A stretch of 64,000 nt of DNA from Kangiella koreensis DSM 16069. GTDB lineage: Bacteria > Pseudomonadota > Gammaproteobacteria > Enterobacterales > Kangiellaceae. The notes under the pieces are model-generated. The model had not been told where the DNA came from, did no database searches, and saw nothing but the letters and a program-made list of their open reading frames with translations. Shown here piece after piece: positions 1-64,000 of the stretch; the first letter of the stretch is position 1, and each line of letters starts with the position of its first letter. A program made the translations under genes and the position numbers. Where the stretch lies: contig NC_013166.1 in assembly GCF_000024085.1 (NCBI RefSeq), positions 1 through 64,000 on the forward strand, written 5' to 3'.

Positions 1-362
1 TTAACATGTTACAGAAGTAATAACCCTTTGTATAAGGTGTCTTTAACTATAGGGATGAAACTTGTATAAGTATCGTTTTTTTGTGTTTTGTCATTCTGTT
101 AACAGTTTTAAAGGTTTTTTATACAAGATATACCCACAATTTAATTAATTACTGGTTTTAAAGTTGTTTTTTGTATAGTTTTAATTCTGGCTTTGTTTAT
201 CATGATTTTTACTTCTATAGTAAAAATATATAGGTAAAGTTGTGGATTATTTTTCTATCTGGATCTACACTTAGCCATAATAATTGAAGTGACCAAAAGT
301 GCGTTAGAAATTACATAATACTCAACGCTCTTGTATAACCAAGAACTAGGACTCTAATAATA
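1..362. other. oriC: putative oriC / dnaA upstream region
   Basis: This gene-free, AT-rich stretch lies directly upstream of dnaA. A near-consensus DnaA box (TGTGGATTA, one mismatch) sits at 241-249, and a weaker one (ATACCCACA) at 130-138. A 9-mer CTTGTATAA occurs at 61-69 and 330-338 and inverted at 119-127, with near copies at 27-35 and 171-178; it resembles a degenerate DnaA box (TTATACAAG, two mismatches). Several T-rich runs could serve as the unwinding element. Location next to dnaA is the main argument. No GC-skew calculation was possible, so the origin call is an inference. Confidence 0.45.
311..339 (+). promoter_or_regulatory. candidate sigma-70 promoter of dnaA
   Basis: TTACAT (311-316) and TATAAC (334-339) are separated by 17 nt and lie just upstream of the dnaA start. 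The -10 overlaps the last copy of the CTTGTATAA repeat, so DnaA binding there could autoregulate the gene. This is pattern-based only. Confidence 0.35.
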
Positions 363-1748
363 ATGACGGGTAATGTTTGGCGGAGTTGTTTACAGAAGTT
401 GCAGTCAGAGCTGTCGGCTACTGAGTTCAACACCTGGATAAAACCGCTTCAGGTCAAAGAAACTGATTCTGAGATGGCTTTGTATGCACCCAATCCCTTT
501 TTCGTTGATTGGATACGCCAACAATACCTTGATCGTATCAATGAATTTCTTATTCAGCGTGACAATAATCAGCAGAAACATATCTCGCTTCATGTCGGAA
601 ATGTTGCTCAAATTGTGAATCAGAATTCTAATTCACAAGCTGTTAATAATAACCATAATGCTGCAACTCCTTCTAATTCAAAGCCCGTTGCTCAAAACAA
701 CCATATCAACCAATCCTCTGGCTTTCAGCAAAACAATTTAAACCCCAAGTTCCTGTTCTCTAGCTTTGTAGAAGGTAAATCTAACCAACTTGCTCGCGCA
801 GCAGCTCAGCAGGTGGTAGAGAATCCAGGGGAAGCTTACAATCCATTATTTATCTATGGTGGTGTTGGTTTGGGTAAAACCCACTTAATGCACTCTGTTG
901 GTAATTCAATTCTCGATAAAAACCCTAACGCCCATATTGTCTATCTACATTCGGAACGGTTTATGGCCAATATGGTTAAAGCTTTGCAAACAGGCACCAT
1001 GGATAAATTTAAGAACTTCTACCGTTCAGTGGATGCCTTGTTAATCGATGATATTCAATTTTTTGCTAACAAAGGTCGTACTCAAGAAGAATTTTTCCAT
1101 ACTTTTAATAATCTCATTGAAAAAAATAAGCAGGTTATTATTACCTGTGATCGTTTTCCGAAAGAGGTTGAAGGGCTTGAAGAGCGTCTTAAATCCCGTT
1201 TCGGCTGGGGCTTGACCGTTGCTGTTGAACCGCCAGAACTAGAAACCAGAGTAGCTATCTTAATGAGCAAAGCTCAAAGCTCTAAAATAGAGTTACCTAA
1301 TGAGGTAGCTTTTTTTATTGCCAAAAGAATCCGCTCCAATGTGCGTGAGCTTGAAGGGGCTCTTAAACGAGTGATAGCTAATGCGCAGTTTACAGGTAGA
1401 GCAATTACCCTCGATTTTGTGAAAGATGCCTTAAAAGACTTGATTGCAGCCCAGGATAAACTGATTTCTATTGAAAATATTCAAAAAACGGTGGCTAGCT
1501 ATTACAAGATAAAGGTTTCTGATCTATTATCTCAAAGGCGCAGTCGTTCAATTGCTCGTCCGCGTCAAATGGCTATGGCTTTGGCTAAAAATTTAACTAA
1601 CCATAGTCTGCCAGAAATTGGTGATGCTTTTGGGGGGAAAGACCATACGACGGTTTTGCATGCCTGTCGTAAAATTGAGCAGTTAAAAGGCGAAAGCATC
1701 GATATTGAAGAAGACTTTTCAAATTTACTTCGGACTCTGTCCAGCTAA
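363..1748 (+). CDS. dnaA: chromosomal replication initiator protein DnaA
   Basis: DnaA binds origin boxes as an ATP-bound helical oligomer, opens the duplex and loads DnaB. The 461-residue protein has the four usual domains. An N-terminal domain I (about 1-75) is followed by an Asn/Gln-rich linker (about 80-130), then an AAA+ core with Walker A GGVGLGKT and Walker B LLIDDIQF. The C-terminal helix-turn-helix carries the DnaA signature around [11 protein letters not shown]. The length is normal for gammaproteobacteria. The ATG at 363 follows AGGA (348-351). It is the first gene of a dnaA-dnaN-recF-gyrB cluster, with dnaN 15 nt downstream. Confidence 0.98.
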
Positions 1749-1763
1749 TAACAAGGTGTCTAT

Positions 1764-2867
1764 ATGCGTTTTACCATAAGCCGGGATCAGTTGCTGGCGC
1801 CACTTCAATTAGTCAGTGGTGCTGTAGAGAAACGACAAACACTTCCTGTTTTATCCAATGTTTTAATGGTTGTTGATGATAGTAAGCTATCACTTACAGC
1901 TACTGATCTAGAGGTAGAACTTAAAGCGCAAGTAGACCTTGAGGGTGAATTTGAGCCTGGTGAGATCACTGTTCCTGCGCGTAAGTTATTAGACATTGTA
2001 CGCAGTCTTGGAGATGGCGAAAACGTAAAGATAGAGCAGTCAGAAACGCGCTTAAAAGTGATTACTCCAAGTAGCCGCTTTAGTCTCTCTACCATGTCTG
2101 CCAATGAGTTTCCAAATCTAGACGAAACTGTCAGCTTGGCTTCTCTTGAACTTACTCAAGATGTGCTAAAAAGTTTGATTGAGAAAACTCAGTTTGCGAT
2201 GGCGCAACAGGATGTCCGCTACTACCTTAATGGCATGCTGTTTGAGTTTGATAATGATAAATTAACAACAGTGGCTACCGATGGTCACAGACTTGCTCTC
2301 TCCCGTGCTAAGGCATCTATTGATGCGGATGATAAAATTAGTGCTATTATTCCACGTAAAGGTGTTACAGAGTTAGCTCGACTGCTAGAGCACAGTGACG
2401 ATAATATCACCTTAAACTTGGGCTCCAATCACATTAAGGTTATTGGTCCTGACTATTCTTTCACATCCAAATTAGTGGATGGCCGTTTCCCTGAATATGA
2501 AAAAGTTCTCCCTCGTAATGGCGATAAGATCGTTATTGCCGATCGTGAGCTATTCAAGGAGTCTTTGTCACGTGCATCAATCTTATGTAATGAGAAGTTC
2601 CGTGGTGTCCGTTTCATGCTTACCAATGAGCAAGTTAGATTACATGCCAATAACCCCGAGCAAGAAGAAGCTGAGGTTGAGTTTGGTGTTGACTACCAAG
2701 GTTCGGACTTAGAAATTGGCTTTAATGTCAGTTACATGATTGATGTTATGAATACCATTAAAACGCCTCAGGTTAAGCTTACTTTTATTGATGCCAATAG
2801 CAGTACTTTGATAGAAGAGGTCGATGGTGGTGAAAGTGTTTATGTTGTTATGCCAATGCGACTCTAA
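1764..2867 (+). CDS. dnaN: DNA polymerase III beta subunit (sliding clamp)
   Basis: This is the ring-shaped processivity clamp that tethers polymerase III to DNA and recruits other replication and repair factors. The 367-residue protein has the usual three-fold repeat of clamp domains and ends in the typical motif VVMPMRL. The start ATG has a clear ribosome binding site (AAGGTG) 6 nt upstream. It lies between dnaA and recF, the conserved order in most bacteria, and is probably cotranscribed with dnaA. Confidence 0.98.
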   Translation: MRFTISRDQLLAPLQLVSGAVEKRQTLPVLSNVLMVVDDSKLSLTATDLEVELKAQVDLEGEFEPGEITVPARKLLDIVRSLGDGENVKIEQSETRLKVITPSSRFSLSTMSANEFPNLDETVSLASLELTQDVLKSLIEKTQFAMAQQDVRYYLNGMLFEFDNDKLTTVATDGHRLALSRAKASIDADDKISAIIPRKGVTELARLLEHSDDNITLNLGSNHIKVIGPDYSFTSKLVDGRFPEYEKVLPRNGDKIVIADRELFKESLSRASILCNEKFRGVRFMLTNEQVRLHANNPEQEEAEVEFGVDYQGSDLEIGFNVSYMIDVMNTIKTPQVKLTFIDANSSTLIEEVDGGESVYVVMPMRL

Positions 2868-2897
2868 TAATTCCTCAATTGTAAATAAGCATCCTTG

Positions 2898-4007
2898 ATG
2901 CATATCCAATCCCTTTCGATTCAAAACTTTAGAAATCTGCAGCCTTCGAGGCTGCATTTTTCTCCTCAACTCAATATCATTTACGGTAATAATGCTGCTG
3001 GCAAAACGAGCATCTTAGAAAGCCTGTTTATTCTGGGTCATGGACGCTCTTTTCGCACAAGTCGTCATTCTAAGCTGATTAACTATGAGCAAGATTCCTT
3101 TACCTTGTTCAGCGAGCTTTATTCTCATAACGTCCAACAACGTTTGGGGGTTCAACGCTTTCGCAACAATGATGTCAATGTGCGCCTTAATCAGGAGCCC
3201 CTTGCGAAACTCAGCGATCTTGTCAGCTTGATTCCAATTCAAGTACTGGCACCAGAACATTATGAACTTCTCACCAAGGGGCCCAGTGGCCGCAGAAAAT
3301 TATTAGACTGGGGTGTGTTCCACGTGGAACATTCATTTCTTAAACGTTGGCAGGCTTGTCAGCGTATTATTTTGCAACGTAATAAGCTTCTTAAAGGGAG
3401 TCTTTCTTACAAGGATCTGGAAGCCTGGGATAGTCAGCTGATCCCTTTATCTGACCAGGTCAATCAGTACCGGCAAGATTACTGTGATTCGCTTAGTCCC
3501 TATTTTCATGAAATAGCCAGTCAGTTTTTGCCTGATGTTCAGTTATCTTTAGAGTTTTATAAAGGGTGGCAAGGGAAAGACCTTGAATCTTTGCTTGTAG
3601 AGCAATACTTAAAAGATAAAAAGCTCGGCTATACGCAGTCCACTATTCAGAAAGCCGACCTAAAAATTCTTTCAGGTAAAAGGCTAGCTGCTGATTATTT
3701 ATCTCGAGGCCAACAAAAGCTGGTTACTACGGCCTTAAAACTGGCCCAATTAAGGCTTGCTCAAGAAAGAGGGCAGCAGTATCCTGTGTTTCTGCTTGAT
3801 GATATTGGTGCCGAATTAGATGAAAACCACCAAAAGCTACTACTTAACTTCTTAGCTAAACAACCAGAGAAGCAACAAATATTTATCACTTGTGTGCATT
3901 TAGATCCTCTCAAAAGCCTCATAAACAGGTATAATAACGCCAGGTTGTTCCACGTGGAACATGGGGCTGTTTCAATAATAGAAGCCTCAGAAATGAATGC
4001 GCAATAA
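2898..4007 (+). CDS. recF: DNA replication and repair protein RecF
   Basis: RecF is an ABC/SMC-type ATPase that helps load RecA at gapped DNA with RecO and RecR. The N-terminal IQNFRN motif, Walker A GNNAAGKTS and the C-terminal signature SRGQQK plus Walker B VFLLDDIGAELD identify it. The start at ATG 2898 is preferred to the TTG immediately before it; this gives 369 residues, close to E. coli RecF (357). Unusually, two identical 16-bp palindromes of the parS type lie inside the gene, and both encode the peptide FHVEH (see the parS entries). The second sits in the C-terminal region, where RecF sequence is tolerant. Confidence 0.97.
   Translation: MHIQSLSIQNFRNLQPSRLHFSPQLNIIYGNNAAGKTSILESLFILGHGRSFRTSRHSKLINYEQDSFTLFSELYSHNVQQRLGVQRFRNNDVNVRLNQEPLAKLSDLVSLIPIQVLAPEHYELLTKGPSGRRKLLDWGVFHVEHSFLKRWQACQRIILQRNKLLKGSLSYKDLEAWDSQLIPLSDQVNQYRQDYCDSLSPYFHEIASQFLPDVQLSLEFYKGWQGKDLESLLVEQYLKDKKLGYTQSTIQKADLKILSGKRLAADYLSRGQQKLVTTALKLAQLRLAQERGQQYPVFLLDDIGAELDENHQKLLLNFLAKQPEKQQIFITCVHLDPLKSLINRYNNARLFHVEHGAVSIIEASEMNAQ
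3316..3331. other. parS: parS centromere site (copy 1, within recF)
   Basis: TGTTCCACGTGGAACA is a perfect 16-bp palindrome matching the ParB-binding parS consensus of chromosomal Par systems (TGTTNCACGTGNAACA). It lies near the origin, as parS sites do, but inside the recF reading frame. Confidence 0.85.
3946..3961. other. parS: parS centromere site (copy 2, within recF)
   Basis: This is a second identical palindrome TGTTCCACGTGGAACA, 630 bp after the first and in the same reading frame, so both encode FHVEH. Two perfect copies in one gene near oriC strongly support a role in ParB loading and chromosome segregation. Confidence 0.85.
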
Positions 4008-4027
4008 GCTCAACAGAACAATCATAA

Positions 4028-6463
<2,436 letters not shown>

Positions 6464-6496
6464 ATAAAGCTCAACTCATCAAGAACGCTAAATAAG

Positions 6497-6525
6497 AGAC
6501 CGCCTATATGGCGGTCTTCTTTTTG
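6497..6525 (+). terminator. rho-independent terminator after gyrB
   Basis: An 8-bp perfect stem AGACCGCC / GGCGGTCT with a 5-nt loop is followed by a T-rich tract. It ends the dnaA-gyrB transcription unit and lies before the convergent ppk2 gene. Confidence 0.85.
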
Positions 6526-6552
6526 TTGAATTTGATTATAAAAAGTAAGTAC

Positions 6553-7488
6553 TCACTTTTTGTTTGTGTTTTGGCTGAGAAGCGACTCATAAATAGGCAA
6601 AGCTTCCTGATCTTGAGAGGATAATTCAGGGAAACTTAACGGTAATTGTCGAATATTTTGCAAAACAAGCTTAGACACAATGGCCCGCATAGCAGGCTTA
6701 TAATCAGCAGGAATTATGTACCAGGGAGCCCAGGGTCGAGAGGTGTGGCTTAAAGCCTGCTGGTAGGCATATTGATATGTATCCCATAACTGGCTTTCTT
6801 CTATATCACCACTGGAAAACTTCCAGTTTTTTTCCGGATCTTTAATACGTGACAGGAATCGTTGATGTTGCTCCTGCTGTGAAACATTCAGAAAAAATTT
6901 AAGAATAATGGTGCCATTACGAGCAAGATGGGCTTCGTGATCATTGATTGACTGATACCGACCTGCCCAAAACTGATGATTGGAATTTATGGTTGCAAGG
7001 TTATCAAGGTGAATATTAGGCAAGTTTTGGTTCAATAGGTATTTTGGGTGAACCCTGACGACTAATACCTCTTCATAATAGCTACGGTTGAAAATACCAA
7101 TACGACCACGTTCGGGCAAGGCTTTACTGGTTCTCCATAGAAAATCGTGGTCCAGTTCCTGAGCAGAAGGCTGCTTAAAATTATGAACCTGAAATCCGGC
7201 GGGGTTAATACCGCTGAAGACCTTTCTGATGGTGCTGTCTTTGCCAGCAGCATCCAGGGCCTGAAAGATGAGCAGGACTGAAAAACAGTTGTCCGCATAC
7301 ATTTTGTGCTGTAAGTGGTAGAGAGCATCAGAATTAACCATCAGTTGGGCTTTGTATTCTTCCTTTGATAATTGTTCAGCTGGTACTGTTGGCTGCTCGG
7401 TTAATATAAGTTTGCCATCAAATGGCATTAAATAAGGTGAATCAATACAGCAAAAGCTTGAAGGTCTTGGGTTATCAGAATTGCTCAT
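6553..7488 (-). CDS. polyphosphate kinase 2 family protein
   Basis: PPK2 enzymes move phosphate between polyphosphate and nucleotides. The 311-residue single-domain protein has a Walker A-like loop ([12 protein letters not shown], about residue 75) and the lid/Walker B block [21 protein letters not shown]. It also has the family's W-x-F-S-x-x-D and [11 protein letters not shown] segments. One-domain proteins of this length belong to the PPK2 classes that use AMP and/or ADP; class III is my guess. It is monocistronic and transcribed toward gyrB. Its ATG follows GGAGC by about 9 nt. Confidence 0.9.
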
Positions 7489-7644
7489 TAGAGATGCTCC
7501 AGGGAAACTCTTACCTCAAGATCTAATAAATACTGCTAAATAACAAGGTTGAATTGTTAAACTTTTTAAAATGAGCTGTATATCATTGAGTTATGCAATA
7601 GCAGGAGTAAGATAAAAACGAATCGATAAGAAAAAGGAGTGAGT

Positions 7645-7848
7645 ATGACTGTAGCAAAAGTTACTGAAATTATTGCTGATTCTAGTGAAAGTTTTGAAGA
7701 TGCAGTTAAGCGAGGTATTCGCAGAGCTAATAAAACCCTCGATCAGGTAAAGTCCGCTTGGGTTAAAGAACAGCAGGTTGTCATTCAAGATGGAGAAGTT
7801 GAAAAGTTTAGAGTCGTGATGAAAGTTACCTTCTTACTGAAGGATTAA
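7645..7848 (+). CDS. dodecin family flavin-binding protein
   Basis: Dodecins are small proteins that form hollow dodecamers binding and storing flavins. This 67-residue protein is typical: an ITDSS-like segment, one helix (FEDAVKRGIRRANKT), and a strand with the flavin-stacking Trp (SAWVKEQQ), then a C-terminal strand ending KVTFLLKD. I start at ATG 7645, which has GGAG 5 nt upstream, rather than at GTG 7639, which overlaps that ribosome site. It is monocistronic, divergent from ppk2, and followed by a terminator. Confidence 0.93.
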   Translation: MTVAKVTEIIADSSESFEDAVKRGIRRANKTLDQVKSAWVKEQQVVIQDGEVEKFRVVMKVTFLLKD

Positions 7849-7871
7849 CAACCTGACGCATCACTTGAAAC

Positions 7872-7900
7872 AAAGCCCATGTTTAAGCATGGGCTTTTTT
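7872..7900. terminator. terminator between dodecin and HerA-like gene
   Basis: A perfect 10-bp stem AAAGCCCATG / CATGGGCTTT with a 6-nt loop is flanked by A and T runs. It could act in both directions between the convergent dodecin and HerA-like genes. Confidence 0.85.
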
Positions 7901-7943
7901 AATGGCAATAGCATTATTACTAATGCCTAAAGATAAAACGGGG

Positions 7944-9407
7944 TTACTTGCTACCCAGAATGGACCCAAGTAAACCGCGAACAATTTTACGTCCGATACC
8001 GGAGCTTATGGTTCGAACCAAGGTTTTGGTAAAAGCTTCGCCAACAGATTGCCGGTTTGAGCGACGAGCAGGCTTAGATTTCTTTCGGATGGCTTCAGCT
8101 TCTTTCATTTCTTTTGCTTGACGTTGCACCAGGTCCTGCTCTCGTTTAAGTAAAATCTCGTAAGCGGATTGTCTGTCAACAGCATCATCGTAGACGCCTT
8201 TAAGAATGGATTGATTAAAAGAGGACTGCCAGTCTGAATCGGATAATGGACCAATTTGTGAGCAAGGAGGACAAATCAAAGTCTGTTCAACAGGCGTTGG
8301 TCGCCCCTTTTCATCCAGCACGGAAACCAAAGCCTCACCAACGGAAAGTTGGGTAATAACCGACTGGGTATCCAGTTTGGGGTTGGGCCGGAAAGTATCG
8401 GCAGCGGATTTAACGGCTTTCTGGTCTTTGGGAGTAAAGGCGCGCAAAGCATGTTGCACACGATTGCCAAGTTGACCAAGGACAGAATCCGGAATATCGG
8501 TTGGGTTTTGCGTGACAAAGTAAACACCAACACCTTTCGAACGAATAAGCCGAACCACCTGTTCAATACGCTGCAACAAAATTCGTGGTGCATGATCAAA
8601 TAACAGATGTGCTTCATCGAAAAAAAACACTAGCCGTGGCTTATCGGGATCACCAACTTCGTCGAGCTCTTCAAATAGCTCAGAAAGCATCCAAAGCAGG
8701 AAGGTGGAATAAATTTTAGGGTTGAGCATTAATTCACGGCTATATAAAAGATTGATAAAACCTTTACCGCTTTGATCAACCCTCATTAAGTCATTGATAT
8801 TTAATGCAGGTTCACCAAAAAAGTGATCGCCGCCAGAATTTTCAAGAACCAGTAGTTTGCGGATAATAGCGGCCACTGTTTGAGGAGTAACATTGCCGTA
8901 GTCACGGCTAACTTGCTGGCGGTTATCACTAAGCCAGTTGAGCATCGAGCGCAAGTCTTTCAGATCCAACAGTAGCAAGCCCTCCTCGTCAGCAATATCA
9001 AAGGCAATATGCAGAACGCCGCTTTGAGTATCATTAAGTTCCAGAAGATTTGACAGCAACAAAGGTCCCATTTCAGAAATGGTGGTGCGTACTGGGTGTC
9101 CATGCTTACCATATACATCCCAATAAAGCACTGGGTTAGCTCGAGGCTGATAATCTGGTATTTGAATGCTATTGATACGTTCAGTAATTTTGGGGTGCGT
9201 GCCTGCAGCTTTAGCGATACCGCTAAGATCTCCTTTAATATCAGCCGCAAAAACGGGGACGCCTATGTTAGAAAAGGCCTCGGCCATCACCTGAAGAGTA
9301 ACCGTTTTACCGGTTCCGGTTGCGCCGGCAATTAAACCATGACGATTTGCCATTTTAGGATTTAACAAGATATGCTGTTGTTCTTGATTGCCGCCAATTA
9401 GAATCAT
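7944..9407 (-). CDS. HerA-like ATPase, DUF853 (YjgR) family
   Basis: This is a RecA-fold ATPase of the FtsK/HerA superfamily; the cellular role of YjgR proteins is not settled. The 487 residues match the family length (about 500). The N-terminus has HGLIAGATGTGKTVTLQ (Walker A, about residue 25-40) followed by FAADIKGDLSG. Walker B is RLVFFFDEAHLLF, and the sensor-like segment is GVYFVTQNPTDIP. The C-terminus is a basic, Gln/Lys-rich helix ending in a glycine-rich tail. It is monocistronic and divergent from the GspE-like gene. Confidence 0.88.
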   Translation of the reverse strand: MILIGGNQEQQHILLNPKMANRHGLIAGATGTGKTVTLQVMAEAFSNIGVPVFAADIKGDLSGIAKAAGTHPKITERINSIQIPDYQPRANPVLYWDVYGKHGHPVRTTISEMGPLLLSNLLELNDTQSGVLHIAFDIADEEGLLLLDLKDLRSMLNWLSDNRQQVSRDYGNVTPQTVAAIIRKLLVLENSGGDHFFGEPALNINDLMRVDQSGKGFINLLYSRELMLNPKIYSTFLLWMLSELFEELDEVGDPDKPRLVFFFDEAHLLFDHAPRILLQRIEQVVRLIRSKGVGVYFVTQNPTDIPDSVLGQLGNRVQHALRAFTPKDQKAVKSAADTFRPNPKLDTQSVITQLSVGEALVSVLDEKGRPTPVEQTLICPPCSQIGPLSDSDWQSSFNQSILKGVYDDAVDRQSAYEILLKREQDLVQRQAKEMKEAEAIRKKSKPARRSNRQSVGEAFTKTLVRTISSGIGRKIVRGLLGSILGSK

Positions 9408-9557
9408 AGTATTAATCCTTATAAATACATTGGTTCAGAATAGATAATCAGAATAAAAAGGCAAGTAAAAGATTAAATAGCTAAGGAAGCGATACTTGAT
9501 AAGGATCAAGAAAAAGCCTATGCAAGCGTGTAGAGTTAGCTTAACAAAGGAGAGGGT

Positions 9558-11537
9558 ATGAATTTTAATCAATTGGTGGCCGAAGCCATTAGCTCTGACC
9601 AAGAGCAGGCGAACAATAGTGTATTATGCGATAAAAAAAACAAGCTGGAAGACACCAGGCTGACAACGGTTGATTTTAAAGAACAGATATTTATCACAGA
9701 GGATAAAAGCATACCTTTTGCAGACGTTCAATATATTGTCATTCAAAAACCTATCTATGAAACTCTGGAAGATTATCAAAAGCAAACGGGAAACTTGAAC
9801 TACTCAAATTATCGAATTGAGATGAGCGATAAATTCACAATAACTGGCCAGTGTGTCTATTGTGAAAATGAAGATGGGCTCTGGAAAGTGTTGCGATTAC
9901 ACAAAAATCATATTTTTATCATTTTGATTTCTGAAAAAAATGTGACAAACATGGATATAATCCAGAGCAATGGCCGCTCTACATTTGGACGTGAAGAAGA
10001 TCGCTATACTGGGGAAATAAAAAACATCGATCTAAGCACCGTAAAAATAGACGAAAAATGGGTGCGCAAATTCCCACCAGAGCTGCTTTTTAAATACCAG
10101 GCATTGCCTCTATTTAAGAAAAATAACTTTTTAGAAGTGGCTTTTACCAATCCCCAACAAATTGACGCTATGCAGGTTTTAAGCTTTATAGCGGGCTGCA
10201 ATATCGAACCGTTAAAAGCGGAAAAACGTGAATTATTAGAATATTTAAGCGGCATCGTCCAGTTTCAGAATGAAAAAGAAGCTTTGGTGGAGTTGGAACG
10301 TGTGGGCATTGATGCCGGGAAAAATCTGGCAACTAATGAGATCGAAAGCTTAGGAAAAAAGAAAGGGATTATCAATTTAATGGCATCTATTATTACAGAT
10401 GCTATTGAAAAGGGTGCTTCAGATATACACCTGCATCCAAGAGCAAAATACTTGCAACTACTCTACAGGATGGATGGTTCGTTAACACCTATTAGGAAAT
10501 TAAACCTTTCTTTACACCAGGCTCTAGTCAGTCGCATCAAAATCATCGGCGGCATGGATATCTCTGAAAGACGTTTACCCCAGGATGGACGAATAGAATA
10601 TGCAGGAAATGGTAAAAGTATCGACATGCGTATTTCGGTTATGCCAACGGTTTATGGTGAAAGTGTCGTTATTCGTATATTGGATAGTTCACAGGGACTG
10701 CGTGATATTAATGAGCTTGGATTAACAGAAAAGGACACAGAGCGATTTGTTAATTTACTACATTCAAGCTATGGAATGTTCTTAGTTACTGGGCCAACAG
10801 GTTCAGGTAAAAGCACAACGTTATATGCTGCTATTAATGAAAAAGTGAAAGAAGGACCGCATATAATAACTGTTGAAGAACCAGTTGAATATAAAATGGA
10901 AGGCGTTACTCAGATTCCGGTCAATCATAAAACTGGCTATAGCTTTGCGCGAGCCCTAAGGAATATTTTGCGACATGATCCAGATGTAATTATGGTCGGA
11001 GAAATCCGTGATGGTGAAACAGCAAAAATTGCAGTAGAAAGTTCACTAACTGGACATCTAGTATTAAGCACGCTACATACCAACAGTGCGGTCAGTACCA
11101 TTACCCGTTTAGTAGAAATGGGCGTGGAGCCTTATCTATTGAAAGATGCGCTAGTAGGAATTTTAGCGCAACGATTGGTGAAGAAAAATTGTAAACATTG
11201 TCTGGTAGAAGAAAAAATACCTGGGTCTATCCTGAAAGAAATTCAAGCAGCAAAAAACGATAAATTTTACAAAGGTGCTGGTTGTGCAGAATGCTTCAAT
11301 ACAGGTATTGCCGGAAGGCGATCTGTATATGAATTACTGAGCATTACCCCAGAAGTAGCAAGAGAAATTAATGAAACTCTGGATATCAATAAACTAAACC
11401 AAATTGCTCAAAATCAGGGAATGGTAAGCTTAGCTCAAATGGCATTAGAGCTGGCACGTAAAAAAGAAATTTCAGCTTTGGAAGTTTATAAAATTAGAGC
11501 CAATGCAAGCCAGATAAAAACGCTTGAAGAAGAGTAG
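9558..11537 (+). CDS. GspE/PilB-family secretion or pilus assembly ATPase
   Basis: This is a hexameric ATPase of the type II secretion/type IV pilus family. The 659-residue protein has an extended N-terminal region, including an MshEN-like segment (about 175-245), before the motor domain. The motor carries Walker A GPTGSGKSTTLYAA, the Asp box TVEEPVEYKMEG, Walker B DPDVIMVGEIRD and the His box LSTLHTNSA. A tetracysteine zinc motif (CKHC and CAEC) lies near residues 550-590, as in GspE and PilB. No other pilus or secretion genes are nearby, so it is an orphan and its partner machine is unknown. A GGAGAGGG site precedes the ATG. Confidence 0.85.
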   Translation: MNFNQLVAEAISSDQEQANNSVLCDKKNKLEDTRLTTVDFKEQIFITEDKSIPFADVQYIVIQKPIYETLEDYQKQTGNLNYSNYRIEMSDKFTITGQCVYCENEDGLWKVLRLHKNHIFIILISEKNVTNMDIIQSNGRSTFGREEDRYTGEIKNIDLSTVKIDEKWVRKFPPELLFKYQALPLFKKNNFLEVAFTNPQQIDAMQVLSFIAGCNIEPLKAEKRELLEYLSGIVQFQNEKEALVELERVGIDAGKNLATNEIESLGKKKGIINLMASIITDAIEKGASDIHLHPRAKYLQLLYRMDGSLTPIRKLNLSLHQALVSRIKIIGGMDISERRLPQDGRIEYAGNGKSIDMRISVMPTVYGESVVIRILDSSQGLRDINELGLTEKDTERFVNLLHSSYGMFLVTGPTGSGKSTTLYAAINEKVKEGPHIITVEEPVEYKMEGVTQIPVNHKTGYSFARALRNILRHDPDVIMVGEIRDGETAKIAVESSLTGHLVLSTLHTNSAVSTITRLVEMGVEPYLLKDALVGILAQRLVKKNCKHCLVEEKIPGSILKEIQAAKNDKFYKGAGCAECFNTGIAGRRSVYELLSITPEVAREINETLDINKLNQIAQNQGMVSLAQMALELARKKEISALEVYKIRANASQIKTLEEE

Positions 11538-11545
11538 TTAAATAA

Positions 11546-11571
11546 AAAAAGGAGCCAATCGACTCCTTTTT
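11546..11571. terminator. bidirectional terminator after GspE-like gene
   Basis: A stem built from an A-run plus GGAG pairs with CTCC plus a T-run around an 8-nt loop. It lies between the convergent GspE-like gene and ubiK. Confidence 0.7.
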
Positions 11572-11585
11572 ATTACATAAAAGGG

Positions 11586-11828
11586 CTAAAGTTTGGCGTC
11601 AATATCAGCAAGTTTCTTCTCCAGTTCTTGCAGCATCAAACGTGTTCTCTGCAATACTTTTGTTTGTGCATCAAACTCTTCGCGAGTGACCAGATCAAGT
11701 TTTGCCAGTTGAGTCTGCAAGATTTGTTTAGCCTGTTTGGCAAACTCATCACCAGTATTTTTTACTGACTGAGGGATGGCATCTGAAAGCTTTGAGGCGA
11801 TATCATCAAGTACTTTAGGATCGATCAT
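11586..11828 (-). CDS. ubiK: ubiquinone biosynthesis accessory factor UbiK
   Basis: UbiK (YqiC, BMFP family) is a small accessory factor of the aerobic ubiquinone biosynthesis complex. This 80-residue protein begins MIDPKVLDDIASKLSDAIP and ends in a coiled-coil segment (LQRTRLMLQELEKKLADIDAKL region), the two family hallmarks. It is the last gene of a minus-strand run pepQ-yigZ-sirB2-ubiK, 14 nt after sirB2, which suggests cotranscription. Confidence 0.9.
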   Translation of the reverse strand: MIDPKVLDDIASKLSDAIPQSVKNTGDEFAKQAKQILQTQLAKLDLVTREEFDAQTKVLQRTRLMLQELEKKLADIDAKL

Positions 11829-11842
11829 TTGCTACTCCTTGA

Positions 11843-12208
11843 TTACCAGAGTGGTGGTTTAACTCTTGCCAAGTAAAGAACGGCCAGGACACTGGCGAGC
11901 GCTAACGCAAAGAATGTTAATCGTTTTTTGCTTTCGGTGGCGTGGAACATTTTGATGCCAAACAGAATATAGGTAACGATAAGTAGGATTTTAACTGTCA
12001 GCCAAGGTTGATGATGTGGATACATTTTTGTTTGTACCATCAAGACTATTCCGCTGGCCAATAAAAAGGTATCAATAACATGTGGCAGGATTTTAACGAC
12101 TTTTTTCTGCAGTAATTGACTGCCTCTGAATAACCAGACGCTACGAATCAAAAATCCCAGTACGGTCAATGCCGCCAAACTCATATGAAAATGTTTTAAC
12201 GCTAACAT
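11843..12208 (-). CDS. SirB2 family inner-membrane protein
   Basis: This is a 121-residue, four-helix integral membrane protein of the SirB2 family, whose biochemical role is unclear. The N-terminal HFHMSLAALTVLGFLIR and the central HVIDTFLLASGIVLM and HPWLTVK-like segments match the family. Its ATG lies inside the end of yigZ (7-nt overlap), indicating translational coupling in the pepQ-yigZ-sirB2-ubiK run. Confidence 0.8.
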   Translation of the reverse strand: MLALKHFHMSLAALTVLGFLIRSVWLFRGSQLLQKKVVKILPHVIDTFLLASGIVLMVQTKMYPHHQPWLTVKILLIVTYILFGIKMFHATESKKRLTFFALALASVLAVLYLARVKPPLW

Positions 12209-12855
12209 GTAACTTTGGTTACCTCTATTTGATTACGGTTAATATAGGCTTCTAGTGCTGCTTCTAATTCGGGCAAGGTATTCACTGGCACCTGAGCACA
12301 AATGGTCACCTGCGCTGCAAAATCAGTATGCACTATTTCAGCCTGGGCTTCCTTGAGCAGGTATTCTACCTGCTTTTGTAGCTCATAAGCACAGGTTAGA
12401 TCAAGTTTCTCGGTGTAGATACGAGAACCGAGCTTAATCTGATCCATAGCCTGTTTGACCGATCCACCATAAGCGCGAGCCAAACCTCCGGTGCCTAATT
12501 TAGTGCCGCCATAATAGCGTGTAACAACAGCCGTTATATCGCCGACATCACTATGCTGCAAGACATTGAGCATTGGCATCCCGGCGGTACCGCTTGGCTC
12601 GCCATCGTCTGAGCAGGCGATCAAGGTGGTGCTGGCTGGGTTACCGACAATGTAGGCCCAGCAATGGTGAGTTGCTTCTGGTTCTGTTTGGTTGAAATGG
12701 TTAATAAAGGCCTTGGCGTCTTCAACTGTTGGGGTAAATGCTACTCGGGCAATGAATCGACTGCCTTTTATAACTTCCTCAAATGAAAACGGGTGCTCAA
12801 CGCTATGTTGAGGCACCCGGTAACCAGCAAGTGGTTCCTTAACAGCATCTGACAT
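12202..12855 (-). CDS. yigZ: YigZ / IMPACT family protein
   Basis: This is a 217-residue member of the UPF0029/IMPACT family. The N-terminal domain (about 20-125) has the family signature EPSGTAGMPML and the GGTKLGTGGLARAYG loop, followed by a smaller ferredoxin-like C-terminal domain (about 140-205). The E. coli homologue sits next to pepQ, as here. The molecular role is not established; IMPACT proteins in eukaryotes regulate Gcn2. The start is 9 nt after the pepQ stop. Confidence 0.9.
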   Translation of the reverse strand: MSDAVKEPLAGYRVPQHSVEHPFSFEEVIKGSRFIARVAFTPTVEDAKAFINHFNQTEPEATHHCWAYIVGNPASTTLIACSDDGEPSGTAGMPMLNVLQHSDVGDITAVVTRYYGGTKLGTGGLARAYGGSVKQAMDQIKLGSRIYTEKLDLTCAYELQKQVEYLLKEAQAEIVHTDFAAQVTICAQVPVNTLPELEAALEAYINRNQIEVTKVTC

Positions 12856-12864
12856 GGCAGGGGA

Positions 12865-14184
12865 TTAATCCAAATGCTCACGAGTCAGATTACGCGGACC
12901 TGTTGCGGTGACTAGCACTTCATCTTCAATACGAATACCGCCGAAAGGCTTAAACTGTTCGATTTTGTCCCAGTTAATGCTTTTTGCGTGGTCGGTTTGC
13001 TTGAGATCACCTAGCAAGGAATCGATGAAATAAAGGCCTGGTTCAACGGTAAGAATATTACCCACTTCAATATCGCGGGTATTACGAAGGAATGGGTGCG
13101 ACTTAGGTGGCGGAGCTGGATCGCCTTCTACATTAGCTTGGTGACCGCCGACATCATGTACCTGTAGACCAATGTGATGGCCAAGCCCATGCGGGAAGAA
13201 AGTAGAAGTAACACCAGCTTCAACCATTGATTCAGGAGACATATCACAAAACTTGTACTTGTTTAAAAGTTTGGCGATTTCATGGTGAGTTTCGATATGC
13301 AAATCAACGTAGGATTGGCCACTAGCCACTTTACTGCAAATGCGTTGTTCCAAAGCGTCCATATCACCGATCAGTTCAGCAAATTCATTTTGCTCGTAAG
13401 CATAGGTACGAGTGATATCAGCGGCATAGTTGTTATAACGAGCACCGGCATCAATCAGGAAAGTGCGATGATTATCAGGCGCCTGATTGTTATATAAGGT
13501 GTAGTGCAAGATGGCGGCATGTTCATTAAGAGCTACGATGCTGCCATAGGGAAGTTGGTGTTCAGCATGACCAGTTGCCAATAGGTAAGCTAAATGAATC
13601 TCAAGCTCCGACCCATTCTTGAAGAACATATCGCGGGCTGCCATGTGGCCTAAAGCAGCACGCTTGTTGGCCCGTGAAACACATTCAACCTCATAGTCAG
13701 ACTTGATAGCGCGGTGCCAGTTGATTTCGTTCATGAAATAGCCTGGATTAACAGCGGCAAAACCATCTTCATCAAACGGACGCCCCATTTCACCAATATA
13801 AGCGACATTACCTGTAGTAGGCACGTGAGAAAGAACTTCATCTTTAGTGCGAGTCATCACAATATCAAAGTGCTCAACCCAGAAGCCTTCGGGATCGCCA
13901 GCTACATAGTGCCAGAAGTCAACAGGCTGGTAGTAACATAGCTTGCGAGTACCGTCCGCTGAGATAATTAACACGCTATCGTGCAGATCGTCCAGGGGGA
14001 CAAAGCTATTAAAGTGGAAGTTAGACTTGAAGGGATACGACATGTCATCGAGGAAGATGCCATGCTGTGAGCCAGCCGGAATGACCAGGTGATCGAAATC
14101 ATGATTTTCCATGGCTTTTTGATAGCGCTGGGTAACAACATCAATATGATGCTTGAATAAAGGCGCCAACGAAGAATCGTGCAT
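12865..14184 (-). CDS. pepQ: Xaa-Pro dipeptidase PepQ
   Basis: PepQ is a cytosolic pita-bread metallopeptidase that hydrolyses dipeptides with C-terminal proline; the family also attacks some organophosphorus triesters. The 439 residues match E. coli PepQ (443). The creatinase-like N-domain is followed by the catalytic domain with metal ligands in FLIDAGARYNNYAADITRTY, FFPHGLGHHIGLQVHDVGG, NILTVEPGLYF and GGIRIEDEVLV. It is divergent from fadBA, the same arrangement as in E. coli. Confidence 0.95.
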   Translation of the reverse strand: MHDSSLAPLFKHHIDVVTQRYQKAMENHDFDHLVIPAGSQHGIFLDDMSYPFKSNFHFNSFVPLDDLHDSVLIISADGTRKLCYYQPVDFWHYVAGDPEGFWVEHFDIVMTRTKDEVLSHVPTTGNVAYIGEMGRPFDEDGFAAVNPGYFMNEINWHRAIKSDYEVECVSRANKRAALGHMAARDMFFKNGSELEIHLAYLLATGHAEHQLPYGSIVALNEHAAILHYTLYNNQAPDNHRTFLIDAGARYNNYAADITRTYAYEQNEFAELIGDMDALEQRICSKVASGQSYVDLHIETHHEIAKLLNKYKFCDMSPESMVEAGVTSTFFPHGLGHHIGLQVHDVGGHQANVEGDPAPPPKSHPFLRNTRDIEVGNILTVEPGLYFIDSLLGDLKQTDHAKSINWDKIEQFKPFGGIRIEDEVLVTATGPRNLTREHLD

Positions 14185-14484
14185 ATAGTATCCGAATGTG
14201 GTTAATCAATAGTGGCACCATTATTCCAGAAATCACGCCCGATCAGAAGGGTAGTCGGGGGCTTTCGTTTCCGATTAAACTTCGCTATGATTGGTCAGAC
14301 CAGAAGTTTGAATTGTGTCTGCTGACCTGCAGCAGTACACTGGTTTCCTTTATTTTAACGTTTGATTTTAATAAATAAGAATCAAGCGTTTAAACAATTA
14401 CCGCCAAAGCATTTTTTGCTGGAGCGCGTTGCACCGCAAAGGTCAACAGGCTCTAAGATTGGCAGCCAGCAATGGAGATTAAGA
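14185..14484. promoter_or_regulatory. pepQ-fadB divergent regulatory region
   Basis: This 300-bp region separates the divergent pepQ and fadBA units. It contains the FadR-like operator at 14289-14305 and an inverted repeat CTGCTG-ACCTG-CAGCAG at 14319-14335. A TTG-initiated extension of the fadB frame at 14362 is not favoured. I see no other gene. Confidence 0.5.
14289..14305. promoter_or_regulatory. candidate FadR operator upstream of fadBA
   Basis: GATTGGTCAGACCAGAA has the FadR core TGGTC-N-GACCA and is palindromic around position 14297. In E. coli, FadR represses fadBA in the absence of long-chain acyl-CoA by binding a very similar 17-mer. It lies about 180 bp upstream of the fadB start. 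No fadR gene is visible in the window. Confidence 0.6.
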
Positions 14485-17825
<3,341 letters not shown>

Positions 17826-17839
17826 GCGTTTGCCTCAAT

Positions 17840-17866
17840 AAAAAAGGCTCCTATGGAGCCTTTTTT
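17840..17866. terminator. terminator after fadA
   Basis: The stem AAAAAAGGCTCC / GGAGCCTTTTTT has a 3-nt loop. It is symmetric, so it can serve both fadBA and the small convergent gene at 17888-18031. Confidence 0.85.
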
Positions 17867-17887
17867 ATCAGAATAATAAGCAAGAAA

Positions 17888-18031
17888 TCACGGTTTATTT
17901 TTGAGTTTATCTTCAGATCGACTTTGATTGCGTTCGCTATCAAAGAATATACTGCCGGTTACGCCGGCCAGGCCAAATAGAAATATCAGTACTGATACAA
18001 GGATGACTATTATCCACTCAAATATTGTCAC
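17888..18031 (-). CDS. small single-pass membrane protein
   Basis: I do not recognise this 47-residue protein. It starts at a GTG with an excellent ribosome site (AGGAGGT, about 5 nt spacing), which is the main support for it being a real gene. It has one long hydrophobic helix (about residues 3-30, WIIVILVSVLIFLFGLAG) and a charged C-terminal tail (SERNQSRSEDKLKNKP). A longer ATG-initiated reading exists but bypasses the strong ribosome site. It may be a cytochrome-complex-like or regulatory small membrane protein; that is speculation. Confidence 0.55.
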   Translation of the reverse strand: MTIFEWIIVILVSVLIFLFGLAGVTGSIFFDSERNQSRSEDKLKNKP

Positions 18032-18163
18032 GAGGCACCTCCTGTGCTTTTCTTTCATATTGGCGAATAAAAGAAAAGTTGGCAACTAAAAGAATGTAAA
18101 AGTTTAATTGTAGTCTATACTTGATTAAGTGAAGCGTAGGTGAACAGGAAAAGGAGAAATGTG

Positions 18164-18556
18164 ATGCAGTCGAACTGTCAGAAGATAACAAATGTGATTG
18201 TGGTCAAAAATTTAGATAAAGGTATCTTATTTTGGGAGAATCTGGGTTTTGAAGTTGTTACTTCAGTCCCGCAAGATGATGAAATCGGCTTTGTGATTCT
18301 GAGTAATGGTAAAGCTGAAATTATGTATCAAACTACGGCCAGTATCGAAGATGATATTAATGAAAAGTTACCAGAATCTAAGACATTTTTGTTTGTAGAA
18401 GTTGAGGATATCAAAAAAACTCAGAAAGCTTTACAAAACGAAGAGCTATTAATTCAAGAAAGAGAAACTTTCTATGGGGCAACCGAAACGATTTGTCTCG
18501 ACCCGTACGGGAATTGGATTTGTTTTGCTGAGTTTAAGGAAGGCAAGAAAGAGTAG
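18164..18556 (+). CDS. VOC (glyoxalase/bleomycin resistance) superfamily protein
   Basis: This is a 130-residue protein with the vicinal-oxygen-chelate fold. The first motif is NVIVVKNLDKGILFWENLGFEVV and the second half ends ETICLDPYGNWICFAEF. VOC proteins include glyoxalases, dioxygenases and drug-binding resistance proteins; the substrate cannot be read from sequence. ATG 18164 is preferred over upstream GTGs because AGGAG lies 7 nt before it. It is convergent with rep, whose stop is 6 nt away. Confidence 0.8.
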   Translation: MQSNCQKITNVIVVKNLDKGILFWENLGFEVVTSVPQDDEIGFVILSNGKAEIMYQTTASIEDDINEKLPESKTFLFVEVEDIKKTQKALQNEELLIQERETFYGATETICLDPYGNWICFAEFKEGKKE

Positions 18557-18562
18557 ATTGTG

Positions 18563-20629
18563 CTAATCGGCAAAAAGTGACTTCAGCATAGAGATGTTAT
18601 CAGTAGCAAGCTGTTCCTGTTCTTCTTCGGTTAATGGCTTGCGTTTCGCATCCCAATCGAGATCATCTTGTGGAAGCTCCTCAAGAAATCGACTGGGTTC
18701 ACAGGTCATGACTTCTCCATACTTTGAACGCTTCTTACATAAGGTAAACGTCAAGGTTCGTTGGGCGCGAGTGATACCAACATAAGCAAGGCGACGCTCT
18801 TCTTCAATGTCATCATTTTCAATACTGGATTTGTGGGGCAGGAATTCTTCTTCCATGCCAACCAGGTAAACGTGGTTAAACTCCAAACCTTTTGCAGCAT
18901 GCAGTGTCATCAGCTGGACTTCGTTAGATTCTTCTTCTTCCTTTTCATTTCGGTCAAGCATGTCGCGCAACATTAAGTTAGCAACAGCAGCAGCGAATGG
19001 ATTTGGATCATTAGAATTATCGTCAATCCCTTTTTCTACCCAGCCCAACAATTCTTGAATATTATTCCACCGGAATTCAGCAGCTTTTGGGGTGCTGGAT
19101 GTTTCGTGAAGCCATGAATGATAGCCAATACGGGCGACTAGATCATGAATGACGCCGACACTATCGCCGCGCTCGGCATTATCTGCAGCTCGTGAAACTA
19201 GATCAGAAAAACGACGAACATTGTCTAAGCCTTTGCCTTGTAGATGTTGTTCTAGACCTATTTCATGACAGGCAGCAAATAAGCTGATATGACGAATTTG
19301 TGCATAGGTACCTAACTGTTCAAGGGTTGTTGGACCAATTCCTCGCCGTGGTGTATTGGCAATCCGAAGGAAAGCATTATCATCGTCCGGATTTGTGAGC
19401 AGTCGCAGATAAGCCATAATATCTTTAATTTCAGAGCGGGCAAAAAATGATGTGCTACCTGAAATTTTATAAGGAACGTTATTGGCGATTAAAGTTCTTT
19501 CGAAAATCTTAGATTGGTGGTTACCACGGTATAAAATGGCAAAGTCAGAATAGCGACCATTTTTTGTGCGTACTTTCCGGCTGATAATCTCAGTAACTAC
19601 TTTTTCGGCTTCAGCATCTTCGTTCGGACAGGTAACAACTCTGAGTGGATCGCCATAAGGTTTATCTGACCATAACTTTTTTACAAACGCATGCGGGTTG
19701 TTATCAATTAAGACGTTGGCAGCTTTTAGTATGCGTCCATAAGAACGATAATTTTGTTCGAGTTTAATAACTTGAAGGTGTGGGTAATCTTTTGCTAGTT
19801 GATCGAGGTTTTCGGGACGTGCACCACGCCAGGAGTAGATCGACTGATCGTCATCACCAACCACGGTAAAGTGTCCAAATTGGCCAACTAGATGCTTAAT
19901 CAATTCATATTGGCTGGTATTAGTATCCTGATATTCATCGACTAATAAGTAGCGAATTTTGTTTTGCCATTTTTCACGTACCTCAGGGTCATCTCTTAAC
20001 AATAAAGTTGGAATCAAAATAAGATCATCAAAATCTACGGCATTGTAGGCCTTCATACTACGCGCATACTTTTCATACACTTTGGCAAATATCAGTTGTT
20101 CCTGATCCTTGGCCTGATTGTATGCTTGCTCAGGAAGAATGAGTTCATTCTTCCAGGCAGAAATTTGTTGTTGCAGTCTAAACAGCAGTTGCTTATCACT
20201 TTCAGCTTCTTTAAAGCCAAGATCTTTGATAAGAGCAAGCGAGTCCTGATCATCAAAGATCGTAAAGTTGGACTTCATACGGAGTTTTTTATATTCGCGA
20301 CGAATGAAATTCAAACCAAAGTTATGAAAGGTTGATACGGTCAGACCCTGAGTGGCTTTAGCCCCAGCTAATTTACTGACGCGTTGTTTCATCTCGCGAG
20401 CAGCCTTATTAGTAAAGGTCACTGCAACAATATTGCGGGCAGGAATGTCCTTTTCTTTGATCAGGTAAACCATTTTGCGCGTGATAACGCTTGTTTTACC
20501 ACTACCTGCACCGGCCAACACCAGGATGGGACCCTGAGTTGCTAAAAGTGCTTCGCGTTGTTTTTCGTTAAGTTGTGGTAAAGACAAAGTTGCGGGACGA
20601 TTAATCAAAACTGGCGGCAAGTTTAGCAA
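18563..20629 (-). CDS. rep: ATP-dependent DNA helicase Rep
   Basis: Rep is a UvrD-type superfamily 1A 3'-5' helicase that helps replication forks pass protein blocks. Motif I is VLAGAGSGKTSVI, motif Ia AVTFTNKAAREM, motif II LLVDEYQDTN, motif III VVGDDDQSIYSWRGA, motif IV KLEQNYRS, motif V LMTLHAAKGLEF and motif VI RRLAYVGITRAQ. There is no ATG at the N-terminus. The farthest start is TTG 20629 (688 aa), but a TTG near 20587 would give about 674 aa, closer to E. coli Rep (673), so the first residues are uncertain. Confidence 0.93.
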   Translation of the reverse strand: MLNLPPVLINRPATLSLPQLNEKQREALLATQGPILVLAGAGSGKTSVITRKMVYLIKEKDIPARNIVAVTFTNKAAREMKQRVSKLAGAKATQGLTVSTFHNFGLNFIRREYKKLRMKSNFTIFDDQDSLALIKDLGFKEAESDKQLLFRLQQQISAWKNELILPEQAYNQAKDQEQLIFAKVYEKYARSMKAYNAVDFDDLILIPTLLLRDDPEVREKWQNKIRYLLVDEYQDTNTSQYELIKHLVGQFGHFTVVGDDDQSIYSWRGARPENLDQLAKDYPHLQVIKLEQNYRSYGRILKAANVLIDNNPHAFVKKLWSDKPYGDPLRVVTCPNEDAEAEKVVTEIISRKVRTKNGRYSDFAILYRGNHQSKIFERTLIANNVPYKISGSTSFFARSEIKDIMAYLRLLTNPDDDNAFLRIANTPRRGIGPTTLEQLGTYAQIRHISLFAACHEIGLEQHLQGKGLDNVRRFSDLVSRAADNAERGDSVGVIHDLVARIGYHSWLHETSSTPKAAEFRWNNIQELLGWVEKGIDDNSNDPNPFAAAVANLMLRDMLDRNEKEEEESNEVQLMTLHAAKGLEFNHVYLVGMEEEFLPHKSSIENDDIEEERRLAYVGITRAQRTLTFTLCKKRSKYGEVMTCEPSRFLEELPQDDLDWDAKRKPLTEEEQEQLATDNISMLKSLFAD

Positions 20630-20682
20630 GTCGCCGCCAGCAAAGACAATGGAAAATCAGAAAATCACGAGCGAATAAATGA

Positions 20683-21546
20683 TCAGTTGGTGTCATTCTC
20701 AACAAACAGAGGCAGTTTCAAATAGTTACGGCCGTTTGACTCAGGAGCAGGTAATTCAGCTGCTCGAATATTGAGCTGAACCGATGGGTAAATCAGCTTT
20801 GGTACCGCCAGAGTTGAATCCCGTTTAGTACGTATTTGAACGAACTCCTGTTTACTATTATGAGCCTGCTGCAAATGAACATTGTCTTTCATGTGAGCAA
20901 CACTAATGCCGGTTTCTGGCTCACGACCATCGGGGTAGTCGTGGCATAACCAGAGTTTGTGATCATCAGGGAATGAAATCAGGAATTGCAGGCTATCAAA
21001 AAGCTTGTCCGCATCGCCGCCTGGAAAGTCGCAGCGTGCTGTGCCGGTATCTGGGTGGAAGAAGGTGTCGCCAATAAATAGATTACCCTCAATCAGGTAA
21101 CTCATACTGTCATTTGTATGACCAGGAGTGGGGTAGGCGGTAAAACTGTTCGAGCCAAAGGGAAGTTTTTCTCCGCTTTTCATCAATCGGTCAAACTGAC
21201 TGCCATCAATAGGCATATCAATATTGAAGAAGTCGCTAAATTGAGTTTGCACCTCTTTGATGCCCTCGCCAATGACTATTTGGCCGCCCAAAGCCTGTTT
21301 AATATGCTGAGCAGCGGAAATGTGATCTGCGTGGGCGTGGGTTTCCAGAATCCATTGTAAGCTGAGTGAGTTTTGTTTAATGTAATCAATAAGTTGGTTA
21401 GCGGATTGATAGCTTACCTGACCAGAGCTCAAATCAAAATCTATGACTGGATCGATAATAGTGGCTATTTTTTGATCAGGATCAAGAAGGATATAACTCC
21501 AAGTGCCAGTATCATCATGATAGAAGGATTTAATTTCGATAGACAT
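20683..21546 (-). CDS. MBL-fold persulfide dioxygenase-like hydrolase (ETHE1/Blh type)
   Basis: This is a metallo-beta-lactamase-fold protein of the ETHE1-like group, whose studied members oxidise glutathione persulfide to sulfite with non-haem iron. The 287-residue protein has ETHAHADHISA, the loop GHTNDSMSYL and GDTFFHPDTGTARCDFPGGD, and the last ligand His in WLCHDYPDG. I start at ATG 21546, matching the conserved N-terminus, over an upstream TTG. It has no fused rhodanese domain, but a separate rhodanese and a two-cysteine ArsR repressor lie 5 kb away, suggesting a sulfide/persulfide role. Confidence 0.85.
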   Translation of the reverse strand: MSIEIKSFYHDDTGTWSYILLDPDQKIATIIDPVIDFDLSSGQVSYQSANQLIDYIKQNSLSLQWILETHAHADHISAAQHIKQALGGQIVIGEGIKEVQTQFSDFFNIDMPIDGSQFDRLMKSGEKLPFGSNSFTAYPTPGHTNDSMSYLIEGNLFIGDTFFHPDTGTARCDFPGGDADKLFDSLQFLISFPDDHKLWLCHDYPDGREPETGISVAHMKDNVHLQQAHNSKQEFVQIRTKRDSTLAVPKLIYPSVQLNIRAAELPAPESNGRNYLKLPLFVENDTN

Positions 21547-21609
21547 GCTATATTGAATCAATGAATTTGCTCACCAGCATAGATTATTGTTTGAATATTA
21601 GCAAATACT

Positions 21610-21629
21610 AATCTATACTATATTAGATT
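21610..21629. promoter_or_regulatory. AT-rich inverted repeat between MBL and RND genes
   Basis: AATCTA (21610-21615) and TAGATT (21624-21629) flank TATACTAT, which resembles a -10 box for the plus-strand operon. A second pair, ATTAG / CTAAT (21597-21612), overlaps it. The 8-mer CTATACTA recurs upstream of the ArsR gene (27434-27441). It could be an operator for that regulator, which is inference. Confidence 0.35.
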
Positions 21630-21660
21630 TCCCTAATAAATGCTTTAAATGGAAGGACGT

Positions 21661-24192
21661 ATGAAACAATTTCTGCTTACATTTTCAATGACGAAGCCCA
21701 AGTGGATATTCATCATAACATTGCTCTTAACAGCAATTACCGGAGCCATGATACCGAATATTGTTGTAGATACGGATCCGGAGAATATGCTGGCCGAAGA
21801 CCAGTCGTCACGGTTGTATCACAATGAGGTTAAGGACCGTTTTGATTTATATGACATCATTGTGGTGGGGGCGGTCAATAACAGTGAGCAAGGAATATAT
21901 AACCCAAGGTCATTACAGGCTATAAAACAGTTGACCGATGGTATTGCTGAGATTGAGGGTGTGGTTGCCCCAGACATGATGGCACTTTCAACCGTAGATA
22001 ATATCAGTCAAGAGGGCCCTGGCACGATACGATTCGAATGGTTAATGAGTGAAGCACCTGAGAGTCAAGGTGAAGCGGATTGGATTAACCAGCAAGTAGA
22101 ACGCTTACCATTATTGCAAGACACCCTGGCATCGAGTGATGACAAAGCAACAGCAATTTATGTGCCTATTATAGATAAAGATGAAAGCTATCGGATTTCA
22201 CAGGAAATCGAGGCTTTAATTGGGCGGTTGGATTCAGATGATGAATACCACATTACCGGGCTTCCGGTTGCCGAGGATACATTTGGTTATCAGATGTTTG
22301 TGCAAATGGGTATTTCAGCACCATTAGCGGCTTTAGTGATCTTCATTTTGATGTGGGTATTTTTCCGTAATTTAAAATTTATTGCCGCGCCAATGATTAT
22401 CGCGATGGCCACTGTGATTATCACTATGGGCTTATTAATTGGAATGGGCTTTACCGTGCATATCATGAGTTCGATGATTCCGATTTTTTTGATGCCGATT
22501 GCGGTGGTGGATTCGATTCACATAATGTCGGAATTTTCTGATAACTATAAGCCGGGTCGTGACCGTAAAGAAGTAATCAAGGAAGTCATCGGTCATCTAT
22601 TTACACCCATGCTGTATACCAGTGTCACATCAGCGGTGGGCTTCTTCTCATTGTTGTTAACACCAATTCCTCCGGTACAGATTTTTGGAGCTTATGTTGG
22701 CTTTGGTATTTTGTTGGCATTCTTGCTAACCATTATTTTTATACCAGCTTATTTGATAGCGCTAAAACCAAAAGCATTAGCATCATTGCAGACCGAAGCA
22801 AAGCAACAAGGTAGGCTGCAAAAAGGGTTAAAGAAAATAGGTAAAGGAAGTTTAGCTGCAAGCAAACTAGTCACAGTATTATTTATGGCTGTGGTGGCAT
22901 TAAGTATCTGGGGAATAACTCAGATCCAAATTAATGATAATCCGGTGCGTTGGTTTAAAGCAGACCACAAAATACGAGTTGCTGACAAAGTCTTAAATAA
23001 TCACTTTGCAGGAACTTATGATGCGTATTTAGTTTTGGAAGCCGATGAGTCAGAGGCAAAAGAAACTTGGATGCGTGCAGTTAATACTATTGAAGATAAG
23101 TCGCTAAAGAATGAAGTTATAACCATCATGCAAAATGACAATCAACTAACAACGCAGTTAAATCAGGTCATGATGTTGTTAGAGGATAAGTTGTTTGATG
23201 CAACTGGTGAGCAGGCTGAGGTTTTGGAAGACTTGATCATGCGGGCTGATGAAGCGCGCATAAAAGTTGCCTACTTCCAGCGGCCAGAAATTCTGCATGA
23301 AATTGAGCAATTGCAACAGGCATTGGCGGACAGTGGTTATGTAGGAAAAAGTAACTCGTTGGCAGATGTTGTAAAAACAGTGACTCGTGAATTAAAAACC
23401 GGTCAGCCGAAGGACTTTGTGATTCCAAATAACCAAAATGGTGTGGCACAAGCATTATTGCAGTATCAATCGTCACACCGGCCACAAGATTTGTGGCACA
23501 TGGTAACCAAGGAGTACAGCTCAACGGCAGTATGGTTGCAGCTTACTAGTGGTGATAATCAGGATATGACGCAAGTAGTAGAATTTGTTGATCAATATTT
23601 TGCGGATAATCCTTTACCTGAAGGCGTCAAAGCACAATGGGCCGGTAAGAGTTATCTCAATATGGTGTGGCAGGACGAAATGGTTGCCGGAATGTTAGAC
23701 AGTTTAATGAGTGCCTTTGTAGTGGTGCTGCTGATGATGATCATTTTGTTCCGTAGTGTTCTGTTTGGATTATTGGCCATGCTGCCGTTGAGCATCACGA
23801 TATTGTTTATTTATGGTCTGATAGGTTGGGTCGGTAAAGATTATGATATGCCAATTGCGGTTCTATCGTCGTTGACTTTAGGTTTATCGATTGACTTTGC
23901 AATCCATTTCTTGGAGCGGGCAAGAGAAATCTTTAAACAAACTGGTGATTTTAAAAAGACCATGGTCAAAATGTTTGAAGAACCGGCATCAGCAATCAGC
24001 CGTAATGCGATTGTAATTGCCGTTGGCTTTACCCCACTACTATTTGCGCCACTAGTGCCATACATTACTGTTGGATTCTTCCTGGCGACCATTATGGCTG
24101 CATCAGCAGCGGTAACTCTGGTCTTATTACCGGTGGCGCTAAAAGGTACGCGTCGGTGGGCATTCAAACCACAAGATCAGGCAAAAATATAG
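21661..24192 (+). CDS. MMPL/RND-family inner-membrane transporter
   Basis: This is an 843-residue RND transporter of the MMPL/HpnN type with the usual duplicated layout. Each half has one N-terminal membrane helix, a large periplasmic domain, and a block of about five helices (about 215-385 and 670-830). The conserved RND residues fall in MPIAVVDSIHIMSEFSD and LSLTLGLSIDFAIHFLERA. ATG 21661 has GGAAGG 4 nt upstream. It heads an operon with a LolA-like lipoprotein-sorting protein, a beta-barrel and DUF2892, so lipid or hydrophobic-compound transport across the envelope is the likely role. The substrate is unknown. Confidence 0.85.
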   Translation: MKQFLLTFSMTKPKWIFIITLLLTAITGAMIPNIVVDTDPENMLAEDQSSRLYHNEVKDRFDLYDIIVVGAVNNSEQGIYNPRSLQAIKQLTDGIAEIEGVVAPDMMALSTVDNISQEGPGTIRFEWLMSEAPESQGEADWINQQVERLPLLQDTLASSDDKATAIYVPIIDKDESYRISQEIEALIGRLDSDDEYHITGLPVAEDTFGYQMFVQMGISAPLAALVIFILMWVFFRNLKFIAAPMIIAMATVIITMGLLIGMGFTVHIMSSMIPIFLMPIAVVDSIHIMSEFSDNYKPGRDRKEVIKEVIGHLFTPMLYTSVTSAVGFFSLLLTPIPPVQIFGAYVGFGILLAFLLTIIFIPAYLIALKPKALASLQTEAKQQGRLQKGLKKIGKGSLAASKLVTVLFMAVVALSIWGITQIQINDNPVRWFKADHKIRVADKVLNNHFAGTYDAYLVLEADESEAKETWMRAVNTIEDKSLKNEVITIMQNDNQLTTQLNQVMMLLEDKLFDATGEQAEVLEDLIMRADEARIKVAYFQRPEILHEIEQLQQALADSGYVGKSNSLADVVKTVTRELKTGQPKDFVIPNNQNGVAQALLQYQSSHRPQDLWHMVTKEYSSTAVWLQLTSGDNQDMTQVVEFVDQYFADNPLPEGVKAQWAGKSYLNMVWQDEMVAGMLDSLMSAFVVVLLMMIILFRSVLFGLLAMLPLSITILFIYGLIGWVGKDYDMPIAVLSSLTLGLSIDFAIHFLERAREIFKQTGDFKKTMVKMFEEPASAISRNAIVIAVGFTPLLFAPLVPYITVGFFLATIMAASAAVTLVLLPVALKGTRRWAFKPQDQAKI

Positions 24193-24201
24193 GAGGCTTT
24201 T

Positions 24202-25044
24202 ATGAAAAGCTTGCACAGTAACATGAAACACAAATTAATAGCATTGTTAGCAACAGGTATGATTTTACCATTGCTAATGGTTAGTTCGGAAGCATCTGAA
24301 GCAGAAAGTGAGTTAACTGTTGAAGAGATCATAAGTAGAGCAAACACGGTATCGTATTATGCTGGCGATGATGGCCGTAGCGATGCACGAATGATGATTA
24401 TGGATAAAGATGGTAATCGCCAATTGCGACAGTTTGCTATTCTGCGTAAAGATATTGAAGATGAAGGGGATCAGAATTTTCTAGTGGTGTTCAGTCGTCC
24501 GTCTGATGTTCGCGGAACAGTATTTCTAGTCAATAAGCATGTAGATCGTGATGATGACCGTTGGTTATATTTACCCGGTCTTGATTTAGAAAAACGTATT
24601 TCGGCGGGTGATAAACGTACCAGTTTTGTTGGTTCAGATTTTTTCTATGAGGATGTATCAGGTCGTAATCCTGCGCTGGATAATCATGAGCTGCTGGAAG
24701 TGACTGATACTGCTTATATTGTGAAAAATACGCCGATGGATAAAGCAAATGTCGAGTTTTCCTACTACATTGCAAACATCAATAAAGAAACATTTTTGCC
24801 AATGACGGTGGAATACTTTAACAATAAAGGCGAAGTCTATCGTCGAATGGATGTTGCCGAAGTGGAAGAAGTGCAGGGTATCCCAACGGTTATGAAATCA
24901 AAAATATCTAACCTGGAAACCGGCAGCGTAACCTATATGGAATTTCGTCGTCCGGTCTATAACATTGGTGTACCGGAGGATGTGTTTACGTCACGTTCGC
25001 TAAGAAATCCTCCACGCGAATGGTTAGAAGCTGAGCAAGAGTAA
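24202..25044 (+). CDS. outer membrane lipoprotein-sorting protein (LolA-like)
   Basis: This is a 280-residue periplasmic protein with a signal peptide (about 1-32). The mature part resembles the LolA/LolB-like half-barrel family annotated as outer membrane lipoprotein-sorting proteins. Conserved-looking blocks are MMIMDKDGNRQLRQFAIL, DRWLYLPGLDLEKRI and GSDFFYEDVSGRNP. AGGAGG lies before the ATG, 9 nt after the transporter gene. Such proteins commonly pair with RND transporters, where they may ferry a hydrophobic substrate through the periplasm. Confidence 0.8.
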   Translation: MKSLHSNMKHKLIALLATGMILPLLMVSSEASEAESELTVEEIISRANTVSYYAGDDGRSDARMMIMDKDGNRQLRQFAILRKDIEDEGDQNFLVVFSRPSDVRGTVFLVNKHVDRDDDRWLYLPGLDLEKRISAGDKRTSFVGSDFFYEDVSGRNPALDNHELLEVTDTAYIVKNTPMDKANVEFSYYIANINKETFLPMTVEYFNNKGEVYRRMDVAEVEEVQGIPTVMKSKISNLETGSVTYMEFRRPVYNIGVPEDVFTSRSLRNPPREWLEAEQE

Positions 25045-25065
25045 GCTCGTGGCTTAAAGGGAAGA

Positions 25066-26385
25066 ATGATGAGTAACAAAACCAAAATTGCGAAATGGCT
25101 ATTTGTGGGTGGCTTACTGGCCGCTCACGGATTGCCAACCAGCATGGCCGCTGAAGAGGATGAGTGGGGTGATGTCTGGGAAGATGAATGGGATGAGAAG
25201 GAATCATCCAACTGGTCATGGGCTGGCTTTCTAGAGGCAGGCTATGGTCGACGACTGCAAACTGATCTATTGTTCGAGGACAAAGAAACCTTGAATGAGC
25301 TGCGAGGACACCTGGAAGCAGATTATAAAGGCGATGAAGTGGACTTCAGTTTTCGGGGTGACACCTGGTATGACGGTGTGACTGATGAGATGGAATTAGA
25401 CATTCGTGAACTAGCCTGGAGTTTTTCTGCGTTTGGTAATACCGATTTCAAGATTGGTCGTCAGATTAGCACCTGGGGAACTGGTGATTTGGTTTTTTTA
25501 AATGATCTGTTCCCAAAGGATTGGCAGTCATTTTTCGCAGGTCGAGAAGACACTTATTTAAAAGCACCAGCAAATTCGGTTCGAGTTACTAGCTATTTTG
25601 ATGCAGTTAACGTGGATCTGGTGTGGACGCCAGTGTTTGAAGAAGATCGCTATATCAATGGGGAAAGGTTTTCTTTGTTTAACCCGATAGTGGGCGACAA
25701 TATTGGCGGCTTTGATGTTGTGAATCCAATAGAGCCCGATCACAACTTTGGCAATAGCGAAATTTCTTTGAGACTGTATAAAAATGTCGAAGGTACTGAG
25801 TATGCCTTATACGGTTATCGAGGATTCGATAAGCAGCCGGTTGGAATTACCAATAGTTTTCAACCAACCTTCCATCGTAAAGATATTTTTGGTGCAAGCG
25901 TTCGAGGTAGCATTGAAAGTGGACTTTATAATTTTGAAGTGGCTTATCATGATGCGGTAGAAGACAGTAACGGCACCAACCCCTTTGTGAAAAATTCACA
26001 ATGGAGATTGTTAGCCGGTTACGAAACCGAGGCGGCAACCCGATTAACCCTAGGATTGCAATATTATCTGGAGTGGACACAAGATTATGATCAGTTGATC
26101 GCAAATTCACCGTTTCCACAGTTCGAAGGGGAAGAAAGGCGACATCTGGTTACAACGCGGATAACGTACAGAACAGCAAAGGATCAATTTGTATGGTCTT
26201 TATTTGCGTTTTATTCGCCCAGTGACGAAGACAGTTATTTACGCCCAAGTATGAATTATCGTTTCAGTGATGAATGGTTATTCACAGTCGGGGCAAACTT
26301 ATTCAATGGACAGGAAGCTCATACCTTCTTTGGCCAGTTTGAAGATGCAAGTAACGCGTATTTGCGTGTGAGATATCAATTTTAG
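25066..26385 (+). CDS. outer-membrane beta-barrel protein (DUF1302-like)
   Basis: This is a 439-residue exported protein. A signal peptide (about 1-29, ending SMAAEE) leads into an acidic, Trp-rich segment (DEWGDVWEDEWDEKE), followed by many alternating amphipathic strands. The last residues, YLRVRYQF, end in Phe, the usual outer-membrane barrel signature. The block IGRQISTWGTGDLVFLNDLFPKDW resembles DUF1302-type porin-like proteins. It follows the LolA-like gene and may form the outer-membrane part of the same transport path. Confidence 0.7.
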   Translation: MMSNKTKIAKWLFVGGLLAAHGLPTSMAAEEDEWGDVWEDEWDEKESSNWSWAGFLEAGYGRRLQTDLLFEDKETLNELRGHLEADYKGDEVDFSFRGDTWYDGVTDEMELDIRELAWSFSAFGNTDFKIGRQISTWGTGDLVFLNDLFPKDWQSFFAGREDTYLKAPANSVRVTSYFDAVNVDLVWTPVFEEDRYINGERFSLFNPIVGDNIGGFDVVNPIEPDHNFGNSEISLRLYKNVEGTEYALYGYRGFDKQPVGITNSFQPTFHRKDIFGASVRGSIESGLYNFEVAYHDAVEDSNGTNPFVKNSQWRLLAGYETEAATRLTLGLQYYLEWTQDYDQLIANSPFPQFEGEERRHLVTTRITYRTAKDQFVWSLFAFYSPSDEDSYLRPSMNYRFSDEWLFTVGANLFNGQEAHTFFGQFEDASNAYLRVRYQF

Positions 26386-26396
26386 GAGGTAATCCT

Positions 26397-26624
26397 ATGG
26401 CACAGAAAAAAATGACTGCTGAAAGAGTACTGATGGCTTTCGCTGGTTTTATGGTTTTATTATCAGTGGTGTTAACCTGGTACGTACATCCTTACTGGTT
26501 ATGGTTAACGGTATTTGTTGGTGCGAATCTATTTCAGTCTGCATTTACTGGATTTTGCCCAGCAATGATGGTGATTAAAAAATTAGGTTTTAAAACAGAA
26601 AGACAGGCTGCTCAGGAATCTTAG
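26397..26624 (+). CDS. DUF2892 (YgaP-like) inner-membrane protein
   Basis: This is a 75-residue protein with two membrane helices and the family motif GANLFQSAFTGFCPAMMVIKKLG. The same domain is the membrane part of the rhodanese YgaP, so it is linked to sulfur-transfer genes. Here it lies 11 nt after the barrel gene (AGGAGG ribosome site) and converges on a separate rhodanese and ArsR regulator, which supports a link to reactive sulfur. Confidence 0.85.
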   Translation: MAQKKMTAERVLMAFAGFMVLLSVVLTWYVHPYWLWLTVFVGANLFQSAFTGFCPAMMVIKKLGFKTERQAAQES

Positions 26625-26647
26625 TAAAGTAACTCTAGATGGGATAA

Positions 26648-26687
26648 TTAACGGTAAGGGCGATTCATAAATCACCCTTACCGTTAA
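26648..26687. terminator. long hairpin between convergent DUF2892 and rhodanese genes
   Basis: TTAACGGTAAGGG (26648-26660) pairs perfectly with CCCTTACCGTTAA (26675-26687). An inner GATT/AATC extends the stem around a 4-nt loop with one mismatch. A strong U-tract is missing on both sides, so it is a probable bidirectional transcription or RNA-decay barrier. Confidence 0.6.
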
Positions 26688-26695
26688 AAGGTCAA

Positions 26696-27079
26696 TTAAG
26701 GCTTAACGATATTGCCGCCGGATTCAGCCCACTGTTTAATTCCACCTGCAACAGAAAAAACATTTTTAAAACCAATTTGCTCAAGAGCATGAGCTGAACA
26801 AGCTGATCGTCCACCAGTAGCGCAATAGATATAGATCGGTGTATTAAGGATTTCTTCTTCAGATAATCCTTCTAAAAAAGGATGGCTAAAAAGTTTAAAC
26901 TCAAGAACACCACGAGGAATCGGTAAGGCGCCTTCAATAATACCTTCAGCATGTTCCGCTGGTTCACGAACATCAATAATTAAAGCATTAGAACAGTCTG
27001 TGCATTTGAAATCATCAATACTAACTTCTTTGATGTTCTGTTTGATAGAGCCTATGTAATTTTGTAAACAAGGTTGCAT
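26696..27079 (-). CDS. rhodanese-like sulfurtransferase
   Basis: This is a 127-residue single rhodanese domain with active-site Cys86 in IYCATGGRSA and the fold markers LIIDVREPAEHAEG and GFKNVFSVAGGIKQW. Rhodaneses move sulfane sulfur between thiols, thiosulfate and cyanide. Two further cysteines (CTDC) lie near residues 26-29. The ATG at 27079 shares one base with the ArsR stop codon and has AGGAG upstream, so the two genes are translationally coupled. Confidence 0.9.
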   Translation of the reverse strand: MQPCLQNYIGSIKQNIKEVSIDDFKCTDCSNALIIDVREPAEHAEGIIEGALPIPRGVLEFKLFSHPFLEGLSEEEILNTPIYIYCATGGRSACSAHALEQIGFKNVFSVAGGIKQWAESGGNIVKP

Positions 27080-27414
27080 TAACAAGTCTCCTGACAATAA
27101 ATCTCATGCAGTAAATGAATGATACGAGCGACTTCGGTCGAAGCTAATGAATAGTAAATGGTTTGCGAATGACGACGAGTCGTAACCAAATCACTTTTTC
27201 TTAATAAAGCCAGGTGTTGCGACAGCGCCGACTGACTCAGTTGTGGTAATAAATCGTTAAGCTCACCAACCGATAATTCTTTTTCAAGAAGAATACAAAG
27301 AATCATCAGTCGCTGTTCGTTGGAAATATTTTTTAGCAACTGTGCTGCTTCGGCAGAGTGCTTTTGCATTTCGTCTGTAAATGCCATGGTGCTTGAAGTC
27401 GTTCGTTGATCCAT
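27079..27414 (-). CDS. ArsR-family regulator, BigR/SqrR-like persulfide sensor
   Basis: This is a 111-residue winged-helix repressor. The helix-turn-helix is in LSQSALSQHLALLRKSDLVTTRR. Cys40 (RLMILC) and Cys107 (HEIYC) sit at the positions of the two cysteines that form a polysulfide bridge in SqrR/BigR proteins; Cys111 is extra. It is coupled to a rhodanese. Likely role: derepression of sulfur-detoxification genes by sulfane sulfur. Targets are inferred to include its own operon and perhaps the genes at 20683-26624. Confidence 0.82.
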   Translation of the reverse strand: MDQRTTSSTMAFTDEMQKHSAEAAQLLKNISNEQRLMILCILLEKELSVGELNDLLPQLSQSALSQHLALLRKSDLVTTRRHSQTIYYSLASTEVARIIHLLHEIYCQETC

Positions 27415-27474
27415 AATTAAATTCTGCCTTAAACTATACTAATGCGCAATTAACTGACTCTACAAAAAAGAAAG

Positions 27475-28938
27475 TTACACAGGTGAAAAATCACCCAGGG
27501 TTTTTAATTTTGGTTGCTGTTGTTTTGGTATGAAGTCGCCAGTAGCAGGATTAAAGTTATAGTCCTGCGACCAGTCTTCAGCATTTTCAACAACTTGGCG
27601 CAGCGCATCAACAATCGAGAGTGCTTCATCATTATTGTTAGTAGGATGAAGAGACACACGAACCCAGCCGGGTTTGTCAGTGAGATCGCCCTGATCAATT
27701 CTATTCGTTATTTCATGACTTTGCAGTTGATCAACATCAAGTAGTAAATGACCGTAGGTACCGGCGCATGAACAACCACCTCTGGTCTGTATTCCAAACC
27801 TATCATTTAGTAAACGAACAATTAAATTATGATGAATGCCTAGTACGTAAAAAGAAACGATACAAAGTCGTTCTTTCTGTTCTCCTTCGAGAATTTGTAC
27901 ACCTGGAATTTGGGAAAAGCCATCCAATAAGATTTTTGCTAACTCTTCCTCGCGAGCCTGAATCTTATCGACGCCCATAGCATCTTTAAGTTTAAAGGCT
28001 AAAGCTGCTTTGATGGTTTGCAGGAAACCTGGTGTTCCACCATCTTCGCGTGCTTCAATATTATCGAAGAAGCGATGCTCACCCCAAGGGTTAGTCCACG
28101 AGACAGTTCCGCCCCCTGGCTGATCTGGCACTTTGCAGTCATAAAGAGCCTGATCGAAAATCAAAATACCGCTACTGCCCGGGCCACCCAAAAATTTGTG
28201 TGGAGAGATAAAAATGGCATCCAGTTTCTGTTCAGGATCAGCAGGATGCATATTGATATCTACATAAGGCGCAGAAGCAGCAAAGTCCACAAAGCAGAGG
28301 CCATTGTGTTGATGCATGATTTTGGCCATTTCATGATAAGGCGTTTTAATACCGGTCACGTTACTGCAAGCAGTAAAAGAACCAATCTTAACCAGACGAT
28401 CCTGATATTGCTCCAGCAACTCACGCATATGCCCTAAATCAGGACGGCCTTGCGCATCAGAACGAATAATTTCTAAAGTCACTTCACATTCGTGCCAGGT
28501 GGTTTGATTGGAGTGATGCTCCATGTGAGTCACCAGCACTAGTGGTTTTTCATGTTCTTTGATATCAAGACGTTCACGCCATTTCTCAGGAACGCGCAAT
28601 CCCAACATGCGCTGGAATTTGTTGATCACTAAAGTCATGCCCGAACCTGCAGCAATCAATACATCGCTCTCATTGGCGTTAACATGACGCTTAATAATCT
28701 GCTGCGCATCATGGTAAGCATTGGTCATGGTTGTACCGGTCAGCGTAGTTTCAGTATGCGTATTAGCCACATAAGGACCTAGGGTATTGCTAATAAACTC
28801 TTCAATTGGACGATATAAACGGCCACTCGCGGTCCAATCGGCATATAAAATAGAATCACCATTCGGCGCAGCGTCGTAACTATGGTTCTCGCCAATGATT
28901 TCCTGACGGAAAGATGAAAAATGTTCAATGAGGTTCAT
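27475..28938 (-). CDS. class V aminotransferase (cysteine desulfurase-like PLP enzyme)
   Basis: This is a 487-residue fold-type I PLP enzyme of aminotransferase class V. The PLP lysine is in IFISPHKFLGGPGSSG, the preceding Asp in GLCFVDFAASAPY, and a Cys-bearing loop RGGCSCAGTYGH lies toward the C-terminus. It is longer than IscS/SufS (about 400 aa). The exact reaction is uncertain: desulfurase, lyase or aminotransferase. It lies just upstream of the ArsR-rhodanese pair on the same strand, with a separate promoter region of about 60 bp, so a sulfur link is plausible. Confidence 0.78.
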   Translation of the reverse strand: MNLIEHFSSFRQEIIGENHSYDAAPNGDSILYADWTASGRLYRPIEEFISNTLGPYVANTHTETTLTGTTMTNAYHDAQQIIKRHVNANESDVLIAAGSGMTLVINKFQRMLGLRVPEKWRERLDIKEHEKPLVLVTHMEHHSNQTTWHECEVTLEIIRSDAQGRPDLGHMRELLEQYQDRLVKIGSFTACSNVTGIKTPYHEMAKIMHQHNGLCFVDFAASAPYVDINMHPADPEQKLDAIFISPHKFLGGPGSSGILIFDQALYDCKVPDQPGGGTVSWTNPWGEHRFFDNIEAREDGGTPGFLQTIKAALAFKLKDAMGVDKIQAREEELAKILLDGFSQIPGVQILEGEQKERLCIVSFYVLGIHHNLIVRLLNDRFGIQTRGGCSCAGTYGHLLLDVDQLQSHEITNRIDQGDLTDKPGWVRVSLHPTNNNDEALSIVDALRQVVENAEDWSQDYNFNPATGDFIPKQQQPKLKTLGDFSPV

Positions 28939-29023
28939 TATAAGAATAATCGTCTGACAAAATATGCAAAGAAGCTAATATAGACAGGGATCTACAGATA
29001 AGCAAGTAACTGCTAGGCATAAA

Positions 29024-29051
29024 GCCACTGGCTAGACCAATCTAACCAGTG
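29024..29051 (-). terminator. terminator-like hairpin after the lipoprotein gene
   Basis: CACTGG-C-TAGA pairs with TCTA-A-CCAGTG around CCAA, with one mismatch. It lies about 30 nt past the stop of the last gene of the ECF operon. The U-tract is weak. Confidence 0.5.
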
Positions 29052-29080
29052 ACGGGACCTTTGTAAGCACAATAAACCGA

Positions 29081-29593
29081 TTAAGAGTCTTGGCTTTTCA
29101 AACGCTTATGCACTTCAAGCGCATCATAACTGTTATCGGACTCCGGACGGACACCTTTGCCCATTCGAATGGCAATGATGCTTTCGACCATACTTTGTGA
29201 TGACTCCAGCTGAGTGCCAAACGTGGTCTGGTGTACGGGGTAGCTACGAGTTTTACAGCCGACCAGACCACAGTCACGAGTGACAACCATGGTCTCACTA
29301 TGCGAAATACTGGGATCGGCATTTTGACGGGTATGGGTCAGAGTTTGCTGATCGTTTATCACAAACCAGTCATAGCCCTTTTCAAGAGTTAGCTGGGCGG
29401 CACGGCGCATGGCATAGTCCATCGCCTGCTTGGAGTCATCACCGCGCATTTTAAAATGCACTCGATAACTATTACTGTCCAACTGGCTGTGACTGTAGCC
29501 AAAGCCGTTGTCCGATGCCGGACTGTATACCGGGCTGGAAGCACAGGCCATTAGCAAAAAGGTAACCATCAGCGAAGTGATTAAAAATTTCAT
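29081..29593 (-). CDS. CC0125/CC1285-type small lipoprotein
   Basis: This is a 170-residue lipoprotein. A signal peptide with lipobox LLMACASS puts the acylated cysteine at residue 17. The mature part contains FGYSHSQLDSNSYRVHFKM and AMRRAAQLTLEKGYDWFVI, which resemble an uncharacterised lipoprotein family seen in proteobacteria. It is the third gene of an ECF sigma/anti-sigma operon (10 nt after the anti-sigma gene), so it is likely made under envelope stress. The function is unknown. Confidence 0.75.
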   Translation of the reverse strand: MKFLITSLMVTFLLMACASSPVYSPASDNGFGYSHSQLDSNSYRVHFKMRGDDSKQAMDYAMRRAAQLTLEKGYDWFVINDQQTLTHTRQNADPSISHSETMVVTRDCGLVGCKTRSYPVHQTTFGTQLESSQSMVESIIAIRMGKGVRPESDNSYDALEVHKRLKSQDS

Positions 29594-29603
29594 ACAAACC
29601 TCC

Positions 29604-30359
29604 TTAGTGGTTTAAAGGTTGAGCCCAACCTGAGTCTATTGCTTCTTGTTCCTGCTCAGCGTTAAGAAAAGTACCTGCAGCCATGGATTCAACCAGGCTG
29701 TTAATAGGTTTCTGTGAGCTGGCGGTTTGATAACTACCAGCCTTGATGGGCTCATCAAAAAGTGTAGCCTCGAGTTGCCAGCTATTGCCATCATGGCAGG
29801 CAATACTGTGCTGACTATTTTCTGGTGTTTGCAAAACAAACTGGCGACATAGCTGTTGATCACTATTCATAAAAGAAACCCTGGCAGTCAACTGATAGCC
29901 TTCGGCTAGAGTGATAGATTGACCACTGACGTGATCATCTAAAGCGGTGGTTATCTGAGGCCAGTAAATGGTTGAATGTGTATCTTGAACTTGTGTGAGC
30001 AAACCAATCGCCAAGCCAAGGACTAGGGCTGCGGCGGTAGCTAACGGCGCTTGCGCCTGCCATGCAGACTTTGCCCGACGCCACAGACTTAAATCAACAA
30101 CGGTATCATTAGCTTGTGAAAGATGTTCATTGTCTGCAACCAGCTTTTGAATAGATTCAGGCAGGGGTACCTCATCAATGTCATGATAAGTTGCAGAAAC
30201 GATGGCATCGACACTGGCTAACTCGGCAAGACGAATAACCAAATCTTCATCATCCGCAAGTTGATCACGAATCAACTTCATTTCATGTTCTGGCAGTTCA
30301 GAATCCAGAAACGCAGAAAGCTTTTCGTCAGTTAGCAGCTCGTTAACATTCTGTGTCAT
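29604..30359 (-). CDS. anti-sigma factor, single-pass membrane protein
   Basis: This is a 251-residue protein with an N-terminal cytoplasmic anti-sigma-like domain (LSAFLDSELPEHEMKLIRDQLADDEDL). One membrane helix lies around 105-125 (LATAAALVLGLAIGLLT), followed by a periplasmic domain. It presumably holds the ECF factor encoded just upstream at the membrane until a signal releases it. Its ATG overlaps the sigma-factor stop by 4 nt (ATGA). I see no clear zinc-binding HxxxCxxC motif, so it is not a typical ZAS protein. Confidence 0.85.
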   Translation of the reverse strand: MTQNVNELLTDEKLSAFLDSELPEHEMKLIRDQLADDEDLVIRLAELASVDAIVSATYHDIDEVPLPESIQKLVADNEHLSQANDTVVDLSLWRRAKSAWQAQAPLATAAALVLGLAIGLLTQVQDTHSTIYWPQITTALDDHVSGQSITLAEGYQLTARVSFMNSDQQLCRQFVLQTPENSQHSIACHDGNSWQLEATLFDEPIKAGSYQTASSQKPINSLVESMAAGTFLNAEQEQEAIDSGWAQPLNH

Positions 30360-30847
30360 GCAATAATCCTCATATCATGATCGTCAAACCATTGAACCAT
30401 GGTATTTCTTGCTCTGGATAGTCTACTCATAACAGTGCCCACAGGAATATCCAGCATAGCAGCGACTTCTTTGTAACTTAAATCTTCAACTGCAATTAAA
30501 GTCAGTATCGATTTTTGTTCTTCAGGCAGTTGAGCTAGAGCTTTCTGAACCTGTTCAACAGTAAGCTGATTGGTCATAATCTTTTCACCATCAACAATGT
30601 CGTGTTGTTGCAACTCTGGTTTCTGTGTCGCATCCTGGCGCACTTTTTGTGAACGATGGTTATCGATCCACAAATTACGACAAACTCTGAAGGACCACTT
30701 GGTGAGATCAACGTTGTCCGGAAGTTCTTTCGTAAGAATTCGCTCAACGGTTGATTGCAACAAATCATCAGCATCGTGATGGTTACCCGTTAGCGAATAG
30801 GCAAAACGCCTAAGCATTGGGATAACTGTTTCAAGCTGTTGTTTCAT
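30356..30847 (-). CDS. ECF-type RNA polymerase sigma factor
   Basis: This is a 163-residue extracytoplasmic-function sigma factor. Region 2 contains DADDLLQSTVERIL and FRVCRNLWIDNHR; region 4 contains LPEEQKSILTLIAVEDLSYKEVAAMLDIPVGTVMSRLSRAR. It heads the sigma/anti-sigma/lipoprotein operon. Its own promoter and those of two nearby envelope genes share the ECF-type pattern GGAAT-N17-CGTC, suggesting autoregulation and a local regulon. Confidence 0.92.
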   Translation of the reverse strand: MKQQLETVIPMLRRFAYSLTGNHHDADDLLQSTVERILTKELPDNVDLTKWSFRVCRNLWIDNHRSQKVRQDATQKPELQQHDIVDGEKIMTNQLTVEQVQKALAQLPEEQKSILTLIAVEDLSYKEVAAMLDIPVGTVMSRLSRARNTMVQWFDDHDMRIIA

Positions 30848-30954
30848 TTGCAGTCTCCAAAGTCATTGCATGTTTCTTTACTACATAAAAAAACAGGCAA
30901 ATAGACAATAAGGGTTTTCCCTTATATCAAACCAATATATGGCTCATTTAATAT

Positions 30955-30983
30955 GTTGACGTCTCAAAATCGGAATTTATTCC
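30955..30983 (-). promoter_or_regulatory. ECF promoter of the sigma/anti-sigma operon
   Basis: On the minus strand GGAAT (-35, 30983-30979) is followed by exactly 17 nt and CGTCAAC (-10, 30961-30955), about 110 bp before the sigma-factor ATG. The spacing and the -10 heptamer are identical to the divergent promoter at 30993-31021. Confidence 0.7.
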
Positions 30984-30992
30984 AGGAGAATC

Positions 30993-31021
30993 GGAATTTT
31001 TTCACAACAATAAACGTCAAC
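30993..31021 (+). promoter_or_regulatory. ECF promoter of the S8 protease gene
   Basis: GGAAT (30993-30997), 17 nt, then CGTCAAC (31015-31021), 32 bp before the protease ATG. The -35 lies in one of two direct repeats of AATCGGAATTT (30969-30979 and 30990-31000). Confidence 0.72.
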
Positions 31022-31053
31022 TTAATACAATAACGGTATTAACAACACTGAGT

Positions 31054-32421
31054 ATGAAAATGAAAACATTCAAATGGTCAGGTTTATTATTGATGGCTGG
31101 TGCTATAACAGTTAAAGCCGCAACGCCAATTGATAATGTGGTACGCAGCGTAGAACAGCGAATCCCAGAAATACGGCAATTACCAGAAGATACAATAGAT
31201 ATTCAACGACCAGAAATTGAATTTAAATTACCGCAGGAGGCAATAGATGATGCAAAACAAGGATTGTCGGAACTGGACAAAGCAGCATTAAAAACACTAG
31301 ATCCTTTGCAAGAGCTTCCCAAGCAATTGGCAATCGCTGATGTCAACGGTAAAACGGTCCTTATTGAACAGGAAGTAGAAAATGGCTGGCGGGCAGTGGC
31401 CAATGAATGGCTGTTAATTATTGAAGAACAAGAGTTAAAACAACTAAAGAAGATCGGCGCTGAAGTTGTGACTACAACCAGGTTGCAGCATCTAGATATG
31501 GTGGTTGTTGTTTTCAAAGTTCCGAATGAGATGAACTCAAGAAAAGCATTAGAAAAAAAACTGCCAGAAAACTGGAGCAGTCAGTTAGGGCGAAACCATA
31601 TATATGAAGCCAACACACAACAAGCTACCGATACAGAGCACAATCATTCAGAAGAAATAGGAGTTAAAAAACCAGCATGCGATAAGCCTGTTTCAATTGG
31701 GTTGATCGATACCGCTATTGAAATAAACCATAGTGCTTTAAAAAAGGCGACTATAAAAGCTAAAAACTTCATGCAGAGCAACGTTTCAACCCCCTCAGGC
31801 CATGGAACTGCTGTAGCCGGACTATTAGTTGGGGGTCAGGACCAGTTAAAGCCGTTACTGCCTAAAGCAACACTTTACTCAGCATCAGTTTTTTATTCCC
31901 GTAATCAATATTCTCAGGGAGCTACATTGGTGAATTTAGTCCGAGCTTTGGACTGGATGGTAGCCAATAAGGTGCGGGTAGTTAATATGAGTTTGACCGG
32001 CCCGAATAATCCTGTTCTAAAAAATGCAATCCAGACAACTGCTGCACGGGGCGTGATTATAGTGGCAGCAGTCGGTAATCAAGGGCCTGCATCTCGCCCA
32101 TTATATCCGGCAGCATATCCACAAGTTATCGGCGCAACAGCCGTGGACAGTAAGCAACAGATTTATCGCTGGGCAAATCAGGGAGAGCAAATAGATTTTT
32201 CCGCACCTGGCGTTTCGGTAATAACCAGCAGAGCAAACAATCAAATAGGCCACGAAACAGGAACATCAATGGCGGCACCGGTAGTGAGCGCTTTTGTAAG
32301 TTGTGAGGTTAGTGACGATACAACAAAGGATGGAGTTGTTGAAATATTGAGACAGAAAGCGATAGATTTAGGAGAGAAAGGCAAAGATAACGTATTTGGA
32401 TATGGACTATTACAACCATAA
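31054..32421 (+). CDS. secreted S8 family (subtilisin-like) serine peptidase
   Basis: This is a 455-residue exported protease. A signal peptide (about 1-23) is followed by a helical propeptide-like region (about 25-195) and the subtilase domain. The catalytic triad is Asp219 (IGLIDTAIE), His250 (SGHGTAVAG) and Ser405 (GTSMAAPVV), with the oxyanion Asn in VAAVGNQGP. It is divergent from the ECF sigma operon and carries the same promoter motif, so it is probably induced by envelope stress. Family knowledge suggests degradation of secreted or periplasmic proteins; the target is unknown. Confidence 0.9.
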   Translation: MKMKTFKWSGLLLMAGAITVKAATPIDNVVRSVEQRIPEIRQLPEDTIDIQRPEIEFKLPQEAIDDAKQGLSELDKAALKTLDPLQELPKQLAIADVNGKTVLIEQEVENGWRAVANEWLLIIEEQELKQLKKIGAEVVTTTRLQHLDMVVVVFKVPNEMNSRKALEKKLPENWSSQLGRNHIYEANTQQATDTEHNHSEEIGVKKPACDKPVSIGLIDTAIEINHSALKKATIKAKNFMQSNVSTPSGHGTAVAGLLVGGQDQLKPLLPKATLYSASVFYSRNQYSQGATLVNLVRALDWMVANKVRVVNMSLTGPNNPVLKNAIQTTAARGVIIVAAVGNQGPASRPLYPAAYPQVIGATAVDSKQQIYRWANQGEQIDFSAPGVSVITSRANNQIGHETGTSMAAPVVSAFVSCEVSDDTTKDGVVEILRQKAIDLGEKGKDNVFGYGLLQP

Positions 32422-32446
32422 AAAAGGCTCAACATCCATGTGGAGC
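32421..32446. terminator. terminator between S8 protease and barrel genes
   Basis: GCTC-A-ACAT pairs with ATGT-G-GAGC around CC, with one mismatch. On the minus strand it is followed by a run of six T, so it best serves the gene at 32474-33394. Confidence 0.6.
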
Positions 32447-32473
32447 AATTTAAAAATCAAATAAATGGTAATA

Positions 32474-33394
32474 TTAAATATCCAGTCTGTAAATTAAACT
32501 CAGTTGAGTTGCGTCATAATCGGCAGAAGACAGGTTGGAATCTGCATCAGTTTGTTCGAGACGGGTAATCATCGAAAAGTGATCAGTAAAAAAGAGATCC
32601 CAGGTCAGGCTGATACTGTTTTTAGTGTCAGCGCGTGATTCTTCAATCTCTGGATAGATGCCGAGATAATCACGGCTTGAATAGCGACCGTTCAGTTTCA
32701 GACGGTTGCGTTTATCAAGCCAGTTAAACTCATGAGCAAAAGTTGCACGATAATTGGTGGCATCATAACTAAAGTGTTCGACTTGGGCTGTTTCTTCTTC
32801 CTGTTCGATACCCAATGAAAAAAAGCTAAGTCCCTGATTAAAAAAGAAGTATCCATCTGTAGCAACACTATCACCAGAAGCATCTCGATCGCTCAAATTA
32901 TCAAACCTTTTATCAATATCCAAAAGCTCTGCCCTAAGATAGAAACTATTGGCAAATAATTTACCGGCATAAAATCCTGTACGTGTCATATCAAGAAAGC
33001 CATCACCGGCTAACTTTGCATCAATTTTGTGCTGGTTGGCACCCACAGTCAGTACGGAAAAATCGTAAGAGACATCACCAAAAACTCGACCGATATCAAG
33101 ATCAAAATCTTCATTGTCCTGATAACTTTTACTCGTGTAATGATAGCCACCTTTGAGGGCTAAGCGTGATGTGGCTTGCCAGTCGCCTTCTGCTTCAAAC
33201 TGAAGGTGAGTGGCCATATCACTTGCAGCTTCGTATTGGTCAATTTCCTCCACCGTGAGCTGAGAATCACGTTCCATACCAGTTTCCAGTGCGATGGAAA
33301 AGTCGCTTTGAGAGTCTTGTGATGCAGAAGCGATGCTAGCCATCAATAGTGGACTGACTGTCAGAGCGCATAGAGAAATTATATAACGCTTCAT
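32474..33394 (-). CDS. putative outer-membrane beta-barrel protein
   Basis: I do not recognise a specific family. The 306-residue protein has a signal peptide (about 1-24, ending ASA) and then regularly alternating strands with aromatic residues at turns (GGYHYTSKSY, VFGDVSYDFSVLTVGANQ, RATFAHEFNWLDKRNRLKLNG). This is typical of a 12-14-strand porin-like barrel or a surface-assembly barrel. The last residues IYRLDI lack the classic terminal Phe. It lies after the low-complexity protein on the same strand but beyond a terminator. Confidence 0.55.
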   Translation of the reverse strand: MKRYIISLCALTVSPLLMASIASASQDSQSDFSIALETGMERDSQLTVEEIDQYEAASDMATHLQFEAEGDWQATSRLALKGGYHYTSKSYQDNEDFDLDIGRVFGDVSYDFSVLTVGANQHKIDAKLAGDGFLDMTRTGFYAGKLFANSFYLRAELLDIDKRFDNLSDRDASGDSVATDGYFFFNQGLSFFSLGIEQEEETAQVEHFSYDATNYRATFAHEFNWLDKRNRLKLNGRYSSRDYLGIYPEIEESRADTKNSISLTWDLFFTDHFSMITRLEQTDADSNLSSADYDATQLSLIYRLDI

Positions 33395-33436
33395 AGTTCT
33401 CTCCTCTTGAATGAAATTAGTAATAAAGGATGAGGA

Positions 33437-33459
33437 AAAGGCCAGCGAAAGCTGGCCTT
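33437..33459 (-). terminator. terminator after the Ala/Ser-rich protein gene
   Basis: AAGGCCAGC pairs with GCTGGCCTT around GAAA. On the minus strand it is followed by TTTTCC and lies directly past the stop of the gene at 33467. Confidence 0.8.
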
Positions 33460-33466
33460 GTGTGGG

Positions 33467-34189
33467 TTAGCGGTCAAGTGGAAGTTTGTCGGTGATTGAA
33501 TCACGAATGTTGTCATCAATCGCATCTTCTACCGTTTCGGTAACCTGCTCTTTGATTGAAGAGTCAACTTGAGCATCAACCGATTGATTCAAGGCAGAAT
33601 CGACAGTTGCACTCACCGAATCAGAGACACTGCCATTAACATTGGCCTGAGCTTCAGTATCAGACTCGGCATTGGCACTGCTTGAAGTTTCAGAGTTACT
33701 AGCCTGGGCCTGTGAAGAGCTGCTGGCGGAAGCATCAACAGTTAAAGATGCATCTGAGTTAGTATCGGCCTCATCAACTTCAGCCCGTGCATTGGATGTG
33801 GCATCGCCAGCAGTTTCAATGCCAACAGTTGCCGCAGAATTTGCTTGCTCTTCAACATTTTGAGTGGCTTCACCGGCTACGTTTAAACCGTATTCTGCAG
33901 AAGACTCGACAGTTGCTTGAGTTTCCTGTTGCATGTCGCTGGCTTGTTCTGCGGTTGCATTGGCTTGTGCCTCGGCATTGGCAGATACATCCGAAGCTGC
34001 TTCAGCACCTGTGTTAGCGGTTGAGTCCGCAGTATCTGCAACTTGTTGTGTTGCGTCTGCAGCAACTTCAACACCAGCTTGAGCTGATGCGTCGACCTGA
34101 CCATCAACGTTTGCGTTTTGTGCAAAAACTAAACTTGAAGCAAAAGTTAAAGTAGAAAGTAATAAAGCTGATTGTGTAAATTTAGACAT
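33467..34189 (-). CDS. exported low-complexity Ala/Ser/Gln/Asp-rich protein
   Basis: This is a 240-residue protein with a clear signal peptide (MSKFTQSALLLSTLTFASSLVFA) and an acidic, repetitive mature part. It is built from degenerate heptad-like units rich in Ala, Asp, Gln, Glu, Ser and Thr (for example VDASAQAGVEVAADATQQVAD), with no Cys or Trp. I start at ATG 34189 (GAGGT 7 nt upstream) rather than the farther in-frame starts. The upstream region carries the ECF promoter pattern GGAAT-N17-CGTC, placing it in the local sigma regulon. It could be a periplasmic coiled or disordered stress protein; the function is unknown. Confidence 0.65.
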   Translation of the reverse strand: MSKFTQSALLLSTLTFASSLVFAQNANVDGQVDASAQAGVEVAADATQQVADTADSTANTGAEAASDVSANAEAQANATAEQASDMQQETQATVESSAEYGLNVAGEATQNVEEQANSAATVGIETAGDATSNARAEVDEADTNSDASLTVDASASSSSQAQASNSETSSSANAESDTEAQANVNGSVSDSVSATVDSALNQSVDAQVDSSIKEQVTETVEDAIDDNIRDSITDKLPLDR

Positions 34190-34224
34190 AATCATCACCT
34201 CTTGTTTTATATGCATGTCATAAA

Positions 34225-34253
34225 GGTGACGAATCATCGTCGAAGATTATTCC
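34225..34253 (-). promoter_or_regulatory. ECF promoter of the Ala/Ser-rich protein gene
   Basis: On the minus strand GGAAT (34253-34249), 17 nt, then CGTCACC (34231-34225), about 35 bp before the ATG. The spacing is the same as at the two promoters flanking the ECF sigma gene. Confidence 0.68.
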
Positions 34254-34603
34254 GACAATATTTGAAAAAGAGAAATGGTTCACAAAGAGACGGTGAGACA
34301 GAATTTAGCGCTCAGAAGCCGTATAAAAGAAAGAATCAATAGAGAACTAAATACAAAGGGCATGTCATCCTGAACTGTGACCAACGGGAATGCCTTGGGT
34401 AATTCAGGCCCCGCTCTTCGAATAAATGGATATCGATATATAGGAATTTAAAACCAGCACATTTGATAATTACAAACATGACTTACAATCAACGAAGGCT
34501 GTTTTATTTTAAATTAATAAGAGCAGATCCTGATTTTCATCAGGATGACAAAACTTAAGCTTGAAAAACTATTATTATTGAGCATTCCTCCAATTAACAA
34601 ACC
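34254..34603. other. intergenic region with inverted repeats
   Basis: No gene is supported here. An 11-bp perfect inverted repeat TGTCATCCTGA (34363-34373) / TCAGGATGACA (34540-34550) bounds about 188 bp, and a hairpin ATCCTGAT-TTTC-ATCAGGAT (34527-34546) lies at its right end. This could be a REP or MITE-like element, or the hairpin may terminate comM-side transcription. Confidence 0.4.
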
Positions 34604-35218
34604 TCATGGCAACTGCGCCATATAACGCTCCATCTTTCTATAATTCAATGTCTCGCTAATATGATGTGGCTGAATCATTTCCTCATTCGCCAGATCGGCA
34701 ATCGTTCGTGACACCTTAATAATCCGATGATAAGAACGTGCAGATAAATTAAGTTGTTCAAGCGCCTTATTCAAAAGCAGCTTCGCTGAGTCCGACAACC
34801 GACAATGATCATCAATTTCCCCTGCCTGTAACTGACCATTCAACTTTCTTTGTCTTTGGTATTGAGCAGTCTGACATTCTATTACGCGCTCACGTAGAAA
34901 ACTGCTGGTTTCCTGTGGCTTGGTTTCTTTCGGTTTGCCATTGGTTAATTCCTGCTGACTTAAAAGAGGCACTTCAACCTGCATATCAATCCGATCCAAA
35001 AGTGGCCCGGAAATTTTACCAAGATAACGACGAATAACATCCGGAGTGCAGCGACAGGCGCCTTTCGGGTTACCGTAGTGACCACAGGGGCAGGGGTTGG
35101 TCGCTGCAAGAAACATGAAGTTAGCAGGATACTCGGCTTGATGGGCCGCACGAGAAATAGTGACTTTTCCGCTTTCCAGCGGCTCACGTAAGTTATCTAA
35201 AACCTGACGGGAAAACTC
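34604..35218 (-). pseudogene. comM: comM (yifB) 3' fragment, interrupted by Tn7-like element
   Basis: The C-terminal ~204 codons of ComM, a Mg-chelatase-like MCM helicase (about 500 aa) that drives branch migration in natural transformation. The open frame runs from EFSRQVLDNLREPLESG through FLAATNPCPCGHYG and ends normally at YMAQLP. At 35,218-35,219 the frame stops matching and transposon sequence begins. The break falls just after the conserved DELP segment (Walker B region), so the ATPase is destroyed. The 5' half is not in the window. comM is a known insertion site of Tn7-like/AbaR-type islands. Confidence 0.95.
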
Positions 35219-35227
35219 TGACAGACA

Positions 35228-35351
35228 TCAAATTATTTGAGAATATATAAACCAAAATCAGTGGGTTAGCTTGATCTCAATCAAATTAAGTGAGAATCTT
35301 AATCATGCTAATTGAGAATGGCTTGCAAATAATCAATATAAATGAGAGTGC
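35228..35351 (+). repeat. four direct repeats at transposon left end (TnsB-type binding sites)
   Basis: 19-bp units start at 35228, 35281, 35303 and 35333. They share the core TCA-N5/6-TAA/TAT-N-TGAGA-N-T. The first two, TCAAATTATTTGAGAATAT and TCAAATTAAGTGAGAATCT, match at 15 of 19 positions. Spaced direct repeats inside the end are what TnsB/TniA transposases bind in Tn7-like elements. The last copy lies 10 bp before tnsA. Confidence 0.75.
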
Positions 35352-35360
35352 CCGACAACC

Positions 35361-36017
35361 ATGCCATCAAGAGTCATAAAAGCAACATATTCGAGCCTTA
35401 CTGGAACCTTTCCGAGTCGTAAGATGAATCGCCCTATTTCGTGGGAATCTTCTCTTGAGCGAGACTTATATTACCTCTTAGAGAATGACCCAGCAGTGAC
35501 ATCTTATGAGGAGCAGCCTATAGAAATCATCCGGGGTAAAAGGAAGTATACACCTGATTGTATGGCTGTGGTTGAAGGTGAATCCTTCATTTTTCCTTAC
35601 TTAAAACCTGGAAATAACCTTATAGAAGTGAAATATAGAGAAGATCTCTATTTCAACTGGAAGAAGCATAAGCCGAGACTGAAGCTGGGTTTGAAGGAAA
35701 GTAGGGAAAACGGATGGTTCTTTAAAATTATTACCGACTATGAGATACGCGGACAATTCCTTGAAAACATTAAGAAGATAGATCATCAGTTAAGGAGAGT
35801 CTCTCAATTCGAAAATGAATTCAGAGAAGCTCTCATAGATGCCATGAAACAGGTAAAGATTTGTACTCTAGACCAACTACTCGCCTTATGTTTTCGGAAC
35901 CAGGAGAGCAAATTAAGAGCTATGCCTGTCATTTGGCGGATGCTAGGCGATCAAACTCTTGGTATAGACATGTACCAGAAAATAACACCCCACAGTGAAG
36001 TTTGGCTAATGGAATAA
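35361..36017 (+). CDS. tnsA: TnsA-like transposon endonuclease
   Basis: TnsA cuts the 5' ends of the element so that, with TnsB, it moves by cut-and-paste. The 218-residue protein has the restriction-type catalytic residues Glu33 (SLERDLY), Asp66 (YTPDC) and Glu89/Lys91 (IEVKY). The C-terminal part (about 110-218) forms the expected winged-helix domain. It is the first gene of the tnsABC-tniQ operon, reading inward from the left end. Confidence 0.93.
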   Translation: MPSRVIKATYSSLTGTFPSRKMNRPISWESSLERDLYYLLENDPAVTSYEEQPIEIIRGKRKYTPDCMAVVEGESFIFPYLKPGNNLIEVKYREDLYFNWKKHKPRLKLGLKESRENGWFFKIITDYEIRGQFLENIKKIDHQLRRVSQFENEFREALIDAMKQVKICTLDQLLALCFRNQESKLRAMPVIWRMLGDQTLGIDMYQKITPHSEVWLME

Positions 36018-36023
36018 AGCGCA

Positions 36024-37892
36024 ATGAGAACGTTAAAGATAGAAAAAGATGCTGTTGTGAAATACAACAGTAAGATTTGTACGATAACTCATATTCTGAG
36101 TCTTAAAACGGTAATCCTTCGTGACAATGAAACCGGCGAATCAATTCGTGCAACCATATCCGAGCTAAGTGAAATTGATCCTTCTGAAGAACCGGTACAA
36201 ACCGATAACAAAGAATTATTAACCCTCTCTGATGAGGAGTGGGCTTTGGCTGAACTGCGATATACGATTATAGAGCCCTTGTTGAAGGATGTTACGAAAA
36301 GAAACCTTCAGATTGTTCGAGAAATAGCTAAAAAAAATAAAATAAGCCCAGCTACACTGTATCGCTGGCTAGGAAGTTATGAAGGCACAGGACTTAAATC
36401 ATCCCTTCTTAGACGTAAACGAAGCGATAAAGGCAAGTCAAGGTTAAGTCCAGAATCCGAGTCCATGATTGAAGAAGTTATAGAGAGTTACTACCTCACA
36501 AAAAATAAACGGAAGATATCCCAAGCTTATAATCACTTGAAAGTCATGGCAAAAAGAGCGGGCATTAAAGCTCCTAGCTCGGCAACATTCCAACGTAGAA
36601 TTAGCGAATTAGCCACTCAAAAGACGGTCGAGTACCGAATCAGTAAGGCGGAAAGACGCGCTAAATTCAGTCATGTTGGCGAAGGCTACAAAGAAGCTGA
36701 CCATCCTCTATCGGTAGTCCAAATTGATCATACGCCAGTTGATTTAATGCTGGTGGATGAAGAAGAGCGGATAAGTATTGGTAGAGCCTGGGTTACAGTA
36801 GCAATCTGTGTGTTCAGTCGCATGGTTTGTGGGTATTACCTGACGCTAGAGCGCCCAAGTTGTACAAGTGTGGCCTTGTGTCTGGAGCATGCCATATTAA
36901 GTAAAGACAAATGGTTAGCCGAGAGAGACATTGATGCGGAGTGGCCGGTGTGGGGAGTAATGGACAACCTGCATGCGGATAATGCTCCAGAATTTAGAAG
37001 CAAGGCATTGAATCGGGCAGCATCAAATTACAATATTAGTATCAATTGGCGGCCACTGGGCCGCGCAGATTTTGGTGGCCATATCGAAAGGCTGTTAGGT
37101 ACCTTTAATAAAGATATCCATGAAATTGAGGGCACTACGTTTTCAAACATCAAAGAGCGAGGCAGATACAAATCTGAAGAGTTGGCTATTTTTACGCTCA
37201 ATGAGTTTGATAAATGGTTAGCCACCTATATTTCAAAAGTTTATCACCAGTCTCCTCACTCAGGGATTGATGGCATGACACCGATTGCTAAGTTTAATGA
37301 GGGGATGCTTGGCGGAGACGATGGATTTGGTAGTGGGATCCCTGAAGTCATCTTGGATGAAGAGCGATTAAGAATGGACTTCCTTCCAGTATACGAAAGA
37401 AGTGTTCAACGATATGGAATTGAAATAGACGGACTCTTTTACTATCACCCTTTGCTTGCAAAGTGGATAAAGCAGAAGAATCCTCACTCAATAGACACTC
37501 ATGGGAAGTATATTGTTAAACGTGACCCCAGAGATATATCCAGAGTGTATTTTTACGATCCTGATCTGAATGATTACTTAGAAATTCCCTGCCGTAATAG
37601 AGGTATGGTTTCAATGACATTATGGGAGTTGAAGGAGCTGAAGAAATCGATCAAAGAAAAAGGAAAGAAAACAGTAGATGAAGATGCGATTCTAGCGGCT
37701 CGCGAAGAATTACAAATCATGGAAGAATCAGCTAAAAAGAAGACCAAAAAACAGCGTCGTATGAACGAACGTAAACGAATAGCAAAAAAGCAGATAAAAA
37801 AATCAAAAGAAAGGGTCGAGAACGCTAAAGCAGATGTGGAGATTGATATATTTAATGTTGAGGTTGATGAGTTTGAGGAAATCCAAGGATGA
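36024..37892 (+). CDS. tnsB: TnsB-like DDE transposase
   Basis: TnsB is the DDE-fold transposase that binds the end repeats and joins 3' ends to target DNA. The 622-residue protein has helix-turn-helix regions (about 70-215) and a retroviral-type catalytic core with Asp235 (VVQIDHTPVD), Asp319 (HADNAPEF) and Glu355 (GGHIERLLGTF), which is DD(35)E spacing. A beta-barrel and a Lys-rich tail follow. Its stop overlaps the tnsC start by 4 nt. Confidence 0.95.
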   Translation: MRTLKIEKDAVVKYNSKICTITHILSLKTVILRDNETGESIRATISELSEIDPSEEPVQTDNKELLTLSDEEWALAELRYTIIEPLLKDVTKRNLQIVREIAKKNKISPATLYRWLGSYEGTGLKSSLLRRKRSDKGKSRLSPESESMIEEVIESYYLTKNKRKISQAYNHLKVMAKRAGIKAPSSATFQRRISELATQKTVEYRISKAERRAKFSHVGEGYKEADHPLSVVQIDHTPVDLMLVDEEERISIGRAWVTVAICVFSRMVCGYYLTLERPSCTSVALCLEHAILSKDKWLAERDIDAEWPVWGVMDNLHADNAPEFRSKALNRAASNYNISINWRPLGRADFGGHIERLLGTFNKDIHEIEGTTFSNIKERGRYKSEELAIFTLNEFDKWLATYISKVYHQSPHSGIDGMTPIAKFNEGMLGGDDGFGSGIPEVILDEERLRMDFLPVYERSVQRYGIEIDGLFYYHPLLAKWIKQKNPHSIDTHGKYIVKRDPRDISRVYFYDPDLNDYLEIPCRNRGMVSMTLWELKELKKSIKEKGKKTVDEDAILAAREELQIMEESAKKKTKKQRRMNERKRIAKKQIKKSKERVENAKADVEIDIFNVEVDEFEEIQG

Positions 37893-38743
37893 ATGATATC
37901 AGCATGACGGAAAGAAATGTGACGAGAATAAACAAGCTCAAAGAAGACAAGTGGATTGGATATACCCAAGCTACTTTAATACTGGAGAAATTAGAAGATC
38001 TCATGTTCCACCCTAAAGTTCATAGAATGCCAAATATGGTCATATTGGGTGAAACGAATAATGGAAAGACTTCAGTTATAAAGCGATTTTTGAAGCGACA
38101 TCCAATTATCAATGACTCTTTTGAAGATGCGACGCAAGTCCCTGTGGTAAGTATTGAAATGCCACCCGAAGCTAACCAGGACAGCATCTATATTTCAATA
38201 TTACGAGAGTTATATGTGCCCTTTCAACGAAATGCCAGAAAAGATGAAAAGTTTAATCAGATAAAGTCCATCGTAGAACGGCTGAACATTCGAATGCTGA
38301 TGATTGATGAGTTTCATACCTTATTGGATAACAATGTTCTAAGGCAGACTCAAGTACTCAATACAATCAAATACCTTGGTAACAGTTTACAAATCCCAAT
38401 AGTAGCTGCCGGTACCAAAGAGGCTCACCGTGCCCTTCTCTCGGATTCGCAGCTTTCCAATCGATTCAAACCCTATGAGCTTAGTAGGTGGAAGCTGGAT
38501 ATTGAATTTAGAAAATTATTAAAGAGTTTTGAAAAGCTAATAGACCTTGATAAACCCTCTAATCTAGATCAAAGGGATCTGGCTATTGAGATAATGAATA
38601 TGTCTGAGGGATGGATTGGTGAAATTGCAGAGATCATAAAAAGTGCAGCAATCAATGCTATTAAAGATGGAACTGAGCAGATCACACTTGATGGCTTAAA
38701 GAAGCTGCATTGGATAACACCCACAAGAAGGCGTCAGCTATAA
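37889..38743 (+). CDS. tnsC: TnsC-like AAA+ transposition regulator
   Basis: TnsC links target-site selection to the transposase as an ATP-bound filament on DNA. The 284-residue protein has Walker A GETNNGKT (residues 54-61) and Walker B MLMIDEFHT (about 136-144), followed by sensor and lid regions. It is shorter than Tn7 TnsC (555 aa) and similar in size to TniB-type proteins. It overlaps tnsB at the start and tniQ by 34 nt at the end. Confidence 0.93.
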   Translation: MNDISMTERNVTRINKLKEDKWIGYTQATLILEKLEDLMFHPKVHRMPNMVILGETNNGKTSVIKRFLKRHPIINDSFEDATQVPVVSIEMPPEANQDSIYISILRELYVPFQRNARKDEKFNQIKSIVERLNIRMLMIDEFHTLLDNNVLRQTQVLNTIKYLGNSLQIPIVAAGTKEAHRALLSDSQLSNRFKPYELSRWKLDIEFRKLLKSFEKLIDLDKPSNLDQRDLAIEIMNMSEGWIGEIAEIIKSAAINAIKDGTEQITLDGLKKLHWITPTRRRQL

Positions 38744-39861
38744 GTCACCCTATTAGACTTAGAATCTATGATGATGAGCTTTTAACCTCATATTTGTCAA
38801 GGTTAGCTCATTCCCAAGGCGTCGTTGTGCATACGCTGGCAGTGGCGCTTTGGGGGAACGGAAATCGATTGTCCCAGGACATCGATAGATCAGTGCCTAC
38901 AGAGTATTTAAAAGTTCTTAGAGAGCACTATGGAGTTGATAGGCATCAAACGCTTGAAAATGATTTAGCCCAGCTAAGGTGTGATGATAGGAATACTTAT
39001 CAAGATCCAAATCTATTGAACCTATGTCTTAGAGGCAGAATGAGAAATAAGGCAGGTCAACAGTACTGTCCTGCTTGTCTTGTAGAGCGTTGTTATTTTA
39101 GAAGATCATGGCGGCTATCAATCCATCCTGTCTGCACAGAACATCATTGCCTGCTATTAAATAGGTGCCCACACTGCTCGAGTGTTATAGACCCAACAAA
39201 AACCAGCCCTATGTCGAAAGATATTGGGTACTGTGCTTTCTGTTGGAATAATCTAAGGGTAGATAACACTGTTTTAGAGTTCGAAACACCCAAACTACTA
39301 TTGGCAATACAGGATTCAGTAAAAACGGGCTGGTTCGAATATGAAAATTTGAGACTAAGAGCTTGTATATTTATGCAGGGATTATGGCGAATAGTTTATG
39401 CGCTGTACGGAATAAGAAGCGAGAAACTCAATATATGGGAAACGTTATGCAGCTCTTTCGGTACCAATTACCAGCCTCTTACTAAGAATAGACCATATTA
39501 CAACTTTAAAGATGAGTCCCCAGAGGTGAGATTAAAGATATTAAGTGTGGTGGATCGACTATTGGTGGGTTGGCCCGATACCTTTATAGCAGTAGGTAAA
39601 GAATTGGGGCTAGGGATAAGTCATTTTGATCCCGCAAATAAAGGCATGCCCTATTGGTTAGATGAAATTGTACGTAGGGATCTAAACAAAGGCTGGTATA
39701 GGGTTAACACAGAAGAAATGCAGAGCTGCTTGTTGTATATGCAGAAAAACCAAATTCCTATCACTAGATCTGGGTTAGCAAGAGAACTAGGCTTAGATGT
39801 TTCAAAGAAGCTTAGTCCTAATGAAAAACTCCTATTCGAAGAGTTCAGAAGAAGACATTAA
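38710..39861 (+). CDS. tniQ: TniQ/TnsD-family target-selection protein
   Basis: TniQ-domain proteins choose the attachment site; here that is presumably comM. The 383-residue protein starts with the TniQ signature (IRLRIYDDELLTSYLSRLAHSQG) and has two zinc-ribbon-like cysteine sets, C120-x2-C123 with C142, and C153-x2-C156 with C175-x2-C178. The C-terminal helix-turn-helix part (about 230-383) is expected to read the target DNA. Its stop lies 30 bp inside the convergent TnsE-like gene. Confidence 0.9.
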   Translation: MDNTHKKASAISHPIRLRIYDDELLTSYLSRLAHSQGVVVHTLAVALWGNGNRLSQDIDRSVPTEYLKVLREHYGVDRHQTLENDLAQLRCDDRNTYQDPNLLNLCLRGRMRNKAGQQYCPACLVERCYFRRSWRLSIHPVCTEHHCLLLNRCPHCSSVIDPTKTSPMSKDIGYCAFCWNNLRVDNTVLEFETPKLLLAIQDSVKTGWFEYENLRLRACIFMQGLWRIVYALYGIRSEKLNIWETLCSSFGTNYQPLTKNRPYYNFKDESPEVRLKILSVVDRLLVGWPDTFIAVGKELGLGISHFDPANKGMPYWLDEIVRRDLNKGWYRVNTEEMQSCLLYMQKNQIPITRSGLARELGLDVSKKLSPNEKLLFEEFRRRH

Positions 39862-41658
39862 TGTATCGTAAATATGTTGGGCTTTACGTTCCACATCAGT
39901 ATTTTTGGGGTGGGTAAAGCGATGGGCAAATTTTGCGGTAGATCCTTCAAAGTCCGTTGCACGTGATTTGTAGGTTTGTCCAAATTTACTGTAAATAGAA
40001 AGTTGCTGAACAATGAAATCTTCTGAGTAATGAGGGCTAAATTCAGAGAAGAATAAAGTGGAGATCCCCGCATGTGTACTACCATCATATGATAGAAACT
40101 CAATCAGATAAAAGTAATACCCATTATAAATTAATGTGAATAGTGCAATTGGGCGTAAGTATTGGCTATGGCGTTCATTTTCGTAATATTGGCGTTCATA
40201 ATAGCTATCTGGAAAGATCAGGCTTTTCTTAATATCAGGCACAAGAACAGGTAGAACAGTTGTATGTGGATAAAGCGGATGGCTGGTATTGAATAAAAGA
40301 GTAGATTGAAAATCATCCAGCTCCATAGATTGTAATTTCTGATTTACAAAAGGGATCACATCAAAAATAGACTCAATTGACTTGTCAATATTATCTTCAT
40401 GATCTCGGATTACGGATAACTGGAAAGTCCGTTTATTGAATAACCCACTACCCTTTGCTGTTGAAAGAGCTTCTATAACCTCACTACCAGTATAAATAAC
40501 AATAGTTTTGGTTTCTGGATTAACCAGGTACATCTTCTTTACTTGATCTATGCGAGAGTCTTGAAGCCCTTCAAATACGGGGTTATTAACATCACTTTCA
40601 AAGGCTAAAGGTGTCAGGTTAATAGCTGGTGGAGGAAAATTACCTAATAATGGCCCAGAAGTATCTTCCGGATCAGGGGAAGATAATGGATCAGCAGAAT
40701 CACCAGGGCTACCCTCAACAAGTTGAGGTCTAGAATTGGTGATATAGCGAAACTTTGTGATAGGAGTATCTCTTATTCCTGACTGGTTATTGTTATCACG
40801 GTTAAAGATTAAGTTATGGTAAGGAAACTCTCCAGCACAGGAAAGAATATGAGTAACGAATATCCCCTCTTTACGATTAATGCAATTAATATTCCAGCGA
40901 GTCACTTGATTAAGTGGGGGATAACAAATTAAATGCTTATCTGTAGAGTTATCTGTTGAGTGAAAAGATTTCTCGTAAATGTTCTCAAATGCCCTTAATG
41001 CATAAGTGTCGAAGGCAATTCTACCGACAAAAGGTGCATCAATATTTCTTACTCTAGAGCGAAGCATCAAAAAGTGTTGGTTGAATTTTTCATAGGTATA
41101 TTTTGGATTGAACAAACATTCTTCTGCTTTTTTGCCTGAAAAGGCTTGTTGAGCCAGACTTGTGGATGAAGAATAATAAAATCGAAAGACCTCTACGCAA
41201 GGAACATAGAGAGATTTGGTTACATGATTATGAGTAATACGGTATTTAAGGTATTTGGATTTTGCCAAGTCAGCAATCACAGGGTTAGATTTTGACTCAG
41301 GCAAGTGGATAATTGATCCAAGCTCAACGATTTCAAATTGGTCTGCTTGGATATAGAAAGCAAGATTCTCATGTTTTGGCTTTCGATAGTAATAATCACT
41401 TCGTTGCTTTTGATGCCAGGCTTGTCGTAACTGATACAGTTCAATGCCACCAATAGGAAGCTCAAAGAATTTGGCTTCATGAATTATTGTCTCGTTATTA
41501 ACTAAAGGCGCGGCAATTAACTTCAATAACGGCTCAGACTCATTAACATCTCCATGTTTTAATGATCCATATCCTATGGTGGTCCAAGTGGGATAGCGAC
41601 TGTCACCAATAGCTAATGAGATATTCTGAAGGTAGTAATCAAGTCCTTGTTTTAACAT
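39832..41658 (-). CDS. divergent TnsE-like transposition protein
   Basis: I read this 608-residue protein as a remote TnsE relative. TnsE in Tn7 directs insertion into replicating DNA and conjugal plasmids. An N-terminal-half segment (YVPCVEVFRFYYSSSTSLAQQAF) resembles TnsE's PQLELARSLF region. The C-terminal part (YLIEFLSYDGS...GISTLFFSEFS...DFIVQQL, then HPKN) follows TnsE's LLEVDASDG...LSTKVLS...NHPKG order. ATG 41658 is chosen over a TTG at 41796 whose extra residues look non-coding. Unlike Tn7, it runs against tniQ, overlapping it tail-to-tail by 30 bp. Confidence 0.6.
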   Translation of the reverse strand: MLKQGLDYYLQNISLAIGDSRYPTWTTIGYGSLKHGDVNESEPLLKLIAAPLVNNETIIHEAKFFELPIGGIELYQLRQAWHQKQRSDYYYRKPKHENLAFYIQADQFEIVELGSIIHLPESKSNPVIADLAKSKYLKYRITHNHVTKSLYVPCVEVFRFYYSSSTSLAQQAFSGKKAEECLFNPKYTYEKFNQHFLMLRSRVRNIDAPFVGRIAFDTYALRAFENIYEKSFHSTDNSTDKHLICYPPLNQVTRWNINCINRKEGIFVTHILSCAGEFPYHNLIFNRDNNNQSGIRDTPITKFRYITNSRPQLVEGSPGDSADPLSSPDPEDTSGPLLGNFPPPAINLTPLAFESDVNNPVFEGLQDSRIDQVKKMYLVNPETKTIVIYTGSEVIEALSTAKGSGLFNKRTFQLSVIRDHEDNIDKSIESIFDVIPFVNQKLQSMELDDFQSTLLFNTSHPLYPHTTVLPVLVPDIKKSLIFPDSYYERQYYENERHSQYLRPIALFTLIYNGYYFYLIEFLSYDGSTHAGISTLFFSEFSPHYSEDFIVQQLSIYSKFGQTYKSRATDFEGSTAKFAHRFTHPKNTDVERKAQHIYDTLMSSSELFE

Positions 41659-41936
41659 GATATTTATTGTTGTTCTAAAAGTTTCATACCATACAACTCG
41701 TTGGAAACAGATGCAATTAGTGACTGTAAGTTGATAAAGAAGCTTGGGTTGCAGGACAGGCGAATTCATATCCGTATCAATACGCAGAGAAGGCAACCCA
41801 AGCCGAAAGCATTATATTTAGCCTGGAATTGGAGGCTAGCAGATATTGCGTAATAACGTGTAAGAGATCTCTTATACAAGCAGCTTGTGTGTTTTAGGAT
41901 TAGACTCGGCGATGTTCATCGCAATGATGAATTGTT
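41659..41936. other. intergenic region with palindromes
   Basis: No gene is supported. The region holds a perfect 14-bp palindrome TAAGAGATCTCTTA (41861-41874) and a small hairpin GCGATG-TT-CATCGC (41909-41922) about 15 nt past the membrane-protein stop on the minus strand. The promoter of the TnsE-like gene should lie at the left side. Confidence 0.35.
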
Positions 41937-42440
41937 CTAATCAAAATTTTCATATGTAACCAAATAACCATTACCATATTGCTCAATATAGGTCCCATAC
42001 TTTAATTTGCCCGCCTTATGGCCATGTATTAATACTGGCCAACTATGTTCGGAAAAGAAGTCAAAAGGAACTTTTCTTCTACTCTTAATGGTGAATTTGA
42101 GATCGTCTGGCATTCCTGCTTCTAGTAGCTCAATCTGTACTGTTTCATATAAAGCAGCAGATGGTTCGGCATATCTTTGATTTGCAGGGTTAATAATACC
42201 AACAATGACTACGCCAAGCGTACAAAAGAATAAGCTTAAGAAGAAATGCTTCTTCTTATTCTTATGAAGCATAAGACTGAGGATTGATACAATTAAAAAG
42301 CTGGCAGCGATGGAGCTTAAACCATATATAAGCTCCTGATAAAACATGCCCAGCCCCCAGCTATGGGGGGCGGAGATATAGAAAATGATCCCCCCCAAAA
42401 GAAATGAGAGTAAAATTTGGAAAATTATTCGATCATTCAA
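41937..42440 (-). CDS. membrane protein of unknown function
   Basis: I do not recognise this 167-residue protein. It has about three membrane helices in the first 85 residues (LLSFLLGGIIFYIS, LIYGLSSIAASFLIVSIL, FFLSLFFCTLGVVIVGI) and a soluble C-terminal half (about 95-167). It starts at TTG 42440, overlapping the stop of the giant repeat protein by 8 nt; no in-frame ATG lies near. It is the third gene of the lipase/repeat protein operon and may help its assembly or act as an immunity-like partner. Both are guesses. Confidence 0.5.
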   Translation of the reverse strand: MNDRIIFQILLSFLLGGIIFYISAPHSWGLGMFYQELIYGLSSIAASFLIVSILSLMLHKNKKKHFFLSLFFCTLGVVIVGIINPANQRYAEPSAALYETVQIELLEAGMPDDLKFTIKSRRKVPFDFFSEHSWPVLIHGHKAGKLKYGTYIEQYGNGYLVTYENFD

Positions 42441-45400
42441 ATTTGATCCGCCATGAATCTAAAGTGCCGACAACGCCCTTTTTTTGGTCCGATACTTTTA
42501 ATGACCATATTCCTTTACTGGAAACTTTATCGAGAGGTAAAGTCCAGATTTGGCCAGGAGAATATTGCCCTGGATTTACTAAGTTATAGTGTTTACCAGC
42601 AGGTGAAATCAATTGGATTGAAATGTCATTACTACTATCGTGAACGATGTCTGCATAAACACTGATACTGGTTGCATCGAGCTCCACAGGTACATTGATA
42701 CTAGAAACAACGCCATAGCCTTTATTATCCGGGATATTATGACTGATCGAGTTTGTGAACTCAGTACCATTTAACGGCTCAACAGTTATATCAATACTAT
42801 TGGATACAGTATTGTCGTTGCTGTCAGTGATGGTAGCAGTAATTATGTGATCGCCGACGGATAATACTGCCGTGACATGCTGGCCTATACCTAAGCTTCC
42901 ATCAAGGTTTGACTCCCAATGAATGTTACCGGAAATATCACCATCTTCGGGATCATTAGCTGTACCACTAAAGTGTATAGCGTCTCCAAAAAGAAATACT
43001 TGGCTATTCATGGGGGATTCAATTCTTAAAGTAGGACTTTGATTTAAAGGCTCCTTTATGTTGACGGTAACCATAGCTGAAGACTCAAGGGTGCCATCAG
43101 ATATTGAATATGAAAAGCTATATGTCCCTAAAAATCCAGTAAAGACCGTTAACTGGATTTTGTTATTTACAATACTAGCTTCACCAAACTCAACAGGGGC
43201 GACACTAATTAAATTAAGAGGATCTCCGTTGGGGTCAAAGTCATTGGATAAAACATCAACTACTATAGTTTCCCCGGGAAAAATCTCTAAATAATCATTT
43301 TCAGCTACAGGAGCAAGATTATCATCAACCACAGAAACACTGACAGTTGCGTTAGCTTCTCCAGATATATCATCAGTAATGGTATATCCAAATTGGTCGT
43401 TACCTGTAAAAAGCTCATTAGGAGTATAGACAATATTAGAGCCAAGAATCTCTACTTGTCCATTCGAAGGACTGGTAACCGATAATATTCTTAAGCTGTC
43501 GCCATCAGGATCGGAGTCATTCGCCAAGACATCTATACTTATGGGATTATTTAAGTTGGTTGTTACATGGTCATCATTCGCAGTAGGGAGCGAGTTGGTA
43601 TTAGTAACAGTGATAAAAACAGATGATGTACTCTCATAACCTGACGTATTACTAATGGTATATGTAAATGAATCATCACCAGTGAAGTCCTGATTTGGTT
43701 GATAATTTAAAATATCATCGCTGTTAGTAACAATACCATTAGAAGGTTGGGTAAAAGAAACAATGAAAATAGATTCGTTATTAGGATCTTCATCATTGGT
43801 TAATACTTCAATGCTAGCACTTGTATTTTTACTAGTGGTGACATAATCATCGTTACTGACTGGAGCGGAGCCAGTTTGAAGTAGATAAAGGGTAACTTCT
43901 GCAATAGCTTCCCCGCCCTTCGTATCAGTAATCTTGTATACAAATGAATCTTGACCTGTTGCATCTGAGTAAGATGTGTAGATGAACTTATTATCAACAG
44001 CGTCGATGCTACCTTTGATGGGCAAAGAATATTCAACGATATATACCGAATCACCATCCATATCGTAATCGTTTGCTATGACATCTAAAATCGTTTCTTC
44101 ACCCACTTCAACACTGAACTCATCGTTTACAGCAGTAGGTGCTGTATTAGTAATGGTTCCGACATTGAGGGTTACTGTAGCAGTGTCGACTCCACCTTTT
44201 GCAACGTTTGTATCTACGTCGACATCTACAATCGTGTACTCAAATGTGTCAATACCAGAAAACCCAGCATTTGGCTTGTAAACAATGATATGCCCGTAAT
44301 TTGTAAGTGTGCCATTCTCGGGCGAAGTTACTTCATTTATATAGAGTCTATCTCCATCTGCATCTGTATCATTATCCAAGACTGGTAATTGAGCTTCTCC
44401 ATCTACTGCGACGTCAAACGTATCGTCGTTAGCTATGGGAGGAGCATTTCTTAAAACAGTAACAGTGATGACACCTGTATCTTTACCTCTTTTCCATACA
44501 TTGTTTACTGGATGGACATCTAGAATCTCATACTCGAATGACTCGTGGCCTTCAAATGTTTCATTAGGAGTGTAATGGATAGCATTACCAACAATAGTAG
44601 CCGTTCCGTTGATGGGCTGAGTGATAGCATTGACTTTGATTAGATCCCCATCATCATCAATATCGTTTGAGGCGGCATTAATAGAAACAGTCTGACCATC
44701 AGTGTATGCAGTGTCATTTACTGCAATAGGTGGAGTGTTTGGGCCATTAGTACATCCTGCAAAGTACCAACAATCATATACATTGGTGGTTCCGACATGA
44801 TCAACTTCTAGTAAAGCGTCGGCATTAAAAAGTGGATAAATGAACAGGTTTTTAAATGTTAGATTTGTTTTTTCGCCAAGGGCAGAAAAATCAGCTGCAC
44901 CGACAATTAACTCAATGGTGTTTAGGCCTTCATTAAGGGTGAAAGATGGCACTCCAAGTACATCCGTTTCAATATTGAGTTCTGTAATAGCGTGTGTTGA
45001 TAGGCCGTAATTGCCACTCAAGATAGAATCGACATCAAAGGTTATTCTTATTTGATCGTAAATACCGTCGTTGTTTAGATCAATTGGCTCGTCAGTAAAA
45101 GAATCAGCATATATTAGATTGGACCTTTCCCAAGTACTATTGGGGTAATAGGAGGTGTCTCTTAAATTCTCATATGCAATAACAGGTGTGTCAATGTATT
45201 TTAAGTGAAACTTTTCGAAGTGATAACTTCCAGAATAATTAAGCTCTCGAAGTTCAGATCCGTTAAATTTGACATAGATTTTATTTTCTGTGATTTCGAT
45301 TCTTCGAAAGTCTTCGAGTACATCTCCTTCAGCACTTTTCAACTTAGCGTATACGCTAAAATACCCTTCTGAGACTGTGCTATCAAGTATTGGGAAACTA

Positions 45401-46239
45401 ATTATAAGCTCATCATTAAAACCATTAGAGTTTGTATCGTTTACTTCCTCTATATAGTTTTTATCTATTACTATCGTTGAAGAATCAACTTCAAAATTAT
45501 CTTGTATATTAAAGCTATAGTTAAGGTTGGAGTCATCTATATTCTTGATGGCCATTTTAACCGTATATACCCCTGTGGTATCAGGCTTGAACATCAATGT
45601 ATATAAGCCATCAGAGCTTACTAAATCAGTATCCAGACCATCATCCTTCACTATTTTATCTGTCAGTAAATTACCGTCTTTAAATATTTGGTAATGAACA
45701 CTTGCATCAGTGTACTTACTAGATGGGGAGGTTAGGTATAATGAAATAGGTGTCCATGAGTTGTTTGTTATTCTCTTATTGGGCTCTCCGATAAATAGAG
45801 CAAATTTAATCGGAGAATCGACAACCTCAATATTAATTGGTACATCATTTGTTCCAGAGACGTTTCCAGAAATAATAAACTTGCCTTCAGGTACGTTGTT
45901 GAGTGTTATTATCCAACTGTTAACAAGCCCGAAAAATTGTTCTTGTTTATTTTGAGGTTGATGGTAGTAAAAACTTGCATTAAAGCTGTTCGCATTATCT
46001 TGATTAATTACGTCACCACTGGGTGTCTGTATTGCGATATTGCTTGTGTGCAGTTCAGCTACATCGGGTATCCTAATTCGAATGTTATTGCTAAATGGTA
46101 ACTCTACTTCTTGGCTAAAAGTCGAGCCATCGTGAGAAGTTGATATGTTTATTTGTGGATTTAAAAGCGGCACATTAGCCCAGATAGGTAGCGATAAAAT
46201 AAACAGGATCAGAAAAATTATATACTTTATTATTCTCAT
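42433..46239 (-). CDS. giant exported tandem-repeat protein with C-terminal P-domain
   Basis: This is a 1,268-residue exported protein. A signal peptide (about 1-21) is followed by a choice-of-anchor-X-like N-terminal region (about 22-500). Next come six tandem Ig/cadherin-like repeats of about 95 residues, each opening with a motif like P-x-A-N-D-D and ending near YTPN-x-x-FxGxDxFxYxI; these Asp-rich units likely bind calcium. A PKD-like domain follows, then a proprotein-convertase P-domain (about 1170-1268). It starts by sharing one base with the lipase stop (GGAGG upstream). It is probably a surface or secreted adhesin/substrate-binding protein acting with the lipase. Confidence 0.8.
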   Translation of the reverse strand: MRIIKYIIFLILFILSLPIWANVPLLNPQINISTSHDGSTFSQEVELPFSNNIRIRIPDVAELHTSNIAIQTPSGDVINQDNANSFNASFYYHQPQNKQEQFFGLVNSWIITLNNVPEGKFIISGNVSGTNDVPINIEVVDSPIKFALFIGEPNKRITNNSWTPISLYLTSPSSKYTDASVHYQIFKDGNLLTDKIVKDDGLDTDLVSSDGLYTLMFKPDTTGVYTVKMAIKNIDDSNLNYSFNIQDNFEVDSSTIVIDKNYIEEVNDTNSNGFNDELIISFPILDSTVSEGYFSVYAKLKSAEGDVLEDFRRIEITENKIYVKFNGSELRELNYSGSYHFEKFHLKYIDTPVIAYENLRDTSYYPNSTWERSNLIYADSFTDEPIDLNNDGIYDQIRITFDVDSILSGNYGLSTHAITELNIETDVLGVPSFTLNEGLNTIELIVGAADFSALGEKTNLTFKNLFIYPLFNADALLEVDHVGTTNVYDCWYFAGCTNGPNTPPIAVNDTAYTDGQTVSINAASNDIDDDGDLIKVNAITQPINGTATIVGNAIHYTPNETFEGHESFEYEILDVHPVNNVWKRGKDTGVITVTVLRNAPPIANDDTFDVAVDGEAQLPVLDNDTDADGDRLYINEVTSPENGTLTNYGHIIVYKPNAGFSGIDTFEYTIVDVDVDTNVAKGGVDTATVTLNVGTITNTAPTAVNDEFSVEVGEETILDVIANDYDMDGDSVYIVEYSLPIKGSIDAVDNKFIYTSYSDATGQDSFVYKITDTKGGEAIAEVTLYLLQTGSAPVSNDDYVTTSKNTSASIEVLTNDEDPNNESIFIVSFTQPSNGIVTNSDDILNYQPNQDFTGDDSFTYTISNTSGYESTSSVFITVTNTNSLPTANDDHVTTNLNNPISIDVLANDSDPDGDSLRILSVTSPSNGQVEILGSNIVYTPNELFTGNDQFGYTITDDISGEANATVSVSVVDDNLAPVAENDYLEIFPGETIVVDVLSNDFDPNGDPLNLISVAPVEFGEASIVNNKIQLTVFTGFLGTYSFSYSISDGTLESSAMVTVNIKEPLNQSPTLRIESPMNSQVFLFGDAIHFSGTANDPEDGDISGNIHWESNLDGSLGIGQHVTAVLSVGDHIITATITDSNDNTVSNSIDITVEPLNGTEFTNSISHNIPDNKGYGVVSSINVPVELDATSISVYADIVHDSSNDISIQLISPAGKHYNLVNPGQYSPGQIWTLPLDKVSSKGIWSLKVSDQKKGVVGTLDSWRIKFE

Positions 46240-47909
46240 TATTTAGTCCTCCATTGTAACATTCCATTTATACCTTCATCTTTGACCGTATCTTGCATCC
46301 CGCTTTGGGGTTGTTCGGGATCGGCGGAGAGAACGATTGTTCCATGATTACCATCGCTGTCTAGTTTCAAGTCGGCATCATAAGGTAAGGCGCTGTTAAC
46401 AGTAACGCTTGTGTCATTATACTGAGGTTCAGAAGCTATTACTTCGCTTATGACTGGTAATTTAACAGACACACAAGAACCAAATGGATCATAGCAATAT
46501 GGGTTATTGTCAGTATACCCAGAAATGCCTATGTACATCGTATCTTTCAAGAGATCATACATTTGTTGAGAAAGAGGCAAGAACGGGATCTGATTCCCAA
46601 CATTCTCATGCTCGCTAATTACCCCATCATTGTCGATATCAATATCGGCGCCAATGGCTAAGAAATTCATATCGTCTGGAAAGGGGTTAAAATATGAAAA
46701 TATAGTAGAAACGCCGACATCTAAATCACAATAATCGGTTTCGAACTCTATAATGAGATGTCCCATCGGGATGCGACCATATCTCATCGCAGTAGCCGCA
46801 ACAGATCCTTCAAACGGCGTGCCTAAACTAGCAATTGAATTGAACTTCAATGGATTTTTAATTCTAGTACCATCAAGCGTGCCGGTTTCTACTAGCTCAT
46901 GATTGATTATAGTATCATTGACTAACCATCTTGAGTCTAATCCACTCTTTGAGTGGGCTACCAGGTTAAATGTATTGGTACGGTACTTTATGCTTAAGCT
47001 TTTTATCTGTTCTTTGAATTCTTCGGCATGTGTTCTAAATGATATTGGTGTATTTGAGCAACCAGGATCAGAAAATGGTATTTGAGCATTTATTGAATGT
47101 CCAATCACATCACTTGGAATTCCATCTTCGGCTAAAGCTTCTTGGAAATTACTATCTACAAACGCTTGCTGATTACCTGACAGGCCCGCTAGAAAGACTA
47201 CTGGATCTACTAAATCAAAATCAATTGCAACATAATCGATTTCAGTTGCCCAGACTTTGCATCCAACACCCCCACCACTGAGAGGGACGTCTTTATTAGC
47301 GGTATCACTCTTAATTTGAACAAGATTGGTTGTGCGTTCACCAACTTGAGTAGGAACATTTAACTTTTCAATTGGAAGAGTGAAGGTATTTCTTGATAAT
47401 TCCCAAAGATTATCGTTTCCTTGAAGTGTTCCTATCAACTCTCCATTAAAATAAACTTGATTAATTTCCGGATAAACACTCTCAAGAATGTCATCACCAT
47501 CGCAGTCTTGTTCGCCACCATTTGGATCCACATCAAAAGCTGGAATGATCACTTTGAAGGTTTCAGATATAAGATCATTTTCTTTCAGTAAGGCTACATT
47601 TCCAACATACCTATCAATCTTTAATTCAAAAGAGAAATCATATTCCTTGGTATCATCTCTATATTTATAAACATCATTGTCTACTCCGGTATCTGCAACA
47701 ATGAAAGTGCCAGATGGAATTCGGATCTTATCAAAAGGTTTTGGGGATTTTCCCGAGTGTGCAGGGTACTGTGAACTGCTAGATAAAGTTGTAGAAGTAG
47801 TTTGAAAATTAGTTTGTTTATAATCTATAGGTGCTTTTCCCTCTAGAGTTTGACTGTTAGCACTAGTAACTAAAGGTGTAAGCAGTAATAGAATAGCTAT
47901 AGCTTTCAT
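46239..47909 (-). CDS. exported alpha/beta-hydrolase (lipase/esterase-like)
   Basis: This is a 556-residue secreted hydrolase with a signal peptide (about 1-19, MKAIAILLLLTPLVTSANS). The nucleophile elbow is LVAHSKSGLDSRW (AHSKSG, a GxSxG-like motif), as in PGAP1-like lipases. The preceding VVFLAGLSGNQQAF and the following SLGTPFEGSVAA fit the same fold. The N-terminal 230 residues form a separate beta-rich domain with an acidic DVDPNGGEQDCDGDD loop, possibly calcium-binding. GGAAGGA precedes the ATG. It heads the three-gene minus-strand operon. Confidence 0.7.
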   Translation of the reverse strand: MKAIAILLLLTPLVTSANSQTLEGKAPIDYKQTNFQTTSTTLSSSSQYPAHSGKSPKPFDKIRIPSGTFIVADTGVDNDVYKYRDDTKEYDFSFELKIDRYVGNVALLKENDLISETFKVIIPAFDVDPNGGEQDCDGDDILESVYPEINQVYFNGELIGTLQGNDNLWELSRNTFTLPIEKLNVPTQVGERTTNLVQIKSDTANKDVPLSGGGVGCKVWATEIDYVAIDFDLVDPVVFLAGLSGNQQAFVDSNFQEALAEDGIPSDVIGHSINAQIPFSDPGCSNTPISFRTHAEEFKEQIKSLSIKYRTNTFNLVAHSKSGLDSRWLVNDTIINHELVETGTLDGTRIKNPLKFNSIASLGTPFEGSVAATAMRYGRIPMGHLIIEFETDYCDLDVGVSTIFSYFNPFPDDMNFLAIGADIDIDNDGVISEHENVGNQIPFLPLSQQMYDLLKDTMYIGISGYTDNNPYCYDPFGSCVSVKLPVISEVIASEPQYNDTSVTVNSALPYDADLKLDSDGNHGTIVLSADPEQPQSGMQDTVKDEGINGMLQWRTK

Positions 47910-48066
47910 ATATCCTTCCTTCCCTGATATTAATTAATATTTATTGGATATTGCTATGATTAATAATGCAATAATAATTATGTTTGAGTCAAACTACACA
48001 ATAAGGTCAGAGATATCAAGTAATACTCAGAGCCTATAGAGATGGAAATTTAGGGAATTAGCTTAA

Positions 48067-48936
48067 TTACTTCTTTGTAAGATGCCCCGGAGCAAATAGC
48101 ATTGATTTAACATTCGCTAATTCTTCTCTATTGCTCAGAGCTAGAGGGTACTCATTATAATTTAGACGGTGAGTACTAGAGCAATCTACCCTTAAGTCGG
48201 TCAATACAAATCCTAATAGAGCTTCTGAAATTAGCAACTCTTTGATGGTTTTGTCACTGATACCTAAGTCAAGAAATAATGCATCAGGGTTAGGGTTTTT
48301 AGGATGCGGACGCAACAGCACTTTTCTAATTCTATGCCAGGCATCGTCGTGTTTACTACTATACTTACGGGAATGCGAACTGCCTAAGTCAATCGCTGAG
48401 GTAACCCTGCTGAACCGGAAAGTTCTAAATTCATAGTTACTAAAATCATAAGCACGAAAATACCAAGTGTTATTAGCGTAAAAAATAGCATGGGGGGCTA
48501 AACCCCGTGTCGTGACTCCGGAAGTAGTGGATATGTAGCGAATATCAGCTTCAAGCTCATTAACTACTGCTCTAGTAATGGCCGAAACAATATTAATATC
48601 CAGCTCTTTCTGGAATCGATATTCTGGGGGACCGTATTGTTTAACATTAAAGTGAGATTGGACAAGCCCAGATGTAATATACAGCAACCCTTCAATTGGG
48701 TTGTGGTCAAATTTAGGATTGATCCCTTTTTTAGCAATATACCCCTTTCTCGGACCAAGATAATTTACGGTATCTGGAAATAAATCAAGATAGCCTGCAA
48801 TGGTGCGGCTTGCGGTTGCTTCACCGATTTCAAAACGAGTAACTAGCTCCGACCTGGTAAACCCGCCTTTGAACAAGAGGAGGAAATCGAGAAATGTATA
48901 TCGAGCCAACAGAGATGGGTCTAAATCTTTCATCAT
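48067..48936 (-). CDS. WYL-domain transcriptional regulator (CapW/BrxR-like)
   Basis: This is a 289-residue winged-helix plus WYL-domain regulator. The N-terminal helix-turn-helix is FTRSELVTRFEIGEATASRTIAGYL. The WYL part contains TWYFRAYDFSNYEFRTFRFSRV, matching the ligand-sensing core, and a C-terminal extension follows. Proteins of this CapW/BrxR type control bacterial immune operons. Here it is divergent from Wadjet genes and two near-identical operators lie between, so it most likely represses jetDCAB. ATG 48936 is chosen over a TTG 12 nt upstream. Confidence 0.85.
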   Translation of the reverse strand: MMKDLDPSLLARYTFLDFLLLFKGGFTRSELVTRFEIGEATASRTIAGYLDLFPDTVNYLGPRKGYIAKKGINPKFDHNPIEGLLYITSGLVQSHFNVKQYGPPEYRFQKELDINIVSAITRAVVNELEADIRYISTTSGVTTRGLAPHAIFYANNTWYFRAYDFSNYEFRTFRFSRVTSAIDLGSSHSRKYSSKHDDAWHRIRKVLLRPHPKNPNPDALFLDLGISDKTIKELLISEALLGFVLTDLRVDCSSTHRLNYNEYPLALSNREELANVKSMLFAPGHLTKK

Positions 48937-48961
48937 ATGCACAAACAATCCAAAAAAGCAT

Positions 48962-48984
48962 TTTTACATATCATATGGTATATA
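48962..48984. promoter_or_regulatory. WYL-regulator operator, copy 1
   Basis: TTTTACATATCATATG, then GTATATA. It matches the second copy at 21 of 23 positions and contains a near-perfect TATCATATGATA-type palindrome. It lies 25 bp upstream of the WYL-gene start. Confidence 0.7.
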
Positions 48985-49037
48985 GGAAGAAGAATATATG
49001 CTATTTGATTTAATGAATATAAACGCTTCACAAACGA

Positions 49038-49060
49038 TTTTACATATCATATGATACATA
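49038..49060. promoter_or_regulatory. WYL-regulator operator, copy 2
   Basis: TTTTACATATCATATG, then ATACATA. It contains the perfect 12-bp palindrome TATCATATGATA and lies 23 bp upstream of jetD, likely overlapping its promoter. Confidence 0.7.
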
Positions 49061-49083
49061 AAAGTTGTTTGTAAGGTAAGAAA

Positions 49084-49893
49084 ATGGTTAAAAACCTTAG
49101 AAAAGTGTTGTTTCGTATTGAGCGGGGACTGCCTGTAGATTGGACCAAGGCAAAGAAAAACCTTTTATCCTTGGGTATCAGCCAAAAGAGTATGAGCCAA
49201 GCATTGAGTGTTACGGCATATGGCGGCAATGATTATAGAGTTGAAGTTAAAGACAAAAAAATATTTGACGAAATACTGTTATTGATTGAGCCAGCTAATA
49301 AAAGTACACGAAGTGCCGCAAGCCTTAGCGGCAATACGCACTTAAGTCAGGTTAATGGAGCAATGCTAGCTGTATGGTATGCCAATGAGGCCATTCCTAT
49401 TAACAGAGTTTTCAAAGATGAAGAGTCCTGCCCTTCTCCAGACAGAAAGAATGCGCTTATCATAGAAAATGAAGAGTGCTTTTTGTTTAAGGAAGATACT
49501 TTTAAGTTTGTTAGGGACTTTTGTAATGTTGATATGGATGAGGATGATGTTGAATTTATCTATGGCTCTGGAAACAGCATTACAAATCGTAGAATAATTC
49601 CTTATCTAAAAGCATTTAAAGGAGAAGTATATTGCCTCTTTGACATCGACCTCGGAGGATTAAGAATATACGCCAATCTAATTTCTGCCGGACTCGAAAA
49701 AGAAAAAATACATTATCTAATCCCAGAGGATCTAGAGGAAAGGCTGGTGAAGTCAAGGAGAGAAGCGACAGAAAAGGAGTTGGGGGAGTTAAGCCAAGTG
49801 TATGGAATTACTGAAAAAACAGACAGGATTATCAGCGCTTTACGTTACTATAAAAAAACTATTGAGCAGGAGAGCTACCGTGCAGAAAAATAA
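49084..49893 (+). CDS. jetD: Wadjet JetD, Toprim-domain nuclease subunit
   Basis: JetD is the topoisomerase VI A-like nuclease that cuts circular DNA after loop extrusion by the JetABC condensin. This 269-residue protein is shorter than many JetD proteins. The Toprim motifs are visible: acidic residues in LIIENEECF (Glu128/Glu130), the Gly-x-Gly in YGSGNS (161-163) and Asp-x-Asp in FDIDLGGLRIY (187/189), with a C-terminal QESYRAEK. It is the first gene of the operon, an order of D-C-A-B rather than the usual A-B-C-D. Confidence 0.85.
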   Translation: MVKNLRKVLFRIERGLPVDWTKAKKNLLSLGISQKSMSQALSVTAYGGNDYRVEVKDKKIFDEILLLIEPANKSTRSAASLSGNTHLSQVNGAMLAVWYANEAIPINRVFKDEESCPSPDRKNALIIENEECFLFKEDTFKFVRDFCNVDMDEDDVEFIYGSGNSITNRRIIPYLKAFKGEVYCLFDIDLGGLRIYANLISAGLEKEKIHYLIPEDLEERLVKSRREATEKELGELSQVYGITEKTDRIISALRYYKKTIEQESYRAEK

Positions 49894-52846
49894 TTTTAGT
49901 TTGGAGTTTAATAGAGAATATAAAATAAAAGAGTTAATCTTCGTAAATAGTGGATCCAACTATTATGTGAGATTACCAGTAGACTCACATGCTGCCATTA
50001 TTGCTGATAACAATAGCGGTAAGACCTCAACCTTATCCGCACTTAAATTATTTTTGTTACCTGAAATTAGCTTTAAAAGACAAAGTGAGAAATTCGGATT
50101 TTCATCAGGAAGAAAGTTTTTTGAAGATCTTGACTCGTATTTGTACTATTTTCCCGGAGCAGATTCATACATTATTTGTAATGCATCAAATCCTAAAGGA
50201 GATTTTTGTTGGGTATTGTACAGAACGACAGAACTAAGATATGAAAGAATTGCATTGCCTGTATCTTATGATGAGATAGAGCACTTGTTTTGGGATGGAA
50301 GATCAAAAAATAACGAGAATGCAGGAAAGTTACATAGCGATATAGAAAGCAAAGGAATCAAAAAAACGTTAATAACAACCTATAGCGGGAAACCCTTTAA
50401 TGATAGAAAAGCCATAGGTGAATCTATATACACGAGAACGTCCAATGATAATGATGATTCACGATTCTGCTTACTTCCGATGATAAAAGGCTATAGTTCT
50501 AATAAGACAGAAACTATCCGCGCTCTTTTAAATATGGCTTTTGATCTAAGCAATGCAGCAACAACATCACTGCCTATGGCCATAGCGTCAATTCTAGATG
50601 GACAATCAATGAGTGCAGTGAAAAGGAATAACAGCGAGGGAATTCTGTTGGATCTTGAGGCCCAATTAGATGAATGGCGTGAACTGAAACAACTAAATTC
50701 AAAATTAAATGTTGTTAAGGACAATAGCAATCTGTGGATATCATTGGAAAAGAGTAGAGAGAGTTTTAAAGAAACGAAACGCGAGTTTATAGAGAAATTT
50801 AAAAATATTAATTACTTAGTCGAATCAGAGAAAAACAAGAATCAGAAAGAGGTGCAAGAAGTAGCAAAAAGAGTTGAGGAAGCAGACAAGCATCATCAAT
50901 CAGTGGAAGAAAACTATAAGATGGTTAAAGTGAGTTATGACAATGCAAAAATAAATGCTAAATCGGAAAAGAAAAGCCTGGAGAGAAATAAAAGTATTAT
51001 AGAGAAAGTTGAAGAAACAAGGCGTCATCTTAAGCCTTTAAATCCAAATGATGGTAGTGATGAGTCAATATTGTTAGCTTTAAACGAACAGATAGCATTA
51101 TGCCAGGAAGATATTGAAAGTTTAAAAGATAAGAATAAAGCAATAAGACGAATGGAAGAGCTGAATAAAAGAGTTATAACCAATAAGCATAGAGTTAAAT
51201 GTTTGACTGAAACAATAGAGCATACTGAGAATAAATCATCATTATTCGATGAATTAGAAGCAGGCGCAGGTAGTAAACTGCTTAGTTTAAATAAAGACTT
51301 TGGTAAAGTTTCTGTCAAATTAAGCCAAGAACAAAAGAAAATCACGGAGTCATTTTGTGAGCTGATAACCCTGTCAAAGCAAAGGGTGTACTTTTGTGAT
51401 TCTGAACTGATAACCACAGAGTTTATAGAAACAAATAGCGATGACTACATAAAGCAATATAAAGATGAAATAGAAGAGCTCAATAGTTGGATACATAAAG
51501 ATAGCCTAGAAATCAAGAAAAACAAAGAATATAGTTTACTAACAAAAGAGGCTCAGGCTAAAAAGCTACAGGAATGTGAAGATGAACTAGAGGAGTTAAA
51601 ACAGAATAGAAATGACTTGAAAGCGTTTGATTCAATAATGGCCAGTATCAAAATAGGAGTGGCTAACTTACAAATAGCCGAGGAAAAATATAAAGAGGAG
51701 AATGATAAGTTTGAAAAAGTGAAGCGTCACAGGGTAGAAACACGAATTGCTATGGAAAAAGAACATTCTCGTTCTTCAGAGATTAAAAAATATCAGGCAG
51801 ATATTCAGAATTATGTCCAGAAGTTACACGCGATAGAGCTCTCAACTGGGCATTTATGTAAATTGGAGCAAGTATTAGATGAACATGAAGAGTCATGCGA
51901 GAAAGAAAGAGCTGCTATGCTCATCGAGAGTAAAATAGAAGAGCTTGAGGAATTGAAGGGGAAGTTGATAAATGAGCACGAAGAGACAATAAACAAAACT
52001 AGGGAGCTCTTGGATAAAGGGATCGTTGAATCAGAGGTTGATGATAGGTATCGACTAAAAGAGAGTGATGGAAGTTTAGATAATTATTATTACAGTCTGG
52101 AGTCAGTGTTTAGAAACATAGACAAATCTTTGGAAAGCTTTAAGCAAAGATTAGAGCATCATAACAATCAAAATGCCACGGTGACAAAAATTATTGAAAA
52201 TGTTGAAAGTTGGATTAAGGCATTCTTTAAACAGTTAAATGATGAAATGAAAAAATATAAAATCTCTAATTTAAGTTCGGTTGAATTAATTGCGGAGCTT
52301 CACCCTCAATACACCGAAGTAATTAAAACGCTGAACTCAACAGGCAATAGAACAGATATATTAAACACACAGGATTTTTATACACAAATAGCTGATTTTC
52401 AGAATAATTTCTATATCAAAAGGGCTGGAAAGATTGATATTGCGAGAATTATTGAAAAGGTAAGCTACCGATTTACGCGAAATGGTACTGTTGAAGTTAT
52501 ACCACAATCGAATGGTACAAATTGCATGGTTAATGCAGTGTTATTAGCACTATTGTTGAGTGACATGGTGCCAGAAGATATAGGATTAAACATGCCGGTT
52601 GTTTTTGATGAGGTCGGCAGCCTTGATGAGAAGAACTTTAAAGAGATATTAAAAGTAATGGAGGAACATGGATTGTTTTTGTTTGCCGCAAACCCAGAGC
52701 AAAATGGGATAATAGCAAGTGTTCTGAGCGTATATCATCCAATTTCAACATTCAGAGTCGTAGATGATGAAATCATTGGAAAGGCTGAAATTATTTACTA
52801 TCCAGGAATGGAAGAGCGTTTAGAAGAAATCGGTCATAGTGCATAG
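49880..52846 (+). CDS. jetC: Wadjet JetC, SMC/MukB-like ATPase
   Basis: This is a 988-residue SMC-type ATPase. Walker A is IIADNNSGKTST (residues 41-51). A very long coiled-coil region (about 260-830, Lys/Glu-rich) is broken by a hinge-like stretch. Walker B is MPVVFDEVGSLDE, near residue 910. I start at GTG 49880, which has AGGAG 7 nt upstream and overlaps the jetD end by 14 nt; the longer frame from 49802 lies inside jetD and is unlikely. JetC extrudes DNA loops with JetA and JetB. Confidence 0.88.
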   Translation: MQKNNFSLEFNREYKIKELIFVNSGSNYYVRLPVDSHAAIIADNNSGKTSTLSALKLFLLPEISFKRQSEKFGFSSGRKFFEDLDSYLYYFPGADSYIICNASNPKGDFCWVLYRTTELRYERIALPVSYDEIEHLFWDGRSKNNENAGKLHSDIESKGIKKTLITTYSGKPFNDRKAIGESIYTRTSNDNDDSRFCLLPMIKGYSSNKTETIRALLNMAFDLSNAATTSLPMAIASILDGQSMSAVKRNNSEGILLDLEAQLDEWRELKQLNSKLNVVKDNSNLWISLEKSRESFKETKREFIEKFKNINYLVESEKNKNQKEVQEVAKRVEEADKHHQSVEENYKMVKVSYDNAKINAKSEKKSLERNKSIIEKVEETRRHLKPLNPNDGSDESILLALNEQIALCQEDIESLKDKNKAIRRMEELNKRVITNKHRVKCLTETIEHTENKSSLFDELEAGAGSKLLSLNKDFGKVSVKLSQEQKKITESFCELITLSKQRVYFCDSELITTEFIETNSDDYIKQYKDEIEELNSWIHKDSLEIKKNKEYSLLTKEAQAKKLQECEDELEELKQNRNDLKAFDSIMASIKIGVANLQIAEEKYKEENDKFEKVKRHRVETRIAMEKEHSRSSEIKKYQADIQNYVQKLHAIELSTGHLCKLEQVLDEHEESCEKERAAMLIESKIEELEELKGKLINEHEETINKTRELLDKGIVESEVDDRYRLKESDGSLDNYYYSLESVFRNIDKSLESFKQRLEHHNNQNATVTKIIENVESWIKAFFKQLNDEMKKYKISNLSSVELIAELHPQYTEVIKTLNSTGNRTDILNTQDFYTQIADFQNNFYIKRAGKIDIARIIEKVSYRFTRNGTVEVIPQSNGTNCMVNAVLLALLLSDMVPEDIGLNMPVVFDEVGSLDEKNFKEILKVMEEHGLFLFAANPEQNGIIASVLSVYHPISTFRVVDDEIIGKAEIIYYPGMEERLEEIGHSA

Positions 52847-52877
52847 CATGAATTCTAGGGCGAAATAAGAGTGGGAT

Positions 52878-54284
52878 ATGGATACTAATGCACAGAATAC
52901 CCTTGTCACGGTTTTTCAACATGTGGATATATTTTGCACTATGTTGGACCATTATTCTGATCAGACCAAAACAGTAGTGGGATTTGAAACTGCCGCGTAT
53001 GAATCAGTGGTTAGCCAATATGTTATTAAGAGGATAGAAAGAAAGACTGATCAGAAAAGAATAAAGGCAGCCTTAAGTATTGCCAACATGCAAGAGTGTG
53101 GACTGTTAAGCTTCATTAATCATAAGCGTGGTCAGTTTGGCTTGAATAGAGGGCTTCTACAAACCATACAAAACCTAGACTCCAGAAGAATAAGAGAGCT
53201 AGGAAAGCCTGATTTGGATATCATATATGTTCAAATGAAGAAGCTTTATGATTACTTCATACCTCTAGGTGGAGCATATGAACGAGGAAATGACACGTTT
53301 AATGAAAATCTGGCTTCACTTATGGATACCCTTCAAGAAGTCCTTTCAAAAATAGATCACAATGCCAAAGCATTAGATGGAAGTTCTAAGCGGCTATCCG
53401 AAATATTGGATAGTCATAACTTTAACAAGATGGTAATGACTGATCAGGTTAGTAGTGCATTGGATGAGATTATTCGAATATCCCAAAGAACCATTAAGCC
53501 GACTTTGATATTTCTCAATGAAAAAGGAATGGTACAAGATAAAAGTGCTATGTATTTAATACGCAGGATAAGGGAAAGTTTTGAGAGAACAAGCTTCTAT
53601 AATGAATATGGAAATATTTACACTATCGAAATGAAACTTTTATCGTATGCTGAGGTAATAGGAGAAATACGAAGGAAATTAAGTAGATATGTTGAGATGG
53701 ATAGACTTCAACGTCAGATATACAATAGCATAGAAAGTAGATTTAACAGGCTATATACGGAAGTGGTAACTAGGCTAGACACAAAATTAAAAGGGAAAAG
53801 TATTCCATTCGAGCACACTATATTTTCAGAGGCAAAGAAGTTTAAGGGGTTAGTAAATTGGAATTCATCAAAAATAACAGGTGCATTAATTGAATTGCCT
53901 GAGAGCTCTCGAACGAAACACCTAGAGGAATATATACGAGCTAAAATGCAGCATGCAAGTGCTCTTAATGCAAAGAAGAGAAAGCCTGGAGAGAATGGGA
54001 AGACTGCTAGAGAACGACATGAAAACTATCAGAGGGTGAATCGAATAAAGAAAATTATGGAAAGGTTTGAGCCAATGAAAGATGTTAACGACTTGTATTT
54101 TGCAATTCATGAACATTTAAAAGAAGGTCTTAAAGGTTATGATTTGCGGGACATATATGATGCAGTACCCTTCGTGGATGAGACGATAAAGAGAACACAG
54201 ACGTTCAAAAGGGGCACGATAGAGTATAAATCTAAAAGACTTAGCTATTTAGTTAAGTCGTTGGAGTTTGAAAAAAATGAATGA
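52878..54284 (+). CDS. jetA: Wadjet JetA, MukF-like kleisin subunit
   Basis: This is a 468-residue, mostly helical protein in the kleisin position of the Wadjet operon. An N-terminal winged-helix-like segment (about 15-100) is followed by long helices and a basic region (about 350-400, KKRKPGENGKTARERHENYQ). The assignment rests on size, predicted helicity and order between jetC and jetB. I see no single diagnostic motif. Confidence 0.72.
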   Translation: MDTNAQNTLVTVFQHVDIFCTMLDHYSDQTKTVVGFETAAYESVVSQYVIKRIERKTDQKRIKAALSIANMQECGLLSFINHKRGQFGLNRGLLQTIQNLDSRRIRELGKPDLDIIYVQMKKLYDYFIPLGGAYERGNDTFNENLASLMDTLQEVLSKIDHNAKALDGSSKRLSEILDSHNFNKMVMTDQVSSALDEIIRISQRTIKPTLIFLNEKGMVQDKSAMYLIRRIRESFERTSFYNEYGNIYTIEMKLLSYAEVIGEIRRKLSRYVEMDRLQRQIYNSIESRFNRLYTEVVTRLDTKLKGKSIPFEHTIFSEAKKFKGLVNWNSSKITGALIELPESSRTKHLEEYIRAKMQHASALNAKKRKPGENGKTARERHENYQRVNRIKKIMERFEPMKDVNDLYFAIHEHLKEGLKGYDLRDIYDAVPFVDETIKRTQTFKRGTIEYKSKRLSYLVKSLEFEKNE

Positions 54285-54858
54285 CTTTGATTTAGGACTA
54301 GATGTTTTTGACTCAAGAGCTATCTATAAGGACTTCATGGCCGGGAAGATTATTAATAAATATGAGATTATTGAAGGCGAACTACAGCGATCACCAAAAT
54401 TTGGTGCTTTAATAGGTAGTCTAGATATATACCGCTATCTATATTCATTAATAGGGTTTGAAATTAAGCAGATTAATGACGAAGCTTATTTCATTACGCG
54501 TATTGATAGAGCGGATGAGTACAATGAGGTTGCTGCTAATATCCAGGTGCTTTTGACTGTTATTTGCAGAGGTGTGTATTCCTTGGGCTTACCGCCAGGT
54601 ATCTTATTAGATCAAGATGCTGGGTTAACGTCAAAGCAGATAGATGAGATTGGGTTAATAGATGAGCAAAAGCGAATATTAAAAGCATGTGGTTTAAAGA
54701 CACCCCTATCAGAAACGGTTAATGGAAAATTGGTAGATCGTGGGGTATTTCTTAAAACACAAGCTGAGCGTTACATCCTGTCCTCAGCTGGAAAGTATCT
54801 GTATGAAGAAATAATAAGTGACACAGAAACGAGAGCATTAGAAAGGATAACAGAATAA
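54277..54858 (+). CDS. jetB: Wadjet JetB, MukE-like subunit
   Basis: This is a 193-residue protein with winged-helix-like segments, in the MukE-like position. The ATG at 54277, overlapping the jetA stop by 8 nt with GGAG 10 nt upstream, is preferred over a TTG at 54268. The block AANIQVLLTVICRGVYSLG looks like a core helix of DUF4194/MukE-type proteins. JetB binds the JetA kleisin. Confidence 0.7.
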   Translation: MNDFDLGLDVFDSRAIYKDFMAGKIINKYEIIEGELQRSPKFGALIGSLDIYRYLYSLIGFEIKQINDEAYFITRIDRADEYNEVAANIQVLLTVICRGVYSLGLPPGILLDQDAGLTSKQIDEIGLIDEQKRILKACGLKTPLSETVNGKLVDRGVFLKTQAERYILSSAGKYLYEEIISDTETRALERITE

Positions 54859-54957
54859 ACTAATTTACTGAATCGTTTAAAGCTGCCGTTGATTTTTGAT
54901 TTCATTACTTATATAGAAGATAAGAGTGGAAGAAATCAAGAATAAGGAATGACCTTA

Positions 54958-55218
54958 TTAGATAGATAATGTATAGAATATTAAAGATAAGCCTGGTACT
55001 GATGCTGGCTTGCTCTCTAAGCATACCAATTCATTATCATCCGTCATCTTTTGAATAGTAGTTACGAGATTAGGATCATCAATTAGAGTGAAATCATACT
55101 GGCCTTGCCCAGCCAATCCGATCCATGCCCATGATGCTTCATTCTCAACAAAGGCCAGATAGAATACTCCAGGATGTGCAGTTAACTTTTTTATGATGGT
55201 TTGTTTGTGATTACTCAT
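54958..55218 (-). CDS. hypothetical protein at end of restriction cassette
   Basis: I do not recognise this 86-residue protein. It is a compact, acidic protein without membrane helices or signal peptide (MSNHKQTIIKKLTAHPGVFYLAFVENEASW at its start, LIFYTLSI at its end). No strong ribosome site is visible, but it is on the same strand, 23 nt after the nuclease gene, suggesting it belongs to the restriction-modification unit. Confidence 0.5.
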   Translation of the reverse strand: MSNHKQTIIKKLTAHPGVFYLAFVENEASWAWIGLAGQGQYDFTLIDDPNLVTTIQKMTDDNELVCLESKPASVPGLSLIFYTLSI

Positions 55219-55241
55219 TAACTTTGCTCATTCGAAAATAT

Positions 55242-55904
55242 CTAATTTAGGAGCAATTCTTGTCTAAATTGTTCCTCGGGTTTAACCTCAGGGGACGTAT
55301 CATTGAAAATCACATAATGCTCATCTGTATTTCGGATATTTATGACTTTATGTGTGTATTCTTTCGTAGGATCTGGCTTGATGAAAACAAACTTTTCAGT
55401 AGGCTTTTGATAGTGTAATACAATCCAAACATTTTCATCTGAGTGGTTCTGACAGTAGGTAAGCTTGTCTGGGCGCACCCAGTAATCACTCCCTCTCATC
55501 GCTTCTGTACCTGTGACTTCCACACGCATCACAATGCTACCGGTATCATTATTGACTACCGCTAAATCAGGAGCACCTGATTCGTCTGGATGTTGTGGTA
55601 TAAATTCATCACTATCAGCACCAAACCCCACAATTGATACTGATAAGTTAGGGCTGACGGATTCTATTATCTCTTTTACTTTGTCAATTCTCACCTTTTC
55701 TTGTTGCCATGACTTTTGCCCGTATTGATGTTTAAAATGATGATTTTCGAGTTCTTTTAACTCAGGGCAAGTTATCTCCCTTCCCACCTCAAGATCCATA
55801 GCTTTAAATGTTCTTGCTCGGACAGAGGTACAGTAGTCATTGTCGATGTAAATCCAATATTTATCACTAGACTCCTTGTAGAATATTTTGGTAATTACTG
55901 GCAT
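55242..55904 (-). CDS. probable restriction endonuclease (PD-(D/E)XK-like)
   Basis: This is a 220-residue protein following a DNA methyltransferase. The segment APDLAVVNNDTGSIVMRVEVTGT has the layout of a PD-(D/E)XK site, with Asp113 and Glu129; the usual Lys is Thr131 (E-V-T), which is atypical. ATG 55904 has AGGAG 5 nt upstream and overlaps the methyltransferase end by 38 nt. I infer it cuts the site the methyltransferase protects. Confidence 0.65.
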   Translation of the reverse strand: MPVITKIFYKESSDKYWIYIDNDYCTSVRARTFKAMDLEVGREITCPELKELENHHFKHQYGQKSWQQEKVRIDKVKEIIESVSPNLSVSIVGFGADSDEFIPQHPDESGAPDLAVVNNDTGSIVMRVEVTGTEAMRGSDYWVRPDKLTYCQNHSDENVWIVLHYQKPTEKFVFIKPDPTKEYTHKVINIRNTDEHYVIFNDTSPEVKPEEQFRQELLLN

Positions 55905-56487
55905 AAGAGCTCCTGTTATCATTTACTTTAAGTGTTCCATACTCATTTCCCCAACCATCAAAGCCTTCTCTAACCTGTCGAGCAAAGACATCCAGCTTTT
56001 TTCCTTCAAATAAAGTATTAATTTGCTGGTAGAAGCTATCGGGCTTTACAGAGTGTATGGTCGGAGTCTCTGTAAAGAGTGTCTGCATTTTTCCAAGAGT
56101 TTCTCGTTCAAACTTAACCTTACCTTTATAACCAAACAATACGTGTTCAGTTGTAATCTGATAAGGACCAAATGGACAGGGCCCCGTTCGTTTGTTCCAG
56201 GTGATCATTGTGTAAAAAGTAAATCCCCAGTGCTCCATCAGATCAAAGGCTGACTTGAGAATAGGTTCTTTTGTACTTCTGTCTTTACTGTTTGTCGCCC
56301 ACAACCATAAGAAACTTTGGTCTTCTGCCCACTCCTCGACTGGAAGTTGCATGAGTTCCTCTTTTGTCATAGTTTCATAGTCTAAACAAACATTTTGATT
56401 TGGTCTAACTTTTCTCTTACCTGTCTTCCCTTGGTTCCAAGGTGGATCAATTACTAAAACTTTATACTTGCTTCGAGGGTATTTCAT
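55867..56487 (-). CDS. MT-A70 family DNA N6-adenine methyltransferase
   Basis: This is a 206-residue methyltransferase with catalytic motif IV Asp-Pro-Pro-Trp at residues 14-17 (VLVIDPPWNQG). SAM-binding elements occur near the C-terminus (FYQQINTLFEGKKLDVFARQVREGFDGWGNE). MT-A70 enzymes methylate adenine N6. It lies between a small regulator and the nuclease gene and has AGGAG upstream, the layout of a restriction-modification unit. Confidence 0.88.
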   Translation of the reverse strand: MKYPRSKYKVLVIDPPWNQGKTGKRKVRPNQNVCLDYETMTKEELMQLPVEEWAEDQSFLWLWATNSKDRSTKEPILKSAFDLMEHWGFTFYTMITWNKRTGPCPFGPYQITTEHVLFGYKGKVKFERETLGKMQTLFTETPTIHSVKPDSFYQQINTLFEGKKLDVFARQVREGFDGWGNEYGTLKVNDNRSSYASNYQNILQGV

Positions 56488-56501
56488 AATACAACTCCTA
56501 C

Positions 56502-56786
56502 TTATTGAGGTAGAGAATTCTGAATAGAACCGGCAAACCTGCCTTCTTCAGCTGCTCCGCGTATTTTTTTGGGCTCTATGTCTAACGAACTTAATTTGGG
56601 CTTAAAGTCAATCTGATGATCTGCTAGCTCACCCATCAAATGGGCAATTACAGCAAGATGTGAGGGAATTTTATCTTGGCGCGAGTAATTAGACAGTGAA
56701 CGTGGATTGATTTTGACGAGCCGAGCGAATTCACCCAGGGTAATCCCAGCTTTTCCAACGTTTCTTTTAAATTCGTCGTATTTCAT
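56502..56786 (-). CDS. XRE-like HTH regulator of the restriction cassette
   Basis: This is a 94-residue helix-turn-helix protein (GITLGEFARLVKINPRSLSNYSRQDKIPSHLAVIAHLMGELADH), comparable in position to C proteins that delay restriction. Its start codon lies inside a 14-bp palindrome TTTCATATATGAAA, suggesting autoregulation. It is the first gene of the cassette, 14 nt before the methyltransferase. Confidence 0.75.
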   Translation of the reverse strand: MKYDEFKRNVGKAGITLGEFARLVKINPRSLSNYSRQDKIPSHLAVIAHLMGELADHQIDFKPKLSSLDIEPKKIRGAAEEGRFAGSIQNSLPQ

Positions 56787-56794
56787 ATATGAAA
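56781..56794. promoter_or_regulatory. palindrome over the HTH regulator start codon
   Basis: TTTCATATATGAAA is a perfect palindrome that contains the regulator's ATG (56786-56784). A related TTTTATATGAAATT lies at 56827-56840. It is a candidate operator for the HTH protein. Confidence 0.5.
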
Positions 56795-57138
56795 ATATTA
56801 CACGATAAACTGATTAAAATACATACTTTTATATGAAATTATAATATTTTTAAGGAAGTAAGTCATAAAATTAACGTCTTTGACCATAAATTTATGTATA
56901 AATGGCTGCAAAGACCATTATTACTGAAAGATGGTTACAGTTGAGGTTTGTAGTGATTTATTTGGGGAAAGATACATCCATGTGAAGCCACACTAGAATC
57001 AAGTTGAATGTTGAGTGTTGGAGATGCAGCATATAAGCTTTAATGGACAGGCTACTTGAAAGACTGTATTTGAATAAGCTGGGTAGGTATTTGGCGTTGC
57101 GCTAGCCATTCGTATGTAATGTTGTGCAAAGTATATCA
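56795..57138. other. gene-poor region
   Basis: I see no convincing gene or repeat here beyond the possible operator half at 56827-56840. It probably contains promoters in both directions. Confidence 0.3.
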
Positions 57139-57330
57139 ATGAATAGGGAAGAAAAAACTTTAAGGATAATTACTCAATTAGTTTTGAGCTTAGCTACAGG
57201 TACTGGATTATTTTATCTTGCAGAGCCACACTCAGCCGTTTACGGCGCGTTATTTATAGAACCAAGACTTATAATATCGATGATATGCATAGGCTTGAAT
57301 GCAACAACAGCGTTTAAGCTAATTTTTTAA
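57139..57330 (+). CDS. possible small membrane protein
   Basis: This is a 63-residue open frame (MNREEKTLRI...) with two hydrophobic segments (LVLSLATGTGLFYL and LIISMICIGLNATTAF). No ribosome site is visible. I do not recognise it, and it may not be expressed. Confidence 0.3.
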   Translation: MNREEKTLRIITQLVLSLATGTGLFYLAEPHSAVYGALFIEPRLIISMICIGLNATTAFKLIF

Positions 57331-57346
57331 ACAAAAGATTGCTTGT

Positions 57347-57544
57347 ATGAGTTTTGTGATGAATTTGGTAGGGGAAATAGTAACTCAGCAAGACTACCCT
57401 GTAAGAGATGGGATTGAAGAGCCCTTGATGGGTGTAGAGAATAGAATAAGTTTAATTCCTGGAGAGGAACTCCCAAATATTAAGGGCATCATGGTAAGGA
57501 AGAGAGCAAAGAAATCATTTGACCCTTTTAGGTCTAAGATATGA
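57347..57544 (+). CDS. possible small protein
   Basis: This is a 65-residue open frame without a visible ribosome site, 16 nt after the preceding small frame, ending RKRAKKSFDPFRSKI. It is basic at the C-terminus, and no family is recognised. Confidence 0.25.
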   Translation: MSFVMNLVGEIVTQQDYPVRDGIEEPLMGVENRISLIPGEELPNIKGIMVRKRAKKSFDPFRSKI

Positions 57545-57701
57545 CATACAATTGTTCATAATGGTGACGAATCGTATTATTCGAAAGTGTATTTAAAATA
57601 AAGTATTTTGGGGTAGTATAGCTTAATGAGTTCACTACCTTATTAAGTAGTCATATACAATAAATTAAAGACGCTGGGCTCTGGGTAACTGGAAGTATCT
57701 A
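57545..57701. other. intergenic region
   Basis: This region lies after the small frame and past the ImmA/IrrE stop. No clear terminator or gene is seen. Confidence 0.3.
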
Positions 57702-58520
57702 CTATACAGAGTCTGGCCGTAGAATTGTTAAGCAACCATAATCTCCTAAAGGAATAGCTTGTTCGAGTAGAATGGTATTGCGGGCAGACCAATTAGCAAC
57801 CCGCTTGAACCATGCCGAGCGAGTTGTTCCGCGCGAAAGATATCCACATTCAGGAACAACCCCACCTCTTAATAATTCTTCTGTGGCTGAACCAGGAATG
57901 AGCTCATCGGCATTCTTAATACTTTTAGCAGGGAGTTCAAACCACCAATTATAATCCATTTTTTGCCAGCGGACATGGGTTGGCCCCCATAGAACTAATG
58001 CACTATTACCAGGCAGAGATGATTGGCAGCGTAGTGCTGCACAAGTAATTGAGGTTTCAAAGTGTCTAGCGGCATCGATAATTTCCTTGGCACCCCAGTC
58101 CTGATTACGATAGCGTTTTTGCAATGCTTTTGTCGGTACTAAAAAATGTGCAGCAAAAATGTCGGCTTCACGTTCCATCGGATTTCTTGAAGAAAAGCCA
58201 GTAATGTCTTTGTGGAATCCATCACCGAGCATTATTGCATTTCGATGTTCGCTAATACTGAAATGCCCAAACTCGTGGGCGCCCGTAAATCGACAGCGAC
58301 CGATGGTTCTAGGAACGCCGGCGCTTCCTGTATTGATAAAGACCTGAAATTCCTCATCATGAAAGCGCAACAACCCTTCGAAAGCATCGTTAAAGTTAGC
58401 TTGTGCCACTGGAACCTCATAATCATTAAAAGCAATGAAGGGGTCTCCCCCACCAGATTTTCCTTTATGTTGTTCGGCTAGCCCTTCTGCAAACTCTATA
58501 ATATGCTCTGGGTTAATCAT
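57702..58520 (-). CDS. ImmA/IrrE family metallopeptidase
   Basis: This is a 272-residue protein with the zinc-peptidase motif HEFGHF and the downstream Glu in EREADIFAAHFLVP, both family hallmarks. ImmA/IrrE proteins cleave partner repressors (often XRE proteins) in response to DNA damage or stress. It has no fused helix-turn-helix, so a substrate is likely nearby; the two upstream cotranscribed genes are candidates. It is the last gene of a tightly overlapping three-gene operon. Confidence 0.88.
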   Translation of the reverse strand: MINPEHIIEFAEGLAEQHKGKSGGGDPFIAFNDYEVPVAQANFNDAFEGLLRFHDEEFQVFINTGSAGVPRTIGRCRFTGAHEFGHFSISEHRNAIMLGDGFHKDITGFSSRNPMEREADIFAAHFLVPTKALQKRYRNQDWGAKEIIDAARHFETSITCAALRCQSSLPGNSALVLWGPTHVRWQKMDYNWWFELPAKSIKNADELIPGSATEELLRGGVVPECGYLSRGTTRSAWFKRVANWSARNTILLEQAIPLGDYGCLTILRPDSV

Positions 58521-58881
58521 TCTTCTGTCTGTCCTTGGCTAGCTGTATAGCTTCTTCCATTAGCTGTTCCGTTTCCTTAGTTATTTCATTTCCATTACGA
58601 GCAGCCATTCTATAGCGCGTTTCGGTTACAGGGTACGCTTTTGGATAAATGGTAGCTGAGTTAGAACTTTTTATCTCTTGCGCTAATTGCAGAATGTCAT
58701 TTAAGCTAGGACGAAAATTGTTCGCTTGAACAATATCATCTGCAAACTTGTGTTCAAAAGCAGCGACCTCATCTGGTGTTTCAGGTGCTTGTAAACCATT
58801 AAGAACAGCGACCTCGTGTAGCAAGAGACTGTATTCAATATCTGAAATTGATATGAATTTACGTTTGGGAATTTTATTCAT
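58513..58881 (-). CDS. hypothetical protein of ImmA/IrrE operon
   Basis: I do not recognise this 122-residue protein. It is acidic and mainly helical, with no membrane helix. It overlaps the upstream gene by 4 nt (ATGA) and the ImmA/IrrE gene by 8 nt, so all three are translationally coupled. It could be the ImmA/IrrE substrate or an adaptor. Confidence 0.6.
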   Translation of the reverse strand: MNKIPKRKFISISDIEYSLLLHEVAVLNGLQAPETPDEVAAFEHKFADDIVQANNFRPSLNDILQLAQEIKSSNSATIYPKAYPVTETRYRMAARNGNEITKETEQLMEEAIQLAKDRQKND

Positions 58882-59591
58882 GCTTTGACCTCCTGTTCAA
58901 ACCTTTCAAGAACCTTCTTAAGCAGCCTATTTCTACAGGTTCGAATTGCTCCGGGTTTATAACCGTGCTTTGTTGCAATCGAAGCTGCCTCACCTTGTTT
59001 GCCACGTGCATTAGGGTTTTCTATACTTTTCAAATCTTCGGATTCGAGTAAGGCTTCTTTCATTGCTGGCTGGAGCTTATTCAATTCTTCTTCGAGGATT
59101 CTTAGCTTTAAAGCCTTTTCGGTTACAGAACGTGAGACAGGTGTATTAGAAGGAACCTCAGTTATTAGGACTTCCTCAGGAGAAGGAGAGGTTGATTGGT
59201 AAGTCTCTTCTATTGTATCAGGGGCTATACTAATTTCGGTTTGTGTGAGCTGATATTTAGGATTTGACCATTCTCTTTCGCTGCACTTTAAGGCCCAGGC
59301 TATAAAGGCTTTGCGAATACCTGATGATGTATCTTCAGGAATAGTAAATTTTGAGATCTCTTTAAATATCTTATCGATACCTATGGCAGTTAAAGCTCCA
59401 TCATGTGCTTGAGCAAGATGGTGGTTTTCTAACCACTGCTGAGCGCGAACTGTCATTAGTCCGTAGATGGCAACATAAAGAATACCATGGCTCTCTGTTA
59501 ATCCGTCTACTGGGGCCGTTTGAATCTCTAGAATGAGTTCCTCCCAATCAACTTCCGCTTCTCTATTTCGTTTTATAGCTTGTTGCGTCAT
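58878..59591 (-). CDS. probable DNA-binding protein of ImmA/IrrE operon
   Basis: This is a 237-residue protein. Its C-terminal part (about 175-237, ALLESEDLKSIEN...KQGEAASIATKHGYKPGAIRTCRNRLLKKVLERF) has a sigma-region-4-like helix-turn-helix pattern. The first 120 residues are unrecognised. It is divergent from the ubiquitin-like operon with a 9-bp inverted repeat between them, so it may regulate both sides. GGAAGAGG lies before its ATG. Confidence 0.6.
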   Translation of the reverse strand: MTQQAIKRNREAEVDWEELILEIQTAPVDGLTESHGILYVAIYGLMTVRAQQWLENHHLAQAHDGALTAIGIDKIFKEISKFTIPEDTSSGIRKAFIAWALKCSEREWSNPKYQLTQTEISIAPDTIEETYQSTSPSPEEVLITEVPSNTPVSRSVTEKALKLRILEEELNKLQPAMKEALLESEDLKSIENPNARGKQGEAASIATKHGYKPGAIRTCRNRLLKKVLERFEQEVKA

Positions 59592-59620
59592 TAATTTTAC
59601 CTCTTCCTTGTAAAGCCAAA

Positions 59621-59646
59621 AGCGTTACAAATCCAAGTGTAACGCT
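59621..59646. promoter_or_regulatory. 9-bp inverted repeat between ImmA and Ubl operons
   Basis: AGCGTTACA (59621-59629) and TGTAACGCT (59638-59646) are perfectly complementary with an 8-nt spacer. It lies in the 114-bp divergent region. Additional TGTAA half-sites follow near 59662 and 59684. It is a likely operator for a dimeric regulator. Confidence 0.6.
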
Positions 59647-59705
59647 ATCAGCTTTAATAAGTGTAAACAAAATTTCGCATATTTGTAATTATAGAGGACC
59701 AAACA

Positions 59706-60359
59706 ATGAGCAACGATAACCATGACAACAACGGGTCTCAATGGAGATTTCGTGTTGATAAAAACAACTTTACTGTAGATTCACCGAGTATCACCGGTCG
59801 AGAAATACTGATAATGGCGGGAAAAACTCCCGTAGAACAATATCTACTTATTCTTAGTGGACATGGCCAACCAAAGGAAATATCACTTGATGAAAAGATT
59901 GACCTCTCCCAACCGGGGATAGAACGCTTCAGAACACTGGAACGAGAGTGTCGTGAAGGATTTCAAGGGAGAAAGGACTTTCAGCTTCCGTCTGAAGATA
60001 CCGAGTTCCTAGAGGCGTCAGGACTACAATGGGAGACCACTACTGAAGGTCGAGTAATGAGGGTGGTTATATATAACTACCCTGTGCCTGATGGCTACAA
60101 TGTAAGTGAAGTGGATATGTATTTGAGGATAGACACTTCGTATCCGGATACACAGATAGACATGTTTTACGTCTATCCTGCCCTTTCATTAGTGTCAGGA
60201 CACACTATAAAGGCACTTGCGACGGAATCATTCGACGGGAGAATATGGCAAAGATGGTCAAGACACCGTGCCAATCAGAACGTTTGGCGGCCAGGCGTAG
60301 ATTGTATTGAAACTCATCTAGCCCTTGTAAACCAATGTTTAACAAGAGAGGTCAAATGA
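59706..60359 (+). CDS. ubiquitin-like domain fused to E2-like conjugating domain
   Basis: This is a 217-residue fusion. Residues about 11-78 resemble the prokaryotic multiubiquitin beta-grasp domain (WRFRVDKNNFTVD, ITGREILIMAGK, DLSQPGIERFR), here in a single copy. Residues about 85-217 match the prokaryotic E2-like family (EGFQGRKDFQLPSED, PVPDGYNVSEVD, YPDTQIDMFYVYPAL, WQRWSRH, VWRPGVDCIETHL). Cys200 in GVDC is a possible catalytic cysteine, but I cannot confirm this. It is the first gene of a ubiquitin-like operon, overlapped by no other gene. Confidence 0.82.
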   Translation: MSNDNHDNNGSQWRFRVDKNNFTVDSPSITGREILIMAGKTPVEQYLLILSGHGQPKEISLDEKIDLSQPGIERFRTLERECREGFQGRKDFQLPSEDTEFLEASGLQWETTTEGRVMRVVIYNYPVPDGYNVSEVDMYLRIDTSYPDTQIDMFYVYPALSLVSGHTIKALATESFDGRIWQRWSRHRANQNVWRPGVDCIETHLALVNQCLTREVK

Positions 60360-60360
60360 G

Positions 60361-61764
60361 ATGGATAGGGAGTATACGATAACCTTTAGATATGAAGAAT
60401 TTAACCAGTTAAAACAACATCTTTTCCCTGGTGATAAAAAGGAAGCTGTAGCATTTGCTCTTTGTTCGATTGCCCAGGGAGTTGATAAGACACGGTTATT
60501 AGTTCGTGAAATCATTTCCTTGCCCAAATCCGCCTATATAAAGCGAACCCCGCAGGAAGTGTTATGGGAAACCAGTACATTGATACCAGTTCTAGGGAGG
60601 TTGGAAAAAGAGAATATTTGTCTTATCAAGTGCCATTCACACCCAGACGGGATTGCTGAATTTTCAGCAGTAGATGATAAAAGTGATAAAAGCTTGTTAC
60701 CAAGTTTCTATGAATGGAATCCAGTGGGGCCTCACGCAAGCTTGGTGATGTGTGAGGATAATGTGAGTGCTCGTATCGTATTAGATGATGGCAGTTTTAA
60801 GCCGGTCAATTGTATACAAATCATTGGAGAGAGGCTCAGTTGGTACCGGAACGGTGTTACTAAAAAGGTAGAACCGGAGCAGCAACGTTTAGTTCAAGCG
60901 TTTGGTGAAGGTACATATAGCGCTTTAAGTAATCTTCGTGTTGCTGTAATAGGTGCATCGGGAATCGGAAGCCTTGTAAATGAATCCTTGATGAGAACTG
61001 GAGTTGGTGAAATTGTTACTGTTGACCCAGATCACGTTGATTTTGTAAATCTTAACCGAATACTTTACTCGACGAAGAAAGATGCTCAGAACAAGGTTAA
61101 CAAAACGAGTTTGTTAAGAATGAGCGTAGCAACTACGGGCTTAGATACAAAAATCACCGAACTACCTTACGACTTAAAAACACCAGATGTCATTAAGCAT
61201 ATAGCTGGTTGTGATTTGATCATGGGCTGTGTTGATAATAGAGAAGCACGCCAAATACTTTGCAGGATAGCTGCATTTTATTTACTTCCATACATAGATG
61301 CTGGTGTGGCTATTAGAGCAGAATCAAAGGGAGAGATTGAATCAATATCGGCAGCTATCCACTATATACAGCCCGGACAATCCTTTTTATCAAGAAGAAT
61401 ATTTGATATTGAGGCACTACGCTCAGATGCCATGCAGCGTGCGAATCCAGATCACTTCAAAGAACAGTTAAATTTAGGTTATGTGTCGGGGGTGGATGTT
61501 GAGCGACCGGCAGTAATGCCCCTAAACATGATCGCAGCAGGCTATTCTGTAATGGAGCTTTTGGCGAGAATACATGGATATCGCGGGGATATTGAGGACG
61601 AAAAGTGCGCAGCGGAGACGTTAATCTCAGTTGATATAGGTTACATTAAACAAAGACCTGATACAGCTCTTTGCACCAGTCTAGCGCGTTATATAGGCTT
61701 GGGAGATGTAGTGCCTTTATTGGGGATGCCCGTACTTAGCATGCAAGAAGAGGATGCAGCGTGA
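60361..61764 (+). CDS. JAB deubiquitinase-like domain fused to E1-like (ThiF) domain
   Basis: This is a 467-residue fusion. The N-terminal JAB/JAMM metalloprotease has Glu28 and the metal motif His92-x-His94-x7-Ser102-x2-Asp105 (CHSHPDGIAEFSAVD). The C-terminal E1 adenylation domain has GASGIGS (198-204), VDPDHVDFVNLNR (221-233) and GCVDNREARQ (289-298). The later loop QPGQSFLSRR (337-346) has no CxxC pair, where many ThiF proteins have cysteines. It starts 1 nt after the Ubl-E2 gene and overlaps the DUF6527 gene by 4 nt. Confidence 0.85.
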   Translation: MDREYTITFRYEEFNQLKQHLFPGDKKEAVAFALCSIAQGVDKTRLLVREIISLPKSAYIKRTPQEVLWETSTLIPVLGRLEKENICLIKCHSHPDGIAEFSAVDDKSDKSLLPSFYEWNPVGPHASLVMCEDNVSARIVLDDGSFKPVNCIQIIGERLSWYRNGVTKKVEPEQQRLVQAFGEGTYSALSNLRVAVIGASGIGSLVNESLMRTGVGEIVTVDPDHVDFVNLNRILYSTKKDAQNKVNKTSLLRMSVATTGLDTKITELPYDLKTPDVIKHIAGCDLIMGCVDNREARQILCRIAAFYLLPYIDAGVAIRAESKGEIESISAAIHYIQPGQSFLSRRIFDIEALRSDAMQRANPDHFKEQLNLGYVSGVDVERPAVMPLNMIAAGYSVMELLARIHGYRGDIEDEKCAAETLISVDIGYIKQRPDTALCTSLARYIGLGDVVPLLGMPVLSMQEEDAA

Positions 61765-62084
61765 AGATCTTGAGAAAGTTGTACTCGTATTATTATCGTT
61801 GGAGATATAAGAAGTATACAGCTGTTAGATGTGAAGAGCTGCCAGAGAAATTACGGAATGGAAAATGTTACTATCTAATGGATGCTGGATTTGCATGGGG
61901 TCTTTCATTCAAATGTCCTTGTGGCTGCGGTGAGTTGGTAAATTTGAACCTTGTGGGATCTCGACCAGTATGGAATGCTTCAATTTTAGATGGTGAATTA
62001 AATATTACGCCCTCAATTTGGCGTAATGCTGGATGCAAGAGCCACTTCTGGATTGTAGGAGGTGAAATCAAATGGGTTATATAA
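61761..62084 (+). CDS. DUF6527 family protein of ubiquitin-like operon
   Basis: This is a 107-residue protein starting at GTG 61761 (AAGAGG upstream), overlapping the E1 stop. It has the family pattern SFKCPCGCGELVNLNL and, near the end, ITPSIWRNAGCKSHFWIVGGEIKW; the clustered Cys/His suggest a metal site or peptidase. DUF6527 proteins accompany multiubiquitin/E1/E2 operons, and a role in processing the Ubl has been proposed in recent work. I recall this without a citation. Confidence 0.8.
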   Translation: MKILRKLYSYYYRWRYKKYTAVRCEELPEKLRNGKCYYLMDAGFAWGLSFKCPCGCGELVNLNLVGSRPVWNASILDGELNITPSIWRNAGCKSHFWIVGGEIKWVI

Positions 62085-62150
62085 ATAATTTGAAAATTAC
62101 ATAAGACTATTGTTGGCTATCAGAGCCGGACACATAATGAGATCGCTATA

Positions 62151-63278
62151 ATGATAGATATAAGTGAAATCAGAGCGCAGATAAAATTGCTCAATCCAGA
62201 AATAAACTTTGATGGTGCTTACACTTTCTACTATGACGAAACGAATAATATAAGAAAGTTCCGCATCAAAGAAACGGGGTTTAATTCAGCATTTACAAAT
62301 AACTTTGTGTTAGGTGGCTTGGTTTTTGAAGGAGTTTCACCTGACGTACAACCACTCAAGGATAGTTTGAGATTACAGAGTACTGCCAAAGAAGTGAAAT
62401 TTAACCATATCGCACGGGGGAGCTTCATTGATTGCTTGAAATCACAAAATCTGAACCTCTTTCTGAAGTATCTAGTCAGTAATAATTTATATATCCACTA
62501 CTCAAGTATAAACATTCTCTATTGGTCACTTGTGGACATTGTTGACTCAGCCATTGTAAATTCAGAGATAAGCCAAAAAATAAGCGCACAGTTTATTAAT
62601 GTATTGAAGAATGATTTGTATAAATTGGCCAGGCTAGAAATAAACTCTATGGTTTCATTGTTCCGAAAGTACGAATATCCGAATATAAAGCAAAATAGAG
62701 TGTTATCATTTATAGAAGAAATGAGCGAATTGTTCTTTCCATATATTAATGAACCGGAGTTTCACATTGGGTTAGAGTCGCTTAGACAAATATTGCAAGA
62801 ATGCAGAAGGAAAGGGTCTTTGCCATTTGTCATGGGGGAAGAGGACTTTATCCTAATAAATGATTTCTCACAGTTCTATATGCGCCCTATCTACACGTTT
62901 ATAAACTCTACACATATTTTTGATAAAGAAAACTCGATAGAGGAACTGTTAGAAAAGCAGATAATTATGGATGGCCCAAGACAAATTAATAATTACTCAT
63001 TTGCTGATTCTAAATCAGAGCAATTAATACAGTTATCAGATGTTGTAGTTGGTATTCTGGGGAAATTAGGTTCCTACTGTAATACTAATGATAAAGAGAA
63101 AATATATTCGGATATGCACTCATTAAACTCATTGCAAGAAGAAAATATCGATTTACTCTTGAATCTAATTGCTGAGTCGCGTGATAGAAATATGGGATTC
63201 TTGCATGCAATAGACTGTTATGAGGAAATGTCAAAAATGGATATAATTATAGAATGTAGACAAGGGATATGCGCATAA
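62151..63278 (+). CDS. DUF3800 family protein (RNase H-like)
   Basis: This is a 375-residue protein matching the DUF3800 layout: the N-terminal FYYDETNNIRKFRI and the C-terminal ADSKSEQLIQLSDVVVGILGKL carry the acidic residues of an RNase H-like site. DUF3800 proteins occur in many mobile defence islands. It lies 66 nt after DUF6527 on the same strand with a weak ribosome site, so it may belong to the operon or be a separate gene. Confidence 0.7.
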   Translation: MIDISEIRAQIKLLNPEINFDGAYTFYYDETNNIRKFRIKETGFNSAFTNNFVLGGLVFEGVSPDVQPLKDSLRLQSTAKEVKFNHIARGSFIDCLKSQNLNLFLKYLVSNNLYIHYSSINILYWSLVDIVDSAIVNSEISQKISAQFINVLKNDLYKLARLEINSMVSLFRKYEYPNIKQNRVLSFIEEMSELFFPYINEPEFHIGLESLRQILQECRRKGSLPFVMGEEDFILINDFSQFYMRPIYTFINSTHIFDKENSIEELLEKQIIMDGPRQINNYSFADSKSEQLIQLSDVVVGILGKLGSYCNTNDKEKIYSDMHSLNSLQEENIDLLLNLIAESRDRNMGFLHAIDCYEEMSKMDIIIECRQGICA

Positions 63279-63324
63279 TAATTAGCTACTATCTGAGGGT
63301 TATTCTTGAGAAGGTTACCGACTA

Positions 63325-63963
63325 ATGACAATGATTGTTGCGCTACAACTTGATGCTTACGTATTAATTGCTGCTGATAGACGTGAGACATATCAAGTAA
63401 ATGGTGAGGTTGCATACGTTATTAGTGACGACAGACAAAAACTTATACAATGGTCAGGTGGCATAGTTACCGGAAGTGGCTATGTCCCACTTCTTAGTGA
63501 ATTTAAGTCGAAAATAGCTGACGCAAAAATTACTTTTGTCGATGAGATAATAGAAATAGCACAAGAGTGCTGTAATAACCTTTCAGGTGATCAGTCTGAG
63601 TGGAAAAAAACGACGAATTGGCTTTTTACTTATGGTGCTGATAGTCCAGAAGGTGAGGTAAGCAGGGTTGCGTTTATCAAATCACAAGAGCCCGAAGGGA
63701 TTCATGTTTTAGAAGTGGGGGAATCATTGATTTGGGCTAAAATACCTGACTATAAGGAGGAGTTATCCAATCTCAAGGCAAAAATCAGACCAGAAAAAGA
63801 CTTATCGAATATTAACTGTAGTTTATCCTACCATACAGAAATTCTGAAAGAGCTTTACGCTTATGTTGCAAAGGTGAATCCCAGTGTGTCTGAGGCATTT
63901 GATTGCTATCTTCATTCTGTTGAGGTAAGAGGAATGGTACCAGTGGAGTATTGGAAAACTTAA
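63325..63963 (+). CDS. proteasome-like Ntn hydrolase
   Basis: This is a 212-residue protein whose start resembles a proteasome beta subunit/HslV. MTMIVALQLDAYVLIAADRRET gives, after removal of Met1, an N-terminal threonine nucleophile with Asp at position 17, as in proteasomes. A later Lys (Lys38 after Met removal, DDRQKLIQW) and the GSG loop in IVTGSGYVPLL fit the fold. It follows the ubiquitin-like operon and DUF3800 on the same strand. The match is by pattern only; the substrate and assembly are unknown. No ATPase partner is visible in the window. Confidence 0.65.
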   Translation: MTMIVALQLDAYVLIAADRRETYQVNGEVAYVISDDRQKLIQWSGGIVTGSGYVPLLSEFKSKIADAKITFVDEIIEIAQECCNNLSGDQSEWKKTTNWLFTYGADSPEGEVSRVAFIKSQEPEGIHVLEVGESLIWAKIPDYKEELSNLKAKIRPEKDLSNINCSLSYHTEILKELYAYVAKVNPSVSEAFDCYLHSVEVRGMVPVEYWKT

Positions 63964-64000
63964 GTTAGATCGAAGTTGTTATGAAATAAGTATATTGTAC

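Follow-up and report, generated by a model that had tools for sequence, protein, structure and literature searches.

Bacterial ubiquitination-like (Bub) conjugation proceeds via oxyester intermediates. Bub operons are reportedly treated in a paper by Ye et al. (2026, NSMB), and regulation by the CapH and CapP pair is said to be the subject of Lau et al. (2022). Bub operons encode, in this order, a ubiquitin-like protein (Ubl), an E2 of family E, a JAB-E1 fusion and a DUF6527 protein; in the Citrobacter structures (PDB 9ea4, 9ea8 and 9eav), Ubl and E2 are separate chains. According to the available part of PMC13373217, known Bub operons have regulators encoded in divergent orientation, among them an IrrE protease, CapW or CapH+CapP (whose regulation is described there) occurs at 219 of 544 operons, and protection against phage by Bub operons is not demonstrated. 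The second group of interest here is the proteasome-like family, which includes 20S beta, HslV, Anbu, BPH, connectase and 22 newer groups (PMC8665760). Membership of this family implies neither ring assembly nor peptidase activity, and the available sections of the 2021 survey of proteasome homologs report no gene neighborhoods that would hint at a particular function (Fuchs et al. 2021, PMC8665760). No report of a link between Bub and the proteasome was found in the literature consulted, mostly openings of abstracts.

The window analyzed here is a stretch of 64,000 nucleotides from Kangiella koreensis DSM 16069. Five genes were confirmed at 59706-63963, all on the + strand. A preliminary description proposed that the first three form a ubiquitin-like operon and that, if cotranscribed, it could be linked on one mobile element to a proteasome-fold protease encoded by the fifth. 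Such a link, if true, would mean that bacteria have a counterpart of ubiquitin-proteasome coupling; it fails for the hydrolase of the window, as described below. The mobile element is not established, the locus sitting on a single 2.85 Mb contig.

The Bub operon and its divergent cassette

Matches to Pfam and to the Citrobacter Bub structures agree with the proposed ubiquitin-like operon and, by domain content, the segment 59706-62084 is a complete Bub operon. The first gene (59706-60359, + strand) encodes a 217-aa Ubl-E2 fusion (BubA-BubB), in which a Ubl of the multi-ubiquitin type (Multi_ubiq, PF14452, 2.7e-15; PDB match to Citrobacter BubA) ends at Gly85 and is followed by an E2 of family E (Prok-E2_E, PF14462, 3.3e-38; PDB match to Citrobacter BubB, 7.6e-28). 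PF14461, which is the wrong E2 family, had no match in the own genome or in the controls. The Prok-E2_E profile finds the window's own E2 and never matched the control genomes. The second gene (60361-61764, + strand) encodes a 467-aa JAB-E1 fusion (BubCD) with Prok-JAB (1.5e-5) and ThiF (2e-30) domains; residues 12-459 match Citrobacter BubCD in the PDB (1.1e-59), and the JAB motif HSHP...SAVDD is preserved in the alignment of the two. The third gene (61761-62084, + strand) encodes a DUF6527 protein (PF20137, 2.9e-20), which we take to be a protease of the BubE type. Its sequence gave chance matches or none against the PDB, and tblastn detects a relative at 21 of the 24 other Bub loci. The gene order is that of known Bub operons, but Ubl and E2, separate chains in Citrobacter, are one protein here. 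They are likewise fused in all of the 120 relatives listed out of 305, and in the same 120 both Gly85 and the motif WSRH (184-187) are invariant; the E2 has an invariant Ser within WSRH and no invariant Cys. The genome-contig and viral scans returned no relatives of the Ubl-E2 query.

From the domains, conserved residues and contexts observed, we infer a reaction sequence. The DUF6527 protein would cut the Ubl-E2 precursor after Gly85, and the E1 would then adenylate Gly85 and hand the Ubl to the E2; the presence of an invariant Ser and the lack of an invariant Cys in the E2 make oxyesters the probable intermediates. The Ubl would finally be attached to targets, from which the JAB domain could take it off.

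Upstream of the operon, three genes are transcribed divergently. The third of them (57702-58520, - strand) encodes a 272-aa metalloprotease of the IrrE/ImmA type (Pfam Peptidase_M78, 3.5e-11), the CapP-type identity of which is supported by the PADLOC capP profile (3.8e-34). The middle gene (58513-58881, - strand) encodes a small protein of 122 aa, presumed to be a regulator or the substrate of the protease; positions 39-102 of the PADLOC capH profile align weakly with its residues 50-119 (E 7.8e-4), in the C-terminal part only, and it has no Pfam family over the cut-off and no HTH family in Pfam. The gene next to the operon (58878-59591, - strand) encodes a 237-aa sigma-factor-like protein, presumed to be a DNA-binding regulator from an NCBIfam match far below the cut-off (PRK12527, E 0.034). 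The divergent intergenic region holds an imperfect palindrome at 59611-59656 (arms of 19 nt, 84% complementary, 8-nt gap), a candidate operator the core of which was also picked up in the terminator scan.

This arrangement agrees with the divergently encoded regulators and IrrE protease of known Bub operons, and a CapP-like protease divergent from an immune operon is also the configuration of CapH+CapP regulation (PMC13373217, in its available part). It differs in that known Bub systems have an evident HTH CapH, whereas the window has a small gene matching only the C-terminal half of CapH, weakly, and adds a sigma-like gene. A recurrent companion of Bub is this upstream divergent protease of the IrrE/CapP type with its regulators. 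At 5 of 12 annotated plasmid loci (L011, L013, L014, L135 and L136), the annotation places an IrrE gene next to Bub in divergent orientation, in line with the 219 of 544 operons given in the available text of PMC13373217; with the window's IrrE as the tblastn query, only 3 of the 24 other Bub loci show a relative. The sigma-like gene of the window has no sequence relative in plasmids, and those of the window, L010 and L011 show no mutual tblastn match; the gene that takes this slot in L010 has relatives for which 7 of 22 plasmid records give the annotation sigma-70 family factor. As for regulation, we infer that DNA damage may activate the IrrE/CapP-like protease, that the regulator encoded beside it would be cleaved or released, and that transcription from the palindrome-bearing region would then rise.

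The proteasome-fold hydrolase and its neighborhoods

The fifth gene (63325-63963, + strand) encodes a 212-aa protein that had been proposed to be an Ntn hydrolase of the proteasome beta type. Structure prediction upholds this: the model (pLDDT 86) has the alpha-beta-beta-alpha fold of proteasome beta subunits, and Foldseek matches it to Anbu and 20S beta at 5e-8. Of 328 profile hits, the 120 best, which include the protein itself, were compared: 115 of the 116 sequences with a residue at the Thr2 position have Thr there (the remaining one has Ser), Asp18 is kept in 120/120 and Lys39 in 119/120. An in-frame stop lies 5 codons upstream of the ATG and therefore leaves no room for a propeptide. 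With the fold, an N-terminal Thr after Met, equivalents of Asp17 and Lys33 and no propeptide, the protein shares the features given for the proteasome-like family in the available part of PMC8665760. Judged from the model and the conserved residues, it is a solitary, probably active Thr1 hydrolase of this family.

The protein has no Pfam match above the cut-off (the best being connectase MJ0548_N, E 0.023) and no PHROG family, and it differs in this from the described groups. HslV or Anbu identity was rejected, there being no Pfam proteasome match and no match in the ncbifam scan. Sequence comparison with the PDB gave chance matches or none, the E. coli collection no near match and the genome-contig scan no relatives. 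The close family has 12 members including the protein itself, and its host range fits GPH, one of the newer groups and gammaproteobacterial by name in the available text of PMC8665760.

One reading of the locus, that of the preliminary description, is that Bub tags proteins and the co-transcribed hydrolase degrades or processes them. Consistent with it, the hydrolase has the fold and catalytic residues of a proteasome beta subunit, and the flanking genes are co-directional across gaps of 66 bp (62085-62150) and 46 bp (63279-63324), in which the terminator scan found no terminator-like site on the + strand; read-through from Bub to the hydrolase gene is therefore possible. A plain promoter/terminator argument for a single transcript was dropped; promoter-like sites are about as frequent as in shuffled sequences (18 found, 17.2 expected). 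Against this reading, no unfoldase gene was noticed beside the hydrolase when the ORF list was inspected by eye, and the gap to Bub is occupied by a DUF3800 gene (62151-63278, + strand; Pfam 2.3e-6; PADLOC PDC-S51, 4.6e-137), relatives of which are absent at the 24 other Bub loci.

The neighborhood search does not support the coupling. The Prok-E2_E profile is absent in 9/9 other records or genomes with hydrolase relatives, and no Bub gene of any kind was found by tblastn in those stretches that were read. These records are few, two of them being viral contigs that may be fragments, and the count stands apart from the two closest relatives (P0002, 81%, and P0003, 73%) and from two partial Acinetobacter plasmid matches (H39 and H41). 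Conversely, the hydrolase family occurs at 0 of the 24 other Bub loci. These loci, of 12-20 kb each, are a non-random sample of 13 plasmid loci (9 from 30 listed of 100 plasmid records matching Ubl-E2, and 4 reached through the family phrog_5990 discussed below) and 11 from sampled genomes; L134-L138 were added to a first 19, and loci with Prok-E2_E below the Pfam cut-off (G734, G802, G906 and G934) lie outside the set. When 394 genomes of the order and 369 of the class were searched for the hydrolase and for Prok-E2_E, the two occurred together in the genome of the window alone; a phylum sample of 398 genomes was searched for Prok-E2_E only. Elsewhere, a second genome of the genus (L006) has a relative on its own amid housekeeping-type genes, another is on a prophage contig (L004), and further ones are in records labelled phage, a viral contig and plasmids. 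Within the records, genomes and loci searched, no Ubl operon accompanies the hydrolase outside the window, an outcome that the preliminary description had named as refuting its proposal. We consider a tag-and-degrade unit to be extremely improbable.

A second proteasome-fold family beside rhizobial Bub operons

The broader idea of Bub working with a proteasome-fold protease fares differently: lost for the window's hydrolase, it retains weak support from phrog_5990, a different family of the fold. At 5 of the 24 loci, in two rhizobial lineages, a gene of this family is no more than 1.5 kb away from Bub. Profile-profile comparison gave no significant match between the two families (E 0.084, probability 0.7 out of 100), and we therefore regard them as separate families that share a fold. 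By its architecture, phrog_5990 is probably the 'PMI-4' of Fuchs et al. 2021: in the available part of that source, PMI-4 is described from viral contigs and has long insertions at two places, following the first pair of helices and between the final pair, and both apply to phrog_5990. The two are likened by architecture, not by sequence, and neither is the window's hydrolase.

Some Bub operons might recruit a phrog_5990 (PMI-4-like) protease, which in Mesorhizobium would replace IrrE/CapP in the divergent cassette. There, phrog_5990 fills the slot held by IrrE in the window, a correspondence drawn from gene order and by eye between cassettes whose sigma-like genes do not match each other. The count of five is tempered by its origin, as four of the loci were reached by searching phrog_5990; excluding those, 1/20 Bub loci has it (L010), and 0/11 of those from sampled genomes. 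Five plasmids as five events was rejected, since the four belong to one Rhizobium lineage (E1 identity 78-99.6%) and are not independent; one of them has a broken phrog_5990 gene (L031). Furthermore, 112 viral stretches encode phrog_5990, making it common prophage cargo, and Bub is present at 0/80 viral loci with it (a motif search yielded an ORF at 74 of the 80, among which L123 and L131, at least, are other genes; 28 were used). Such recruitment is unlikely. That Bub is sometimes wired to a proteasome-fold protease, with the PMI-4-like enzyme in the protease slot of a sigma-like/small-protein/protease switch divergent from the Mesorhizobium Bub and recurring beside an unrelated Rhizobium Bub, is likewise unlikely; if true, a proteasome homolog would serve a bacterial ubiquitin-like system as its switch or processing arm. 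The Rhizobium Bub lineage with phrog_5990 also carries a ClpP-like gene. In Ruegeria, a phrog_5990 gene is followed, at a distance of about 1 kb, by a DUF3800 gene.

Probable modules of the locus

The locus is likely part of a chromosomal defense island in which independent modules stand side by side and the hydrolase does not serve Bub for degradation. Further downstream are Gabija and a TIR effector, and a defense island would explain the proximity of Bub and the hydrolase. The first module (57702-62084) would consist of the Bub operon and the divergent regulatory cassette, and the second of the DUF3800 gene, a candidate defense gene outside the Bub operon. The hydrolase would form the third, doing work of its own, be it as a peptidase or by processing or ligating a particular substrate.

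The last two genes could instead make up a two-gene defense unit independent of Bub, as they are on the same strand 46 bp apart, the DUF3800 gene is a PADLOC candidate and the Ruegeria arrangement offers a parallel. The GC content of the pair differs (0.340 against 0.388), and no DUF3800 gene is annotated around the hydrolase relatives in L002, L003, L015, L016, L018 and L019, by annotation only; we regard such a unit as very unlikely.

The comparisons made here give orphan proteasome homologs two contexts that can be tested: phrog_5990 with rhizobial Bub, and the hydrolase family with toxin cassettes of the DUF2345 type (VgrG-end), beside which it is also found in Acinetobacter.

Distribution of the Bub operon and the hydrolase

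The genes of the region are as they were first described: on the forward strand, a Bub operon (window 59706-62084) encoding a Ubl-E2 fusion, a JAB-E1 fusion and DUF6527 precedes a DUF3800 gene (62151-63278) and a gene for a hydrolase (63325-63963), whose assignment to the proteasome fold was right. The preliminary description further suggested that the Bub operon could be coupled to this hydrolase, and it is this suggestion that was analyzed in other genomes. The Prok-E2_E profile had no match in any of the nine records or genomes that carry hydrolase relatives (0/9); it gave no match in the control genomes of this search either, but it does find the window's own gene in the search of the order. 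None of the three Bub proteins had a tblastn match in the stretches read around the hydrolase relatives. At 24 other Bub loci, covering 376 kb, neither a member of the hydrolase family (0/24) nor a relative of the DUF3800 gene was found; tblastn at the same loci recovered JAB-E1 at 24/24, DUF6527 at 21/24 and Ubl-E2 at 22/24.

In larger samples, Prok-E2_E was found in 2 of 394 genomes of the order (2 over the cut-off), in 8 of 369 genomes of the class (7 over the cut-off) and in 9 of 398 genomes of the phylum (6 over the cut-off). The order and class samples were both searched for the hydrolase as well, and the two features occurred together only in the genome of the window. With Prok-E2_E absent from the nine records and the family absent from the 24 Bub loci, coupling of Bub to the hydrolase is unsupported for the window gene, and their proximity is sufficiently explained by clustering within a defence island. 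The arrangement that we expect, with good though not full confidence, is a damage-inducible Bub module adjoining an independent predicted Thr hydrolase.

Bub chemistry and the divergent cassette

Among the 120 listed of 305 relatives of the Ubl-E2 protein, two features were invariant (120/120 each), Gly85, which lies where Ubl joins E2, and the WSRH motif of the E2; no Cys was invariant. Ye et al. reportedly found that DUF6527/BubE trims Ubl so that it ends in a C-terminal Gly, and that Bub transfer takes place via oxyesters. Judged from residue conservation, the invariant Gly85 and WSRH without an invariant Cys are in keeping with this chemistry. As Ubl and E2 are fused, trimming of Ubl would be obligatory.

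Upstream of Bub, the opposite strand carries genes for three proteins, one sigma-like (237 aa), one of 122 aa and one an IrrE/CapP-like protease (window 57702..58520), and a palindrome sits between the Bub operon and this divergent operon. Among the 12 plasmid Bub loci with annotation, a divergent IrrE gene is recorded at 5, mostly alongside an HTH gene; at the 11 Bub loci from sampled genomes, the upstream genes were judged by eye only. According to PMC13373217, CapW or CapH+CapP are associated with 219 of 544 Bub operons and CapK+CapS with 59 of 544. Combined, the plasmid loci and these association counts indicate that the protease which recurs as a companion of Bub is IrrE, encoded upstream, and not the downstream hydrolase. 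It is this regulatory cassette and the rhizobial lead described below that merit further attention.

Neighbouring genes and the hydrolase family

The window is the start of a single contig of 2,852,073 bases. A three-gene unit at window 49802-54858 includes an SMC-like protein of 1014 aa and was judged by eye to resemble Wadjet/Mks; PADLOC gave only a weak mad8 match for its first gene and no match for the other two. Just beyond the window, in the downstream neighbourhood L001, lie Gabija GajA/GajB (L001 7555-11365, contig 67555-71365) and a TIR-type effector (L001 15839-16702), with PADLOC E-values of 3.3e-198 for GajA, 1.1e-167 for GajB and 5.5e-42 for the TIR effector. About 1.2 kb after the hydrolase, a YegP-like protein with DUF1508 repeats is encoded (L001 5125-5466, contig 65125-65466); YegP homologs behind capK+capS are counted in 57 cases in PMC13373217.

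The hydrolase family comprises 12 close members, the window's own protein included, and 328 profile matches. Its named hosts include many Acinetobacter and also Vibrio, Photobacterium, Chromohalobacter, Stutzerimonas, Microbulbifer and Alteromonas. One relative, P0142, comes from Kangiella sp. TOML190; at locus L006, in a Kangiella genome other than that of the window, the hydrolase relative stands alone between genes named by eye as glutathione-transferase-like and peroxiredoxin-like. Further settings are a prophage contig (L004), a Vibrio plasmid, records labelled phage, a viral contig (L017) and Acinetobacter plasmids. Among sampled genomes, with the window's own genome counted each time, the hydrolase was found in 2 of 61 genomes of relatives, in 2 of the 394 from the order and in 1 of the 369 from the class.

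At five of six Acinetobacter loci, the divergent neighbour of the hydrolase relative has at its start the final ~33 residues of DUF2345, the end of VgrG (L003 3900-4607, L016 4112-4474, L017 1447-1863, L018 5709-5909 and L019 3212-3613), all of these DUF2345 matches being below the Pfam cut-off; the exception, L015, lies inside a phage. Polymorphic-toxin-type genes come next in L018 and L019. Such a DUF2345-end/toxin neighbourhood may provide an orphan proteasome homolog with a genomic context.

Protease genes at rhizobial Bub loci

On the Mesorhizobium plasmid NZ_AP023255.1, the cassette divergent from Bub (L010 3321-5827) carries sigma-like and small genes, and the slot of IrrE is occupied by a gene of phrog_5990, a proteasome-fold family distinct from that of the hydrolase. 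Four Rhizobium Bub loci all have, after DUF6527, a gene annotated as a ClpP-type protease (L030 10867-11751, L031 12655-13203, L032 12602-13210 and L134 10863-11423), and the product of the one in L030 matches the SDH/ClpP-like serine protease family. Two Rhizobium Bub operons are adjoined by a gene pair encoding an S8 peptidase and an ATPase (L013 8371-11717 and L136 8381-11727). On Bradyrhizobium plasmids, pairs of sigma-like and small-protein genes without an adjacent protease gene (L139 4968-5815 and L140 4818-5812) adjoin a divergent gene of the rRNA adenine methyltransferase type, with one small gene between them in L140.
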